Source: Tubulanus polymorphus (lineage: Eukaryota; Nemertea; Palaeonemertea; Tubulaniformes; Tubulanidae). From it: a stretch of 64,000 bases of DNA. Made by a program: the position numbers and the translations under genes. Where the stretch lies: positions 21,532,450-21,596,449 of the forward strand of contig NC_134029.1 of the NCBI RefSeq assembly GCF_964204645.1, written 5' to 3'. The notes beneath the pieces were generated by a model, which made no database searches, had not been told where the DNA came from, and was given only the letters and a program-made list of their open reading frames with translations. Shown here one piece after another: positions 1 through 64,000 of this stretch. How positions within the stretch are numbered: position 1 is the stretch's first letter; the number at the start of each line of letters is the position of its first letter.

Positions 1-369
1 GTATCGCTAAAGTGTTGAATAGGTATGTATTCTATTGGCAGCTTTATCATTTTGAACAAGAAAACCCATCCCTAAGGTCACTGTAGTCAATATATAATAT
101 CAAGGGTGGATCTAGGGTCTGATTCAGGGAGAGGCGCACCCCCAAAATTGAGGCATCAATTAATAAAAAGATCACCCCAAAAGAAAGCTAATCAGAAAAC
201 ATTGAACTCATTTCGTGGAAATACAGTGAACAAGTTTATGAAATTGAAATTTTTTAGGTATCAGTTCGATATTTCAGGGAAACTTGACAATTTTAAGGAG
301 GGGTGTGCACCCTCCCCTTGGATCTGCCTCTGCATATATACATTAATCAATATATCGTTCCATTTGTAG
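1..369. other. NEK1 intron with MITE-like inverted ends
   Basis: This is intron sequence upstream of the first NEK1 exon in the window. Around 104-135 it reads GGTGGATCTAGGG followed by a C-rich run, and around 296-335 a G/C-rich run ends in the roughly inverted CTTGGATCTGCC. The pair resembles the ends of a small non-autonomous DNA transposon. The 87-codon reading frame across it is not coding. Confidence 0.4.
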
Positions 370-3300
370 CACTGTTGAATTAGCTAGGACTTGTATAGGA
401 ACTCCTTACTATCTATCACCAGAGATCGTTGAAAATCAACCTTACAATAATAAAAGGTTTGTCCCTTCTGCAATTGCTTAACTTAACTTAAACATTTTGA
501 TATGTACCGAGTGACAATTTTACTACTTATCATTTTCAGTGATGTTTGGTCATTAGGATGTGTTCTTTATGAATTAACTACACTGAAACATGCAGTAAGT
601 AATTTTCTGTTGCATTTTTTTAATGAAATCAAGAGTAGATATCTTCGATCATTTGTGATATTTTCTACATATTTTTCTTTACAGTTTGAAGCTGGTAACA
701 TGAAGAATCTGGTGCTGAAAATCATCAGGGGCTCGTACCCCCCAGTTTCGCCGAGATATTCTTATGATCTCAGAAATTTGATAGCTGCATTGTTCAAACG
801 GAACCCTCGCGATCGTCCGTCTGTTAATTCCATCCTGCGCAAAAATTTCATCCAAAAGAAAATCGCCAAATTTTTAACCGAAACGGTAAGTTCGCCGAGA
901 GTTTGTTCTATCTTCAGTTCAGTCGTTATATTCAGTTATTAATGTTGTTTCTGGGATTTTATAGAAACGTTCGGATGAATTCAGTCATACGGTGATGCAT
1001 GGACAGAAAGTCGCGAAAGATTTGAGAGCGTTACCAGCTCGACCGCTGCCTAAACCAGCCGCTGCACCTGTCCGTCCAGCATCCGCTGTCTCGCGTCCTG
1101 CATCTGCTGCATCACGTCCTTCATCGGCTCGATCTCAAGCAGGTACATCTCGTATTCAATCGTTCTTCGAGAAAAGATATCTATGAATATGACCAGCAGG
1201 GTGAAATTGATGGGAAAGATTCTGAACATTTCCAAGAATATGTGAAATTTTGTGCTTTTATTCTTTTAGGCCCATTGTTTTATAAACAGCAAATCATTCA
1301 AACATTGATTTAATGTTTAGAAAATTGTTTTTGAATTCTCAGCCATGGCTATGAAAATACGTCACTATTTTGTCTTACAGGTGGTGGTGCCAAAAAGCCG
1401 AACGAAGTGAAAAAGTCGAACAACCGACCTGCTGCAGGTCGGTATAATCCGGCCAACGTTTACGCCCCTAGTTCTGCCCGACAATCGAAAGAAACTCCGC
1501 GAAAATCTGCCGATTACAAACAGCGTCCTGTCTCGGCCGGCGGACAGGCCGGAAGCTCGCAGGAAGCTCTCGCGAAGAAACGCCAGGAATTACAGGAACG
1601 AGAGAAAAAGCGCCGCGAAGCAGCAAGAAAACAGGAACAGAACTACGCGCGACAACACCGCGAACTCGTCGAGAAACAGAGGGTTAGTATTTGTTTCATC
1701 GTGCAAAGTCTGGATGTAAAATTCACGCTTTCTCACAATATAAAGAAACATTGAAAATGATTGTGTTCAAATAGGGTTTAATCAATATTATTTGTGCTTT
1801 TTATATGCTTTGTTTGCTTATTTCATTTTCGATGTTTAATTTCCATGAAAAATCGAACATTAAGTTTCTTCTTTGCTTTCATTTCATTTTCCATTCGACA
1901 ATTTGAAGTCTTGCGCGGAATCAAAAGTAATGGCAGTTAGGGAACTTGGTATTCATGGGGAATTCAACACTTAAAAGAGTTTGTTGAACGCAAAACATCA
2001 GTGAAGCTTGAATTCACATGACCAGTTCAAATAAAACTGACAAATATTCAATACCAATGAAGGAGTGGTGTGGGTGAGGGGTTAAAGCGTTTGACTCTGG
2101 AAAGCCAAACCGTGAGTTCGAACCCGCGTACATTACCGTAGTTTCCACTTATCCTTCTCTACACCCAGGACTAAGTTGGTACCTGGTCTGATAGATGACT
2201 CCTGAGCGCTTAGGAGATGCTCAATTGTTACTTCTCCCCAGGGAGAGATGATTGATACATGGTTCGCATTATAGGCAGGGGTGACAACACCGATTTAATG
2301 GAAAGCGCCTTTGAACATTGTTTCAGTGGAAAGGGCACTATAGAAATTGAATTACTATCACTATCACCACTACTATCACTACTATCAATGTTAGTGTACA
2401 GTTCACTCCATCTTTCTCGATTAAGCTGCGTCTGAGCACCCAAAATAAGGGATATCTACTGTCGAGCTAAAAGTGTGATTTGCAGTGTGTTGTGTATGAT
2501 CTATATCTTACAGTTGAGTCGTTTAAACAAAGCTCGTGAAGAGGGTTGGAAAAACTGTATCGATTCACTAAATAGTTCAAATGAAGACGGGGTACGTTAT
2601 TCATACATGTTTAGATATTGATAAATATGGAAAAATATTGTTCAAACCTTGATCTCATTATAAGAATCATAATTCGGGTATTTGGTTCAGTGAATGTGTA
2701 ATACGGGGTTTTCTGTCTGATTTTTAGAAGAAAACCCCAGAACCTCAGCATGACGTAAAACCAGCTCCTTTACCACCTAAAGTGAGTACATACCGTAATC
2801 ACTATCACTGCCTTCTTCATCAGTCTGATGTATACCACTGCAACTACTAGCCTCAGCTTTTTCTGTCTACTTTATTTCTATCGCTTGATTCTCATTGAGT
2901 TGCTTTCGATTTTGCTTTATTTCGTTATAAACTGGAATGAATCCTCACAGTCGGTGAATTCCGATACAGTTCTTGTGCCGCTGTTTTATTGTCTAATCAT
3001 TTGTAGATGATGATGAACGTTCCTGCGCCTCAGCAAGATCGTGGAAAGTACGAACAATATCACGCCTACCTCGATAAACTACAAAATGACATGGGTAATT
3101 ATTAAAGTTGACTTTATTATATGGTTCACATATTGTTTTATGCATGTACATCTTGGATAATATTATTTGGTATTTTGTAGTTGGTCGTGCGATGAACCAA
3201 GCTCCAGTACGCAATGCTCCATCCCCAGTCCTAGCTCCAGCAGCTGCAAAAAGAGAGATTGAGAGGTAAGCCTTGCCTTTAGGAATCAGGTCAAATAGAT

Positions 3301-6300
3301 AAGTATAAATCGGTAAATGTTTGATTTGGTTATTTTAGCCGGCAAGCAGGCCGTAATGCAGCTTATCGAGGAGCGCAGGCTGCGGAAAGAGCACGTGTCG
3401 TTAATGAATTCATCAGTCGTAAGAAAGAAGCAGCTGCGAATAAGAAAAGAGCACAAGCTGAAATATTACATGGTGTAAGTACCGTACAGATAATCTTAAT
3501 GACTTGGTTACTGTTTGTAAGCGTTTATATTCGCCCTAACTCTTGTCTATTGTCAGGAGGTGAGTTTGATCAAGGTTGTATTTACCATCAGGTAGTGGTT
3601 ATTGAGCCATTTGGCGTGTCCCATGAGGTGGCTGGTTGTTGAGCAGGTAGCCCCAAGTTCCAACAGGTTTTATGAAACTAATGCTTGTTAAAATGTATTC
3701 AATATTTTAGCCCTATTCGCGACCAACTTCCGCCCAAGCGGCCGGAGACGGTAACAGACTTCCAAATCGTGCACCATCTGCGCAGAATAGACAAGAGGAG
3801 GTACGTAGGTTTATGTTAAAAAATGATTGTAAGAAAAAAGCCAGAAAACTGAACAATGCTTCGATGTTTTCCAGGAATATCTGAAACGTCTCGGTCAAAT
3901 CAGACAACAGAATTTGCAAGAGAGACGTGTTGTTAGAAATGATGGAGCAGGGGTATGTGTTTAAGACTGTTTTCATTCGAACATTTTACTTTGAATGATG
4001 TTTACCCGAACATGATTATTTCAATTCAGGATATATCTGCAAATGATGCTGAAATACGAAAGAAGAAAATTGAGGCGTTGAAGGTAAAATTCATCTATAA
4101 AACTGCCAAATCAAGTCTTTCATATATGTGATAAAGTTCAATATTACACCATGATTGTGTCACTTAATAACTTTGCTTTCTGCTTACTGGTGTTTTAGGC
4201 GCAAGCGGATGAAAGAGCTAAAAAACTAAAGGAACAACTTGAACAAAAGAGGAAAGATGCCTATGAGAAAGAGAAAGAACAACAACAGCAGCAGAAACAG
4301 TTCAATCGTGATAACAGAGTCCCAGCGCATCGGTAGGCCATATATAAACATTACTCATTACTTGTGATTTCTTGGATTTGTATATGTGATAATTCTTCGC
4401 TGCCATTTCAGAGCGGTACCTGTGTCTTCTCCTGCCCCTGTTATACCAATGACGAATGTAATGAAAGCGATCGGTGTCTCAGTCGACGACGAACAAAAAA
4501 CCGAACCGGAAAAATTAGAACGAGAGAAGTACGTTTATATGTTTTATGGAATTGTGTTTGGGGTTTTGAGCTTTGTATACGGACTGCATTACTCAATTTG
4601 TATTATTCATTCATAGAACTGCCGTTCAGAAGAAGAAAGAAGAGATTCTTAAACGTATTAATGAAAAGGTTAGTTAGTTAGCGGAACGCAGTCAGTTACC
4701 GTGTATGTTAATGCTAGACCGATTCATTTCACTCACGTAAGGCATGATTGTATTTTCAGCCACCGGTTAAAGAAAGACCGAAGTGGGGCGCAGCTGTAGA
4801 AATGGACCCAGCCAAAGAACGGCCTAAATGGGGTGTAGGTGCGGGCGATGGTAAACCATTATTTGCCAATCTTCCTCTTGAAGTTACATCATCAGCTATG
4901 GAAGGTATGAGAATTAGATGACTAATTCTTAATAGTAATGTATTTATAAAGATGTTGTAAAGTGTATTTATCTTTCATAAAAAGCCATACATGCAAATAT
5001 ATCAGTACATTTTTAAGTGCAATGTATGGTTATGAAGGATCCAGAACTATGCAACGTTTATGAGGCTTTCATTCTACTGTTGATATACGTGTATTTCGAA
5101 TGTATCTATTTCTAGCCACCAGCTCTCACGATGTAGTAATAAAACATGCGGTTGTTGCGACTCCAGAAAAGACGCCAGCGGAAGAGGCCGCTGATCCACC
5201 AGGGTCGAGTCGTAAACAGTGGGGCGGAGCTCCTAAAACTGTACTCGTCGCTTTAGAGAAAGCGAGCGTTATCGTTGACAGTACAACAATAACAATGCCT
5301 GAAGATGAGAAGGAAAGTCCCACCAAAGGTAAAGTGAAAGCATTCTACAGTTGTTTCGTGCACTTAACCCGATGTTACAATATTGATTATCAAAAGATAG
5401 AATTTAATGAATATTCCCTAAAATTCATAAAGACTAGTATTTTGATATTGCATGTAGCATTTCCATAATTGTGGCACTTTTGGAATAATTTTAATGTTAG
5501 AATGTTAAGTTTTCTGTGATAACACTGCAGGACCTAGTTCCACAGTTGTTAGTGTTAACTCTGAGTTCAAATTAGTTCATTTTCGATGAGTCAAATCTTA
5601 ACTCAGAACTGTGGAACGGGGCCCAGCACTTAAGAATCTAACTCTGGTACTGAGTTTTTAATAACCCTGTAACATGTATTTTGATTGTTTGACGTTGTTG
5701 AATTTTGCACACAGGTAATCGGAAACAAAATGTAGCATTTACAATCGATATCGAAGAAGAAACAACACCCCCGGCACCACCAGTTAGATCTGGTACTGTT
5801 ATAATTGATAAACCTTCTGTTGATACAAGTGAGTCCCCTATTGATTCACCAACCCAGGCCATTTGAGACATATCTGATACTTCATCATGAAAAACTAAAT
5901 GTTCATCCTATTTACCTGTACCATTAGAATATATCTTAATATCATCTAAGGGATCATTCATTAAGCACATATGCAAGCTTGCATATCGCTGTGTGGGGGG
6001 TCAAAAATTGATCGCTTCACCTTTGACATAACCCTTAAGATCGCGTACATTAAAATCAGCAAAATTTTGCTTACAACTTTGTTTACTGGCATGTCCTGGA
6101 ATATAGAAGGTCTACTCTTTGGTCTACAAGTATGACGCTCATGTGGAATGTTTCTGAAACGGTTTACTATGTCTCCATTGGTCTGATTATTTTTCTAAGT
6201 GTGAAATAGATGTTGTAATCGGTAGTTGCATGGTTTTCCTTTCTTCTTTCACCTGAAGGTAATTCAGATGTACCCACTGATACACCTCCTTCTGTCACCA

Positions 6301-8918
6301 ACGCACCATCGGCTGAAGCTATGAGTATGAATAGCAAAACTCAGGTTATAGAAAAAGATATGACATCAAAGACCCAAGTTTTAGATAAGAAATCCGAAGA
6401 AATCGCTGAAAATAAAGATTCAGAAGAGAAGCTCTCAGAGAAAGAGAAGCCTTCTGAAGAGAAGCCCTCAAAGACAGAGGAAGTCTCAGAGGAAGAAGAG
6501 AAATGTTCTGACAATTCCTCTGAAAAAGATAAATTGGAGGTCGGAGCTGAGAAACAAGGTTCTGTAGTTTGTAGTAAAACTATAAAGCTTCCAACGCTTA
6601 CTGTAACCTCTTCACCTCCTTCCGCTGTGCTACCTTCAAATGACGAAAATTTAGAGGTCATAGACATATCTCCTCAACCTTCTGTCATTACTTGCGATAA
6701 ACCTCCTGCACAACCAATCACTGATGCTTGGCTGAAAGGTAAAAAATGTAAAATTGAACACAACCTGACATCTGCTTTGCCGTTAATTTTCTCTTGTCTG
6801 CTTTATTTGATATTGTTATTTACTTGATTTTGTGATCCAGTGCGTTTTATTAGCTGCAAAATTAAGCTCACTCTCTTTTATTCATTAGTCACAATGAGAT
6901 ATTATCCTTATTATTTTATCAATATCTTGTACTTTATTACTGTTGAATTTCATTCCATTATGTGTTCATTCTTGTATGTTCATTCATTCTACAGAAAAAC
7001 CAGATGCACCTGAACAAAAACCTGAAGAATCAAAGCCTGATGAATCAAAACCAGAAGAATCAAACATGGCGACAAAACAAGAAGAGTCTAGTCAGAAATC
7101 CGAAGAGGTTTCAGCGAGTTTAATGGATAAAGTTGAATTGGATGAGGATGAAGATGAGAATCGACCTAGATCACAGATAAATTTGGGACTAACTACTGGA
7201 CAGTTTGACTGCGCACAAGCTAGTGTAAGTTTGCAAATATACAGATCTTCTATTTTTGTGGTGATATTTCATATACTATCAGTGCAATGAACACACTCAG
7301 AAATACATGTATATGACCATCATTTCTCCTACGTTATCATGGATACTATTAGTGTTCTGATACACAAATTGCTTTGGTCATTTATGATGGGATATGTATA
7401 CTATTCCTGTAATTGTATTTCAGTTACTGCGTACATGTTCGATGCCGGACTTATCCAAACTTTTCAAGACAATTGAAAGTCCAGCGAAAAGTCCAGAGAA
7501 AACTCCGATAAGTCAGAGTTTAGATTTAGCCATAATGGATGATTCGAAGGTGAGAAACATGAGAATGATGATTATAGTGAATGGGGCATCTTCTTGGGAT
7601 TAAATTAATTTTTTGCTTGTTCTGCTAGCAATCTTTGGACCTCGATGTAGACGACATTGAAGAAGATTATGTTGATGATGACGATGATGATGAAATTAAT
7701 GATGATACAAACTTTGGAGATGGAGACAGATTTTTGTATGAAAGCTAGAACCACTTTTCGCCAAGTAAATTTATGTGCTCGGTCAATAACTGTAGTTGTT
7801 TTATTTTACAGCGATGATGATGATGATGATGATGATGACAATGATGATGATGAAGATGATGATCTCTTAACTGTGATGGAATCGATGGAAAATATCCTTC
7901 ACAAAACTGGTAATTTTTTTCATAATCCCTTGTCCTAGTTGTAATTTCACTACATAATTGATCTTACGTCACAATTTCAGATATGGATACAAGTGGAGAA
8001 ACCAATGACAGTATAACAAAAGATGAAAATGAAGATGCTAGTTTAGAAGATGGTGATAATGAAGATGAAGAAATCGATGAGGATATGAATGAGGATGATA
8101 TTGTGATTGGTCAAACTATCATTCCAGGGAAGGAAGAGTGGCAATCAGGTGAAAATAAACTACCTGTATTAACATAAGATTCTCGCATTACTCTGAGGTA
8201 TGTTGTGAAGTTGTCAAAAATGAATTTGATTGATTTCAGATTCGTCAGATTACGACGATGACAATAATGAAGAACATGGAGCGACAAGAGATGAAGTGTT
8301 TTCGCGTCTCGAGGAAACACGAGCTAATCTCGAAGAGCAATTAGGATTCGATCGATTTATAGAGGCCTATAAAGCAGTTCAGGTATACGTTGGCTTACTA
8401 CTGTACATCGCAGTATTGCAATAGTGCTTCAATCAACAAATTTCTTTGGAACTTACAGTGATTAAGTGAAAAGTATTTGTAAAGATACAAATTTTACCGA
8501 TGTAGACAATCTATACTGGTATTGATTTTCGGATTTTTCAACATTGACAAACAGTAGGGACAGAAAAACTTTTAGTTATTCTGCCGGTTCGAATGGAGGC
8601 AAAATCTATTGTACAGTGCTACAGTGAATTTGAAATTTTTGTATTAAAATGTAATTGGTTTTTGTTTGACTTGTATATTTCAGGCGATTCACGAAGATGA
8701 AGACGAGAGTATAGAAGATTGTAGTAAAGTAGTTACTAAAATATTAGGAGATCAAAACCATCTTTATGATAAAATATTACGTCTTGTAATCGCTGATGGA
8801 GCTTATACCGAAGGTATGTTGCATATTATCATCATCCTCTTTTTGAGAACAGAGGGTTGGGGAATATTAATGAAATATACGCAATGTATTCATGTTTATG
8901 TTTTCAGATAACGAATGA
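370..8918 (+). CDS. NEK1: NEK1 serine/threonine kinase, 3' part (28 exons, about 1,250 residues)
   Basis: NIMA-related kinase that acts at cilia and centrosomes and in the DNA damage response. The window opens inside the kinase domain: exon 370-456 encodes the activation and P+1 segment ([15 protein letters not shown]), 540-594 gives [18 protein letters not shown], and 685-885 ends the lobe with [16 protein letters not shown]. Further exons are 965-1142, 1381-1682, 2514-2591, 2728-2781, 3007-3094, 3181-3265, 3339-3474, 3711-3800, 3875-3952, 4030-4083, 4199-4332, 4412-4528, 4617-4668, 4760-4904, 5116-5328, 5715-5828, 6259-6738, 6995-7224, 7424-7549, 7629-7735, 7812-7909, 7981-8148, 8240-8382, 8684-8813 and 8908-8918. 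The middle is a basic, Q/K/E-rich coiled coil. The C-terminus matches NEK1 closely, with [15 protein letters not shown], then [15 protein letters not shown] and a final ADGAYTEDNE. All joins keep frame. The N-terminal kinase lobe lies left of the window. Confidence 0.96.
2057..2392 (+). mobile_element. tRNA-derived SINE in a NEK1 intron
   Basis: The left end holds a pol III A-box-like segment (TGGTGTGGGTGAGGGGTTAA) and, about 35 bp later, a B-box GAGTTCGAACC. The body ends in an AAAGCGCCTTTGAACA and GGGCACTATAGAAATT block like the conserved 3' domains of animal V- or Deu-type SINEs. The tail is an (ACT/ATC)n repeat at about 2353-2391. It lies in the intron between 1682 and 2514, in sense orientation. 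No acceptor stem can be folded, so it is not a functional tRNA gene. Confidence 0.75.
5530..5625. mobile_element. Palindromic MITE, family GGACCyAGTTCCACAGTTGT, copy 1
   Basis: The ends are inverted (GGACCTAGTTCCACAG at the left, CTGTGGAACGGGGCCC at the right), and the interior is also near-palindromic around GTTAACTCTGAG and CTCAGAACTGTGG. Further copies are at 12029-12142 and 28586-28685. It lies in a NEK1 intron. There is no coding capacity, so it is a non-autonomous hairpin element. Confidence 0.65.
7640..7870 (+). repeat. GAT/GAC-rich coding repeat giving poly-Asp tracts in NEK1
   Basis: Two runs of GAT/GAC/GAA codons, around 7664-7695 and 7812-7863, encode Asp-rich tracts. They flank a short intron (7736-7811) whose acceptor runs straight into CGATGATGATG. 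The tracts fall where human NEK1 is also acidic, so they are an expanded low-complexity segment of the protein. Confidence 0.7.
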
Positions 8919-10191
8919 GATGATTCTGCTGGTATTTTCAACTGAAAACTGAGATCTGATGATAGGAATTAATTTCTGCTGTGAATTCATTAACCGTCCA
9001 TGTGTATGTTGATTTTCTCCAGTTCTGACCTCTGTCTGTGATACACTAAATAACATATCCATTACACGCGCCACAGACCTCTGTGATATACATCAGAGAT
9101 TATAATAATCGTTTGTGTTCAAATTAGTGCTGTTTTATTGAATGTTAAGATTACTTAAAAGACGATTTATACGAAATGTATATTAGATACAGTGGAACCT
9201 TTGGAACTTCAGGGGACCGGAAAATCTGTTCGTTAATATAATCAATAGTTGGTTATATCCAGGATGAAATTATTAAAATTTTCCTATTTCGAATGAAATT
9301 CTAGGTTAGTGATAACCAATGAATCGCTATATCCAAGGTCATTACAACAAGGTTCCGCTATACTATTTCTAGAACAAGTCTATAGATAGTAGTGAACTAT
9401 GTAGTAAGACTCAGTATATGTGTATAGTGTGCTAGTTTAGAAATGTCTCTATATTCTATAGAAGACCTGTTTAACCGGGTTTTCTCGTTCAAACACATGA
9501 GATATTATTACAGAGCGTGTTTATAATTGTTAAGCTGTTTATTTTGTATATGTAATTATGAATGAATGTCTATGTGGGCAACTTAGACAAATGAATATAA
9601 CCAAGTGGATGAGTTCTAGACTCTAAATCTTTGAGTCTAGTTAGTTTCCATTTCATAGTTTCGATCTTTTTACCGTACCTGGTAGGCCTATAGAAAATGT
9701 ATAGATGTATTAAATGTCTTATACACATCAAAGGAGATGAATTTAGAAAACATTTAAGGATAAAATGTGTGGTCTTCATTGCAGAATTACTTTAAAACTT
9801 ATGTTTTTGTGACTTATATGAACATTTTGCTTGGAAAATATTAATCTACCAAAGTAAAAGTCCATCCATGGCGTTCCATAATGAAAATATATCAATAGGA
9901 AATTTTTAAAGGCCTATGATGTCGATTGCAATTTTGTTAAGGGGTATATACATGCTATGTAATATTTTTCATTTTATGCAATCTTGTAAAATAAAGATGC
10001 TTTTTAAACTGTATTGTTCTTTGTGAAGGCTTCAATTTTATTTGAGCTTTGTTTGAGGTAAATATCGTCGTTTCGTGTTGTAAATAAGCGTATTCTGGTT
10101 TTCGATTTGGTCTGCAAAGTGCGCGAAGTAGCATCCCAGTAGAAAGCGGTCGCTACCTTTACAGTTACGGAGCTCGTTCGTTTCACGCGAA
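8919..10191 (+). other. NEK1 3' UTR and spacer, poly(A) signal at 9990-9995
   Basis: No gene is seen. The 3' UTR runs about 1.07 kb to AATAAA at 9990-9995 and includes the transposon copy at 9190-9360. Only about 200 bp separate that signal from the next start codon on the same strand. Confidence 0.6.
9190..9360. mobile_element. MITE with CAGTGGAACC ends and TA target site, copy in NEK1 3' UTR
   Basis: It begins CAGTGGAACCTTTGG right after TA, and ends with inverted AAGGTTCCGCTA before TA. A second full-length copy is at 46224-46391. Internal fragments with a shared GATGAAATTC and AATAACC core are at about 12784-12840 and 36450-36505. A TA target site and CAGT terminus suggest a non-autonomous pogo/Tigger-like (Tc1-mariner) element. 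That class call is inferred from the ends alone. Confidence 0.65.
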
Positions 10192-11196
10192 ATGACGCAT
10201 AAAAGGTGTCCAAAATGCCACAACAAGGTATTTGTATTCATTGTTAAAGAAATTTAATGATATTTTCAGATCATGAGGTTATTTTATCAATATATTAAAG
10301 TTGAAATTAAATTTAAAGTCGATATATTGATTGTACTAATTAGCGAAAATCACCGATATATTTATTTTTCACTGATCGGTCGATGATGGATATTTTATTT
10401 CCTAGGGGAAGAATGATCAATTATTTTATTTCTAGGTGATGTTTTGTCACATTTAGATTTGATTAATTTGTTTCTGTTTATTAGATTCCAGTTGCTTGTA
10501 AGTCGTGTAAATGCGGTCATAAATTCCAAGTGCGATCAAAATTAGCTATTGATGATAAGGGTAAGTTAATTAACATCAAACTTGCTGGATCTTAATTAGA
10601 AAATTTCAAAAACTGCTAGTTTCTTGCCGATCTTTTAAAGGTAAAACCAGATTCCGGCCACCCACAAATATCAGCGAACGAAAGAAACGTTTGGTAAGAG
10701 TTCGGAAAGTCACGGCGCAATATCAGGCGAGCATTCCCGCCCGACTGAAACAAATCCGAAAAAAGGTCAGAGAAAACGTGACCGGGGCCGGTAGTACGGA
10801 CAGACGACCGGTAGGTCGACCTCGTAAAAATCCGATCAATCCATCGGTAAGTTCGTCGTCGAACTCGGCGACTTCAGAGACATCGGGAATTCAACATCAA
10901 CGGACGAAAAGACAAATGAAATGTGCACTAGCGAGAGCTAGAGATGAAGCAGGTTGGTACAAATAAATTAATCCTGTGAACCCTGTTACAACGACACCCC
11001 TAAATGCCGGTGTAGCATCTATACGGGAGAATTATGCGTGATTATTTTCTCATTACTTCGATTTTCAGAAAAAGTGACGGCGAATCAGAATGAAGAAACG
11101 TACAGTAATTTATCCGCGGAGAAAGCATTGCAGTATTCTATCATACTAGCCGAACTAAATCGCAAATACGCCATTCAAACATTTAAACCGATTTGA
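10192..11196 (+). CDS. C16orf87: C16orf87/UPF0547 homologue, 183 residues, 4 exons
   Basis: Exons are 10192-10227, 10485-10560, 10641-10952 and 11069-11196. The start is set by MTHKRCPKCHNK, which leads into a zinc-ribbon-like N-terminus with CPKC, then IPVACKSCKCGHKF, the hallmark of the UPF0547 family. A basic middle follows with an AT-hook-like core (PVGRPRKNP). The C-terminus, YSNLSAEKALQYSIILAELN, matches the family's conserved tail. Human C16orf87 is about 154 residues and its biochemical role is unknown. The zinc site and basic core suggest nucleic-acid or chromatin contact, but that is inference. The gene is head-to-tail with NEK1. AATAAA signals lie at 11339 and 11410. Confidence 0.9.
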
Positions 11197-11448
11197 ACGA
11201 GAAATCTCCGTTATTGTAAGACTTGTGTGCAATAGATAGTAAGAACTGCCTGCTGTAAATGATGAGAGAAGAGAGGATTAGGAAGTGTCATCGAATTCAA
11301 GTGAATTTAATGAGTCTGCTCGAAAGACTACAGTGTAAAATAAAAACCTGTATATTATACTACCTAGATCATTTATACTTTATATAATATCCATAGAAAT
11401 GAAATAACGAATAAAAACATTTGTTAGAAAGTACATACGTGTCTGAAT

Positions 11449-11660
11449 TGCTTTATTTTTCGATTTTTCATGAACAAATCAAATTGTGAAATACGATATG
11501 CATCAGAATGTACTTTATTTACAATACAAAAATCTTTTAGCTTAGTTCCCGTTGAACAGATGATTATATAAAAAGATCCGCTTAGTACACAAATGCCTAT
11601 ACATTGTTTTATTATTCGATTTTTCATGAACAAATAAAATTGCGAAATTTGATACAAAAA
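11449..11660. repeat. Direct duplication of about 55 bp in the PLRG1 3' UTR
   Basis: A block containing CGATTTTTCATGAACAAAT occurs at about 11449-11503 and again at about 11606-11660, with similar flanks and about 100 bp between. It lies between the C16orf87 poly(A) signals and the PLRG1 stop codon, so it falls in the 3' UTR of PLRG1. Confidence 0.65.
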
Positions 11661-11769
11661 TTTCCATATGTGGTCATTTTTTTTTTCGCGAAATGCATTC
11701 CTTACGAACAGATGGAAGTGAAAATGTTCAACGTACATAAAATGTTCAGCCTCTGTAAAAGTTCTATGT

Positions 11770-14700
11770 TCAGTAGCGTTTCTTTCGTAAAATTTCTGGT
11801 TTCCAATGAATAGGATGAGTTTCTTCAGTCTGCAAATAAAAATTCGAAATTTAAGATATTTGAATCGGATACAGTGAATCCAGTATAAGTCCAAGGCGAG
11901 GATCTTTCCATGAACGAAATGTCTATTATGACACGGAACTAGTCAAAATTCTCCCTCAAGCTAACACGAACTGATATCATAAATTTAATTGCGGTTTACC
12001 AAAGTGACCCAGCTGATTAGGAGAATCAGGACCCAGTTCTACAGTTGTGAGTTAGAGTTAATTCTGAGGTAATGTTAGTTTTCATTTTCAATGAGTTAAC
12101 TCTGAGTCAAATCTTAACTCAGAACTGTGGAACTGGGCCCAGGGTGTCATTTTTGTTTAGCCTTAGCATTTTTTAAGAGCCTTACTAAATATTTTCATAA
12201 GTAAACACTTTGAGACTTCCTATGGATCCTGAATTCGAGGATTTCCTGTATTTTTACTTGTCTCGACATTGATCCGATGAGCATCGCAATACTTACCGCT
12301 GTGTCGTCCTCTTTATAAATTTTGATTGTTTTATCGGCCTCACACGTCACTAACCGCGATCCGCTGTTATCGAAAGTACACGAAAATATTCCGCTCTCCG
12401 AATCGATCGAACCGGGCTGAGCGCTCGTCGTCATTCGTTGGAAATTATAACCCGATTTCCAGTCCCAGAAATACAAACCACCGTTATCAGCTGCAAAAAT
12501 AAAATCAATAATCAAATTGGAGCAAGAGCCGCTGAGAAATTCACTCCATAAACACGTGTGAACAATCGATTAGTCTACCTCCTGATACGAGGACGTTATC
12601 CGAATTCAAGGCCAATCCATTCAAAATCGAATTGTGGCCGGTTAAATTCTGTAGGAAATTTCCATCGGGGAATTTCCATTGCTTGATATTATCCGGCGAT
12701 GCAGACGCAAATGTGTATCTAAAAGATAAAGTATAATCCGTGATTGTGATCTGTGATAGAAGGTTTGTTTCTTGCATGATATACTAATGTCCTATTTGGG
12801 ATGAAATTCAAGGTTTGTAATAACCAATAAATTGATTCCAGTTCAGTTTTTTTAGAATGTAGTCTTATTCTACTTACTGTGTTGGATGTAAAGCCAGAGC
12901 GCGCACACTTTTCTTGTGATTCGTCAATGTGACTTTCGACCGCCCGGCCACGAGATCCCACAGACGTATCGTACTATCGTGACTACCGGTTATAATCTGA
13001 GGTTCTGCAGCCTGACATTTTACTTGCGCCACCGTATTTTGATGACCTGTCAGTGTATGGATACACGCTTTCGTTCTCATATCCCAAACCTAAATATGAA
13101 ATTCGAGATGTCAAGCTTAGGTTATAAAATTCAAGATGGATTTACAGTCAGAAAACTTATTATCTCTGGTTGTCTGAAGTTGCCGAAGGAAATTTCAAAA
13201 TTGTCCTCGCCAAGAAGTAAGAAGACAGTACACTTCCAGACAATAAAATAGGCTTAAGTTTAGTGGTGAAGTCCGATTCAAGGATCGGAAAATACATCAG
13301 GAAATCAGATTATCTCATTTTTGTCTGAGAGTCAAAAGTCTGAGCTGATTTTTTATTTAGTTAGGTGAGGTTTACAATAAAATTTAAATGTACAGTAATT
13401 GACAAAAGATAATGGCAAACATGATATATGAATTACCCGAGCTGTAGCATCTCTTCCACATGTAACCAGTACATCAATAGTCGGATGAATATCGATTGAA
13501 TAACACGCGCTCAAATGGCCATGATAATGTCTGATCACCTAAAATCATAGAAAACAATTCTAAAACTGATGCTGAAACCGACCTCAATATTGCCGGGTGG
13601 CCACTTATATTTGACTTGCTTTTTTCACTTTTCCCTGTCATAAAAGTTATTTTCTCTTATCTGCTAAGAACCCAATCCAGATAAAGCAGTCAAATACATA
13701 AGACATAGAAGGAAACTGCTTGATTATACATGTACGCATCATGGCAATCTTAAACAAATTTCCTGATCTTTAGCTTTTTTTTACAAAATTCCCTTACTTT
13801 CCTAAACATAAGAAAATTCCTTGTCTTTTCCCTGATTTCCAGTTAAGTAGCCACCCTCTGTATTGACGACAAACTATATACTGACCTTATTATATTCCAA
13901 ATCCCAGCATTTCACCTGCTTGTCTTCACCGCACGAGAACAAAAATGGGTGTCGAGGGCTAACGACTAACCCTCGAACCGTACTCACGTGACCCGTCAGC
14001 GATAACTTCAACGTTCCCGACGCTAAATCCCAAATCTGAAATTTCAAAATCATTTACTGAATACAGTTTCACTCACTGAATCGATGTTAAAATCTGCATT
14101 TAGTTTTACCTTAATGACTCGATCTGCAGATCCAGTAGCGAACCATTCATTACCGGGTTCAAACGCCGCACATCTTACCCACCCTTGATGTCCACTTATA
14201 ACCTAAGTTGGAAAACATCGCATCAATAATCAACATATCAGATTTTATCCAGTTATATGATATGATTAATTTGCAAGTAAAATTTTTCTGAATTAATGAA
14301 TAAGCAAATACATTTTAAAATAAATTTTATATTAAATAAGGGACTGCTGCTTGTTTATACAAAAAGCAGCCCTAGAAATGAGAGAAAAACGAATATAAAG
14401 AAAAGAAAAATGACATGTTACGGTTGAACTTCAGAAATAACTACAGTTTAATACTAAAATCAAAACCTTACTCGGTATAGTTTCCAAGGTGGATGCCAGG
14501 AAGGTTTCGGCATCGTCGGTGCTTTTCGTTGAGTAAGCGCTGTTTTCATCTTATCACTGGCGATCTGCGAAAGAATAGCACAAAATTTTACCAACGACTT
14601 ATCGATTATCAAAAGGATGGTTACAGAATAAGAGAGTTTTTATTGAACAAACCCTCGACGGAGGGGCATAGCGCTCTAACGCTCCCGCGTTTTGTTGGAT

Positions 14701-15894
14701 ATCTTTAACACTGGCACCGACTCGACTAGTTTGATCGGGATGCGCTATATGCATGCCAGGTGGCGGGGCAGTATTCTGCGCCGAACCATTCGCCAGTACA
14801 ACTCCTGAAAGTATAAATCGATTTACAAAATTTCCTCTGAAATCACGATAAAATTATATTTGAGAGCACTGTGATGATATACCAGGTGCCGATGGATAGT
14901 TGAAGGTTCCTGCTATGGATGTATTAGTTTCAGACCACTGCTGGTTTTCGTCGGAGCCGTATGGAGCTGTCAACATTAAATTCTCTGGGTGTCTTGGTTG
15001 AAGGTGTTGCTGCTGTTTCGGAATATGCATTACGGCGCCGTATTCGTCTTTAGCTTTGCATTTCATCTTCATCTCTAAACTGAAACAAAAATTAAATAAA
15101 GGATATTTTTAGGTTAGTCACTACACATGTGGCGTATAATGTCTATTTCAACCTGACTTGAGAGCATACAGGGTGGCCTAGCTCAGTCAGTTGTGGTAGT
15201 ACATACCTGATTAAAGTCTTATTAGGACCAGAATGCATTGCCAGTCAACCTAAATCATCATTATTTAATCCATTTGAAACTATATTGAAGGATATCCAAA
15301 AAATCTGCATTGAGAGGTGTTCCTGAGAGAAAAGAGACTCCATGATTTGAAAGTTTAACAATATGTCTCCATGCCTACCAACTGAAATTTGATATGTAGG
15401 CATGGAAACATATTGTTAAACTTTCAAATCATGGAGTCACTTCTCTTCATTTAACCCCTTTCAGTGAAGACTTTTTGGATATCCTTCAATGCAGTTTCAA
15501 ATGGATTAAAAAATGATGATTTAGGTCGACTGTCTGTCCTTTCTGGTCCTATTAAGACCTTTATCAGGTATGTACTACCAAAAATGAGCGAGCTAGGCCA
15601 CCCGGAATGCTCTCCTGTCAGGTTGAAATAGACATTAGATGAAAGTTAGTTCCAGTGTTAGGCCGACGATGATTTTTTACCTTTGTTTGTCAGTTGCTGG
15701 TATATTTGCCTGATCCGAAAGAAACATATCATGAGTTCGTTTTAATGAACGAAATACTAAAGTATGTACGGAATGTTTTTGAACCTCCTGAAATCGAAAT
15801 ACCGTAATGTTTTATACGTCACGAACATCAAAATCATCGAATTAGAAATTTACTTCACTTCATTCAAAGAAATGTTGTCTCTTACCTCCATCAT
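11770..15894 (-). CDS. PLRG1: PLRG1, PRP19-complex WD40 protein, 502 residues, 12 exons
   Basis: Core component of the spliceosomal PRP19/CDC5L complex in the nucleus. Exons in transcript order are 15886-15894, 15681-15787, 14883-15079, 14653-14804, 14472-14564, 14110-14202, 13886-14035, 13437-13538, 12878-13089, 12579-12718, 12297-12490 and 11770-11829, summing to 1,509 nt in frame. Human PLRG1 is 514 residues. The start ([20 protein letters not shown]) matches the conserved N-terminus. [17 protein letters not shown] then precedes a run of WD40 repeats from about residue 187, including [31 protein letters not shown] and [17 protein letters not shown]. The tail is [18 protein letters not shown]. 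No lesions are seen. Candidate reverse-strand poly(A) signals are at 11452 and 11514. Confidence 0.97.
12029..12142. mobile_element. Palindromic MITE, family GGACCyAGTTCCACAGTTGT, copy 2
   Basis: It lies in the last PLRG1 intron. The left end is GGACCCAGTTCTACAG and the right end CTGTGGAACTGGGCCC, with the same interior as the copies at 5530 and 28586. Confidence 0.65.
13594..13858. mobile_element. MITE with GGGTGGCCACTT ends in a PLRG1 intron
   Basis: The ends are inverted: GGGTGGCCACTTATATTTGA at the left and TTAAGTAGCCACCCT at the right. The interior has repeated TTTCCCTGAT-like segments. Related fragments end at about 35309 (GTGGCCACCCTG) and lie around 52200-52336. The superfamily is not determined. 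Confidence 0.5.
15138..15637. mobile_element. Long foldback (hairpin) element of about 500 bp in a PLRG1 intron
   Basis: Two arms of about 240 bp are inverted copies of each other. The left end reads AATGTCTATTTCAACCTGAC and the right end GTCAGGTTGAAATAGACATT. The arms stay alignable to a short loop near 15380-15400, where CAATATGTCTCCATGCCTAC faces its inverse. TA flanks both ends. There is no ORF. It is a nearly intact foldback element that, when transcribed in the PLRG1 intron, could form a long double-stranded RNA. Confidence 0.85.
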
Positions 15895-17390
15895 TCACTT
15901 ATAGATCCCACTTTTATTCCGATGATTCACTTATCACTACAATACTCAACGCACAATTATTTTTTCTGAATATACCGCCGCGGTTGCTCAGAAAATACCA
16001 TGTAAAATGTATTTGTAACGTTTTAAAACTTTAGAATCATGGGCGCAGCCATTTTCTTTTGTATCCGGTAAGGTGGCACCACTGTACGGCGTACACCAGT
16101 ACAGCATTTTCAGCGGGCCGGACGAAGGTTCTTTTTATCCGATCGTAAATCCATGATATCGATCTCAAATATCGAATGCTCGCCTCGCCTTGAATCAATC
16201 AATCTTCGCACCTGTTCGCCAAAATGACACATTCGCCAGGCTCCTGATACAATCGCAACCAGCAGGCGCCAAATAGATATCGCTTTTCTGGGGATCTCAG
16301 AATCACATTTTAAACAATCCAACGACAGCAAAGACGAATCTAGGATTCTTTGAAGGGAGTGGAACTCAAAATCTGAGTGGGTATACTTAAATTTGAAAAG
16401 GGCATATTTGAGAGTGCAATGTTTTGGTGGTCAGCGCATAAAGGACAAAAAGAGGCGTCTGACCCTTTTGTTTTTAGTGTTTTCAAAATTTTCTTTGCAA
16501 AAAGATTCTTTTAGAACCTGCACATTCTAATTTTGATGGAGTGGACCACTCTTCGATCCACCCCCTATATCCGCCCTGGACAGAAAAGGTGAAACGTGAA
16601 GCAGCTTATCGTTTTACTTTTATGCACACGAGCGTTCCAGAATGCATTCCGAATGTTTGAATTCTAAGGGGGGGGGGTGTTTTTTACGAAATTGAATTTG
16701 ATTCGAGCTAAATCCAGTTCGACGTCGGACAGCGAAAAGGGATTAGTAAATCGAATCGTTTATCGTTATTGATAAGTCTAATCGCCAATTTATCAATTTG
16801 ACGTCGCGACTCGAAAAGAAAGATGGGTTTTTAGTGGTGACAGATGATCGGTGATTCGATTGTTTCGCTCATTAAAAATGTGCATCTCCCCGACAAAAAA
16901 CCAATCACACGCTAAAATTTTCTTTGCAGGATCGCCGAACACGGCGACTACTTACACAGCCCTTTGAAAATTATGTAGATGAAAGTAATTACAAACTTGG
17001 CAGCCGTCACGCTGTAACTTCATCTGATATAGAGTAAATAATTCCGAAAAAACGTTTTGATATTTGAGATTTGTCATCAGCTGAATAAAGTCAATATGGA
17101 TGTAAGCGCCTGACATTTAAGCCTGACCAGGTGCGAGGCGCAGACGACTGCAGCCAATCCCCGAGACATTTTTAAGAATTCACACATGAATCTTGTTACG
17201 TGCCTCGATGATCATTTTTAGTGTCTGCACACGTTTTTATCAACGCCGACAGCTGCGAACGAAGAGGGGTCGACTAGATTCAACCTAGCATAATTAAGCC
17301 AATGGCCCTATTTAGTGAAATAGTTTGTTAAAAAACACGGTGCTCCGATTGAGATTTTGGGACGGTCCTTAATTAAATATCGGAAAATCG
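15895..17390. other. Spacer between PLRG1 and the secreted-peptide gene
   Basis: The left 150 bp hold the PLRG1 promoter and 5' UTR. No gene is seen. A C-rich segment ending CACCCCCTATATCCGCCCTGG near 16558-16580 looks like a transposon end, and a run of about nine G lies at 16671-16680. The 73-codon reverse frame near 16110-16331 has no family resemblance. Confidence 0.5.
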
Positions 17391-17400
17391 TATATAAATA
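17391..17400 (+). promoter_or_regulatory. TATA box of the secreted-peptide gene
   Basis: TATATAAATA lies about 25-35 bp upstream of a likely start site near 17425. The leader exon ends at a GAAAG|GTAATA donor at 17462, and the 5' UTR intron runs to the acceptor at 17910, just before the coding start. Confidence 0.75.
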
Positions 17401-17935
17401 CCGCAGATGTCATATCTGCAAAACACTTTCTGCTCTGAGGTGCGCATCGACACAGGTGAAAGGTAATATTTTTCAAAGTTGTTTTCTTAAGGGAATTTTT
17501 GATTTTTTACTATGGAAATATATTGAATGAAAATAGATTGAGCAGTTGGAATATTATTGATTTATATAAACTACGTTATATCGTAGCCGTTTCAATTGAC
17601 AAAAAAACAACAATTCAAATTAATATTATTCTAATCAGATAGTGATGGTTGTTTGGTGCCATGTTCTAAAAGTGTACGAGACTCAAATTCTATGTAACAC
17701 GAAAATTTAATGTCACGCTAAAACTAACAAACTAAAAAATTGTTAAAACAAAAATTCATTGAAGATTGAGTCTTATATCATATAGAAATTATATGGTCCG
17801 AATCAGCCACATTAGAAATCTGTTTCAAAATGGCGTTTCCGGTAAAAATCGGCCAAGATCATCTTAGATTTGTCGCGGATTTGCCTTTGATCTGATTTTT
17901 TCATCCTCAGTTTCAGGAACCGAATTGAGAAAAAC

Positions 17936-19140
17936 ATGAAATTGGTATTACTAGCTCTAGCTGTACTTTTGGTCGTCACGGCCGGTCAGTAAACATTATA
18001 TTCCATAGACATTCAACAAACATTATCATAATTTCAAAACCTTTACATTTGCGTCGTCGAAATATCATATTTTAGCATTGGAAGCGGGACAAGATCCATG
18101 TGATCCAAATGTGAGTAAAAATCATCATATCATGAAACATCGAAACGCACTCGTATAACGTATTTCAATATCATATCAGGCTATTCTGAATCGAAGTTTA
18201 AAAATTCTAAAAAATATAAAAATCTTATATATGTATATGATGTTTTGGAAAATGCATTTACTTCAGCAATATGCGCTGATGGGGATGTTCACATTTTTTT
18301 AATATAAGAGTTGACCTTATTTCGTTAAATAATATAAGTTAAGGTACATGGTGTACATTAATAGCGATACCAACGAACAAGTTCTTATAAAACAGATCAA
18401 GTCAAAAACGGGATGAGAAGGGAAATAATTAATGATGTTGAGATCGATTCTCCGTAATTCAACGTTTAAATCACTGGTCATCTCATTCAGAACTTCATAT
18501 TTTCATATTTCAAACACGTGTTAACTATTTCTTTTTAATTATCTTTTATTTTTATAATTGAATCCGTATTGACATTTGTAAGTAGTTTTTTTATGCTTCT
18601 GACAATTATCAATTATCTTATTCGTTTTTAAGTTATAGCGAGTCAAACTTCCAAATAAGGTTTTCTTGGGTCCCTCATGCGTGCATCTTTATATCAGGAC
18701 ATCTCAAAATTTTACCGCGGGTCCCGACTTTGTTAAAAAATCAAATCTTGCAGCAAGGCTTAATTTCATTCTCAAAAGAAATGTTTTTAAGCCACCAATC
18801 GTTTATATTTTCTCTATCAGCCTTGCCAAGGAACTAATGTCTGCAAAGATACAAGCCATGGTAATGTAACTGGATATAGTTGTCAGCCTCCAGGAGGCGG
18901 TGATCTTTGTGCTCAACTGCGGGCACAATTAGTAAGTTAAGCAACTGACTTTTAGAGGTTGAACATCTTTCCATTTATGTATTCTTTAATCAAAATTATA
19001 CTATACGATTCAAAATTCTGAGACTTGAGGCTCGGGGTAGGTTGTATATCATTATATATCCTCGGTTTTGTTTGTAGCCTGGCTGCAACTGTGTAAAAAC
19101 ACACCATGCCAATGGTACTACAAGTGCTTCCTGTTCGTAA
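17936..19140 (+). CDS. Small secreted cysteine-rich peptide, 85 residues, 4 coding exons
   Basis: Coding exons are 17936-17984, 18076-18110, 18821-18931 and 19078-19140, all in phase. MKLVLLALAVLLVVTA is a clear signal peptide. The mature part has eight cysteines, at residues 25, 30, 36, 49, 58, 68, 70 and 84, and two N-glycosylation sequons (NVT at 43, NGT at 77). The first half (DPCDPNPCQGTNVC, then GYSC) looks like the start of an EGF module. The second half (CNCVKTHHANGTTSASC) appears to be a shortened duplicate of VCKDTSHGNVTGYSC. I do not recognise the family. The signal peptide, strong TATA box and short exons fit an abundantly secreted product such as a mucus, matrix or defence peptide. 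That role is inference. A further 3' UTR intron may run from about 19151 to 19258. Confidence 0.8.
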
Positions 19141-19258
19141 ACGACCCTATCTACGTAAGTAAAATAAATCACTTACTCAATCCGTGCTTGGAACTAATCT
19201 CGACGACCATAACTAGTACCAAAAATACATGCTAGTACTTGTATTTCTGTTTTCCAGA

Positions 19259-20153
19259 TGGCCAGAAGAAATTCGCAGCCTTACATCAAACATCTAATTC
19301 ATCCTAAATGAATATCTTCCGTCTTTGTATGTCTGTTACGTTTTCCATATGAATATAATCTCTACTGTATAAACTCTTAAAAACGTTTTTTTCTCGTTTT
19401 TATATGCTACGCATGTGGAATTACGATCGGAGACGAGGAGGGCTTAAAACCCGTGTGTACATGGTTTTTTTTTGTGTTTTGCCACCATCTTTTATGTGGA
19501 GCTGAGCTCGCTTCCGGTGGAAATGTATTTCTATTCTTGTTTTATGGAATCTCAAGTACGCGCTGCCATGTGAACGACAAACATTTGTAAGACTAGACGA
19601 GACGACCGAACGACGAAATGAATTATTACTTGTGAATATGATGTATATTCTAGATAAAATATTCGAAGCCATTGAGACAAAGCCAATTCTGATAATCTAA
19701 GACATACAGTTTGGTCCATAATAATAACAACAACAGGGCCTAAACAAAAGCACGAGTTAAACGAGTACAATTAACCGATTTTTAAAGATTAAGCCATGGG
19801 AACAGTAATTTCTAAGCCATAAGAATATATACATATTCATGAATTTTGTAAACCACAAAGCCATTAGCACAGTACGTGTATATGATTAAAGATCAAGAAA
19901 GCCATTTGTTACGAAGTAAATCAGATAAAAGATTTAAGCCATTTGCAAAAAGTTCCAATCATTCTTACATTCAGATTCAAAAATAAATTCGCAATCATTT
20001 TTTTTTTAAAGATAAACAAGGTAAACTTCCTAAACCATAACAATGATATAGGCGTGTATCCGGATGAGTTACAAAAACAGTGGTTCATAACTTCGGGTCG
20101 AGAGGAATGCTTTACGTTACCACCGTTAACGCGAAATAAACGTCCACATTTTT
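19259..20153. other. 3' UTR of the secreted-peptide gene and spacer
   Basis: After the acceptor at 19258 the sequence is non-coding. It has several AAGCCAT-type short repeats (about 19670-19940). No RNA gene or coding frame is convincing here. Confidence 0.4.
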
Positions 20154-21125
20154 TTATTGATCTAATGGATAGTTATCGGAATAAATGCCTTCTCTGAAAT
20201 CATATGTTTGATTTTGAGAGATTTGTTGTTGGCAGTCACCAGCTACAGCGAAATTAGCGATCTCTTCTGTGTTCATAACCGAATGATTTACGATATAATC
20301 TAAAATATCCCAGTCAGATATAGGTTCCAGTTGGCATTGTTCCGTTAGATACGAAGAAGATGGACTGGCGTGGTCTTGTCGCGGGACACATTCAGGAGAC
20401 AGGATATCTGACAAATCCTGTTGCGACAGTAACGCGTCTAGAGAATCGTGTTGAGGACTGGAATATCCGAATAGAGGCACGACACTGTTACAATTCCACG
20501 TATCCGGAGTATCCGGTATATTCGACTGCATCACTGTATAACCCGTCTGTTGCGTATCCGACTGCTGCATGCTGTCGTCCGCAGTTTGACTCGGCTCGGT
20601 AAAGAATGACGACGGTAAAGGGCGTCCACGCAACGGCAAATTACTTTTAGTCGAGTTATCGGTACAACATTTCTCATGTAGGGTCCGCGGGTCGAACAGG
20701 TCCTGTAGTGATTTCTGCTGCGCTCGTCGGTGATTTGGTTTCGTTATTTTCCTCATTTTACGCGACGGTTGCCCGTCGTTTCGAGTGCTAATCGGGATGA
20801 AATCATTCGGCGACGTGGGGACCCCAGACGTAAGAAAGTTTGAGGATTGGTCTTTCCCGGTCTTGTCTATCGGCTGTGAGTGCCCACGTTGTTTTTTATC
20901 AGATTTTTGTCCGTTACTGGTCAGACTGCTGCTTTGTTTAGTTTTTATTTGTCTCTGTATATATTTACGATGATTAACGCGCTTTCTAGAAGTCGGTTTA
21001 TCCAACACTAACTTGATACTTGACGACGCTATGTCCATAAACTGCAACAGTCCGGAAGATGTATCTTGCGGTTCACTCGGATTTTCCATTTCGATAGCAA
21101 AGTTAACGGCCACTAAAAACTTCAA
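20154..21125 (-). CDS. FAM181: FAM181 homologue, likely TEAD-binding nuclear protein, 323 residues, single exon
   Basis: Two blocks identify it. Residues 26-61 (LLQFMDIASSSIKLVLDKP, then RVNHRKYIQRQIK) match the FAM181A/B N-terminal domain. Residues 138-179 contain SLQDLFDPRTL and LPLRGRPLPSSFFTEPS (20589-20639), the family's second block. That block has the form of the YAP/TAZ omega-loop that docks on TEAD, and vertebrate FAM181 proteins have been reported to bind TEAD through it. The C-terminal half is Q/S/D-rich and may be a transactivation region. The start may be M1 or M13 (MENPSEPQ). M13 gives a start nearer the conserved domain. The stop codon lies within an AATAAA on the coding strand (20153-20158). 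Confidence 0.9.
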   Translation of the reverse strand: MKFLVAVNFAIEMENPSEPQDTSSGLLQFMDIASSSIKLVLDKPTSRKRVNHRKYIQRQIKTKQSSSLTSNGQKSDKKQRGHSQPIDKTGKDQSSNFLTSGVPTSPNDFIPISTRNDGQPSRKMRKITKPNHRRAQQKSLQDLFDPRTLHEKCCTDNSTKSNLPLRGRPLPSSFFTEPSQTADDSMQQSDTQQTGYTVMQSNIPDTPDTWNCNSVVPLFGYSSPQHDSLDALLSQQDLSDILSPECVPRQDHASPSSSYLTEQCQLEPISDWDILDYIVNHSVMNTEEIANFAVAGDCQQQISQNQTYDFREGIYSDNYPLDQ

Positions 21126-22204
21126 CGATAAAAGTTCGATATTTATGTTACCGAATCGTCAAACCTCTTACTTCATGCTGTAATCTCTATTTACATCCTG
21201 ATCTTAGATGGTATATTTGTGTTTCTAAATGAAAGACACATCTCTCTCCAGTCGTGCAGATTTCCCCATTTAGGCTATAGCTACCGATACGACACCGATA
21301 CGACAGCCGTTATAACGCATCCACCCACAGACTGAGATAATCCTCGTGTCGTGTCTGTCGGCTGTATAAATCAACCCCAAAAACCACGCCGATTCAAATA
21401 TATTTCCAGAACAAGCGATCGACCAGAAGCGCTTAATGGCCATTAGTGGGCCCTAAACGGCACCGCGACATCTACGGCTTTGTAAAAAGAAGACATTACT
21501 TCAAACATAAAGCATTTAGTTTCGCATTATGTTTCGACTTGTTTTATCAATCATGTTTCTTCTGATATTTCACGTGTGAAGTTAACCGCTTTTAGATATG
21601 ACGATCCCCGTGGCTGAACTGATCGCTGGGTCTTCATAACATTCGTTTCTATAGGTGTTACACGTTTTTTTTTTTCAAAATTGACATAAAACGCCACTAG
21701 TATTTTCTAACATAAAACGGGCGCTTACGATTTAACGATCGTGGGTGAAATTGAATCCTAGGCGTCAGAAATTCGAACTAGTAATATTTGGCGTACATAT
21801 ACGTGATATATGAAATAGCAATAAAAATGCATTATTCATTTTATCGCGAATAACAATTTATTTTACAAACAATAATCACTAAGCGTTTAATGGAAGTAAT
21901 TTGCGGAAAGATCGTGCCTATGCAAACTGCAAAATGACATCAAATTACACGATTCAACGAACCCAATTACAGCTTTGATTATTGTATTGTGCAAATCAAA
22001 AATAGATATATTTCCGATGGTTTGAGTAGAATTCACGTCCACATTTCCATGGATTTGACTAAATTTTGGAAAATTAACGTTTTTCGCCAGATGTCGCATG
22101 TTCCAAAAGGCTATAATCTAAATTCTATTTGGCGAATTGCATTATTTGATTATGTAGTTGAATGGGATCAATGTATTCTTGAGATACAAACTTCGATTTG
22201 GTTA
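21126..22204. other. Spacer between FAM181 and the GPCR gene
   Basis: The right part is probably the 3' UTR of the GPCR gene and the left part the FAM181 promoter. Near 21282-21322 there is a short run of CCGATACGACA repeats. No coding sequence is supported. Confidence 0.4.
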
Positions 22205-23155
22205 TTAGCAAATTCCGATACAGGTAATTTTCCGCACGAAAAACGAACGTATTTCTTTACCGAGTAAAAGGTAAATGTAGAAATTGACCACATAATTGCA
22301 AGAATGGAGTTGCGAAAAGACGTTCAAGTAACTGATATGCGAGTTGGTAACTGGCAGAAAAATGACTACAGTTGATGGCATGGTTAGCACCGCGAAACTA
22401 ATGGACACCGTCACAAGCATTATTGTGGTTCGTTTCGTTTTTGACGATTTGTCGTCGGATGAAGCTATATTTGGTCCGACGAATAAATAGGATATGATTA
22501 CAGAATTGGAACAAACTATGAGTGTCAGCGGTACGATATACACGTAAATAACGTAAAATGTGAAATTGATCGTCTGATCGGCTAATTGAAAATAGCATCC
22601 CTGTAAATCGCTAGAGTAGTTCATCATCGTCATGTTGAAATAGCAGATCGGGCTGAAATTGACCAAGAATATGAAAATGATGACGGCCCGAGCGAATCTA
22701 GGGGTACAAATTGAGCGGGCGGTGAAGGGAAACAGCACAACCGCAACTCGTTCTAGAGAAATAGCAACTATTAACCAGGAACTGTTACAAGCTGCATATT
22801 GTAGTAATATCTCGAATATTCTACAGCCGGTTAACGAATTGAATATGTAAATAGGCGCAGAAATCGGACTTACGCGTATAAGAAAAAACTGTAACATCGG
22901 CAATAACATAGCACTGATACAATATAGAAAGTCGCAGACGGATAAAACGATGAGATAATTAGCGTAGGATAATCTTCGAAATCGACTGCGTATCATCACC
23001 AGAAAAGTCGACAAATTGCCAAATATGCCCAAAAACAACTGAATGGGCAGTAAAATTAAGGAGAACAGCTGGAATGCGCCAGTCTTGTTCTCAACAGACA
23101 TCAGGTTTATGTAACTGTTATACGGTCGTCCAATCTCGGCAAAAGATGAATTCAT
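22205..23155 (-). CDS. Class A (rhodopsin-like) GPCR, 316 residues, intronless
   Basis: Seven hydrophobic segments are visible. TM1 is FSLILLPIQLFLGIFGN, carrying the conserved GN. TM2 is ANYLIVLSVCDFLYCIS. TM3 starts at Cys in TGCRIFEILLQ and ends in SLERVAVV, so ERV replaces DRY. TM4 and TM5 follow (NFTFYVIYVYIVPLTLIV). TM6 is TTIMLVTVSISFAVLTMPST, and TM7 ends NFYIYLLLGKEIRSFF, so NPxxY is replaced by NFYIY. The N-terminus has sequons (NSS at 2, NKT near 23). It resembles the large protostome set of FMRFamide-receptor-like peptide GPCRs. The ligand cannot be named. Lack of introns suggests origin by retroposition or expansion of an intronless family. Confidence 0.9.
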   Translation of the reverse strand: MNSSFAEIGRPYNSYINLMSVENKTGAFQLFSLILLPIQLFLGIFGNLSTFLVMIRSRFRRLSYANYLIVLSVCDFLYCISAMLLPMLQFFLIRVSPISAPIYIFNSLTGCRIFEILLQYAACNSSWLIVAISLERVAVVLFPFTARSICTPRFARAVIIFIFLVNFSPICYFNMTMMNYSSDLQGCYFQLADQTINFTFYVIYVYIVPLTLIVCSNSVIISYLFVGPNIASSDDKSSKTKRTTIMLVTVSISFAVLTMPSTVVIFLPVTNSHISYLNVFSQLHSCNYVVNFYIYLLLGKEIRSFFVRKITCIGIC

Positions 23156-23541
23156 TATGATGAAGCTTTCAGCTCAATATATTTTTGATATTCAATACCG
23201 TGCATACATAATAGCCGAAACCAATCATATGAGTGATACTCTATTCGTGGTAATATTTTTATCGGGTGTTGGGGATATATTCGTAAAAAGTTTCGGTTAC
23301 GGTATATCTGAGAAACATGATATTCTGTAGCGAAAATGAAACGAGTCTGATGCAGAATATCGATTTAGTTTAGGAGTCATTGAATTACGTTTACTAAAAA
23401 TTCAATGAATATTCTGACAACACAGTCCATGTCTATACAAATCAAAAACTATTCCGCAATGGGTTAATCTATATAAACAAGAAGTTATACGTAAAATAGA
23501 TTTTTATTTAATTGAAATATTATTGTACTATGTACTTGATA

Positions 23542-26500
23542 TCATGTTTTTGTATGTTTAGGGTTCCACATGTCGGCTAGTGCCGTTTGTATATCTGAGT
23601 CAATTTCTTTGATCGTTCCGTCTTTGAAGCGAATATAACGACACCTTTTCAAAACCTCCACGGAGTCCGGATCGAGACCGTTTAAGTCCCATTCTTCGGG
23701 ATATTTCTGCAGGAAAGCCGTCATCGTCATCGGTGGTAATTTCCTCTCAGCGATTTCTCGAGCTTTCGACAGCTTAGCTTCTATCTTCTGTTGTCGACGT
23801 CGGGCTTTCGAAGCTAGATTTTCCTTTCGTATCTTTTCTTCCTCTGTGAAAGAAAAAGCGTAAGAAAAGTATTAAATCGGACAAAATGAACGAAGATGAA
23901 CGAAGTGGCACATTTAAAAACCAAATTCATTCAATTAACAAGACATTCTGTAGGGAACCATAAGATTGTATTCAAGAAAAAATCTGACGCCGTAGAAAAT
24001 GAAAAGTTTGGATGTCGTGAAGATTTTCAAGATAGTAAATTAAGGTTTTAGAAATGATGGCATTGGGTATACGCATACTACCCCGCTCACTGAATCATTA
24101 ATTGGTTAATGATTTTTTTTTACTAAATGAAGGCGTTTGAATTGATCGGGGATGCGACGCTATGGTTACAATGATTAACAAATTCTAAGCCGACGGAAAT
24201 TCGACCGATGTTTTTCTCGTCAGCTCTTGGGGTATCCTAGTAACCGATAATGTCGTCTGCCCCGGGTGTAAGCATATAAACGATAATCTTTTCCCTTCGC
24301 GTATTCATTCATATCTATCGGTATACAGCTTGTATCCCATTTGGGAACAGCTTTCTGACTTGTTATCTATTTAGCTATCGGGTGCCCAATCTCAAAGGAT
24401 CTGTGAACTATTGAAACAAAATAAATGCAGTTCAAAGCGAAACCGTGTTGTTGTCCTATAGTCGTGACTCGCAGCGATCAAGCTAAAATCAAGAAAAAAG
24501 TTTCGTGTGCGAAAAGAAACTCTACGTAGAACTAAAAATAAGATGATACAATAAGAGAAAACTATCTAAACTAACGGTTACGCTCTGCTCGCAGTTTACG
24601 GTGCAAATACTTTTCAAATTGGTGACGGAAGCGAATGGAACGTAACAAAGTCACATGATAAATAATATATAAGTTCTAATTATAAATATATGTAGTGAAC
24701 TATAAATGGTGTACTGTATTTGTTTGAAAGAAAAAGCTAATTACAGTTTTTACAAATCAAGTGTTAAACGTTTCCGAGGACACCATTCTGGAAAAAAACG
24801 TGGAAACGAAACAGAACTAAGATAATATGAATATAAATATCTACAAATAATACATATTGTATATGCATACATCATATAACGTAAACTACAAACACGTACG
24901 AATAAATAGAATGTTGGACATACAAATCAGGTATGTATATACATCTACTATAAACGCTATTAGGCTAAAACTACTTCTGTTTCAATTGGAGTATTGGACT
25001 AACCCGAACAGGTACATATAATACGATACAGACACTGATTCTTACCTGAGTAACAGTATACCTATAAAACAACAGACATATTTAAGTAAGGGAGAACAAT
25101 ATGATATGCCTGATTCCACTGACTAATTCTATATGTATATACGTTATTTCGTGATGGTAAATTATGTAGAATATGTTCGCAGGCTCCAGATTCAAAAGCA
25201 CATTTGTTTTGGAACGCATCAGATCTTTCATACAGGGCATTGTAATATGAGTGTTTACTGGGCCCAACTCACATCCTGAGATTTAGAAATAACGATTAGT
25301 CATCAAAATAAAGAATTGTTATCTTAACAAAATTAGACGCTTTCGTTATATAATTTCAAACAAGAAAATAAGGATCCATTTCAAGTGATTTAAATCATAT
25401 CAGCGCGCATGGAAAATGTCCTAAAACGATTTCAATGTCTAATAAAATGGTAGACTAATGCTTTAATGTACATTCAGCCTTAGTGTACTAATGGACATAA
25501 GTATATTAAACGATGTCAATCATTAGGAACGTTAAGGGATTAGATATTGAATGCGATTTTCCTTAATGGAAAACCGTGTCATTCATCTGTCTTACGGTTT
25601 GAACAATACTTCGTTTTTCGCATCGATGAATTCACTTAAATTGCCAAAAGTATGTCAGTGAGCCGCGAAACGGAGTCGACTGATATGACAGACGTGTTTG
25701 TGTATTTGAAGAAAAATTTCTTTATTAGAGACATATTTGTTTTACAGCGTACAATAAAAATCAAATACGAGATTTAAATTTGCATAGGTTTTAGTTTGTT
25801 TTATGCCCCTAGTCATTAGATGGTTTTACCACATCCAATTTTTATCATATCCATTTTGATTATTTGGATGAAAAACTGTTATTTGGTATGTTTGCCATTA
25901 CTTGAAATCATTTCCCGTTTTAGTTATACGGTCTACCGGTTCTAAGGTTTATATATTGAAATCATTAAGAAATAAGTCGATGAAAATCCCTTACCTTCTC
26001 GTTCCATTTTCGCGAAGAACTTTTGTATTCTGTTTTCGTTTTCGTGGTTTATTTCTATTTGCCTCTCGAGTGCTTTATCTCGTAAATAAATAGCTCTAGT
26101 CGATGGGACGTCGCTATCAAATGGTTTCGGTGGAACCTCCAATGGTACTATATTACCCCGTTTATCCCGTGTATAAGCAGTATACGGCTCCTCTAGAATT
26201 TGTTTTTTCATCAGTTCCGTTTCTTTTGCTTTCTTCCTCATGAATTCGAGCATTGTCATATTTTTCGCGTCATCGTTTTGTTCACGATCTTGGCAGGATG
26301 TTTCTAGGCTAGTGCGAACTTCTTTTTCAGTTTGCGACGAATTGATATTTGATAGCTCACCTATAGGGGGTAATATTGCCACCAAACCGGTCACTTTCTC
26401 ATCGTCAATCGGTTTATTCGCATCAGAAATTTGAGCAATGAAAGTATCGTTTAATTCCGGTTCGGTTTTCAGCGGTTTCTCGTTATTATTCACGGAATTC

Positions 26501-27315
26501 GAAACATCTTCATTACTTTCTTCTCTTATCCGGCGTCGAGTTATCGGGTCACCTAAATCGCTTAGATTCACCTCTAGTACCTTGGATGACTCGCGTACTA
26601 GATATGGTTTCGGTTGTTTTTCATCCTGTTTTTGCGAGGCTTTTATTATCAAATCGTGATTTTTTAGATTTTCAGTCGTAAGCAATTCTACATCTTCCTC
26701 GGTCGGCTTTTTGATTAAAGGTTCCTCATGCACCGCTGTCGTAACGCTTTTTTTCCTATTTTGACGAAATCCTTCGTTCTTTTCATCGTTCGCTATTTCG
26801 TCTTCTTCGATTTTCAGTAAATCGACTTTGTTTTTCTTATCGGTCGCGTCGTCGTCGTCGTTTGATCTAATCGGATTCAATTTCCGTTTTTGTAGTTTCG
26901 TTTTGAACAATTCGCCGAGTATTTCTCTAGATTTGTAATCGTATTCGTCGAGGATCTGTTGAACTTTTCTATCGCGAGTATCCCGTTCGATCTGCAGCCT
27001 GGCTTCCTCTTGTTTGTATTGCCAACTCGCCCTCATCATTCGTCGTTTGTCCTGGTGAACGCGTTTCAGGTCTTTGAACGTTTGGAATTGCGCTTTATTC
27101 ATTCGATCCACTGTCAGGTTCTGTTCTCGAAAACACCAATTTATTTTACGCATCATTTCGACTCGTGTAGCCAAATTGAACGATTGAACCCGCGGACTCA
27201 TCTCCGCCTGCCGCATCGATGAGCGCAACAAGCTTAGATTATCGCCGCTCATTTTGCTCATGCTCGTCGTCGGCTTCCTTCGTTTCGTCTGCTGAACTTG
27301 GCCTTGCGCTTTCAT
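23542..27315 (-). CDS. Unrecognised charged coiled-coil protein, 540 residues, 2 exons
   Basis: Exon 1 is 27315-25995 and exon 2 is 23843-23542, joined in phase across a 2.15-kb intron (REG|gtaagg to cag|AGGAAG). The N-terminal 150 residues are basic and helical, with MMRKINWCFREQNLTVDR, RVHQDKRRMMRASWQYKQEE and EYDYKSREILGELFKTKL. The middle is acidic and low in complexity (E/N/D-rich, residues 170-350). The C-terminus returns to a basic coiled coil (RRRQQKIEAKLSKAREIAER) and ends in a compact conserved-looking tail (MTAFLQKYPEEWDLNGLD, then CRYIRFKDGTIKEID). The alternating pattern suggests a structural or ciliary protein, but I recognise no family and assign no function. It is divergent from CTC1 across 2.3 kb. 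Confidence 0.75.
23844..25994 (-). other. Large intron of the coiled-coil gene
   Basis: AT-rich non-coding sequence between the two coding exons. I see no RNA gene or transposon ends in it. The 61-codon frame near 25082-25267 is not supported. Confidence 0.5.
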
Positions 27316-28585
27316 TATAAACTCACTTTCTCACGTATATTCTTTTGTGATCAACGTAAACAGCTCTTTCAGAACTATCGCTATAAAAAGTTTTATTGCT
27401 TTTTTACGATTGTCGCATAAAACATTTCCTGTGAAGCACCTGTATATTCTCAGTACCTGTTTATTGCACTGAATTCTTTTGTAGCGTCAGTATTGAACCA
27501 TTCATCATCGCCACATTTTTCATTATGAATCCGTTTTGTCACCAATGCACACACCAGTCAATAACTGTTGCATGTATATTTTTCCGTGCAGGTTTTGTGT
27601 TGGGCGACATTAATACTAATGCGTCCTCTAGTTGGCACTGTTGATCTCAAACCCCCTGCTGTATGTAAGACAACTATAGCGCAGTGCCTGACGGCTAAAT
27701 TGTCATTCCGTCGTCAAATATTCTTCTTAGCATAAATCATTGCATGCTATTAAACAAAAAGCTAAAGAATACACCAGAAAGCGTGTATGTCAGCGAATTT
27801 CTGAAACCTAATGAACAGACAGAGTGGTTTTTAATGTTCTTGATAACACCTTTCATTCACTCCTGGTGAACTAAAAACACCACAAACCACGGCGCCGTGC
27901 TTGGTGACCAGGACACGAATCAAATGACTTCTATGAGTTATTTCCGACTCGTTTATTCTTCGGTCACTAATTATAACCATGAAATTCTGCAGGCGAAGAT
28001 TTTTATTCATGAAAGGTAGCTTTCTAAATGGAATATATTTTTCTTAATTTTGATTATTTGATCTAAACACCGGAGGACGTCCCTTTGATAAACGCGTATG
28101 TGGTTTAGTAAAGTCGTAGAAATTTCTAGTCTTTTAAGCGAATCCCTGACTAACTGAAAAAGTCTTATCTAAATCGGCAATTGTAAGACTGGGCAATTTT
28201 TTGCTTAAAAATCTATATTAGTGTAATGTAGAATAAATGATTGTATAACGTATCTCCAGGTCTTATTTGATTTATAATCAACAATAACGTAGTCAGCAGT
28301 TCAGTTCTACAGTTCTGCATCCAATTCTACAGTTTTGAATCCCTGTTCCCCAGTTGTATAAGCTTCATAGTAACTGCAACTGGTTGATTAGATAGAATCA
28401 AATTATCCAGTAAAATCAAACTTTTCATTTATGCAAATTTACAACCGTACACGGGACAATGGGAACGAACCATTAACTAAACTGTTAACCGAACTGTTAA
28501 CTAAACTGGAATCAAATAGAACAAAAAATCGCTCCTGTCAAAAATCCCTGTCCAATACAACGCTCTGTTTAAGGTCCAGGGTCCA

Positions 28586-28685
28586 GGACCCAGGTTCCAC
28601 AGTTGTGAGTTAGAGTTAACTCTGAGTAGATCATTTTCAATAAGTTAACTCAGAGTCAAATCTTAACTCAGAACTGTGGAACTGG
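28586..28685. mobile_element. Palindromic MITE, family GGACCyAGTTCCACAGTTGT, copy 3
   Basis: Left end GGACCCAGGTTCCACAG and right end CTGTGGAACTGG, with the shared interior GTTAACTCTGAG. It directly abuts the element at 28690. Confidence 0.65.
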
Positions 28686-28689
28686 AGAA

Positions 28690-28813
28690 ACAGTTGCTCA
28701 AAAGTTGGTTAAAGATAGCCGGGAGATAAATACCATAGCAACATTGATATTTCAATTGTCACTATGTCAACTCTCCACTAGTTAACTGTAACCAACTTTT
28801 GGACAACTGGACC
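28690..28813. mobile_element. MITE with CAGTTGCTCAAAAGTTGG ends, copy 1
   Basis: Left end CAGTTGCTCAAAAGTTGGTT and inverted right end AACCAACTTTTGGACAACTG. A second copy with the same internal TTGTCACTATGTCA block is at 63633-63767. Confidence 0.65.
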
Positions 28814-29086
28814 GGTATCAATCGTACTTAAGCCCATAAGTGATCTTAAATTTAAAACTATTCTGGACTAAGTCTTAGTCGAAGTAGTCTTAAAAATTGG
28901 CCACGTCTTAGACGGAATCTTTTGCCGCGCCCGCGTGACTGAGTTCCACCCACTTGACTTGATTTACGTTACGATACCGCTCATCAGTGTATTCGCTGAT
29001 AAAACTAATTTGTATGATTGCTTTTATTGCTAGAATCGACCTATAATGTCAGTACTCGTGGATCGCAGCTATATCGTCATTATTTT

Positions 29087-29260
29087 CTATTCACGCGGTG
29101 TGTTTTGAAAAACCCGCCGGGCGTCGGAATATCTAGATAGTCTAAGGAATTTGTCTCTGGTCATTCTCTCAGTGATATTTGGACCTTCTAACCACCAAAT
29201 TGGTGGAATTGCTAGGAATTGGAAAAACCCGATTAGGATACAAAGATTTTTTGCGTCAGG
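29087..29260 (-). pseudogene. Possible piggyBac-type transposase fragment
   Basis: The reverse frame reads WLEGPNITERMTRDKFLRLS followed by RYSDARRVF. MTRDKFLRL with a following RY resembles the MSRDRFLxIxRYLHF block of piggyBac-derived transposases. It has no start, catalytic aspartates or continuation, so at most it is a relic. The match is short and from memory. Confidence 0.35.
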
Positions 29261-29330
29261 ATCACCGGTCGGTATGTCGCCGGACACGGTGGACTCAGTA
29301 ATATGCAGTACCGGTATACTGCATGAATTC

Positions 29331-29374
29331 ATTGAATTGAATTGAATTGAATTGAATTGAATTGAATTGAATTG
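29331..29374 (+). repeat. (ATTGA)n microsatellite
   Basis: About eight perfect or near-perfect copies of ATTGA in a row, with no coding frame crossing it. Confidence 0.95.
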
Positions 29375-29621
29375 GTTGAGCGGGCACTCGTCTAAAAAGT
29401 CGTATACCGGTGATTTTGGATAACCGTTTTACCCAAGGTCGATGACTAATTTTGGTGGTTTTGGTGCTAGTTTTAAACAGATTTTCTCTCCAAATAGAAA
29501 TGTTGACATAATCACGGCCCAATGTTTGCTATGGTAACATTTAAGTATGTAATAGGATATTTGATTGGTTTTACTCCAATCTTTTAAGTTTTGAGCTCAA
29601 GCCTTTGATCGGATAAAGAAG

Positions 29622-32600
29622 ATGGAATGTTTAAATCTGACAGCCATTCAAAAGCAAAAGTTGACTTATAATCTGATAAAACAGTTGATTCCTATTCACG
29701 GTGTCGATGTTAACTGTGAAAACCTGATTTGCTCAGTCAATGACATATTACTACAAAATGGAAATTCGAATGGTAATATAGTAATGGATTATTTGACGAT
29801 AATTTAACTGCATCTGATGAGATTTAGCTGAACTTGAATGCATCATTTTCATATTTCAGTCGAAGATATGGTACTTGTAGGAATGATTTCATGTGGGATC
29901 CCAGGTGATATTGGCATGTATTGGTGCGATGAAACTGGTAGTGTTCCTTGCCATGTAAGTACACTCGATAGGGCTTAGTATACAAATACCCAGTACTCCG
30001 GAATTACTGCTGTTTGTTTGTTTCCATCCATGTCAGATCATCTATTTATTCATTGCAGGTATCAAAAGGCATTAGTTTTATGTGCATCAATTGCGTAGTT
30101 GTCGTAAACAAATGGATAGTAAAATATAATGAAATTGGTTTGTATACTAGGGTCAACTCAAATTCTTAAGTTTTTGCATGAAACCGGACCCCAGGGGCTA
30201 GTCTTTCGAAAGTTTGCTAACACAAGCACATCCAATGCTTGTGTTACAAACTATACCATGTCAGTTATCCAAAAAGTTACCTTAAACTCACTTTTGGACG
30301 ACTTGCCCCTGGGACTGTTTTCCCTTTATAAAATCAATTCTGACGATACATCAAAAGACTTCACCCAAGGAAGTTTATTTCATTGACTCTGATTTGTTTC
30401 TTTCAGGTCAACCTTTTTTAGAAATAGATGGATCGAAGATGAATTCACTGATGCCGCTGAAATCGAAGCCACCATACTCGCCTCGTAACGCTTTAACTGT
30501 CATCGATGCTCTGCAAATTCTTCATAAACGGTAAGGCACAGAACTCCACTTCATCCAGATCACGTCAAGACACCATTGCAATTAATCATGTTTCGGCCAA
30601 TAAAAAATCCAGATCAAACATCATATTATAATCAGACCCAGTATTCACCTACCGGAACATTTAATACGGGGGACTGAAAATAATGTCTGTAATAGTTCAA
30701 AATTCGAATCTAGGGGGTTTTACTGTAATAATGAGATATTGTATTTTGTGATCACGTCCAAAAGTTTGAATAATTTCACTCAGATATCTGTTATCTACTT
30801 ATAGAGATGCTCTTGAGTTTTCGGGAACGGTGACATTCGTGGGGAAAGTCGATAAACTCAGTGAGATATTCAGGTTTGCCGGTTAACGCGATTTCTATTC
30901 GAAGATCGTCCCGCAAAAGAATTATCATTTACGCGGGTAAATCTTATTTTCTAGAGTCCTAGGTAAATTGTTGTTCCTGGTGAGAATAGTCGATTCATCG
31001 ACGTCCGATATCGTCCATATTCTGGTCAAGGTATCGTTTAATTCTTCATATCGTCAAGAATCTTTATAAATATGAACTCGATGATTGATATTCAGTTATA
31101 TTTTCTGGTTAGGGAGATAAATACATGTACTGGCACCAGTTATTCAAGGTCGGGGAAGAATATGTGTTTTTCGACATGAGGCCATCGACGTTGTACAAAA
31201 ATAAACCGGAACAGTGTAGAATATTCTTACCCTGGAGTTCGGCATCTGTCGTATCATTTGAAGAGTTTAACAATATTGGAAAAATCCTACCACTAAAAGT
31301 ATGTATATTGGCTAATTAGATATCAATTAGACATGTGATAAAAAAGAGGTTTTCTTTGATATCGTTATAGGATACCAAATATTTGAAACATATTCAATGG
31401 ATATTTTGATATAATCTAGACATAAGAGTCCACTCTGCACTTGTGTTACATTCCAAATTTCCGAAATGATCAGAATTTTGCTTTGAAGTACTCTTAGTTC
31501 TTAGAATAAGATTGGCTTTCATTATTTCCGATGACTAACATTTCTATTGTGACAGGTTTGGTGTCAGAAATACCTGCCAATAGAAGATACATCAATATCT
31601 ACTAACAAATTGAGAATATTAGATGAAGAACCTTCAGTTACATGTAGACCAGTAACTGCTGATAAACATATTAATTTCACAGTAAGTGTAGATTTTAAAA
31701 AACGAAATTCTTTTTCTTATTTCACAGTTTATTGAGCTATTTTGCGCTTGAGGTTATTTTATTTATATATCATTTGACCAATTTATGATTTAGGGTGAAA
31801 TAACAGATATAACTGATGGCAAAATTGGAAAGTATTGTTTGAATCACACAATCAAGTGAGTTTTTTTCCGTCTGATCTCACAACAAATGTTTTTGTTTAT
31901 AAACTTTCTACCATAAAATTTCCTGGATACATTAGGTTGTATTTGACATGTGTACCACAAGTAAATGGATTCGCGTATTTGAAGAAAGGCGCTCACGTTG
32001 AAGTTTCAAATTGTCATTCTCATATCGATGATAAGGTATTTTCAATAGAATTTTTAACTAATTCAGATTAAGGATTTGTGCTATTCTCAATAAATCCAAG
32101 GTCCTCTAGCTTTTCAAAATTTTGTCTGTATTTTAAGGGTAATATAGCTGTGCTGTATGGATGTATACATACCTGTGTCAAAATCGTACAGTTCCCACAG
32201 GTAGACGTTCCGACTAATCCTATAGATATCGGCGATCATTCAGTTGTATGTATGATGTGGCATCACAATCTGGATCAAGCTCATCTATCGTGGATTCAGT
32301 CGATTACACGATTACTTACGAAAAGATTTCCTCATCAATTCACCAGGTATATTTGCTGGTCAAATGTAGATAGATTTATGTCACTTCTGAGAACCAGTTC
32401 TCTACAACGTACACCTATCGATGTTGAAAAAATGTTGCTAACTGATGAATTGGCTTCATTATCATGTATGAGTTCTTTTTAGAATTTAATTTCTATTTCA
32501 GTTCAGAAAATACCAGTGATTTACTTCGCAAAATCCTTACAAGTTCCAAAGAAACAGTTAGTAATGCTCCTTTGCTTTACCATGAGAAAAATTGGGTGTA

Positions 32601-35600
32601 TGAATTCATTTCATCGACTGATATCTGCTATCGGAACTCAAAGGTGGGGTTTTAGCTGTTCATATCGTTGTAGTCTGATAGAGATATCTGACAGTTTTCG
32701 GAATATTGTAGGTGAAACCGTTGAATTTTCCAAGCATCAACTCAGTGATCGACAAGGCAAAGAACTATGCTGATTCATTACAGTGCATCGGGTCTGAAAC
32801 TGCTTGGACTGTGTTTAGTATGGACTCAAAACAATCCGATGATTTGGTAAGTATTGATTTATTCAGTCTGATTTAGAAAATCCCTTGCAAAGACGAATTT
32901 AGAATAACGTCCAAAATGTTTCCTTGAGCAAGTAGTTTAATTTACGTTTCATCTATACCCTATTATATATACTATTCCTGAAGATGACTATTAAGCTATG
33001 TCAAAACATTTTATAAACATATTTCATTTTTAGAGAGAGATTTTCTTTATTATCGTCACAATATGGTCTGTTTCTTCAATGGTATCAATTTTGGTATTTC
33101 TTATCTAGGTTTTAATCGGGGAAATTAAAACCTGCGATACTACGGGCATGCTGAGATTAGCCGATAGCGACGGAGCGATAGATGTCGCCATCGATGACAG
33201 CCGCAGCCGTTCGACTAAAACACCGAATATCGTTCGATTTCACATTCCCGACGAATGTTGTTCCGATTGTTATCAGATTTGTAACGGCTCTCTTCCCGTA
33301 TCTCTCGCCGGACGTCTCGTACGAGTTGATAAATATCGAGTGATCATCGAACCGTTGAAACTAAACGATCAAACGATTTATAATATTTTCATTCAATTCT
33401 CAATGGATGACGTAATCGTTTGTGATACGCTGAACTTAACATATTTTAAATCAACGTCGATGCCTTCGGGTCTCGATTATTCCAACCCTCTGATGAAGGG
33501 ACACAAAGTGAGGTATAATGAAGAACCAGCTGGTATTTCCGATAAACTGAACGACACATCATTGATGGAATTAGACTCTGCGGTCGTGGAAAATTCATTT
33601 TTAGATTCTCAACCGGATTGTAAAGATTCGTATACTGATTGTATCGACGTGGATGACGATTGTGATTATATAGTCGTACTGAATAAATCGTTGTTAGGAT
33701 TAGATTCCGATTCCGATTCACCGTCTGCCGGTTTACGATTCGTAGCCGTCGTTCAAAAGACGTACCCGATCACGATCGGTAGAAAATTGGGGAAACCGGA
33801 TCAGATGACGATCACGTTGATATTTGAAGGTAAGAGTGGGGAATCATGTCAGTTTATAACAGCAAACCTTACCAGGTAATTTGGGACTGGCAAAATTTGT
33901 AAATGTCAAGCGAAAATCTGAGTTAAGGTAAAAAGATACGTTAAGAAATCAGAAAAATTAATTCTGTTATTTGAATTGGTCAAAAGTTCGAATTAGGCCA
34001 TGTCTGATTTAGGCTAGGTTCACTGTATATTTTTTGCCTGAATCGCCCGCAGAGGGGCCATTTTAGGAATTCTCATAGAAGAAAATGTAAGGCTTAAGAA
34101 TGTGAGGTGGTTTTGTGTTCGTTTTTTGCTTTATGGACAATCCAAAAAATCTAAACAATCCATCTTTCGATTGCAGGTTCAAATGTAAAGCTCTATTCTA
34201 GTTTACATGTTGGAGTATTGTACAAATGTTCTGTATTGATACCGAGAGTCCGAGTTTATCATCTACCCGACGAATTTCAACTTCAACCGCTGGTTAATAC
34301 AAACTCAATGTGCGAAGTTTGTCTGGAGGTAATTCTCGAAAGGTCATGCGCTTTCAAAAAGCTATGAACGTTTTGGGCTTGATGTGGGTTTTGATCTGGT
34401 ATTTCAAATTTTCAGTTATTTCAGCACGAACCGAAATTGAATGAGAATAACGTGTTATCTGTGAACGCTGTTACTTCCAATGAAACGTAAGCTTCTATCA
34501 GAAAGTTCTTTTTACCTTATTCACAATTATTTCTTTTTTTCAAATTCTCCATTCTCTGTACAGTAAGAAAGAAGACCGACTGGTAAATGTAATTGGTATG
34601 GTCGTAAAGAAACAATTGTTACTCGATACTAAGTCATCTTTTCATTCTGCCGGTGTTTATAATCTTCCTAATGGTAAAAATCATGAAAGGCTCGGATATT
34701 CATCGTGTTGACAACCCATCAAAATGATGATTTACACTAAAGTGAACGCAATATTTTTTTCCAGGGACGCAAATTTTGCATCATATGACAATTTGTTTGA
34801 CGCTGAAAGACTGTGATTCGGATGAACAAGTCTGCGTATATCTACCGTTGAATAACTCAGTCTATCCTTGTGGGTTATTACCGGGTTGTGTGGTCGAGTT
34901 ACGCGACGTTTATATCCGCAAATCGCTTCGAAACACGTTTGAATTGTACTTGCAGTTTCATAAACAAAGCGGCTTGACGGTGTTACAGTTCCCTGATGAA
35001 ATATGCCACAGCATTGTGTACGTTTCCCCGCTTGAGTATCTATTCGAACAGGGTCTCGGCACTTACCTGGAAATAAGGGAAGAGCCAGGGAATTTTTTTT
35101 TTCTTTAAAAAAATCAGGGGAAAAATGTATAGGTGTGGATTTTGTAAAAAAAAAAGCTACAGGGAAAGGTTTGAGAAATTTGTTGAGATTGCTAAATCTA
35201 AAGTGTTAGTTGATTGAATTCTAGCAGTCAGGGAAAACAACGTCCATGTCAGGGAATAGTCGGGGAAAAGTCGGGGGAAAAGCGAGTCAAATAAAAGTGG
35301 CCACCCTGTTGAATTTACGACTCCTAATATGTAAACAATATATATTTCAGTTGTAAGAAAGATGGCGCATTTTCTGTCGAGAATCATGGATATAATAATG
35401 AATATCATGACTTGTGCGACGTATGGAATGGTGGAATTATATCTACGGCTTTCACGTGCTATGTGAATATGCATTTGATTCTTGAATTGCAAATATCCGC
35501 TCAGTGTCAAAGATGTGGTAATTCTTTTCAACGCGGACATTGTTCGAATGAAACTTGTGACGGGGAACCGCGTTATATTTCACAAGCTTGGTAAGGAGCC

Positions 35601-36296
35601 TTCGTTTACTCAGTGGGGTTTTAGTTGAATAACCTTAGTTATCTACTTAGAATTTGTGCTTGCTTATCGTGAAAATTTTAATTTTTTTCTAGCATATGTG
35701 TAGACGATTGCACAGCTTCGGTTAGAGTTTACTGTACGGGAATTGCTGTGCGTGATTTATTACGGTTGAATTCATTAGCCTGGGATGAATTATTACATCT
35801 GGTGTCAGAAAACGGTGCATTTATCTATAAAATTGTACGTTTATAGAAGATGAATCTGTTCAATTGCAATTTCACGTTTTAAGATGGTGGTAACTTTTAA
35901 GTTGATAATAAGAGTAGTTAAAATTCTATTTCATTCCAGGGTGGGGTGAGAATGAAAACGCTGCCCCTGTACGAAGCGTTGTATGATTTGTGTTCTGGCA
36001 ACCGTTTGTATCGCGGTTTACTGATGACACTGAAAACGACCAAAGATTACAAGTCTATTTTTGAAAATCCCATTACTGGTAAAAATTTTTTTCGAACAAT
36101 TATATATGATAAAATTATTATAAATTCGATGTATCGTATGAAATATTTATAGTTTATCATTTCGTTTTTAGATTTTCAGAAGAAGCGATTTGGAACCTTA
36201 CAAACGCATTGTTTGCCATCCATGAATCTCAAATGTTTGAATATATTACCGGTGAACCATGGAAAATTAGCAGACGTTTTTGTCAATTTGAAATGA
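29622..36296 (+). CDS. CTC1: CTC1-like CST complex subunit, 1,168 residues, 22 exons
   Basis: CTC1 is the large OB-fold subunit of CST (CTC1-STN1-TEN1), which binds single-stranded telomeric DNA and aids C-strand fill-in. Exons are 29622-29772, 29860-29954, 30059-30137, 30407-30530, 30805-30873, 30955-31030, 31113-31298, 31556-31681, 31794-31855, 31936-32035, 32138-32346, 32502-32643, 32712-32846, 33109-33829, 34177-34328, 34416-34486, 34564-34673, 34765-35017, 35351-35590, 35693-35834, 35940-36078 and 36172-36296 (3,507 nt, in frame). OB-like strands recur (EFSGTVTFVGKVDKLSE; VLIGEIKTCDTTGMLRLADS). The C-terminal domain has a zinc ribbon (CQRCGNSFQRGHCSNETC) followed by VRVYCTGIAVRDLLRL, as in CTC1. 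Length fits human CTC1 (1,217). Divergence is high, so the name is probable rather than certain. A poly(A) signal lies at 36389. Confidence 0.72.
35083..35309. mobile_element. GTGGCCACCCTG-ended transposon fragment in a CTC1 intron
   Basis: The right end reads AAAGTGGCCACCCTG, and the interior has repeated TCAGGGAA and GTCGGGG motifs. It is related to the element at 13594-13858, and the left end is not clear. Confidence 0.4.
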
Positions 36297-36881
36297 GTAA
36301 GATGTACCAGTATACTGGTATATATTGAATTAATGTGTAATAAGCAATACACTTATCATCACTAGAATGCTATGAAACCCCGTCACATAATAAAAATAAA
36401 AATTCTTTATAACCTGATAGTTCGTATATACAGTATGAAATTATTATGATTGTCATATTTGAGATGAAATTCTAGGTTTGCAATAACTGATGAATTGTTC
36501 CATTTTATGAGTTGAATGATTGAGAATTGTAGACAGACATCTGTGGCCACTTGTTTGAATGAAGGTTATTAAATATTAGCTGAGTTCATGTAAAAAATGA
36601 TTATTATCAAACTAGCTGCAGGTATCCTTACAGACCCACAGCTGTTAGTAAATGTAGATTCAATTGTACTAAAAGTACATTGTAATATCTAATTCATTTG
36701 ATGATTTTATTTTAACGTCATATGAAATGATATACCCAAAACCCATCTTAAACAAACAAAAAACGTTACTGATATTTTTTTCCTTATTGTTGGATGATTT
36801 AAATGCTGATATTTCAATTTTATGAGGAGACTATCAGATACAAGTCTGTTTTAAATTGCACAGATGATATTAGAGCGTCGT
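36297..36881. other. Tail-to-tail spacer between CTC1 and the P450 gene
   Basis: It holds both 3' UTRs: AATAAA at 36389-36394 for CTC1 and TTTATT (reverse AATAAA) at 36706-36711 for the P450. A fragment of the CAGTGGAACC element family lies at about 36450-36505. No gene is seen. Confidence 0.5.
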
Positions 36882-39800
36882 TCACTTTCGGCGATTAAAT
36901 GCAATGCGAAACGGCCGATCTCCCGTCATTATTGTATGCAGAACTGGTTCAACATCTTCTGCGTGGTGATATTTCAACTGGAATTTCTGAATTATCTGAA
37001 AAATTTAAAGATGTAATGATAATCTATGTACTAGTATAATAGTTATGTAGAGATCAATGTACAATGTATATAGACTATTCTAGCACTACTATATTCATAA
37101 ATTCAATAAAATCGTCCACTGCTCTATCATCCCCTACCTTCGCAAGAATAATATGAATTTCTTGTTCTGCAATTCTTCGTCCTTCAATTATAATATAGAT
37201 AACTTCTTAACATAGATAACTTCTTAACGACATTTTTCGCTCTAAGTTATTTGTTATAACCGGTTTGTTTAATGAGGTATTTATACGCAGACTCTTTCGT
37301 ACCTATACACATTCTAGGTCCGTGTCCCCAAACCAGGTTTGATAATGCTTTATATCTGTTATCGTCATCTCTGAGCCATCTTTCGGGTCGAAATTCCATC
37401 GGCTCCGGGAATAAGCTGGCATCACGACCCATGTAGTATAGATTTGCCTGAACATGGGACTAAAATAGCAAACATCGTTCGTTTAGAAATCAATTATTTT
37501 TATCTTTCGTGTATTTGTATGAATATGAGAAATGTAATGAATATATTTATTGATAATAAAAAATGAAATTTTCTTTTATGAAAATTATGATTAGTTGTTA
37601 TTTATGAAGGTGCAAGGAGGGATCGTGCTGGATGCTGCTTGATACATGTAACATCATTCAACTACATGACAATTACAACAAATCGCCATTCAATCTAAAA
37701 TAGAAGCGACGCAGTTCTTACCCCTTCCGGAATGTGATAACCTCCGATTTCCATATCTTTTTGAATGTGTCGGCTCGTAGCGAATGTTATTGGATACAGT
37801 CTTCAAAGGAAAACCATAAAAATAAATCTGCAACTGGTATTCATAATCTTGTGGGGTTTTTTCAATTATAGAAAACTAGTTAGTTAAAATCGACTTACCT
37901 GAAACACTCCTTAACGCATGCTTTAACAAGTGGTAATTTTGCTAAATGTTGAGGAGTTATTTCCGCAACGTCTTCGGGAACAACGTGACTGATTTCAGCA
38001 TACAGTTGTTCTTGCACTTTCTGATTCTTGGCCAAACAGAACAAATTCCACAATGTTGCATTCGAAACCTATACGTACCACCATAGATACATGATCATAA
38101 ATGAATGGACACTTCGATGGCTTTTGATGAATAGTTTCACGAAATTTGAAAACGGGCTTCAAACGCTTACAGTTTCAACGCCTCCTGTCATCATTTCTAT
38201 GGCCGTAGAATTCACTTCTTGTTTAGTCAGACCTTCTTGAGCCAGCAGAAATTCCATCATGCTTTCTCTGAGTTTTCCTTTCTGTGAAATCTTATCCAAA
38301 GCCGTGATTTTCTTTGGAAGAAAACGAAATTTGTATACGAATACGAATACGAATACGAATATTTATGCCTTAAGTTGTATACCGCCACCAAGTGTTGCAA
38401 TTGAAAAAGCAGATGAAATATAAAAATAGCTTTGCACTTTGAATCTAACACATTACGGTATCAACTTGAACTGAAATCATTGAGATTCGTAACTTGAACA
38501 TGAAGTTTGATTCTCTCATTAATTGATATTATTGACTGTACCTTGTCTACATACATCTGTCCTATGGCGAAAACTGAATCTAAATGTGATGAGAATTTTT
38601 TCCACAGTTGAGTCGGATAATACCTGTACACAGGCATATTGTACATGAGGGGCTGCATGCTTTTAAAGAATTCGAGTAAATTGTAGAGGAACTCTTGGGC
38701 TAACATTGACGGCGGTTCCTGAAAACAGCCGATTCTCGTGTCAAACAAGAACGTACACACAGCTGAAAAACAGTCATTTTCCATGTCTTAACCATAAAAC
38801 GGGTAATCAATTTACTAGCATAAAAAGATAGAAAAATAGGAATTGGTCTTCGTCGTGCCGAGGGTAATTTCAACAAATTGGGATAACCATCGGATACTAG
38901 ATAAAGTGTAGGAACATAGTTGAATTCCCGGAACACCATAAATCAAAAATTCGTGACAGGAAATAATCTTCATCTCTGTGGATAAGAAAATTCAGATAAA
39001 AGTGTCGCAATATCGTTGAAAAGTTCAACAATTAATGTCAAATATAGTTCGAACAACCTACAAGAACTTTTAACCTCCTACGCTTATAAACATAAACTGA
39101 AATTTGAGTTAATATCTAGATCCTTACATTCCATGGCCCATTTGAAGACTTCAAACTCTAGTTCGGGTACTTCCGATGTTGTCGGATCTTTGATCTTATC
39201 GATCCTAGTTACGAGATCTGTAGCTACGTCACTCATGACGTCAGTGAATCGGGCTACTTCCTGTATCCGTAACATCTTTTTACTGATTATCGACCGTTGA
39301 TTTCTCCATTCTTCGCCTTGACTAAATACGAAAAATATCATTCCCAATACTCTGGTACACGATATAATATTTCTCTACAACTTATTCATCATTAAACGAT
39401 TTGTAATCAATTTACATCCGAGACTTACGCATTGACAACTCCAAGACCCACATCTCTAACATGTGAACGGTAATATGCCAGTGGTTCCAGGGGTTTGCGG
39501 TTCGGATATTTTCCTTCGTTAAAAATCACTTTATTGTACTGTTCGGGGTCGCTTATAACGATATTTGTCACGTGTCCCAGTCGCTCTTTGAATATAGGTC
39601 CGTATTTCTGGGCCCTCAGTTGATAGACCTTTTTTTAAAAGAAAGATAGATCACACGTAAAATTGTTCGATATGATTATAGCCACTCAATACCAGTATTT
39701 GATTAAAAAGGAACTTCGTTCTTACAAAACCCAAACAACTATATATCATGTCATCCTTCCGTGTGAAAAAAAAAAAATCTATTGATCACGTGATTTGATT

Positions 39801-40291
39801 TATGTATTTAGATAGCTACGTAGAATATATTTTCATTCAAATTACCTCAAACATTTTCTCAAACGTATATCCTCCTGGTTTTATGTAGTCCCACAACGAG
39901 CCGATAAATGGCAAGCCCCTAGGACCTGGTATCTTGCTGAATGGTTTGGGTACCGGGAGAGCAGCCGCTGATACCTGTATGAAATCACGAGGACGTAAAG
40001 AAATGGTTTCAACATAATCAGTAGGGATTATCAAACTCTGAGATTCTTTGGACCCGAAAAAAGAAACAAATTGACCCAGGGAAAATAGCTATAAAATCGC
40101 TTCCCTTTCAACACGATGAAAAATATCAAAATGCTGTTCTTTTTCCTTACCTTGGCATTTTTAGTATCTATCACCTGTGTAGCTAGACCCGATGTCGTAG
40201 ACAACATACAAATGCTGCTGTTTTCATTCCATAATTTTCTTATTCTACCAATTCTATTTGTCCAAATGAAACTCATAGTTTTGGAACACAT
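36882..40291 (-). CDS. Mitochondrial-clan cytochrome P450, 521 residues, 11 exons
   Basis: Haem monooxygenase of the inner mitochondrial membrane, of the clan that includes CYP10, CYP24 and CYP27 relatives. Exons are 40291-40175, 39974-39846, 39628-39429, 39321-39128, 38762-38542, 38311-38171, 38068-37899, 37800-37722, 37459-37303, 37181-37138 and 36995-36882 (1,566 nt, in frame). The N-terminus is basic and S/T-rich (FIWTNRIGRIRKLW), like a mitochondrial presequence, followed by KIPGPRGLPFIGSLWDY. The I-helix has TGGVETVS at about 327-336, the K-helix ExxR is ECFR at about 388, and the meander is FRPERW. The haem loop is WGHGPRMCIG with Cys near 468, so the usual first Phe is Trp. The tail ends AFNRRK. 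The substrate is unknown; steroids, sterols or xenobiotics are all possible. It is divergent from perilipin. Confidence 0.95.
38334..38361 (+). repeat. (ATACGA)n microsatellite in a P450 intron
   Basis: About four and a half copies of ATACGA in a row, inside the intron between the exons ending at 38311 and 38542. Confidence 0.9.
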
Positions 40292-41560
40292 TTTCGATCG
40301 GAATTAATAAGAGTTATTTTCAATGATTATTTCTAGCAATTTATCAGGTCTACTGCTTCCAGCGGTAAGCAGATATATCAGAATGAAACGCCTATCCGTA
40401 CAGTCATTATATTCGATGGATTTGATTCGGTCCTCGGGATCAGTCTGGGGTCGGTTGTAACCTATCATTATGACGTAGACTTCAATCCCGAATTGCTCAC
40501 ATCGCCACAGACCTCCCATGGTAGAATTTGATTAAAGCCTGGGTCTAAGCGGATCAATGTTACTGCGTCTAATTAAATATCTAATTGTTTTCGTGCATAT
40601 ATCAAATGTACCGGTACATTTATTTGAGAAATATCAATTGAAAGCTATGTACACAAACTTAGCTTGAATTTAATGATAAATGTACAAAATGAGCCGAGGA
40701 TATTTACAGATCTGTACGATCGTGGATCAATTAATTTGATTTTTGGAGGAAGGACTCCCCGCCCTGTAAACCACTAGCGTTTCGATCATGTCGTGTTTAT
40801 TTCTTTCGAAAGTATCACGGGACAGCAGGCTGAACCAGTATTTCGAGCTCCCTGGATGAAATGGGTGAATTGATTAGTGACGTTAATACCTCGTATTTCA
40901 CTTTGTAGCAGGGGATTGTGAACATAGAAGTTTTTTTCTATTATGCGTTTAGATTTACAGAAATATTACCTGCAGGCTCACGATACAGGTTCGTCTCACA
41001 CACAGTGTGGGGTCTTCGGTGATATTCGGTACCGAAAACTTACGAGTGCTAATTGGGCATGAGTAATGTGATTAGCCCTATTTATTTAGAGAAATTCAAA
41101 TCAGCACAAACCCTCATGATTTATTCAACAGCACAGCACGAGTTATATACAATGTATAGAGGTTCACTGAAGTGTAACAGACCTTGTAAACGACAAAAAC
41201 ATAAGGGGTTTAGTCGAAGGCTAAAGGCTATGATTATTCTTTTTCAATTTGCTAAGAGAAGATAACAAATATTTGGAAATACTTGTAATTGTGCTAAAGA
41301 ATCTCAGGTAATCTCTTTTGATACATCTTTCAGTAATATGCATTTTTCCGAAGAAATATAGAGCGTCGTTGTGTAATAAATGGTAAAGAAATGTTACATG
41401 TACCGATCATCTGCTGATATTGACGTCAATGATAAATCTTACGTACTGTAAATATTTGAAATAATTTGAAATAAACAACCAATATACCGGTACATGACCT
41501 GTTTATTGTTTATCACGTCAATTATCAATATATTTGATATGACGTAGGACTTCAATAACT
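40292..41560. other. Divergent promoter region of the P450 and perilipin genes
   Basis: About 1.3 kb with no coding sequence. The perilipin side has CRE-like sites and a TATA box (see separate entries). On the P450 side I see no clear TATA box. Confidence 0.5.
41421..41428. promoter_or_regulatory. Perfect CRE (TGACGTCA) upstream of perilipin
   Basis: TGACGTCA is the palindromic cAMP response element. It lies about 135 bp upstream of the perilipin TATA box. Two related half-sites follow, CACGTCA at about 41513-41519 and TGACGTAG at about 41540-41547. Clustered CREs near a TATA box suggest cAMP/CREB control, which would fit a lipid droplet gene. Function is inferred. Confidence 0.5.
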
Positions 41561-41567
41561 TATAAAT
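41561..41567 (+). promoter_or_regulatory. TATA box of the perilipin gene
   Basis: TATAAAT sits about 30 bp before a likely start site near 41592. A short leader exon ends at the GTCAG|GTATGC donor near 41629, and a 5' UTR intron runs to the TTTTCCAG acceptor near 41926, twenty bases before the start codon. Confidence 0.7.
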
Positions 41568-41945
41568 GCATGCATATGGTTTAAACTTCGGTCAGAGTTA
41601 TTCATTAGCGGGTAGTCAATAGATTGTCAGGTATGCATGTATACTATGTAGTTTTGATATAATGCTAATGCAGAAATTTCTGTGAAAATTTTGGATGATT
41701 ATTTATATATTAAAGTCCTTCTCTGATGATAGAATCAAAATGGCTTTCGAGTCTCCACAGTGTAGATCATGGCATGTTAGGGTGAAAGCCCCAAAATCAT
41801 GTCATTTAGCGTTCCATTTCGTGAATGAATCAATGTATATATTCGCAATTAAATTCTCGGATTTATTTTTTCGAAAGATCCCTCGAAATTTGGAGTAATT
41901 GGAGTTAATCTGTTCATATTTTCCAGGGCATATACTGAGGTCATA

Positions 41946-44900
41946 ATGTCCGGTGATGCAGTGCACAGGATTGGAAACTATCCCGTGGTCATTTCCGCCG
42001 TATCCCAAGTCACAAACCTGTACGATACGGTGAAAAATACAAACGGCGTACTGAAATATACACTTGAATCAGCCGAGGTTGTTTCTGGAAAACTAACAGG
42101 AGCTACTGTTCCCGTAGTTACAACAAGGCTGCACGGAACAAGTAAGTTAGAAATATGTTCCTAACGTAATATTCCTCGTCGGAACCAACGAAGCTTGTAC
42201 ATGTTTGTTACATGAGATATTTGAAAAATCATTATCTGCTTTGGAGTTTATTTCTGTTCGATAAACGTTAATTACCTGGTTGCTTTCTAGTTGAAAATCT
42301 GGATAAAATTGCTTGTCATCAATTAGACAAATTAGAAAAGAATTATCCGATCGTTACTGAACCAACCGATAAGGTAAATAATTCGGATATTGTTTTGTTC
42401 TAATTTCCTTATACGAATAACTATTTCATCCGTGCTTCTTAACTTCACATTTACGAGCCATGGATAAAGAATGTATTTTCATCGTACAGGTTTTGGAAGT
42501 TCCATGGAAAGTGTACGAATCAACGTTGAAACCTACAGTTGATAGAGTATCTACAGTTTCTAAATACGGTCTGGACACTGTCGACGCAGTCACCACGTAT
42601 ACCAGCAATAAAGTTGAAAATGCGAAACATTTCACAACATCATCTATCGTTGATATGAAAGATTACAGTCTGGAAAAGGCCGTGCAAATCAAAGACTTTG
42701 GGATTCTGAAGATCGACGAGAAGCTGAAAACTCCAAATGGTCAGAAAGTAGCCGCTAAATTAGACTGTGTGATGGATGTTGTGGATCGGTACATCGATTC
42801 TTATTTTCCCGCTGCAGAAGGTAATCTAATGATATGCTAATTCTCTGTTCTGTTCGTCACTAAACTCTCCTAGGAAAAATTCTTGATCGTCGGTTTCATT
42901 GTCAAATTCTCGTGTACATAATGGTGTCAATTCGCCGTCACCGCGTGTCAAATACGTGCATGTTTGTCGTAAATGCCAAACGCTTGTTTGCACAGAATGG
43001 CCCAAAACTGATCTATATGGTTAATCTAAAGATTTCGCATGAACGGTCATTAGAATGATTGTTTGGTGCCGCTTTCAGCATGATACACCAGGGGATATGA
43101 TCACCTAAGATGATAATGCCTGATTACATTTGGTGCCATGACCACGATTTTTGGGTTCAACGGGTATTGCATGTTATTACGAACTATTCAATCAATGCCA
43201 CAAAAAAGGCCAGAAAAATTCAAGTATTTACCAATGAAATAATGAACAGGATACAGTTTTATTAGGAAATCGAATTCCAGAAAATCGTGTCCTTTGTAAA
43301 TCAAACGGTACTTCTGCATGCATACTTTGAATGGAAAACCCGCTGAAAATCTGACAGGGAAAATGTAGATTGCCAAAGAAAAAAATGATCGTCTACGTGA
43401 AATGATTGCAGTTGTTCCTATTTCGGACTTTGAATTCCAACAACTTGGGAAAATTGGACTTTGTTTTGTCGGTCAATTGTAATGTTTATTTTGTCAGGGG
43501 AGACAGGTCAACAACAAACCGGAGAAATGAACACAGTCACCCGCTTCAAAAGACTGAGCGCCAAAATCCAAGAACGCATTTTGAAACGAGCTTTGCATCA
43601 ACTATTGAACACCAGCAAAAGAGCCTCCGGAATTCTTACAGACCTAGTTCAAACTGTTGACCTGGTAAGGGGGCGGTCAATGATTATGAAAAAGCGAAAC
43701 CTTTCGCCCCCCACGACTGAAATCAATTCTGCCAAATGCATTATTTCAAAAAAGAACAAATGATATTTACCCTTTCGAATCTAGTCTACATTTCGTTCAG
43801 TTTGGTGTGAGTCAATAGATTTATAAACGACACGTAACATCCTTGTTTTGCACTCTAGATTCAGGACTTCAGACTGAACTTCGATAAAGCTAATGATAAG
43901 TTTTGGAGCGTCGTGCACGCAGTGAATGATTACGAAAATACGAATGAGTCAACACCTAAAAATCAGGTTTGATAATTTAAAATCGTCCAGAATATCGATT
44001 CATTGCGAAATACCCGTGTGTCTTCGAATTCTATGATAAATTTAGCTATTTTGGTTGCCTTATTTTACAATTAGAATCATCTGACAAAATTGAAATCCTT
44101 TGATTTTGTTTCGATCGTTTTGCAGTTCATAATTATTTCGATAATATTTCAGACATTCGAGCAGAAAGCCATCAAAAGGGTCCAGCAGCTTACTTACCTA
44201 CTTAAAATGAGCTTCACTGCGGGTAATGAAACAGTCATGAAATTCATTCCAAAACAAGTAGTGGCACTATGGACAATCGTGGCCAGATATACCGAGGATT
44301 TGTACCAGACCTTCAAAAATGTACGGTTCGTTTCTTTCTTTTGAAATTTTTTACCTTCATTCGCAGAACATTAAAAGAAAATTTCTATCGATACTTGAAA
44401 TTTCAGCAAACGAACTTTGATGAATTGTCCAGTCAGTTTTTGGCGAGTGTCCGCCAGAAGATAAGTCACGTAAATAGCATGCTGATACAAATGGCTCATT
44501 TGATTATGAATACATGGCCTATGAATAAACTAATACTAATGGTAAGTTATTGGTGATAAGCTTGGCATTTTGCCCCGACGAGCAACTAATTGCTACCCGA
44601 ATTTTCTATTGGTCGACCCATTTTTCGGAAACGAATTTGAATCAAATCGTATTTTCTTCGAAATTCACTAAATTCATTAAGTTTCGAATATTTCCATCTT
44701 TCACTTCAGAAAGAATCCATTTCCAAAGAGGAGAAACCAATCGTCAGTGAACAAAACGGGAATACGAACGGTGCTTTAGATCTGGAAATGCGCGAGGAGT
44801 TTCCAGCAGAGCAGAATGAGGTACAATTAGGCGATATGAAAACAATTGAAATCAATAAAGCTTGCACAAAATCCAATGCGGGAAATATTTCCGAACCGAC

Positions 44901-45573
44901 TCTAGATTTAGAAATGCAAGAAGAATTCCCGCAAATTGATATCAAAGAAGATGATGATGCGGATGTGAAAGAAGATTCGATGAGAAGTGAATTTGAAAAT
45001 ATCGACATATGGTTACCAGACACAGATGAGTTAATGACATATTCTGATATCAGTAGTATAGGTGAAATTCAGTGGGATGATTTGACTTTCAATGAAACCG
45101 CAGGCGAAAAGGAAGAACCGTCTGATCTAAATGGAAATGACAGCGGCAAGTCTGAAACGCAAACTGATCATGAACAAACTGTGTCTGGTAACTATGAGGA
45201 AAAAGTAGATGATAAACTAGAGGCAGGATGTTGCACCGAAGAGCCGTTAATAACTGAATTGGTTCAACGGAAGACAGTAATCGAGAGTCCTGTGATATTA
45301 GATAACTCGATACTTTCTACTGCTGCGGATGAAAGTACAGATCAATCTGTGATGCTCGAAGTGTTGGATCGAGCGATCGAGGTAGTCGAGAAGGTCAAGA
45401 TAGCTACTTCCGTATTGTCCGATCGGAATTCCGATTCATCGAGTGATAACCTAGCTTCATCCGATCACACCACCCTCATACACGAATGCTTAATACCTAC
45501 CTCAGCAATCTATGATCCTTCACAGCAGTTACCACCACCTCAGCACCAACGGCAATCTAATCAAGCCGAATGA
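41946..45573 (+). CDS. PLIN: Perilipin (PAT-family lipid droplet protein), long isoform, 683 residues, 8 coding exons
   Basis: Perilipins coat lipid droplets and control lipase access. Exons are 41946-42141, 42291-42373, 42490-42820, 43498-43664, 43859-43966, 44153-44320, 44407-44541 and 44710-45573. The N-terminal PAT-like region has NYPVVISAVSQVTNLYDTVK, then LDKLEKNYPIVTEPTDKV, matching the perilipin pattern of a short helix followed by LPILxxPTEKV. An amphipathic 11-mer-like stretch follows (VDRVSTVSKYGLDTVDAVTT), then VDRYIDSYFPAAEG, the counterpart of VDQYLPLTE. The middle helical bundle (RFKRLSAKIQERILKRALHQ) ends in PMNKLIL. The last exon adds an acidic, disordered 287-residue tail containing two copies of LDLEM(R/Q)EEFP. 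Using the downstream exon instead gives a 432-residue protein, close to vertebrate PLIN2/3. Confidence 0.85.
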
Positions 45574-45892
45574 AATATCAGGTTGTATTATAAGTTTGCA
45601 TTTCTGAGTAAATAGACGCGATATTGTAATTTCATTTGAAATGTATCATCTTTATCTTGCATTCGAATCAGCTGGTGAATTCAGTCCATTTCCAGCACTC
45701 TGGTTCCACAGAGAATGGACAATCCAAAAAAAATCTCCAGAAACGGTCGTATTAGGTAATGCCGATTCGAAGGGACCAAATTATTGAGCTTAGTCCGATT
45801 CATCAGTCTATACTGTGGAACCAGGTCGTGGGGTTACTGAAACTGAAACAAAATATTTCCAGTCATCCCATTAAAAAATTCTCCATGACCAG

Positions 45893-45937
45893 AATATATA
45901 TATATATATAAAGCAAAAATACATGTATTTTTGCTTT
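45893..45937. repeat. (TA)n run followed by a perfect 28-bp palindrome
   Basis: A TA dinucleotide run at 45893-45910 is followed by a palindrome at 45910-45937 with 14-bp arms centred on ACATGT. Its right arm (TATTTTTGCTTT) is the polypyrimidine tract of the 3' splice site at 45939-45940. Confidence 0.9.
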
Positions 45938-45940
45938 TAG

Positions 45941-46051
45941 GAACCGGTAAGTGAAGACTCTTGTAACGATTCGGATAAAACAGATTCGGTACCAGTTGAA
46001 AATGGAGAGGTTTCGTCGACGTCTGCTGAAGGTCATCCTCCTTCCACTTAA
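45941..46051 (+). CDS. PLIN: Alternative last coding exon of perilipin, 36 residues
   Basis: A TTTTTGCTTTTAG acceptor is followed in phase 0 by EPVSEDSCNDSDKTDSVPVE, then a run ending GHPPST and TAA. It is phase-compatible with the exon ending at 44541, giving a 432-residue isoform without the 287-residue acidic tail. The composition (D/S/E-rich, no hydrophobics) suits a perilipin C-terminus. The poly(A) signal is AATAAA at 46134-46139. It could instead be simply 3' UTR of the long form, but the open frame and strong acceptor favour an exon. Confidence 0.6.
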   Translation, partial: EPVSEDSCNDSDKTDSVPVENGEVSSTSAEGHPPST

Positions 46052-46133
46052 TTTTCCATCCGCTGCTTCTCGATGTATCCTGTACGTCAATAGATATCGC
46101 TTTTCTGTCAAGTTTTTATGTCAGAAGTGTTCG

Positions 46134-46139
46134 AATAAA
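46134..46139 (+). terminator. Perilipin poly(A) signal
   Basis: AATAAA lies 83 bp after the alternative stop codon and about 560 bp after the long-form stop. Confidence 0.7.
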
Positions 46140-47684
46140 TACATATATGTATACTGTTGCAATCATCAAGTGTTCCAGTCAGTAAATTTAAAATAAGTAC
46201 CTACCCTATTTACGTTAATTCTACAGTGGAACCTCGTTAAAACTACAACGATTTATCGGTTATTACAAACCTAGAATTTCATCGCAAATAGAACAATTTT
46301 AATAATTCATACTCGAAATAAATAATGAACTATCTCATATTTATAACAGATTTTCTAATCCCCTGAAGTACGTTGTAACGAGGTTCCATTGTAGATCCTT
46401 TAAAATAAGGATACGGGTAGATTTAAATATTTTGCAGAGCTTTCTAAAGTTAAAGCAGTCAGGTATCCAGTGTCGGGTTACCACATTATCCTTTTACATT
46501 GCCAGGAAAGAGGAAGGACTCCAGAACCCTCGAAGAAACAAAGAAACTCTGACAAGCCATTTTCAAGACGATATACATAACTAGTAATTATTATTTATAC
46601 AATGTTTTTTTTACAATTCACATGCATATAATACATGGACAGGATTAGCAACAAATTTCTACAGCTGAAGAACTAGCCAAAGTTATCTGTATTACGATTT
46701 TTGACATCGAAAAAAAAATTGTTTCTTTAGCAACAGTTAGCTTTGCCTCGATATGAGCATCAGGAAAAATAAGCACAAATAAAATAGCGAATACAATGAA
46801 TGCAAGCGTAGATAAAAATGAAACAAAAATATAATATCAATCCCTTTATTCTCAAACTCCAGTGAAGTTAGCGTCGGTGATATTTAGTTTTTTCTCAAAC
46901 TTGGCAAATTCGTTTTTTACTTAAATTGAAACGGTGAAAACCCATAAATTTTTCTAACAAATTATTATAACCGATCAAGTACTTGAAAGCTTGAAAAAAT
47001 AAAAAGATTCACTGGTATTATCAAGTGCTACCAGGGCCTCAATATATATGTACGCGATTGAAGTGCAGAGTAAGATACAAGCAGATTACATAAATATTAC
47101 GAGCATCCACATCCACACGAGATGGATGAAATAAAGTAAACATTTTCCAGGCATCCTAAACAACTAGCGTAGTACACGTAGTCATATCCATAAATATATC
47201 TAATAGTACATAAAATCCGTAGATTATCATTATACAGATTAAATCCAGTTATTCTCTCAATATTGAATATCCATCATGAATCTAGTTGTTAAAGAATATT
47301 TTCAGGTGCCTCGGTTCTCTGATGTACAAAGGGAATTACATAGCGAGCACTTGTTGATTTCACGCAATACATTACTAATATGTATCCGATTTTTAAAAAT
47401 TCATAATATTAAATGATATGAATTGATCGAAACGTCTAAACGACTTATTTTCAACAATTTTTACATAAATTAGAAATGATATTTATATTCTAGTCAAATG
47501 CAGTAGACTCCGCTCAAGTCGGACCATAAAATGTGTCCGCCTCAAGCATTATCTGAGTTGGATGTTATGTTTTTCTTAAATAGTGTCACAAAAAATATTT
47601 CAACAAACATCCGAATTGAACGGTTATCCGAGTTGATCGGATCCGACTCGAGTAGAGTCTATCTACTGTCTGTTGTATATAGGA
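46140..47684. other. Tail-to-tail spacer of perilipin and SREBF
   Basis: It mostly holds the SREBF 3' UTR; a reverse AATAAA at 46845-46850 would end a UTR of about 840 nt. The CAGTGGAACC element at 46224-46391 lies at its left edge. No gene is seen. Confidence 0.5.
46224..46391. mobile_element. MITE with CAGTGGAACC ends and TA duplication, intact copy
   Basis: The left end is TA|CAGTGGAACCTCGTTA, and the right end TAACGAGGTTCCATTG|TA is its inverse. It is 168 bp, with the same family core as the copy at 9190-9360. The flanking TA and near-perfect ends suggest a fairly recent insertion of a pogo/Tigger-like non-autonomous element. Confidence 0.75.
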
Positions 47685-50600
47685 TTAACACGCCGCCATT
47701 GTTATTCCTTTCTGTTTGTGGATATCGGATGGATTCAATTTCATCATCATTTGATGGCAATCTTGCAGCGAACGTTTATCGCCGAGACTTTTACAAACTT
47801 TCACCGCCTCCGCGATCATGTCGACCTGCTGCCCGGGCGACGACAGTACTTGCGTCGGTAAATGTCGACACGCCAGTAGTAAAGCTGCCGCGCGATCTCG
47901 CAGTTCGAACTTCGTCTCGACGATTTCAACTCGTTCTGAAATCAGATAATCAATGTTAGATATAGTTAAGTTTATGAATTAGGTACAAGAATGCTATAAA
48001 AATGAATACATGTAGCATACACAAGACCACTTGTCTCTGAACTTAAAACAACAAGTTCCTGCAGCACTTATCCTATAGATACATATTGTTTAGTTAACAC
48101 TTTAATAAAAATATTTCTAACATCTTTGAACAATCCCAAGCAATTTCTTGACTAGTTGATGCTGCCAGCTGGTGGCAGGCGTTGTTACTAAATGATAGTA
48201 AGCCGAATGAACGAAAGCAATCAAGAATTCTTCTCGCGGCAAATGAGGATCCGGACAAAGACTCTCGTATTTCTTCTCGGATTCAATTAAAATCTATTCA
48301 TAACTTTTTAAAATTCTATGGATGATGAATACACAATGAATTGAGCGATGAAGTTTTGACAGAGCTGTTTATGACGGGTTCGTTAGCTCACCTTTCTCAG
48401 CGCGAGATGTACTTTGTCTACGCCTGATAGTCCTGTCCAGTAATTGCTGCGTTTTACTTGGGTTCGCTCCGGCCATTAAACGCGCCGTTGCTTCGTGTAA
48501 GAAAACCTACAAAACGGAGACCGGTTAACTGCTTTATCAAAGTTGTAAAAACAGGATTTTCACAAATTTTCTAGTTCACGACGCTAATACTCACGCGATG
48601 TAAAGCTGGTTTCAGTTTCTGCGATATCTTTCTCAGCGTGTTCAAATCCTGTTGAAACGCCCTCTGCTCGGTCTGACAAACCGTCGTACTCGACACGCTG
48701 TCCGATTCTTTCTCTTGCTGCCAGATGGCGGTGCGAGTCATCAACAACCAGTCCGTTACGACCATCTGTACACTCTGCGAACCGAATGAGACTAGTGTAA
48801 TTTGATATTCGAATTAAATGCAATGACGCTCGAAACTTAAAACCTTAATTGTGTTAACTATCACGTTGCCTTTAATGCGAGATACATTTGACAAATTTTG
48901 AGTGCATTTCTATCCAATCATCATCACAATGAAATCTATAACAGAATGTCATCCTCCGCGTACCGAGTCATTCAGCGCGATGTCGTTAACGCTTTGTTTC
49001 TAGGATTGCACTGCAGATGCATCGCATGAATTTAAACAGAAATGCAATGCAACTACAATGCACCCGAGCTACAAACATGAATTCGTCTTCTTCGCCACCG
49101 TAAGCATTGTCATGCCTGAAATACTAACTGAGAGATGACCGTTGAGGTAAAACCTACCGGGTATAGATGTAAACAACTGCCGCACGTCGGGCTGATCAGC
49201 GAATTCTCCGAGCTGAAACTCTCGCGCAACAATTGTCCCGATTTATCGCATTGTTTCAGAATGTTGTATTCGTGCGACGATTTCTCATTCGTCAGAACGG
49301 ATTTCTTCGCTTTGAACGCCAACAATGCGCTTCTCGCTAACGGATCGCTGAAATAAAAATCGAATGGAATATTACAATCGTACATTTTCCATCATATGAT
49401 GCATTCAGTGTTCTCCATATGCTGGAATTTTTAAAGGGGTTGCATTATTACATTGTGGCTGCTGAAGTAGCTGGTTTTCGATACTTCAAAAAATACAGAA
49501 AATTTAAGCTTAATATTCATGTAATCTTCTATTTGATACATTAGCTCAATATATTTCAAAGTAATTATCTGCATTGATAGAATATTAACATCCATTCTGG
49601 TAGGGGCAGAATATATTTTATCAGGGGTGGCTGATTCTCACATGGGTGGATATAACCCCAATGAAACCTGCTGTGTACCTGTTGTTCTGTAGAACAGCCG
49701 GAAACGATTCGATGATAGGATAAAATCGGGCAGCATTTTTCTCATCACCCGTCAGCCAGTACGTGGCTACCGTTAGAACAGCCGACCACCATTTAGACGC
49801 GACATCACCCACTGCGTAAAATACACGATGATATTGAACAATACTGAATTACAGCCGCTGTACGGAGAACAATAAGAATTCAATTCACAGGCTAATAACG
49901 CGATAATAGCTGTTACAAAGCCAACAGCTGGTTTTAATAGAGACCTAGTAACGATATTCCCAGGTAGACTCAATGATACACAGTACAACGGGCGCTAATA
50001 ACAAGAGCTAGTTCACAATTAAACGAATACGACTTACAATGAGATGTAAAAGGAGTGCTGTAGTCATCGTCGGACTTTTTGTTGCTTTTCGTCGCCGCGT
50101 TTGCGCAGTCGGATAATAACTGTAAATACTCGATCACATCAGTAGATTCTCTGAAATGAATGAATATATTAAACAGACGTGTACACGTAGCATTCAGAAC
50201 AAGTAGAATTATACTATGTTCTAGGCTACCATGAATTTCCTTTAAATCTCTGAAAACCATAATTTTTTCATTTACAGAATTTTGTCTGGTAAAGTTTTAT
50301 TTAGATTAGGTTTGCGCTATAATTTTCAAATTGATCAATTCGCAGTACTGTACATAGCGGTAGTTAGACTTATCCGGAGTATTCGTTTATACTTACTTGC
50401 TATTGTCTGTAGAGCCGATGTTTGGTGTCAGAAGAGTGAACAATGAAATCTCCAGTAAATGTTCCCGATAGGCGCGGGTAACAAATGACAGCGGATTAGC
50501 TGAAACGTTAACATCATAACAATTGAAACACATTTCAATGTTAGTTCAAAATCATTTAACATAAGCCGCCATCACAAAAACGTTTTTGACCCTTTCCAAA

Positions 50601-53600
50601 TTCTGCATAAACCAGATTAAGCCGGGCTCCAATGGCCAACCAGTCACACTGGTCACAAATGGACATGGGCCAAATTTGGCCAGATGACCTAACTCATCGG
50701 AACACTCCAGGGCCACATGTCAAATTATTCCATGTGAATTCTAACTGGTTCTGTAAGCGATTTGCCTCAGTTAGTCACAGCATTGTTTTCAGTAACAATG
50801 TGAAGATCAGTTTCAACCAGGCCATATCGCCTCATGTGAATGCAGCTATTGTAAATGTAAGTGATACAGGTACCAGTCGACACACTTACCTTCATCACCG
50901 AGAAGAGTGAAGACTGTGTCACTACCGGTCAACGACCAATCACCATCCACGAAAAATCGATGTCCTTGCGGATGGCATAACCACTGCATCGACGACGGTA
51001 TAGTGCCGCCACCTAGCGTACAAATATGTCGTCCTTTACTCAAATAGTATCTCTGCCAAAGAAAAATAAATATACTCATATAAATTTTCAGAGAGGCTAA
51101 GCGCGTCAATTGGTGCAGATCGCTTTCTGATAAAGCTCTGTCCGTATTAAAGTGATTTCCCCGAAGACTGCCGCGAGTCTTCGGATTGTTGCGCGTCTAA
51201 CAAGTCGTGGATGAATATCTCCCCGAAAGTGTCGAGCATCCACAACACCAGCGAAAACATCAACAAACATATCACCGGGATAATATAGACTAATTCCGCC
51301 ATGTTGATCCGAACTGCTTACTTCACGAGTATCCCCCCTGAGCGCGCGATGTTTCAATTCAACAACAAGAAATCGCTACAGTTCGAAAAGATATACAACT
51401 AGTGAGTAAGAGAGTATCCCTAGTGAGAGAGAGTATCCCTAGTGCATAGGCTGTAAAGAGATATTTATACCGCAACTGTTTAACATCTCACAGCGCGGAG
51501 AACTATAAACCCCAGGGTCGTTGTTCCTCATTCCTATATAAACAAGCCCTACATTTACTGCACGTTATGTTATGTAAAGAAAAAACTCTTATCGTTTATT
51601 CGACAAGATTCTATATTCTCAAGGTCGTGGCGCAGATTTTGATGATTGGAAAGCTTCGGATATTATTCTTTTTTCTACCGTATGATTCGTACCTAAAAAA
51701 GATTACGGTAACCCTCGAAGAAACAAGTAATTATACCCAGGATGAGAGAGAGAGAGCATGCAGGAGGGCTGGAAGTAGTTTTAGCTGGGGATAATAAACA
51801 GTGATACTCGGGTGATTTATTCCTAACGAGGAGGATGAGTGTTAGAGAATGTAGGTATACAGTTTGTGCTAGTAGATATTGCTAGAAGATTAGACACACC
51901 GTAGTAAGGGCAACTAAATATCATTATCTAGAGGGGTCAGTTATTTATTACATAAGCAATAAAAGCCAGATTATCATTATCATCATCAGTTGTGAACGAT
52001 CTGTTGTTTTCTGTTATTTTATTATGTTCTCTTAATTCATCTACTTTTGGTATATCTAATTGTTAATATGTACATAACTTGGCCTACTGTCACAATTATC
52101 TTTTTGGTGTTGCTACAAATGTGCATCGTACCTACGCATTCTATCTAGTAAAATAGTCATATAATTGTTTTTAAAATCTGTATAGACTCTAATTCCATCC
52201 CCTTTTTTCCCTGATTTTTTGATGTGATTACACAAAATTTTCCCGAGAAAATCAGAGGTTTGTAGAATGTTACAATTCATTCATTTTTTAAATCTTTCGG
52301 ATTCCCTGAGTTTTCCTGGTCAGTGGCCAACCTGTTAACTGATTATTTTTTCTGATTCCCTGATACTCGTTTGATTATTGGCACAGAAAATTATGAAGCG
52401 AATGAGATAAAAGTATATACGTATTCATACCGAAATGATTTGAGAGGCAAATGATAGTTTAAATCTAATCGCTGCAGTAGTGTAGATCTCGGCCATCGTC
52501 TCGCGGGGTAGAGCAGAACCGGCCGCTTCGCCGAGGTTTATAGCGCTCAAACACAGACTGAGACCGCTCAATGCACCGTCGCTGATATGCCCTGAAAGTA
52601 CAAATCGAAGTCAAAGCTGATTCCTGATTTTCTACCCTTTGACCAGGTACGAATAAAACATAAACCCTTTCAGTGCGATTAAACCTATCTGCGGTGTATA
52701 GATATTATCAGTAATTGGTTTTTAGTCTAGTTGAAAGATGGCAGTACCTGTCAAACATAGCGAAATATAAGTAACTAACGAATCACTGCACTATAGGGGT
52801 ACAACACGTTATTCAACGCACCGAGGTGGAATTTTTATAAAAATCATCCCCAGCACTTTCGGGTATTGATCAGTTAGCACTGAAACCGTTGAACGTTACT
52901 TAGATTTACATAGTGTAATGTAACGGTGATATGAACGTTTTTCTTTGAACTTCTCTACAGCCCTAGATCGAGCAGTTTTACGCAGAGAAAGAATCAGCCC
53001 TAGATCGAGCCGTTTTACGCAGAAATGACGGAGAAAGAATCAATGTCATCGCGTCTCATTTTCCGACGCCTGTCTTTTACGCACACAACAATACCCTGGA
53101 TATACTCAGACAATAAACAGTACGAAATTCACCCGAAGCTACAGAAATTCGAAACGTAAGATTCATATGAAATTTTAATAAACCGAGACACTTCGTCGCG
53201 AGTCTTAGAAAGTAGAGAAAGTACTTTTTCTTTTTTCGCGTATGGCTAGAAAGCAGATTTATGAACTCGATGTCATCAATTATGCATGCAGACAGATTAC
53301 GGATGAACTCATTTAAAAGTGAAATCAGTTTAATTACTGAAGAGTGAAATTACGTGCGCACAGGAAGATGATCGCTATGGAAAATTCAAAGCTTTTTAAT
53401 GAAAAAATCAATCAATTTAAATAAGTCACGAACGCACCCGATAAAATCATAATATCAGAAGAGCTTTCAGGCAATAATCGATTATACCGAAAATCCAGGG
53501 ATCACAGAAAACCCTTGAATTCGTGTTCTAGCTGGCATTCAGCCAGCATTTATTGCCTCTAATGTATTTCTTCTTAATGATTATATCTAATTTTTTTCTC

Positions 53601-56600
53601 GAAAAATCTGTAGCTCATCACGAGCATCAAATACAAAGTTTTCATAATTAATGAGCTCTCTAGGTATAGATGCTTTGACATATTTCGCAATAATCTATAA
53701 AGCAATATCGATAGTCTAGTTAATTATAGCCGTTTCATGGAAAGTCCAACAACCAAAAGACATCCTTCGCAGTAAAGTTTAGCTAGTTATTCGTAGGCTT
53801 ACCTGTCAACTGCAGCTGGTTCAGTTTATGATAAACAATAGCCGCATCTCTAGCAGACGCCTTCACATCATCGAGGTCATCGCCATGGAAATAACCGCAT
53901 TTGCCAGTCATCCACCTTCCGATGTATAAGCGATGCAAAATCTGGCGTAAAACCTGCCAGAAACAGCTAGCTACCTGGTCGACTTTGGACGTAGGCAATG
54001 GTCGGCCTAACGACGTCAGACAATCTTGTAAATGTTTACTAGCTGATTGGTAATCGCCCTAGAATATAATAATAATAATCTACAGAACTTCATGAATATT
54101 TAGGGGTAAAACGTTGTTTACCTCGGAAAGTATAATAACTACATCAGTCTCTAGTATGAACCACATAGATTTTTAAAATCAGCCAATTATTTCCATCGTT
54201 CATGCTAATTGACTATTTCCGATTAAATCATCTTAAAACTTGACCCGGTTTAGCTTTCAATGAAATCCCACTTATTTTCAATGAACTCGAACAATTAGAA
54301 TTCATTGTAATTCATCGGGCCCTAGTCATTACGATATAATATTCAGCATACGTTACCTTGGCCAAATCGATATCGGCTTGTTTACGATACATCCAGAACC
54401 ATCTGCCCGATTTCGACTGAGGTTTGATCACCGGTTCACCGAATATCAGGATTCGCGCTAGAACAGCGATAACAATCGAACCGTTGACCAACCATAGCAA
54501 CATCGTCGGAATCAGCCAGTCCATCCATCCACTGGAGACACCTACACACAGAACAATCAGTCACTTGCAGACAATGACATCAAATATCTTCAAATAGTTG
54601 AGTTATTAGTCTTTCTCTTAAAATGGTCAAGGACTCGCAAAAAAGTTGTTTCGCACAAAAAAGTTAAACCTAAATTTGACCCTGCTTGACCCTTTCAGTA
54701 CAAATCGATGATTTGATAATACATCACACCACGGTGTATCATGCAATATTATATTAGTAGCTTAGGATACACTGCATCACAAGCTTCAGCGTTACGCCTT
54801 CTGTACTGGGGCGGGTTTCAAATTATCTCCGGCAGTTTAGGGCAAGAATTGGTCAGCCCTGAAAGGGTTAACATTTTTTTTCTACAAGGCCAACAATTTC
54901 AACGAAAGCATTTCACGCTTAAACTTTTATCACGAAACTCTTTTATTTTCGATTCAACTTCGTAGAGAAATATTTTCTCACCAATGTCGTCTTCGTAGCT
55001 GTTCAACGTACGACTTCCGGCGTGCATTTTCATGTAGTCCTGTCCGCCGAGATTTCCGACTGAGCCGAACAGCGAACCGAACGGATTGAACGCCAGAACG
55101 GCCATCATGAACACGCACAACACCATACGAGACCTGTCTAACATTCCCGTTAACGGTCTCATATCGGAATCTACAATATCGAAATTATTCGGCGTTAATT
55201 CAACGTTGCAGTAATAATGATAAATCTTCAGATTCTCGATTCATGTATATTTATAGGCGATTCGAACGTGTGTGTGATCGTACTGCCGAGCTGATCAGTA
55301 ACGCCGGTGGATGCTACGCAAATGACTAGTAAACCTGACAACGCATAAAGTATGATTACACCAGAGGTAGAGGTAGTTCGGTTATACGGCTTACTGGATT
55401 TTTAGTAAATTTCTTATAGAATATATGCGATTTAATTACTATCGGAAATCATAAACACTCAGGGGAATTAGGTAACGAAAAAAAATTGCTGTAAGAGCAT
55501 TTTAAAAGATGAAAGTCAGGGTCCAATTTTACAAAAAGGTTTTATCTCATTGTTAATTCAGTTTATCTTAAATCGATTTAGGAGTTTATCTTTTTATGTG
55601 AAAATGGGTTCACCGGCCAGTTGTATAATCATGGCTTTAACTTAAGACCAGTCTAGGATCTTCTCAGTCCAATACTAGCCAATCTAACAACTTAAGACCC
55701 GTCGAATTATTCAAGAGACCATTTTTGAAATCAAGGCTCGACTTGAGAAACGGCTTCGACAGTTTTTATACAAACCTAGCATTTCGACGTCGCTGGTTGG
55801 ACTCGGCGGTAAAGACGAACCGCTTCCCGACGAAGGCGAAGGTGTCATTCCACCATAGAACTCGGGTGTCGGCAACGCTTCACCCTCTGAAACGAGACGC
55901 GGATAATTCGATGATTATCAACGGCAAAGAAAGACTAACAGTAGAAAATCAATTAGGAATAAACGGTAAGCAGTTCAAGTGCATGAGTCATTAGAAAGAG
56001 AATGGGAGAGAACAATGGGCGAACACTTTATCGGCGCAAGTCGGGTTCATGGACAGTACGAATAATGATTTTTGTCAGCGTCAAGATGTTCGGCGTTCGA
56101 GGAAACGCGAGCGCAATTATCGATTCAGATGCGGACCACGAAAAAGGAGTAAGGTCAGCTAACGAGCAGTATTCGACCGGAGTACCGAATCGTCAACCGT
56201 GACCTCGCGTGTGGGCGCTGGTTCAAGTATACACGCTCACGAAACCTAACACGCGCAAACGAATTAGCAAGGAAGGGAGGTGACAGAATATAAATAACGT
56301 GAGATCGCGAAAAAGAAGGCTTCATTATCAGTCAATTAAATCAAAGAGAATAATGGTAACATTATCACTCCACACCGCCCACATCAGATTCATAATTACT
56401 CCCCACGAACAATACGCATATAGGAATCAGATACACCATCTTCTTCTCTCTCGCAAAGCATTCTATTTGTTAACGCAATTATTTCTAACTGTATAAATGA
56501 TAAAGGCTGCCAATATAAAAGCCGCATGTCGATCAATACTCAGCTGTTGTATTAACAGCCAACGCGCTGGTATAAACCCACATTATGGGGATATATTCAC

Positions 56601-59600
56601 TGAATAGACCTTGGGAGGCAAAATGAGGATAACCCTAATTGCATCAATTAACTTATATGTACCATGTATGACGAGCAACAGCAAACATGATACACAGCTT
56701 GTCTAATTGCCTATTTTCTCAAAATGGATGGAGCTGTAAAGAAGTTTTGGGAATTTTGCTCAAAGTTAAGGAGTTTCAAGCACCTTAAGGAGTTACTAAG
56801 GAATCGAGGAGTCGCAACCAGCCCGCAGTTCGTTCATCTATGAACCTAATTACGTTTTCTCTTCTTAAACCTTCAATTTTTTCCTCGATAATCAAATATT
56901 CAATTCGCTGTACGATTGTCGACGTAATGTCGCGGTTCAGGCGACGATACCTACCTCCCAATTTCTTGCGCAACAACTCGTTCTCCTGTCGCAACTGGTC
57001 ATTCTGCGTTTGCAGGAAATGTATGTAATCTATTGTCTTTCTGAGAACGGCCGATTTGTTCAACTGCAATACAGAAAAAATACACATAAATCAATGACAA
57101 GAGACACGTATCGATAACAGCTGCTGCGAATTCAAGAGTCAAGCGCACTTCAATCATTCGGCGAATCGCGTCATTCTTATTTTTATCAATCTCGATAAAA
57201 GACAATGTAATTATCGTGTTTGCCGTTTTAATTCTGCTTTCATCAGCAGTTTATCTGTAAACGATACGACACGCAGCAGCCAGCGACAACGTACAACGTT
57301 ATGGATCGGCTCTCATCAATATTATCGACAGCGCGAATGCAACGAGATATGGAAATAGAGAGAAATAGAGAGAGAGAGACTCTCTTCATAATTCTAGGAA
57401 GAACATTATCCGCCGTGCCTGGGAAATTCTTACACATAATAAAATAAGCAGAAATACCAGGGTTGTAGGTGCAACCTGCTCGTTATATGAACCAATTAAT
57501 CGAGTGCTGCGGCGTTTTTTGTATCTAGAGTTTCTGAACTTCCTCTTCTCTTAATAATGCATAGCATCTAAATTATCGCACATCATTTCGTTCGCTTTGC
57601 TAATTCCCGCTCAACGGTGAATTTGACAGATTTATCAATAACGCCACCGCCGCCGCGTACCAGGGTCCCGTAAAATATTCAAACGCGCGAAAGCCGCGTT
57701 CTCGGCGTTCAAGTATTTCATTTGATTAGCGCCATTGAAATTGATGTTACGAATGGAGAAAATATCGACCTTGAAATCAAACACACGACATTGCTTCATC
57801 CGTCCATACGTCACAATAAATCCAGGGATAAATGTCGTTGTGCTTTATTACCGCATTCGAGGGGTTTATGTCCTCACCTCTGAACACTTCGACCAGCCGG
57901 TGCCACGGTGTCAACATGGCCATTACAGCGGGCAGCTCTCCATCTCAAGGCAAACAGTATATCACCCGCAGTGAGAAGTGAAGCTCCGAGAGCTTTTTTC
58001 TCGTGTCAAACATTGCCTCGAAATTATTGACGGAATGAAAGGGAGGCAAAGTGCACGAGAACTTTGCGATATCGTTAAAGGTCAACTGACAGTCAGTATG
58101 ATTCACCTCGCTAAACCCACAGTGCATACGTCAAAAATATGCTCTTTCTTTCGAAGATATCTTTGTATTCAAAAGTGCCCATTTCTAAATATATGTCCAG
58201 GGTTCGTATTATTTGCAGCCTATGATTTTTCATATGTTTTCCAGGGCCAAATATCCAAATTTCCATAGCTATTAAATGACGTATAAGCTTATGCACGCAA
58301 AAAACAAATATTAGGCCTACACTAAAACATCATGCGAACCTAATTTCTAGGATTAGGATCATTCTAGGATTCCATAGGTTCAAACATAAAAATAACAGCC
58401 TTGAAAAAATTGCTAATTTCCATAACTTTGCCAGGATTTTCCGGACTGTTCGAACCCTGCATGTGTTGAACAGGTGAATCCAGCATAGTGATTCTCAAAT
58501 CATGACCATTGTTTCAATTCATAAAGCTTTAATTTGAAAAGCCGACTTGTCTAATGCATGGTTATGGATTGAGAATAGTCACTGATCTAAAAAAAAACAT
58601 CCAACCAAATCAACGGTATTGGAACTGAAAAAATGTCTTAGTACTACGGCTTGTTTGTCATGGGAGGTTGCAAATCCAGGCTTCCAGGGCACCCGCAAAC
58701 CATCAGCATCCAGGGCCCTACCTAAACACACAGTTATCTGGTACAGTATAATAATGTGGTGGCTTTTTATATAGGTCGGCTTTTTAATTATACCCGCTAC
58801 AACTAGAACTGAATACAGCAATCTAAACAAATGACTGTTATTTGAATACCGCATGAAATTGTTTTAATAATGCACTACATCGATGCAGGAAGCGATATCG
58901 AATTCAGCTGTGTAAAACATTATCCACGTAGGGATTCATTTTCATTAACGCCGGAGTACAACGCACCAATTATAACATGAAATCAGATTGGTTTACAAAA
59001 CCAGAAATCACAATCATCGAGCAACGCGAAATACAGCCTCAACACAACGAATACACTGCCTGCCGTGGCGGCCGCTGCTGCTGCTGCTGCTGCATACCAC
59101 CCGTGCCTGGGAGAAATTATAAACCATCATTAACTGACTGCCCTGCAACCTAGAACCAGTTCCAATTCATATAAAACATCAATTACGAGGAGAAAGATAA
59201 CCAACTGATAAACCAGAACGCGCTCCTCTCCTCGTATTAACAGTGAATGCCTATATATCTCATACATTCATGACATATCTCTATTGAGCTTCTGAGCTGA
59301 AGCGAGGGGAAGACAAGAGCAGCATTCATACACGGCACCATTGATTCAGGCAGCGGCTGACCTAAATATTCTACCAGGGACGTCTTAATACTACAGATAC
59401 ATAATACCCCGCGCGCTAAAACGACACACACACACACAACCCTGAAAATAAAGCCGCGTTTTATTATAACGACGACGAAAAAAATAAAAAGTTCACTGAC
59501 CTTCGCGACTTCTCCGATGACGATATTCTTCAATTCGATGATCTTATCGTTGATGCTCAATCGATATCGTTTTTCGATCGCGTTGTGCGCCGAACGTTTC

Positions 59601-62600
59601 TCGCCTTTAAACACCGGTCTCTGCTGCTGTTGCTGCTGTTGAACGGCGTTGAATTGCGCCTGAGCGGCAGACGGCGTAATCCTCGTAATCGGCACTTTCT
59701 CCAGCCCGGCGCCCATCGCGGTCGTCGACGTAACCGTCGGAGAGCCGCGTTTCGGAGTCGGAGCGACATGTTTGGCGACGTGTATTTTAGGTGTCGTCGG
59801 AGCCGGTTTCGCGGTGATTGTTTTTTCGACTACTCGCACCGGTATCGGCGGCGACGACGTCGTAGTACTGATTATCGCCTGTGTATTTCCTAACTGCACT
59901 GTCTGTATCGGCGAGGCGGTGGTTACCGGACTCGAGCCGATCGTGACGACCTGCGCAGTCGTAGCTGGTGCCGCCGATGCTGCTGCTGAACCGGCTTTGT
60001 TCGCAGCTGCTAGTTGACTCTGCAGTAATAGCTGCAATCATATAAACAAACCACGTACAAGGGGTTAATAAACACCGGCCAATCACCGGTCGGGATTATA
60101 TGGTCTGACTTTCTTCGAGTAATCCGATTGGCTGATCGCGACGAGGAATCAAATATATTTACGAGGGACTTGATGAGCGCGTAAACTAAATCACCCCGAT
60201 CTAGTAAAACTTTCTCACACTGGTTCCTCGATCCAGGACACCCTAAATCAAACGCGCTACATGCAACTCCATCAAATCATTATTCGAACAATTCATCCAT
60301 TCAAGGTTGCGCATTTCAAAGCGCTTAGCTCGTTATTGGTTCTTGTGCATTGAGGAAATAAATTCTTCGAAACCGTGAACAATAGGAAACCGAAATGCAC
60401 TAAAATCAGAAACCTTACTGCGCGTGAAAAAAACAAAAAATGTTGTAAAATCATAAATCGTAATCCTAATTTAGCATGAAAAAAAAAGAAGAAAACTTTC
60501 TAGAAAAATGGAAACGGAATTTCTATGTACAAAATCGGAAATAAATTGCTACGAATCACTATTCATTAAAATTGATCCGGCAAAACAGATATTTATACAG
60601 CCCCTATTCACATAGATTTTGGACGGTAATCAGAAATTTGATAGCGTCTATTAAACAAAGACAGATGGAAAAACATCCGTCGTAATCGTGCAAAAATTCC
60701 GCGCAAGGTCAGCAGCACTTTTTAGCTACAATAAGCCTGCACTTTTAACAGTCAAGACGTTTAGTCACATTGTCCACACAACGACAATGAAATAGAATTT
60801 CAATTACGATCATTTTTTCAAAAGTATTTTTTGGTGTCGAATAACTAAATCAAAATCTAGACCTGTTCGAAAATTGAAGTTCATAAAAACATTCAGAGTT
60901 TTTTAGTTTTTGTGGGCAATTTTTAGGAGCAATCCAAGACTCAACCGACATAAGGCTATATTGATTCAAACCTCACGATTGAATAAACCGGAAGGCGACC
61001 ACAATTTTTTTATGGGATACATTATATAGAATACATGAACTCCTCACAATCAGCCGTGTCTGGCCGGCCTATCTACTATGTATTTAGTCTGACAAACTGT
61101 TGTGAACTCGGTTTCACCCTTGACAAAGTGTACATTCAAAACAACTTCATACACAGGCAGACTCTCCAGGGTCCTAATCCTTATCCAGGGCACTTTTAAT
61201 ATTTTTGAATCCTCGCTGATCCTCAACAAAAATTGTACATATTATGCTAAGAGCAGCCAAACATACCGACATCTTAGACCTATCAACATTTTATGTCTTT
61301 TCATCACTATTTAAAGTCTATAGTATGGAGCGATATTTTTTTTAGGTATGATAATTCAACATGAACTATGAACATGAACAAGAAGCAAAGAATGATCAAA
61401 AGAATAAGAGCCTGTAGCCAGGCCGATGTATACTTCTTCAGAGATGGAACAAATTGCTATCAACATTCATAAACCAGATAGTTCTGTGGTGTTTAATCTA
61501 TACAGCTTATAGCTTATAACAGAGGATATTAGCACAATATCAACTGATAAGATGAAGGCAAGATTTTTCGATTTATACCGGTAGTTATCTACGGCTTACC
61601 CGGCGTGTCGGGAAGAATCCGAAATACACCCTACATTGACTCATAACAAGCAAACTTACTCGAAAGTTTATTGACGCCTTGAAAAATAACGCATATTATT
61701 GCTTGATATTGGCTACAATAAATCAATATTAAAGATCAATTAAGTCATTTTTGCATTGAGTATCAATACATAAATTGAATTACCCGACAACCAGTCTAGC
61801 CCAGATAAATTGATGATGTGCACATCTCAAAAAATCATTATTGAAATTTATCAAAAATAAAACAGAGTTATGAAATATATTTAATTACAAAATAAACGCC
61901 AAAAATTAACATGTAATTGTAATTTTAAAAGGCCAACATTGATACATGCATCTACACATTATTGTAACACTTTTATGCATCAAAAAATTCATAAGAAAAG
62001 TCATAAATGCTTCATGGCCTCAGGCCACAGGTCTGAGGCTGTCACGCGCAAATTCAATTCAATCTGGCAGGATATGGTTACTTGAGAAATTGTGAAAGAA
62101 TAGCGCTTGTAGACTCAATAGTTTTATAATAGCAAAACAAATCAAAAGCTGGTTCGCTTTGCTTATAGCTTAGTTTGCTCAGTGCCAACCAGATGTCAGC
62201 ACAAACTAGTCTAGGCAATGCAAGTGAATACCGCGAGTAGATATCTTGATAGGAAAATGGAAGGCCCAATAGATCTTTTGCTTAGAATGAATGAATGCAA
62301 AAGAATCAATAATGATAACCTAAGCGCTTTGAAATGTGCAACATTGAATGGTGAATTGTTCGAATAATGATGAGTTGTATGTAGTGCGTTTGATTTAGGG
62401 TGTCCAGGATCGGGCAACCAGTGTGAGAAAGTTTTACTACTTTAGTTTATCAATCCTTAATATTAATTTGTCAATGCCAATATAAAGCAATAATGATAGA
62501 CTAGCAGTACGCAGTGCCAGCTTATATTCTCTCTAATATCGCTCAAGTGCCTAAAAATTGTATCAAAATGCGCCTGAGAATTTTCAGAGCTGATTTTTTG

Positions 62601-63522
62601 CTTGGCACTCGCTCAGCGTGGAAACTTTCCTTTTTTAACTGAAGACCTTTCTATCAATTTCTTTGTGCGCCTGTCAGTCTGCCCCTGGGTACTGGACTGG
62701 ACAGCAGGTGAAGGACCCGGTTTTTATGGGCACATGTTATATGATTATCCCACACAGTCGCCACTAGTAGGGGAGATCACATACAATCGATTTATACACA
62801 TACTAAAATGCTCCTATTAAATTCATGACCAATGGATGGTTGGAAACGTTCTAAGTTCTAGGCTCAATAGCACCTAAAGCTTCCGCCGGTCTAGAACGAA
62901 TAAGATTAATAGAATGAGACACTGACCTGTTGTAACTGCTGTAAATTAACATGTCCTATATTTGGTTGTATTGTAGTAGGAGTGGCAGTTGTTGTAACTA
63001 TTTGAGGTTGTACTTGTTGTACGGACTGCAGAACTTGCTGTTGTTGTACGGCCGCCTGCTGTAGCACCGCAGCCTGCTGTTGTTGCTGCAACGCTTGTTG
63101 TAATTTCTGTATGAGTAATTTCTGCTGTAATTGCTGCAGTTGTTGGGTTTGCAGTAATTGTTGAACGTTGAGTTGCGGTTGAACTTGAATCTGCGGAATC
63201 TGTTGTTGTAAAGCGGCCTGTAGCTGCAGCGGTTGCAGCGTTACGTTCGGCGGCGGTTTCACCTCCAGCGGTTCCTTCGCGTAGCGCAACAAATCAAAAT
63301 TATCCAAACTGAGTTCCTCTATACCAGCTGCAGGTGCCGAAGAAGACAGCAGCGGTCCAGTAGATGTGGCAGTGGTCAACACTGGTGCGACAGATGCCGC
63401 ATTAGTCAATACAGGATCTAGGCCTGTTTCTTGTTTGATCAATGATGGTTCTGAATTATTATTGAGCTGCTCGTCAAATATATCGGCTGATTGGTTATTA
63501 TCCGTTATAAAGCTTATCATAT
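47685..63522 (-). CDS. SREBF: SREBF (SREBP), sterol regulatory element-binding protein, exons 2 to last, 1,127 residues
   Basis: Membrane-bound bHLH-zip factor cleaved in the Golgi to activate lipid genes. Exons are 63522-62927, 60031-59501, 57063-56955, 55886-55776, 55170-54982, 54541-54357, 54058-53803, 52591-52431, 51052-50890, 50499-50397, 50150-50038, 49811-49679, 49347-49158, 48774-48595, 48506-48392 and 47935-47685, all in frame. The N-terminus is acidic ([17 protein letters not shown]), then Q-rich. The bHLH has the SREBP-specific Tyr ([20 protein letters not shown]), followed by a zipper ([18 protein letters not shown]). TM1 follows [10 protein letters not shown], carrying the site-2 region (Leu-Cys after DRSR and an NP in the membrane). 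The lumenal loop has SRTLNS, a fit to the site-1 RxxL pattern, and TM2 follows at [16 protein letters not shown]. The SCAP-binding C-terminal domain is complete ([36 protein letters not shown]). The first coding exon is not in view. Confidence 0.97.
48117..48293 (-). CDS. SREBF: Candidate alternative last exon of SREBF, a diverged duplicate of the neighbouring exon
   Basis: An acceptor (GTTATGAATAG) is followed by an open frame beginning [12 protein letters not shown] and ending QRC-stop. [16 protein letters not shown], then [12 protein letters not shown], lines up with the adjacent SREBF exon (48392-48506: [12 protein letters not shown], then [11 protein letters not shown]), sharing F-x-H-x-A, Leu, Ser and Q-L at equal spacing. 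It is phase 0 at its start, so it fits the donor at 48595 but not the phase-1 end of exon 48506-48392. It would therefore replace that exon and end the protein about 58 residues later. It may also be a dead duplicate. Confidence 0.45.
   Translation of the reverse strand: MLIESEKKYESLCPDPHLPREEFLIAFVHSAYYHLVTTPATSWQHQLVKKLLGIVQRC
49003..49065 (-). ncRNA. mir-33: miR-33 precursor hairpin in an SREBF intron
   Basis: The reverse strand at 49043-49063 reads GTGCATTGTAGTTGCATTGC plus A, identical over its length to the animal miR-33 mature sequence as I remember it, with seed TGCATTG. About 20 nt later the other arm (GATGCATCTGCAGTGCAATC, 49003-49023) pairs with it, with a few mismatches and wobbles, to form a hairpin with a loop of roughly 20 nt. 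It lies in the 383-nt intron between the exons 49347-49158 and 48774-48595, in the same sense as SREBF, so it is co-transcribed with its host. In vertebrates miR-33a/b lie in SREBF2/1 introns and repress cholesterol export and fatty acid oxidation genes. The fly gene has the same arrangement. Confidence 0.95.
51147..51302 (-). CDS. Nested 51-residue single-pass membrane microprotein ORF in an SREBF intron
   Basis: The frame [20 protein letters not shown] continues [20 protein letters not shown] and ends in a short polar tail (KSL). One hydrophobic helix spans residues 4-24, followed by an amphipathic acidic segment. The start context is strong (CAACATGGCGG), and a TATA box (51461-51470) stands about 160 bp upstream on the same strand. 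It lies in the SREBF intron between exons 52431 and 51052. I see no poly(A) signal before the SREBF exon at 51052, so its transcript may read into that exon. It could be a separate small gene or an upstream ORF of a short SREBF transcript. I recognise no family. Confidence 0.5.
   Translation of the reverse strand: MAELVYIIPVICLLMFSLVLWMLDTFGEIFIHDLLDAQQSEDSRQSSGKSL
51461..51470 (-). promoter_or_regulatory. TATA box inside an SREBF intron
   Basis: The reverse strand reads GCGGTATAAATATC. It is the best core-promoter match in the SREBF introns and lies just before the membrane microprotein ORF. Two copies of a CACTAGGGATACTCTC block follow in the presumed leader (51410-51450). Confidence 0.55.
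52592..53802 (-). other. SREBF intron with a short tandem duplication
   Basis: It contains two copies of about 39 bp beginning CAGCCCTAGATCGAGC at 52957-53040, and near 52669 an AACCCTTTCAGTGCG motif like the ends of the piggyBac-like element at 54690. No RNA gene is seen. Confidence 0.5.
54690..54867. mobile_element. piggyBac-like MITE in an SREBF intron
   Basis: The ends are inverted: CCCTTTCAGTAC at the left and CTGAAAGGG at the right. The right flank is TTAA and the left flank TTGA, fitting a TTAA target site with one change. The 178-bp interior has no transposase. The open frame crossing it (54741-54965) is fortuitous. Confidence 0.6.
57064..59500 (-). other. SREBF intron within the bHLH-coding region
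   Basis: It holds only non-coding sequence and microsatellites: (GCT)n at about 59073-59093 and (AC)n at about 59426-59439. The intron splits the bHLH after VAK, before LNKSAVLRK. Confidence 0.5.
60182..60352 (+). repeat. Left arm of a long inverted repeat in an SREBF intron
   Basis: It contains AGTAAAACTTTCTCACACTG and GGACACCCTAAATCAAACGC, which recur inverted at 62285-62450. It may be one end of a 2.27-kb element. Confidence 0.7.
62285..62450 (-). repeat. Right arm of the long inverted repeat in an SREBF intron
   Basis: The reverse complement matches 60182-60352 over about 165 bp with scattered changes, including GAACAATTCAcCATTCAA and CACATTTCAAAGCGCTTAG. The sequence between the arms has no recognisable transposase. 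Confidence 0.7.
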
Positions 63523-64000
63523 CTGAAAAAATACAAAAGAGATTTGTATTCTAAATTTCCATATTCTGCATAGACCGTTGTTTCAGAACAGAATCAAGGT
63601 GCTTGATAATGATTCTTCTTCAGGTGCTGTGCTGGGACCAGTTGCTCAGTTGGTTAAAGATAACCGGTGGACAAATACTGTAGTACCGTAACAATGAACT
63701 TTTGTCACTATGTCATATCTACAGATCTACTGCTGTAGGCTAACCGACTTCTTGAACAACTGGTCCAAGGTCAAGGAATTTATAAAAAGGAATCGAGCAC
63801 AAGGGATGGACAATAATTCGAGTTGACATCATCTGCAGTTTGGAGGAAATTTGAGGCCCTTGCAAATAATCGTATAGGCCTATTCAATTTACAGATCTAA
63901 ATCATTACTGACATTATACTAGTTAACAAGAAGGAATGATGATGTACAAGTGGTACTGGTGGTAGGCCTAATCTAATCCAGTTCTTTAGATTGGCAACAT
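63523..64000. other. SREBF upstream intron, right edge of window
   Basis: This is the intron before SREBF exon 2, whose acceptor TTTTTTCAG is at 63523-63531. It contains the transposon copy at 63633-63767. The first SREBF exon is not found here. Confidence 0.6.
63633..63767. mobile_element. MITE with CCAGTTGCTCAGTTGG ends, copy 2
   Basis: Left end GGGACCAGTTGCTCAGTTGG and right end GAACAACTGGTCC. The interior shares TTTGTCACTATGTCA with the copy at 28690-28813. Confidence 0.65.

Follow-up and report, generated by a model that had tools for sequence, protein, structure and literature searches.

The window, by which we mean the whole 64-kb stretch of DNA that was analyzed, contains a miR-33 hairpin in an intron of an SREBF gene, on the same strand as its host and in a single copy. 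We consider it highly probable that the hairpin represents the lophotrochozoan ortholog of the miR-33 gene, located in the SREBF intron that is followed by three final exons and carried on one transcript from the host promoter. Under such an arrangement, the SREBF promoter would drive a single transcript that includes miR-33, splicing would produce the SREBF mRNA, and Drosha and Dicer would release miR-33-5p from the intron. With SREBP-driven lipid synthesis switched on, miR-33 would be made alongside and would be expected to act as a brake on genes of lipid catabolism and export. By analogy with oyster and vertebrates, we infer that miR-33 is processed and co-expressed with SREBF.

Host gene and position of the intron

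The SREBF model has 16 coding exons on the minus strand (63522-47685) that encode 1127 amino acids within the window. From splice-site reading of the minus strand, all internal junctions are AG/GT and the exons form one continuous frame. At least one additional 5' exon, including the first coding exon, probably lies beyond the window end at 64000. The features of the gene are as follows.

47685-63522, minus strand: SREBF gene, 16 coding exons (1127 aa), from AG/GT junctions and a single frame
56955-60031, minus strand: bHLH-zipper exons (60031-59501 and 57063-56955), from Pfam HLH and PDB 1am9
49158-49347, minus strand: exon directly upstream of the miR-33 intron (ends ...SCLHLYP), from splice reconstruction
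48775-49157, minus strand: host intron, 383 nt, GTAGGT...GCAG, phase 0, from splice reconstruction with the frame open across the junction
48595-48774, minus strand: exon directly downstream of the miR-33 intron (ends ...KPALHR), from splice reconstruction
48392-48506, minus strand: penultimate coding exon, from splice reconstruction
47685-47935, minus strand: last coding exon and stop codon, from splice reconstruction

In the predicted protein, an N-terminal region rich in glutamine is followed by a bHLH-zipper, then by two hydrophobic segments, and finally by a long C-terminal region. In the PDB, the first bHLH exon matches human SREBP-1a alone (1am9; E = 5.9e-12), and the spliced bHLH domain matches Pfam HLH (E = 5.6e-15). 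The basic region holds the tyrosine (EKRYR) that is a feature of SREBP-type proteins. Following the hydrophobic segments, the frame continues for ∼580 amino acids. This C-terminal half matches no Pfam, NCBIfam, or PDB model, and we take it and the region of the hydrophobic segments to resemble SREBP. The orthology of this half is therefore argued from continuity of the frame and from its resemblance to SREBP sequence.

Hairpin and host gene are both on the minus strand, and miR-33 is thus sense-oriented in SREBF. The donor is 94 nt from the start of the mature sequence, the end of the hairpin is 228 nt from the acceptor, and three coding exons follow the intron. Likewise, in pig SREBF1, which has 19 exons, miR-33b is in intron 16 and three exons are left after it (PMC3929038). 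On the basis of this exon count, the miR-33 intron here is likely homologous to the third-from-last intron of mammals. Host gene and sense orientation are also shared with the vertebrate pairs of miR-33a with SREBF2 (intron 16) and miR-33b with SREBF1 (intron 16 in pig, 17 in human numbering), and miR-33 is in intron 16 of both chicken SREBF2 (PMC3953336) and rabbitfish srebp1 (PMC5027541).

Location in a host gene could be merely positional, with miR-33 transcribed from its own promoter within SREBF. Co-expression of miR-33 with its host is weak in oyster (r = 0.58; PMC4138081) and was not seen across chicken tissues (PMC3953336), which speaks for this reading. However, an intron of 383 nt with 94 nt ahead of the mature start leaves little room for a local promoter, and the same-strand intronic position is kept across distant phyla. 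We therefore regard an independent promoter as unlikely and favor transcription from the host promoter, while the oyster and chicken data suggest that co-regulation of miR-33 and SREBF may be loose.

Hairpin, fold, and arms

The original prediction had proposed a miR-33 hairpin at 49003-49065 in an SREBF intron in sense orientation, with its mature arm at 49043-49063. Hairpin, host, orientation, and position of the mature arm are all confirmed by our analyses; the hairpin coordinates had been given without a strand, and their location holds for a gene that we place on the minus strand.

49000-49068, minus strand: mir-33 precursor hairpin, from a full-length cmscan match to RF00667 and the fold
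49043-49063, minus strand: predicted mature miR-33-5p, GUGCAUUGUAGUUGCAUUGCA, from exact occurrence and agreement with the Rfam 5p arm
49003-49025, minus strand: predicted star (3p) arm, CGAUGCAUCUGCAGUGCAAUCC region, from base pairing to the 5p arm when folded (ends inferred)

In an Rfam cmscan of the 64-kb window, the match to mir-33 (RF00667) covers the full model (1-69) with 69.8 bits (E = 2.1e-14), and mir-33 is the sole family to reach its gathering score, which for RF00667 is 50 bits. When folded, the minus-strand sequence of 49003-49065 gives a duplex without large bulges (−30.1 kcal/mol, z = −5.84), and none of 200 shuffled sequences was equally stable. Its stem has 23 pairs relative to the 18 or more required, and fewer than 18 had been named as grounds to reject the hairpin. 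A 113-nt minus-strand fold that includes the lower stem reaches −38.6 kcal/mol, and this extension of the stem into the flanks fits the need of a Drosha substrate. The predicted mature miR-33-5p (49063-49043) occurs exactly once in the window, on the minus strand only, and its seed (nucleotides 2-8) is UGCAUUG. GUGCAUUGUAGUUGCAUUGCA is identical to human miR-33a-5p, and the mature sequence is thus shared with vertebrate miR-33a. Across the 268-Mb assembly, a genome-wide search found one mir-33 locus, the one in SREBF.

Conservation differs between the parts of the hairpin. In the Rfam alignment, almost the whole 5p arm follows the family consensus, whereas the star arm, loop, and flanks have diverged, consistent with the claim that the mature arm was kept while star arm and intron changed. 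Such divergence might be seen if mir-33 here were a relic that had decayed or was not processed, and so no longer yielded a microRNA. But a relic is not expected to preserve an unbroken arm of 21 nt over such divergence, and here the star arm still pairs with the 5p arm in a fold that is much stronger than those of shuffled sequences. A relic is therefore very improbable, and the hairpin is better read as an intact miR-33 precursor. That the functional precursor is instead the hairpin of the plus strand, as in some sense/antisense miRNA pairs, merits almost no credence: a short scan does match this strand to RF00667 (36.8 bits, E = 1e-6), but the score is below gathering and stems from the palindromic nature of the hairpin, the fold is far weaker (−17 kcal/mol, z = −2.9), and the mature arm is read on the minus strand alone.

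Lophotrochozoan affiliation and known host arrangements

The Hox genes identify the genome as lophotrochozoan, as had been proposed, because the cluster includes Lox5, Lox4, and Lox2 (the use of these genes for taxon assignment follows PMC5831810). A homeodomain search located ten genes (L002-L010, L013) that are collinear and in one orientation across 316 kb (G000:C6:5318231-5634756). Based on the homeodomain and flanking residues, their order is lab, pb, Hox3, Dfd, Scr, Lox5, Antp, Lox4, Lox2, and Post, apparently an intact lophotrochozoan cluster. The Lox5-type gene carries WKKENNLAKLNGP, and the two UbdA-type genes were read as Lox4 and Lox2. A Gsx-like and a Cdx-like gene (L011, L012) are 20 kb apart on C5. 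Mitochondrial COX1 had no match in the assembly and was uninformative.

The closest published parallel is in the oyster Crassostrea gigas. A small-RNA study from 2014 reported cgi-miR-33, with small-RNA reads, in an intron of SREBF-1 (CGI_10004108), with expression peaking at the pediveliger stage, and it already noted the human parallel (PMC4138081). In both cases miR-33-5p is in an SREBF intron of a lophotrochozoan, confirmed by sequencing in oyster and predicted from sequence here; the species differ, and the likeness concerns the host gene and the intronic placement. In the annelid Capitella teleta, miR-33 reads exist and miR-33 is annotated in MirGeneDB (PMC8915122), a likeness that concerns miR-33 itself. 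In Drosophila, the host of mir-33 is HLH106, the SREBP gene (PMC4593001, host table; PMC5027541), and here the likeness concerns the host gene. Relative to vertebrates, the hairpin differs in its star arm and loop, and the intron differs in sequence and is only 383 nt long; most mammals also have two miR-33 loci versus the one found here.

The original prediction was thus right that vertebrates and flies have the same host arrangement (PMC3929038, PMC3953336, PMC4593001, PMC5027541), but it overstated novelty, given the oyster locus with its small RNAs and the Capitella reads. The locus is a further example of an arrangement already published for vertebrates, Drosophila, and oyster. Its value is as one more clean, gene-modelled pairing of host and microRNA kept since the bilaterian ancestor, and as a further data point on when SREBP and miR-33 became linked.

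Candidate targets and age of the proposed circuit

A bilaterian-age SREBP/miR-33 circuit had also been proposed. The ancient host arrangement stands, but the circuit was overstated, because a circuit needs targets and what the locus supports is the arrangement; seed sites in potential targets are weakly suggestive for one gene. For homologs of genes that miR-33 is known to target in vertebrates, we searched the downstream sequence for matches to the seed (CAATGCA; CAAUGCA in RNA). A CPT1-like gene (L072; G000:C1:23214000-23219000, minus strand), part of a tandem carnitine acyltransferase array on C1 (about 23.18-23.23 Mb), has two such sites, 808 and 1318 nt past its stop codon. One is an A1-type 8mer, CAATGCAA, and the other is CAATGCAC, both within 1.35 kb of the stop. 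In the PDB search the product of L072 matched the wider carnitine acyltransferase family only, and its C-terminus (VADDGYGVSYI...) points to CPT1. Under a first-order Markov null, the probability of two or more sites in this flank is 0.010, uncorrected and with several genes examined. Because of the number of genes, and because the sites are placed by distance from the stop codon and not within a defined 3' UTR, we do not treat this result as significant, and the sites are weakly suggestive that L072 is targeted by miR-33.

Sites near other candidates were few. Within about 3.6 kb, the 3' ends of the HADHB-like gene, the CPT1-like gene on C12, and three ABCA-like genes have no seed site. In a fourth ABCA gene (C4a), one site occurs ∼3.3 kb beyond the stop; the fifth ABCA-like match, a weaker one, has a site at +471, placed without an exon model. 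With no nearby sites, ABCA, HADHB-like, and the second CPT1-like gene were dropped as targets. A match to the carnitine acyltransferase family on C4, with a site near a polyA signal, was also dropped because its C-terminus resembles choline acetyltransferase, which is not known to be a miR-33 target. The genome search found no match to the C-terminal domain of AMPK alpha, another candidate target. Across the window, 12 seed sites were found versus 10.9 expected, which is no excess, and their absence from the SREBF 3' flank gives no sign of self-targeting.

It is conceivable, if doubtful, that both the host arrangement and repression of mitochondrial carnitine palmitoyltransferase (CPT1) by miR-33 are retained here, in which case the SREBP-miR-33-CPT1 relation would go back to the bilaterian ancestor. 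CPT1 offers a testable lead on whether the targets are as ancient as the host arrangement.

Other genes in the window include a perilipin-like gene (41853-45573, plus strand; PF03036, E = 1.7e-5, below the curated cut-off) that also has LEA_4-type repeats and whose 3' flank is free of miR-33 seed sites. This lipid-droplet gene is arranged tail-to-tail with SREBF, a master regulator of lipids. Just past it are exons of a cytochrome P450 (38461-40088, minus strand; PF00067, E = 1.2e-11), presumably of the mitochondrial clan of CYPs. An intronless rhodopsin-type GPCR is located at 22205-23173 on the minus strand (7tm_1, E = 1.1e-15).
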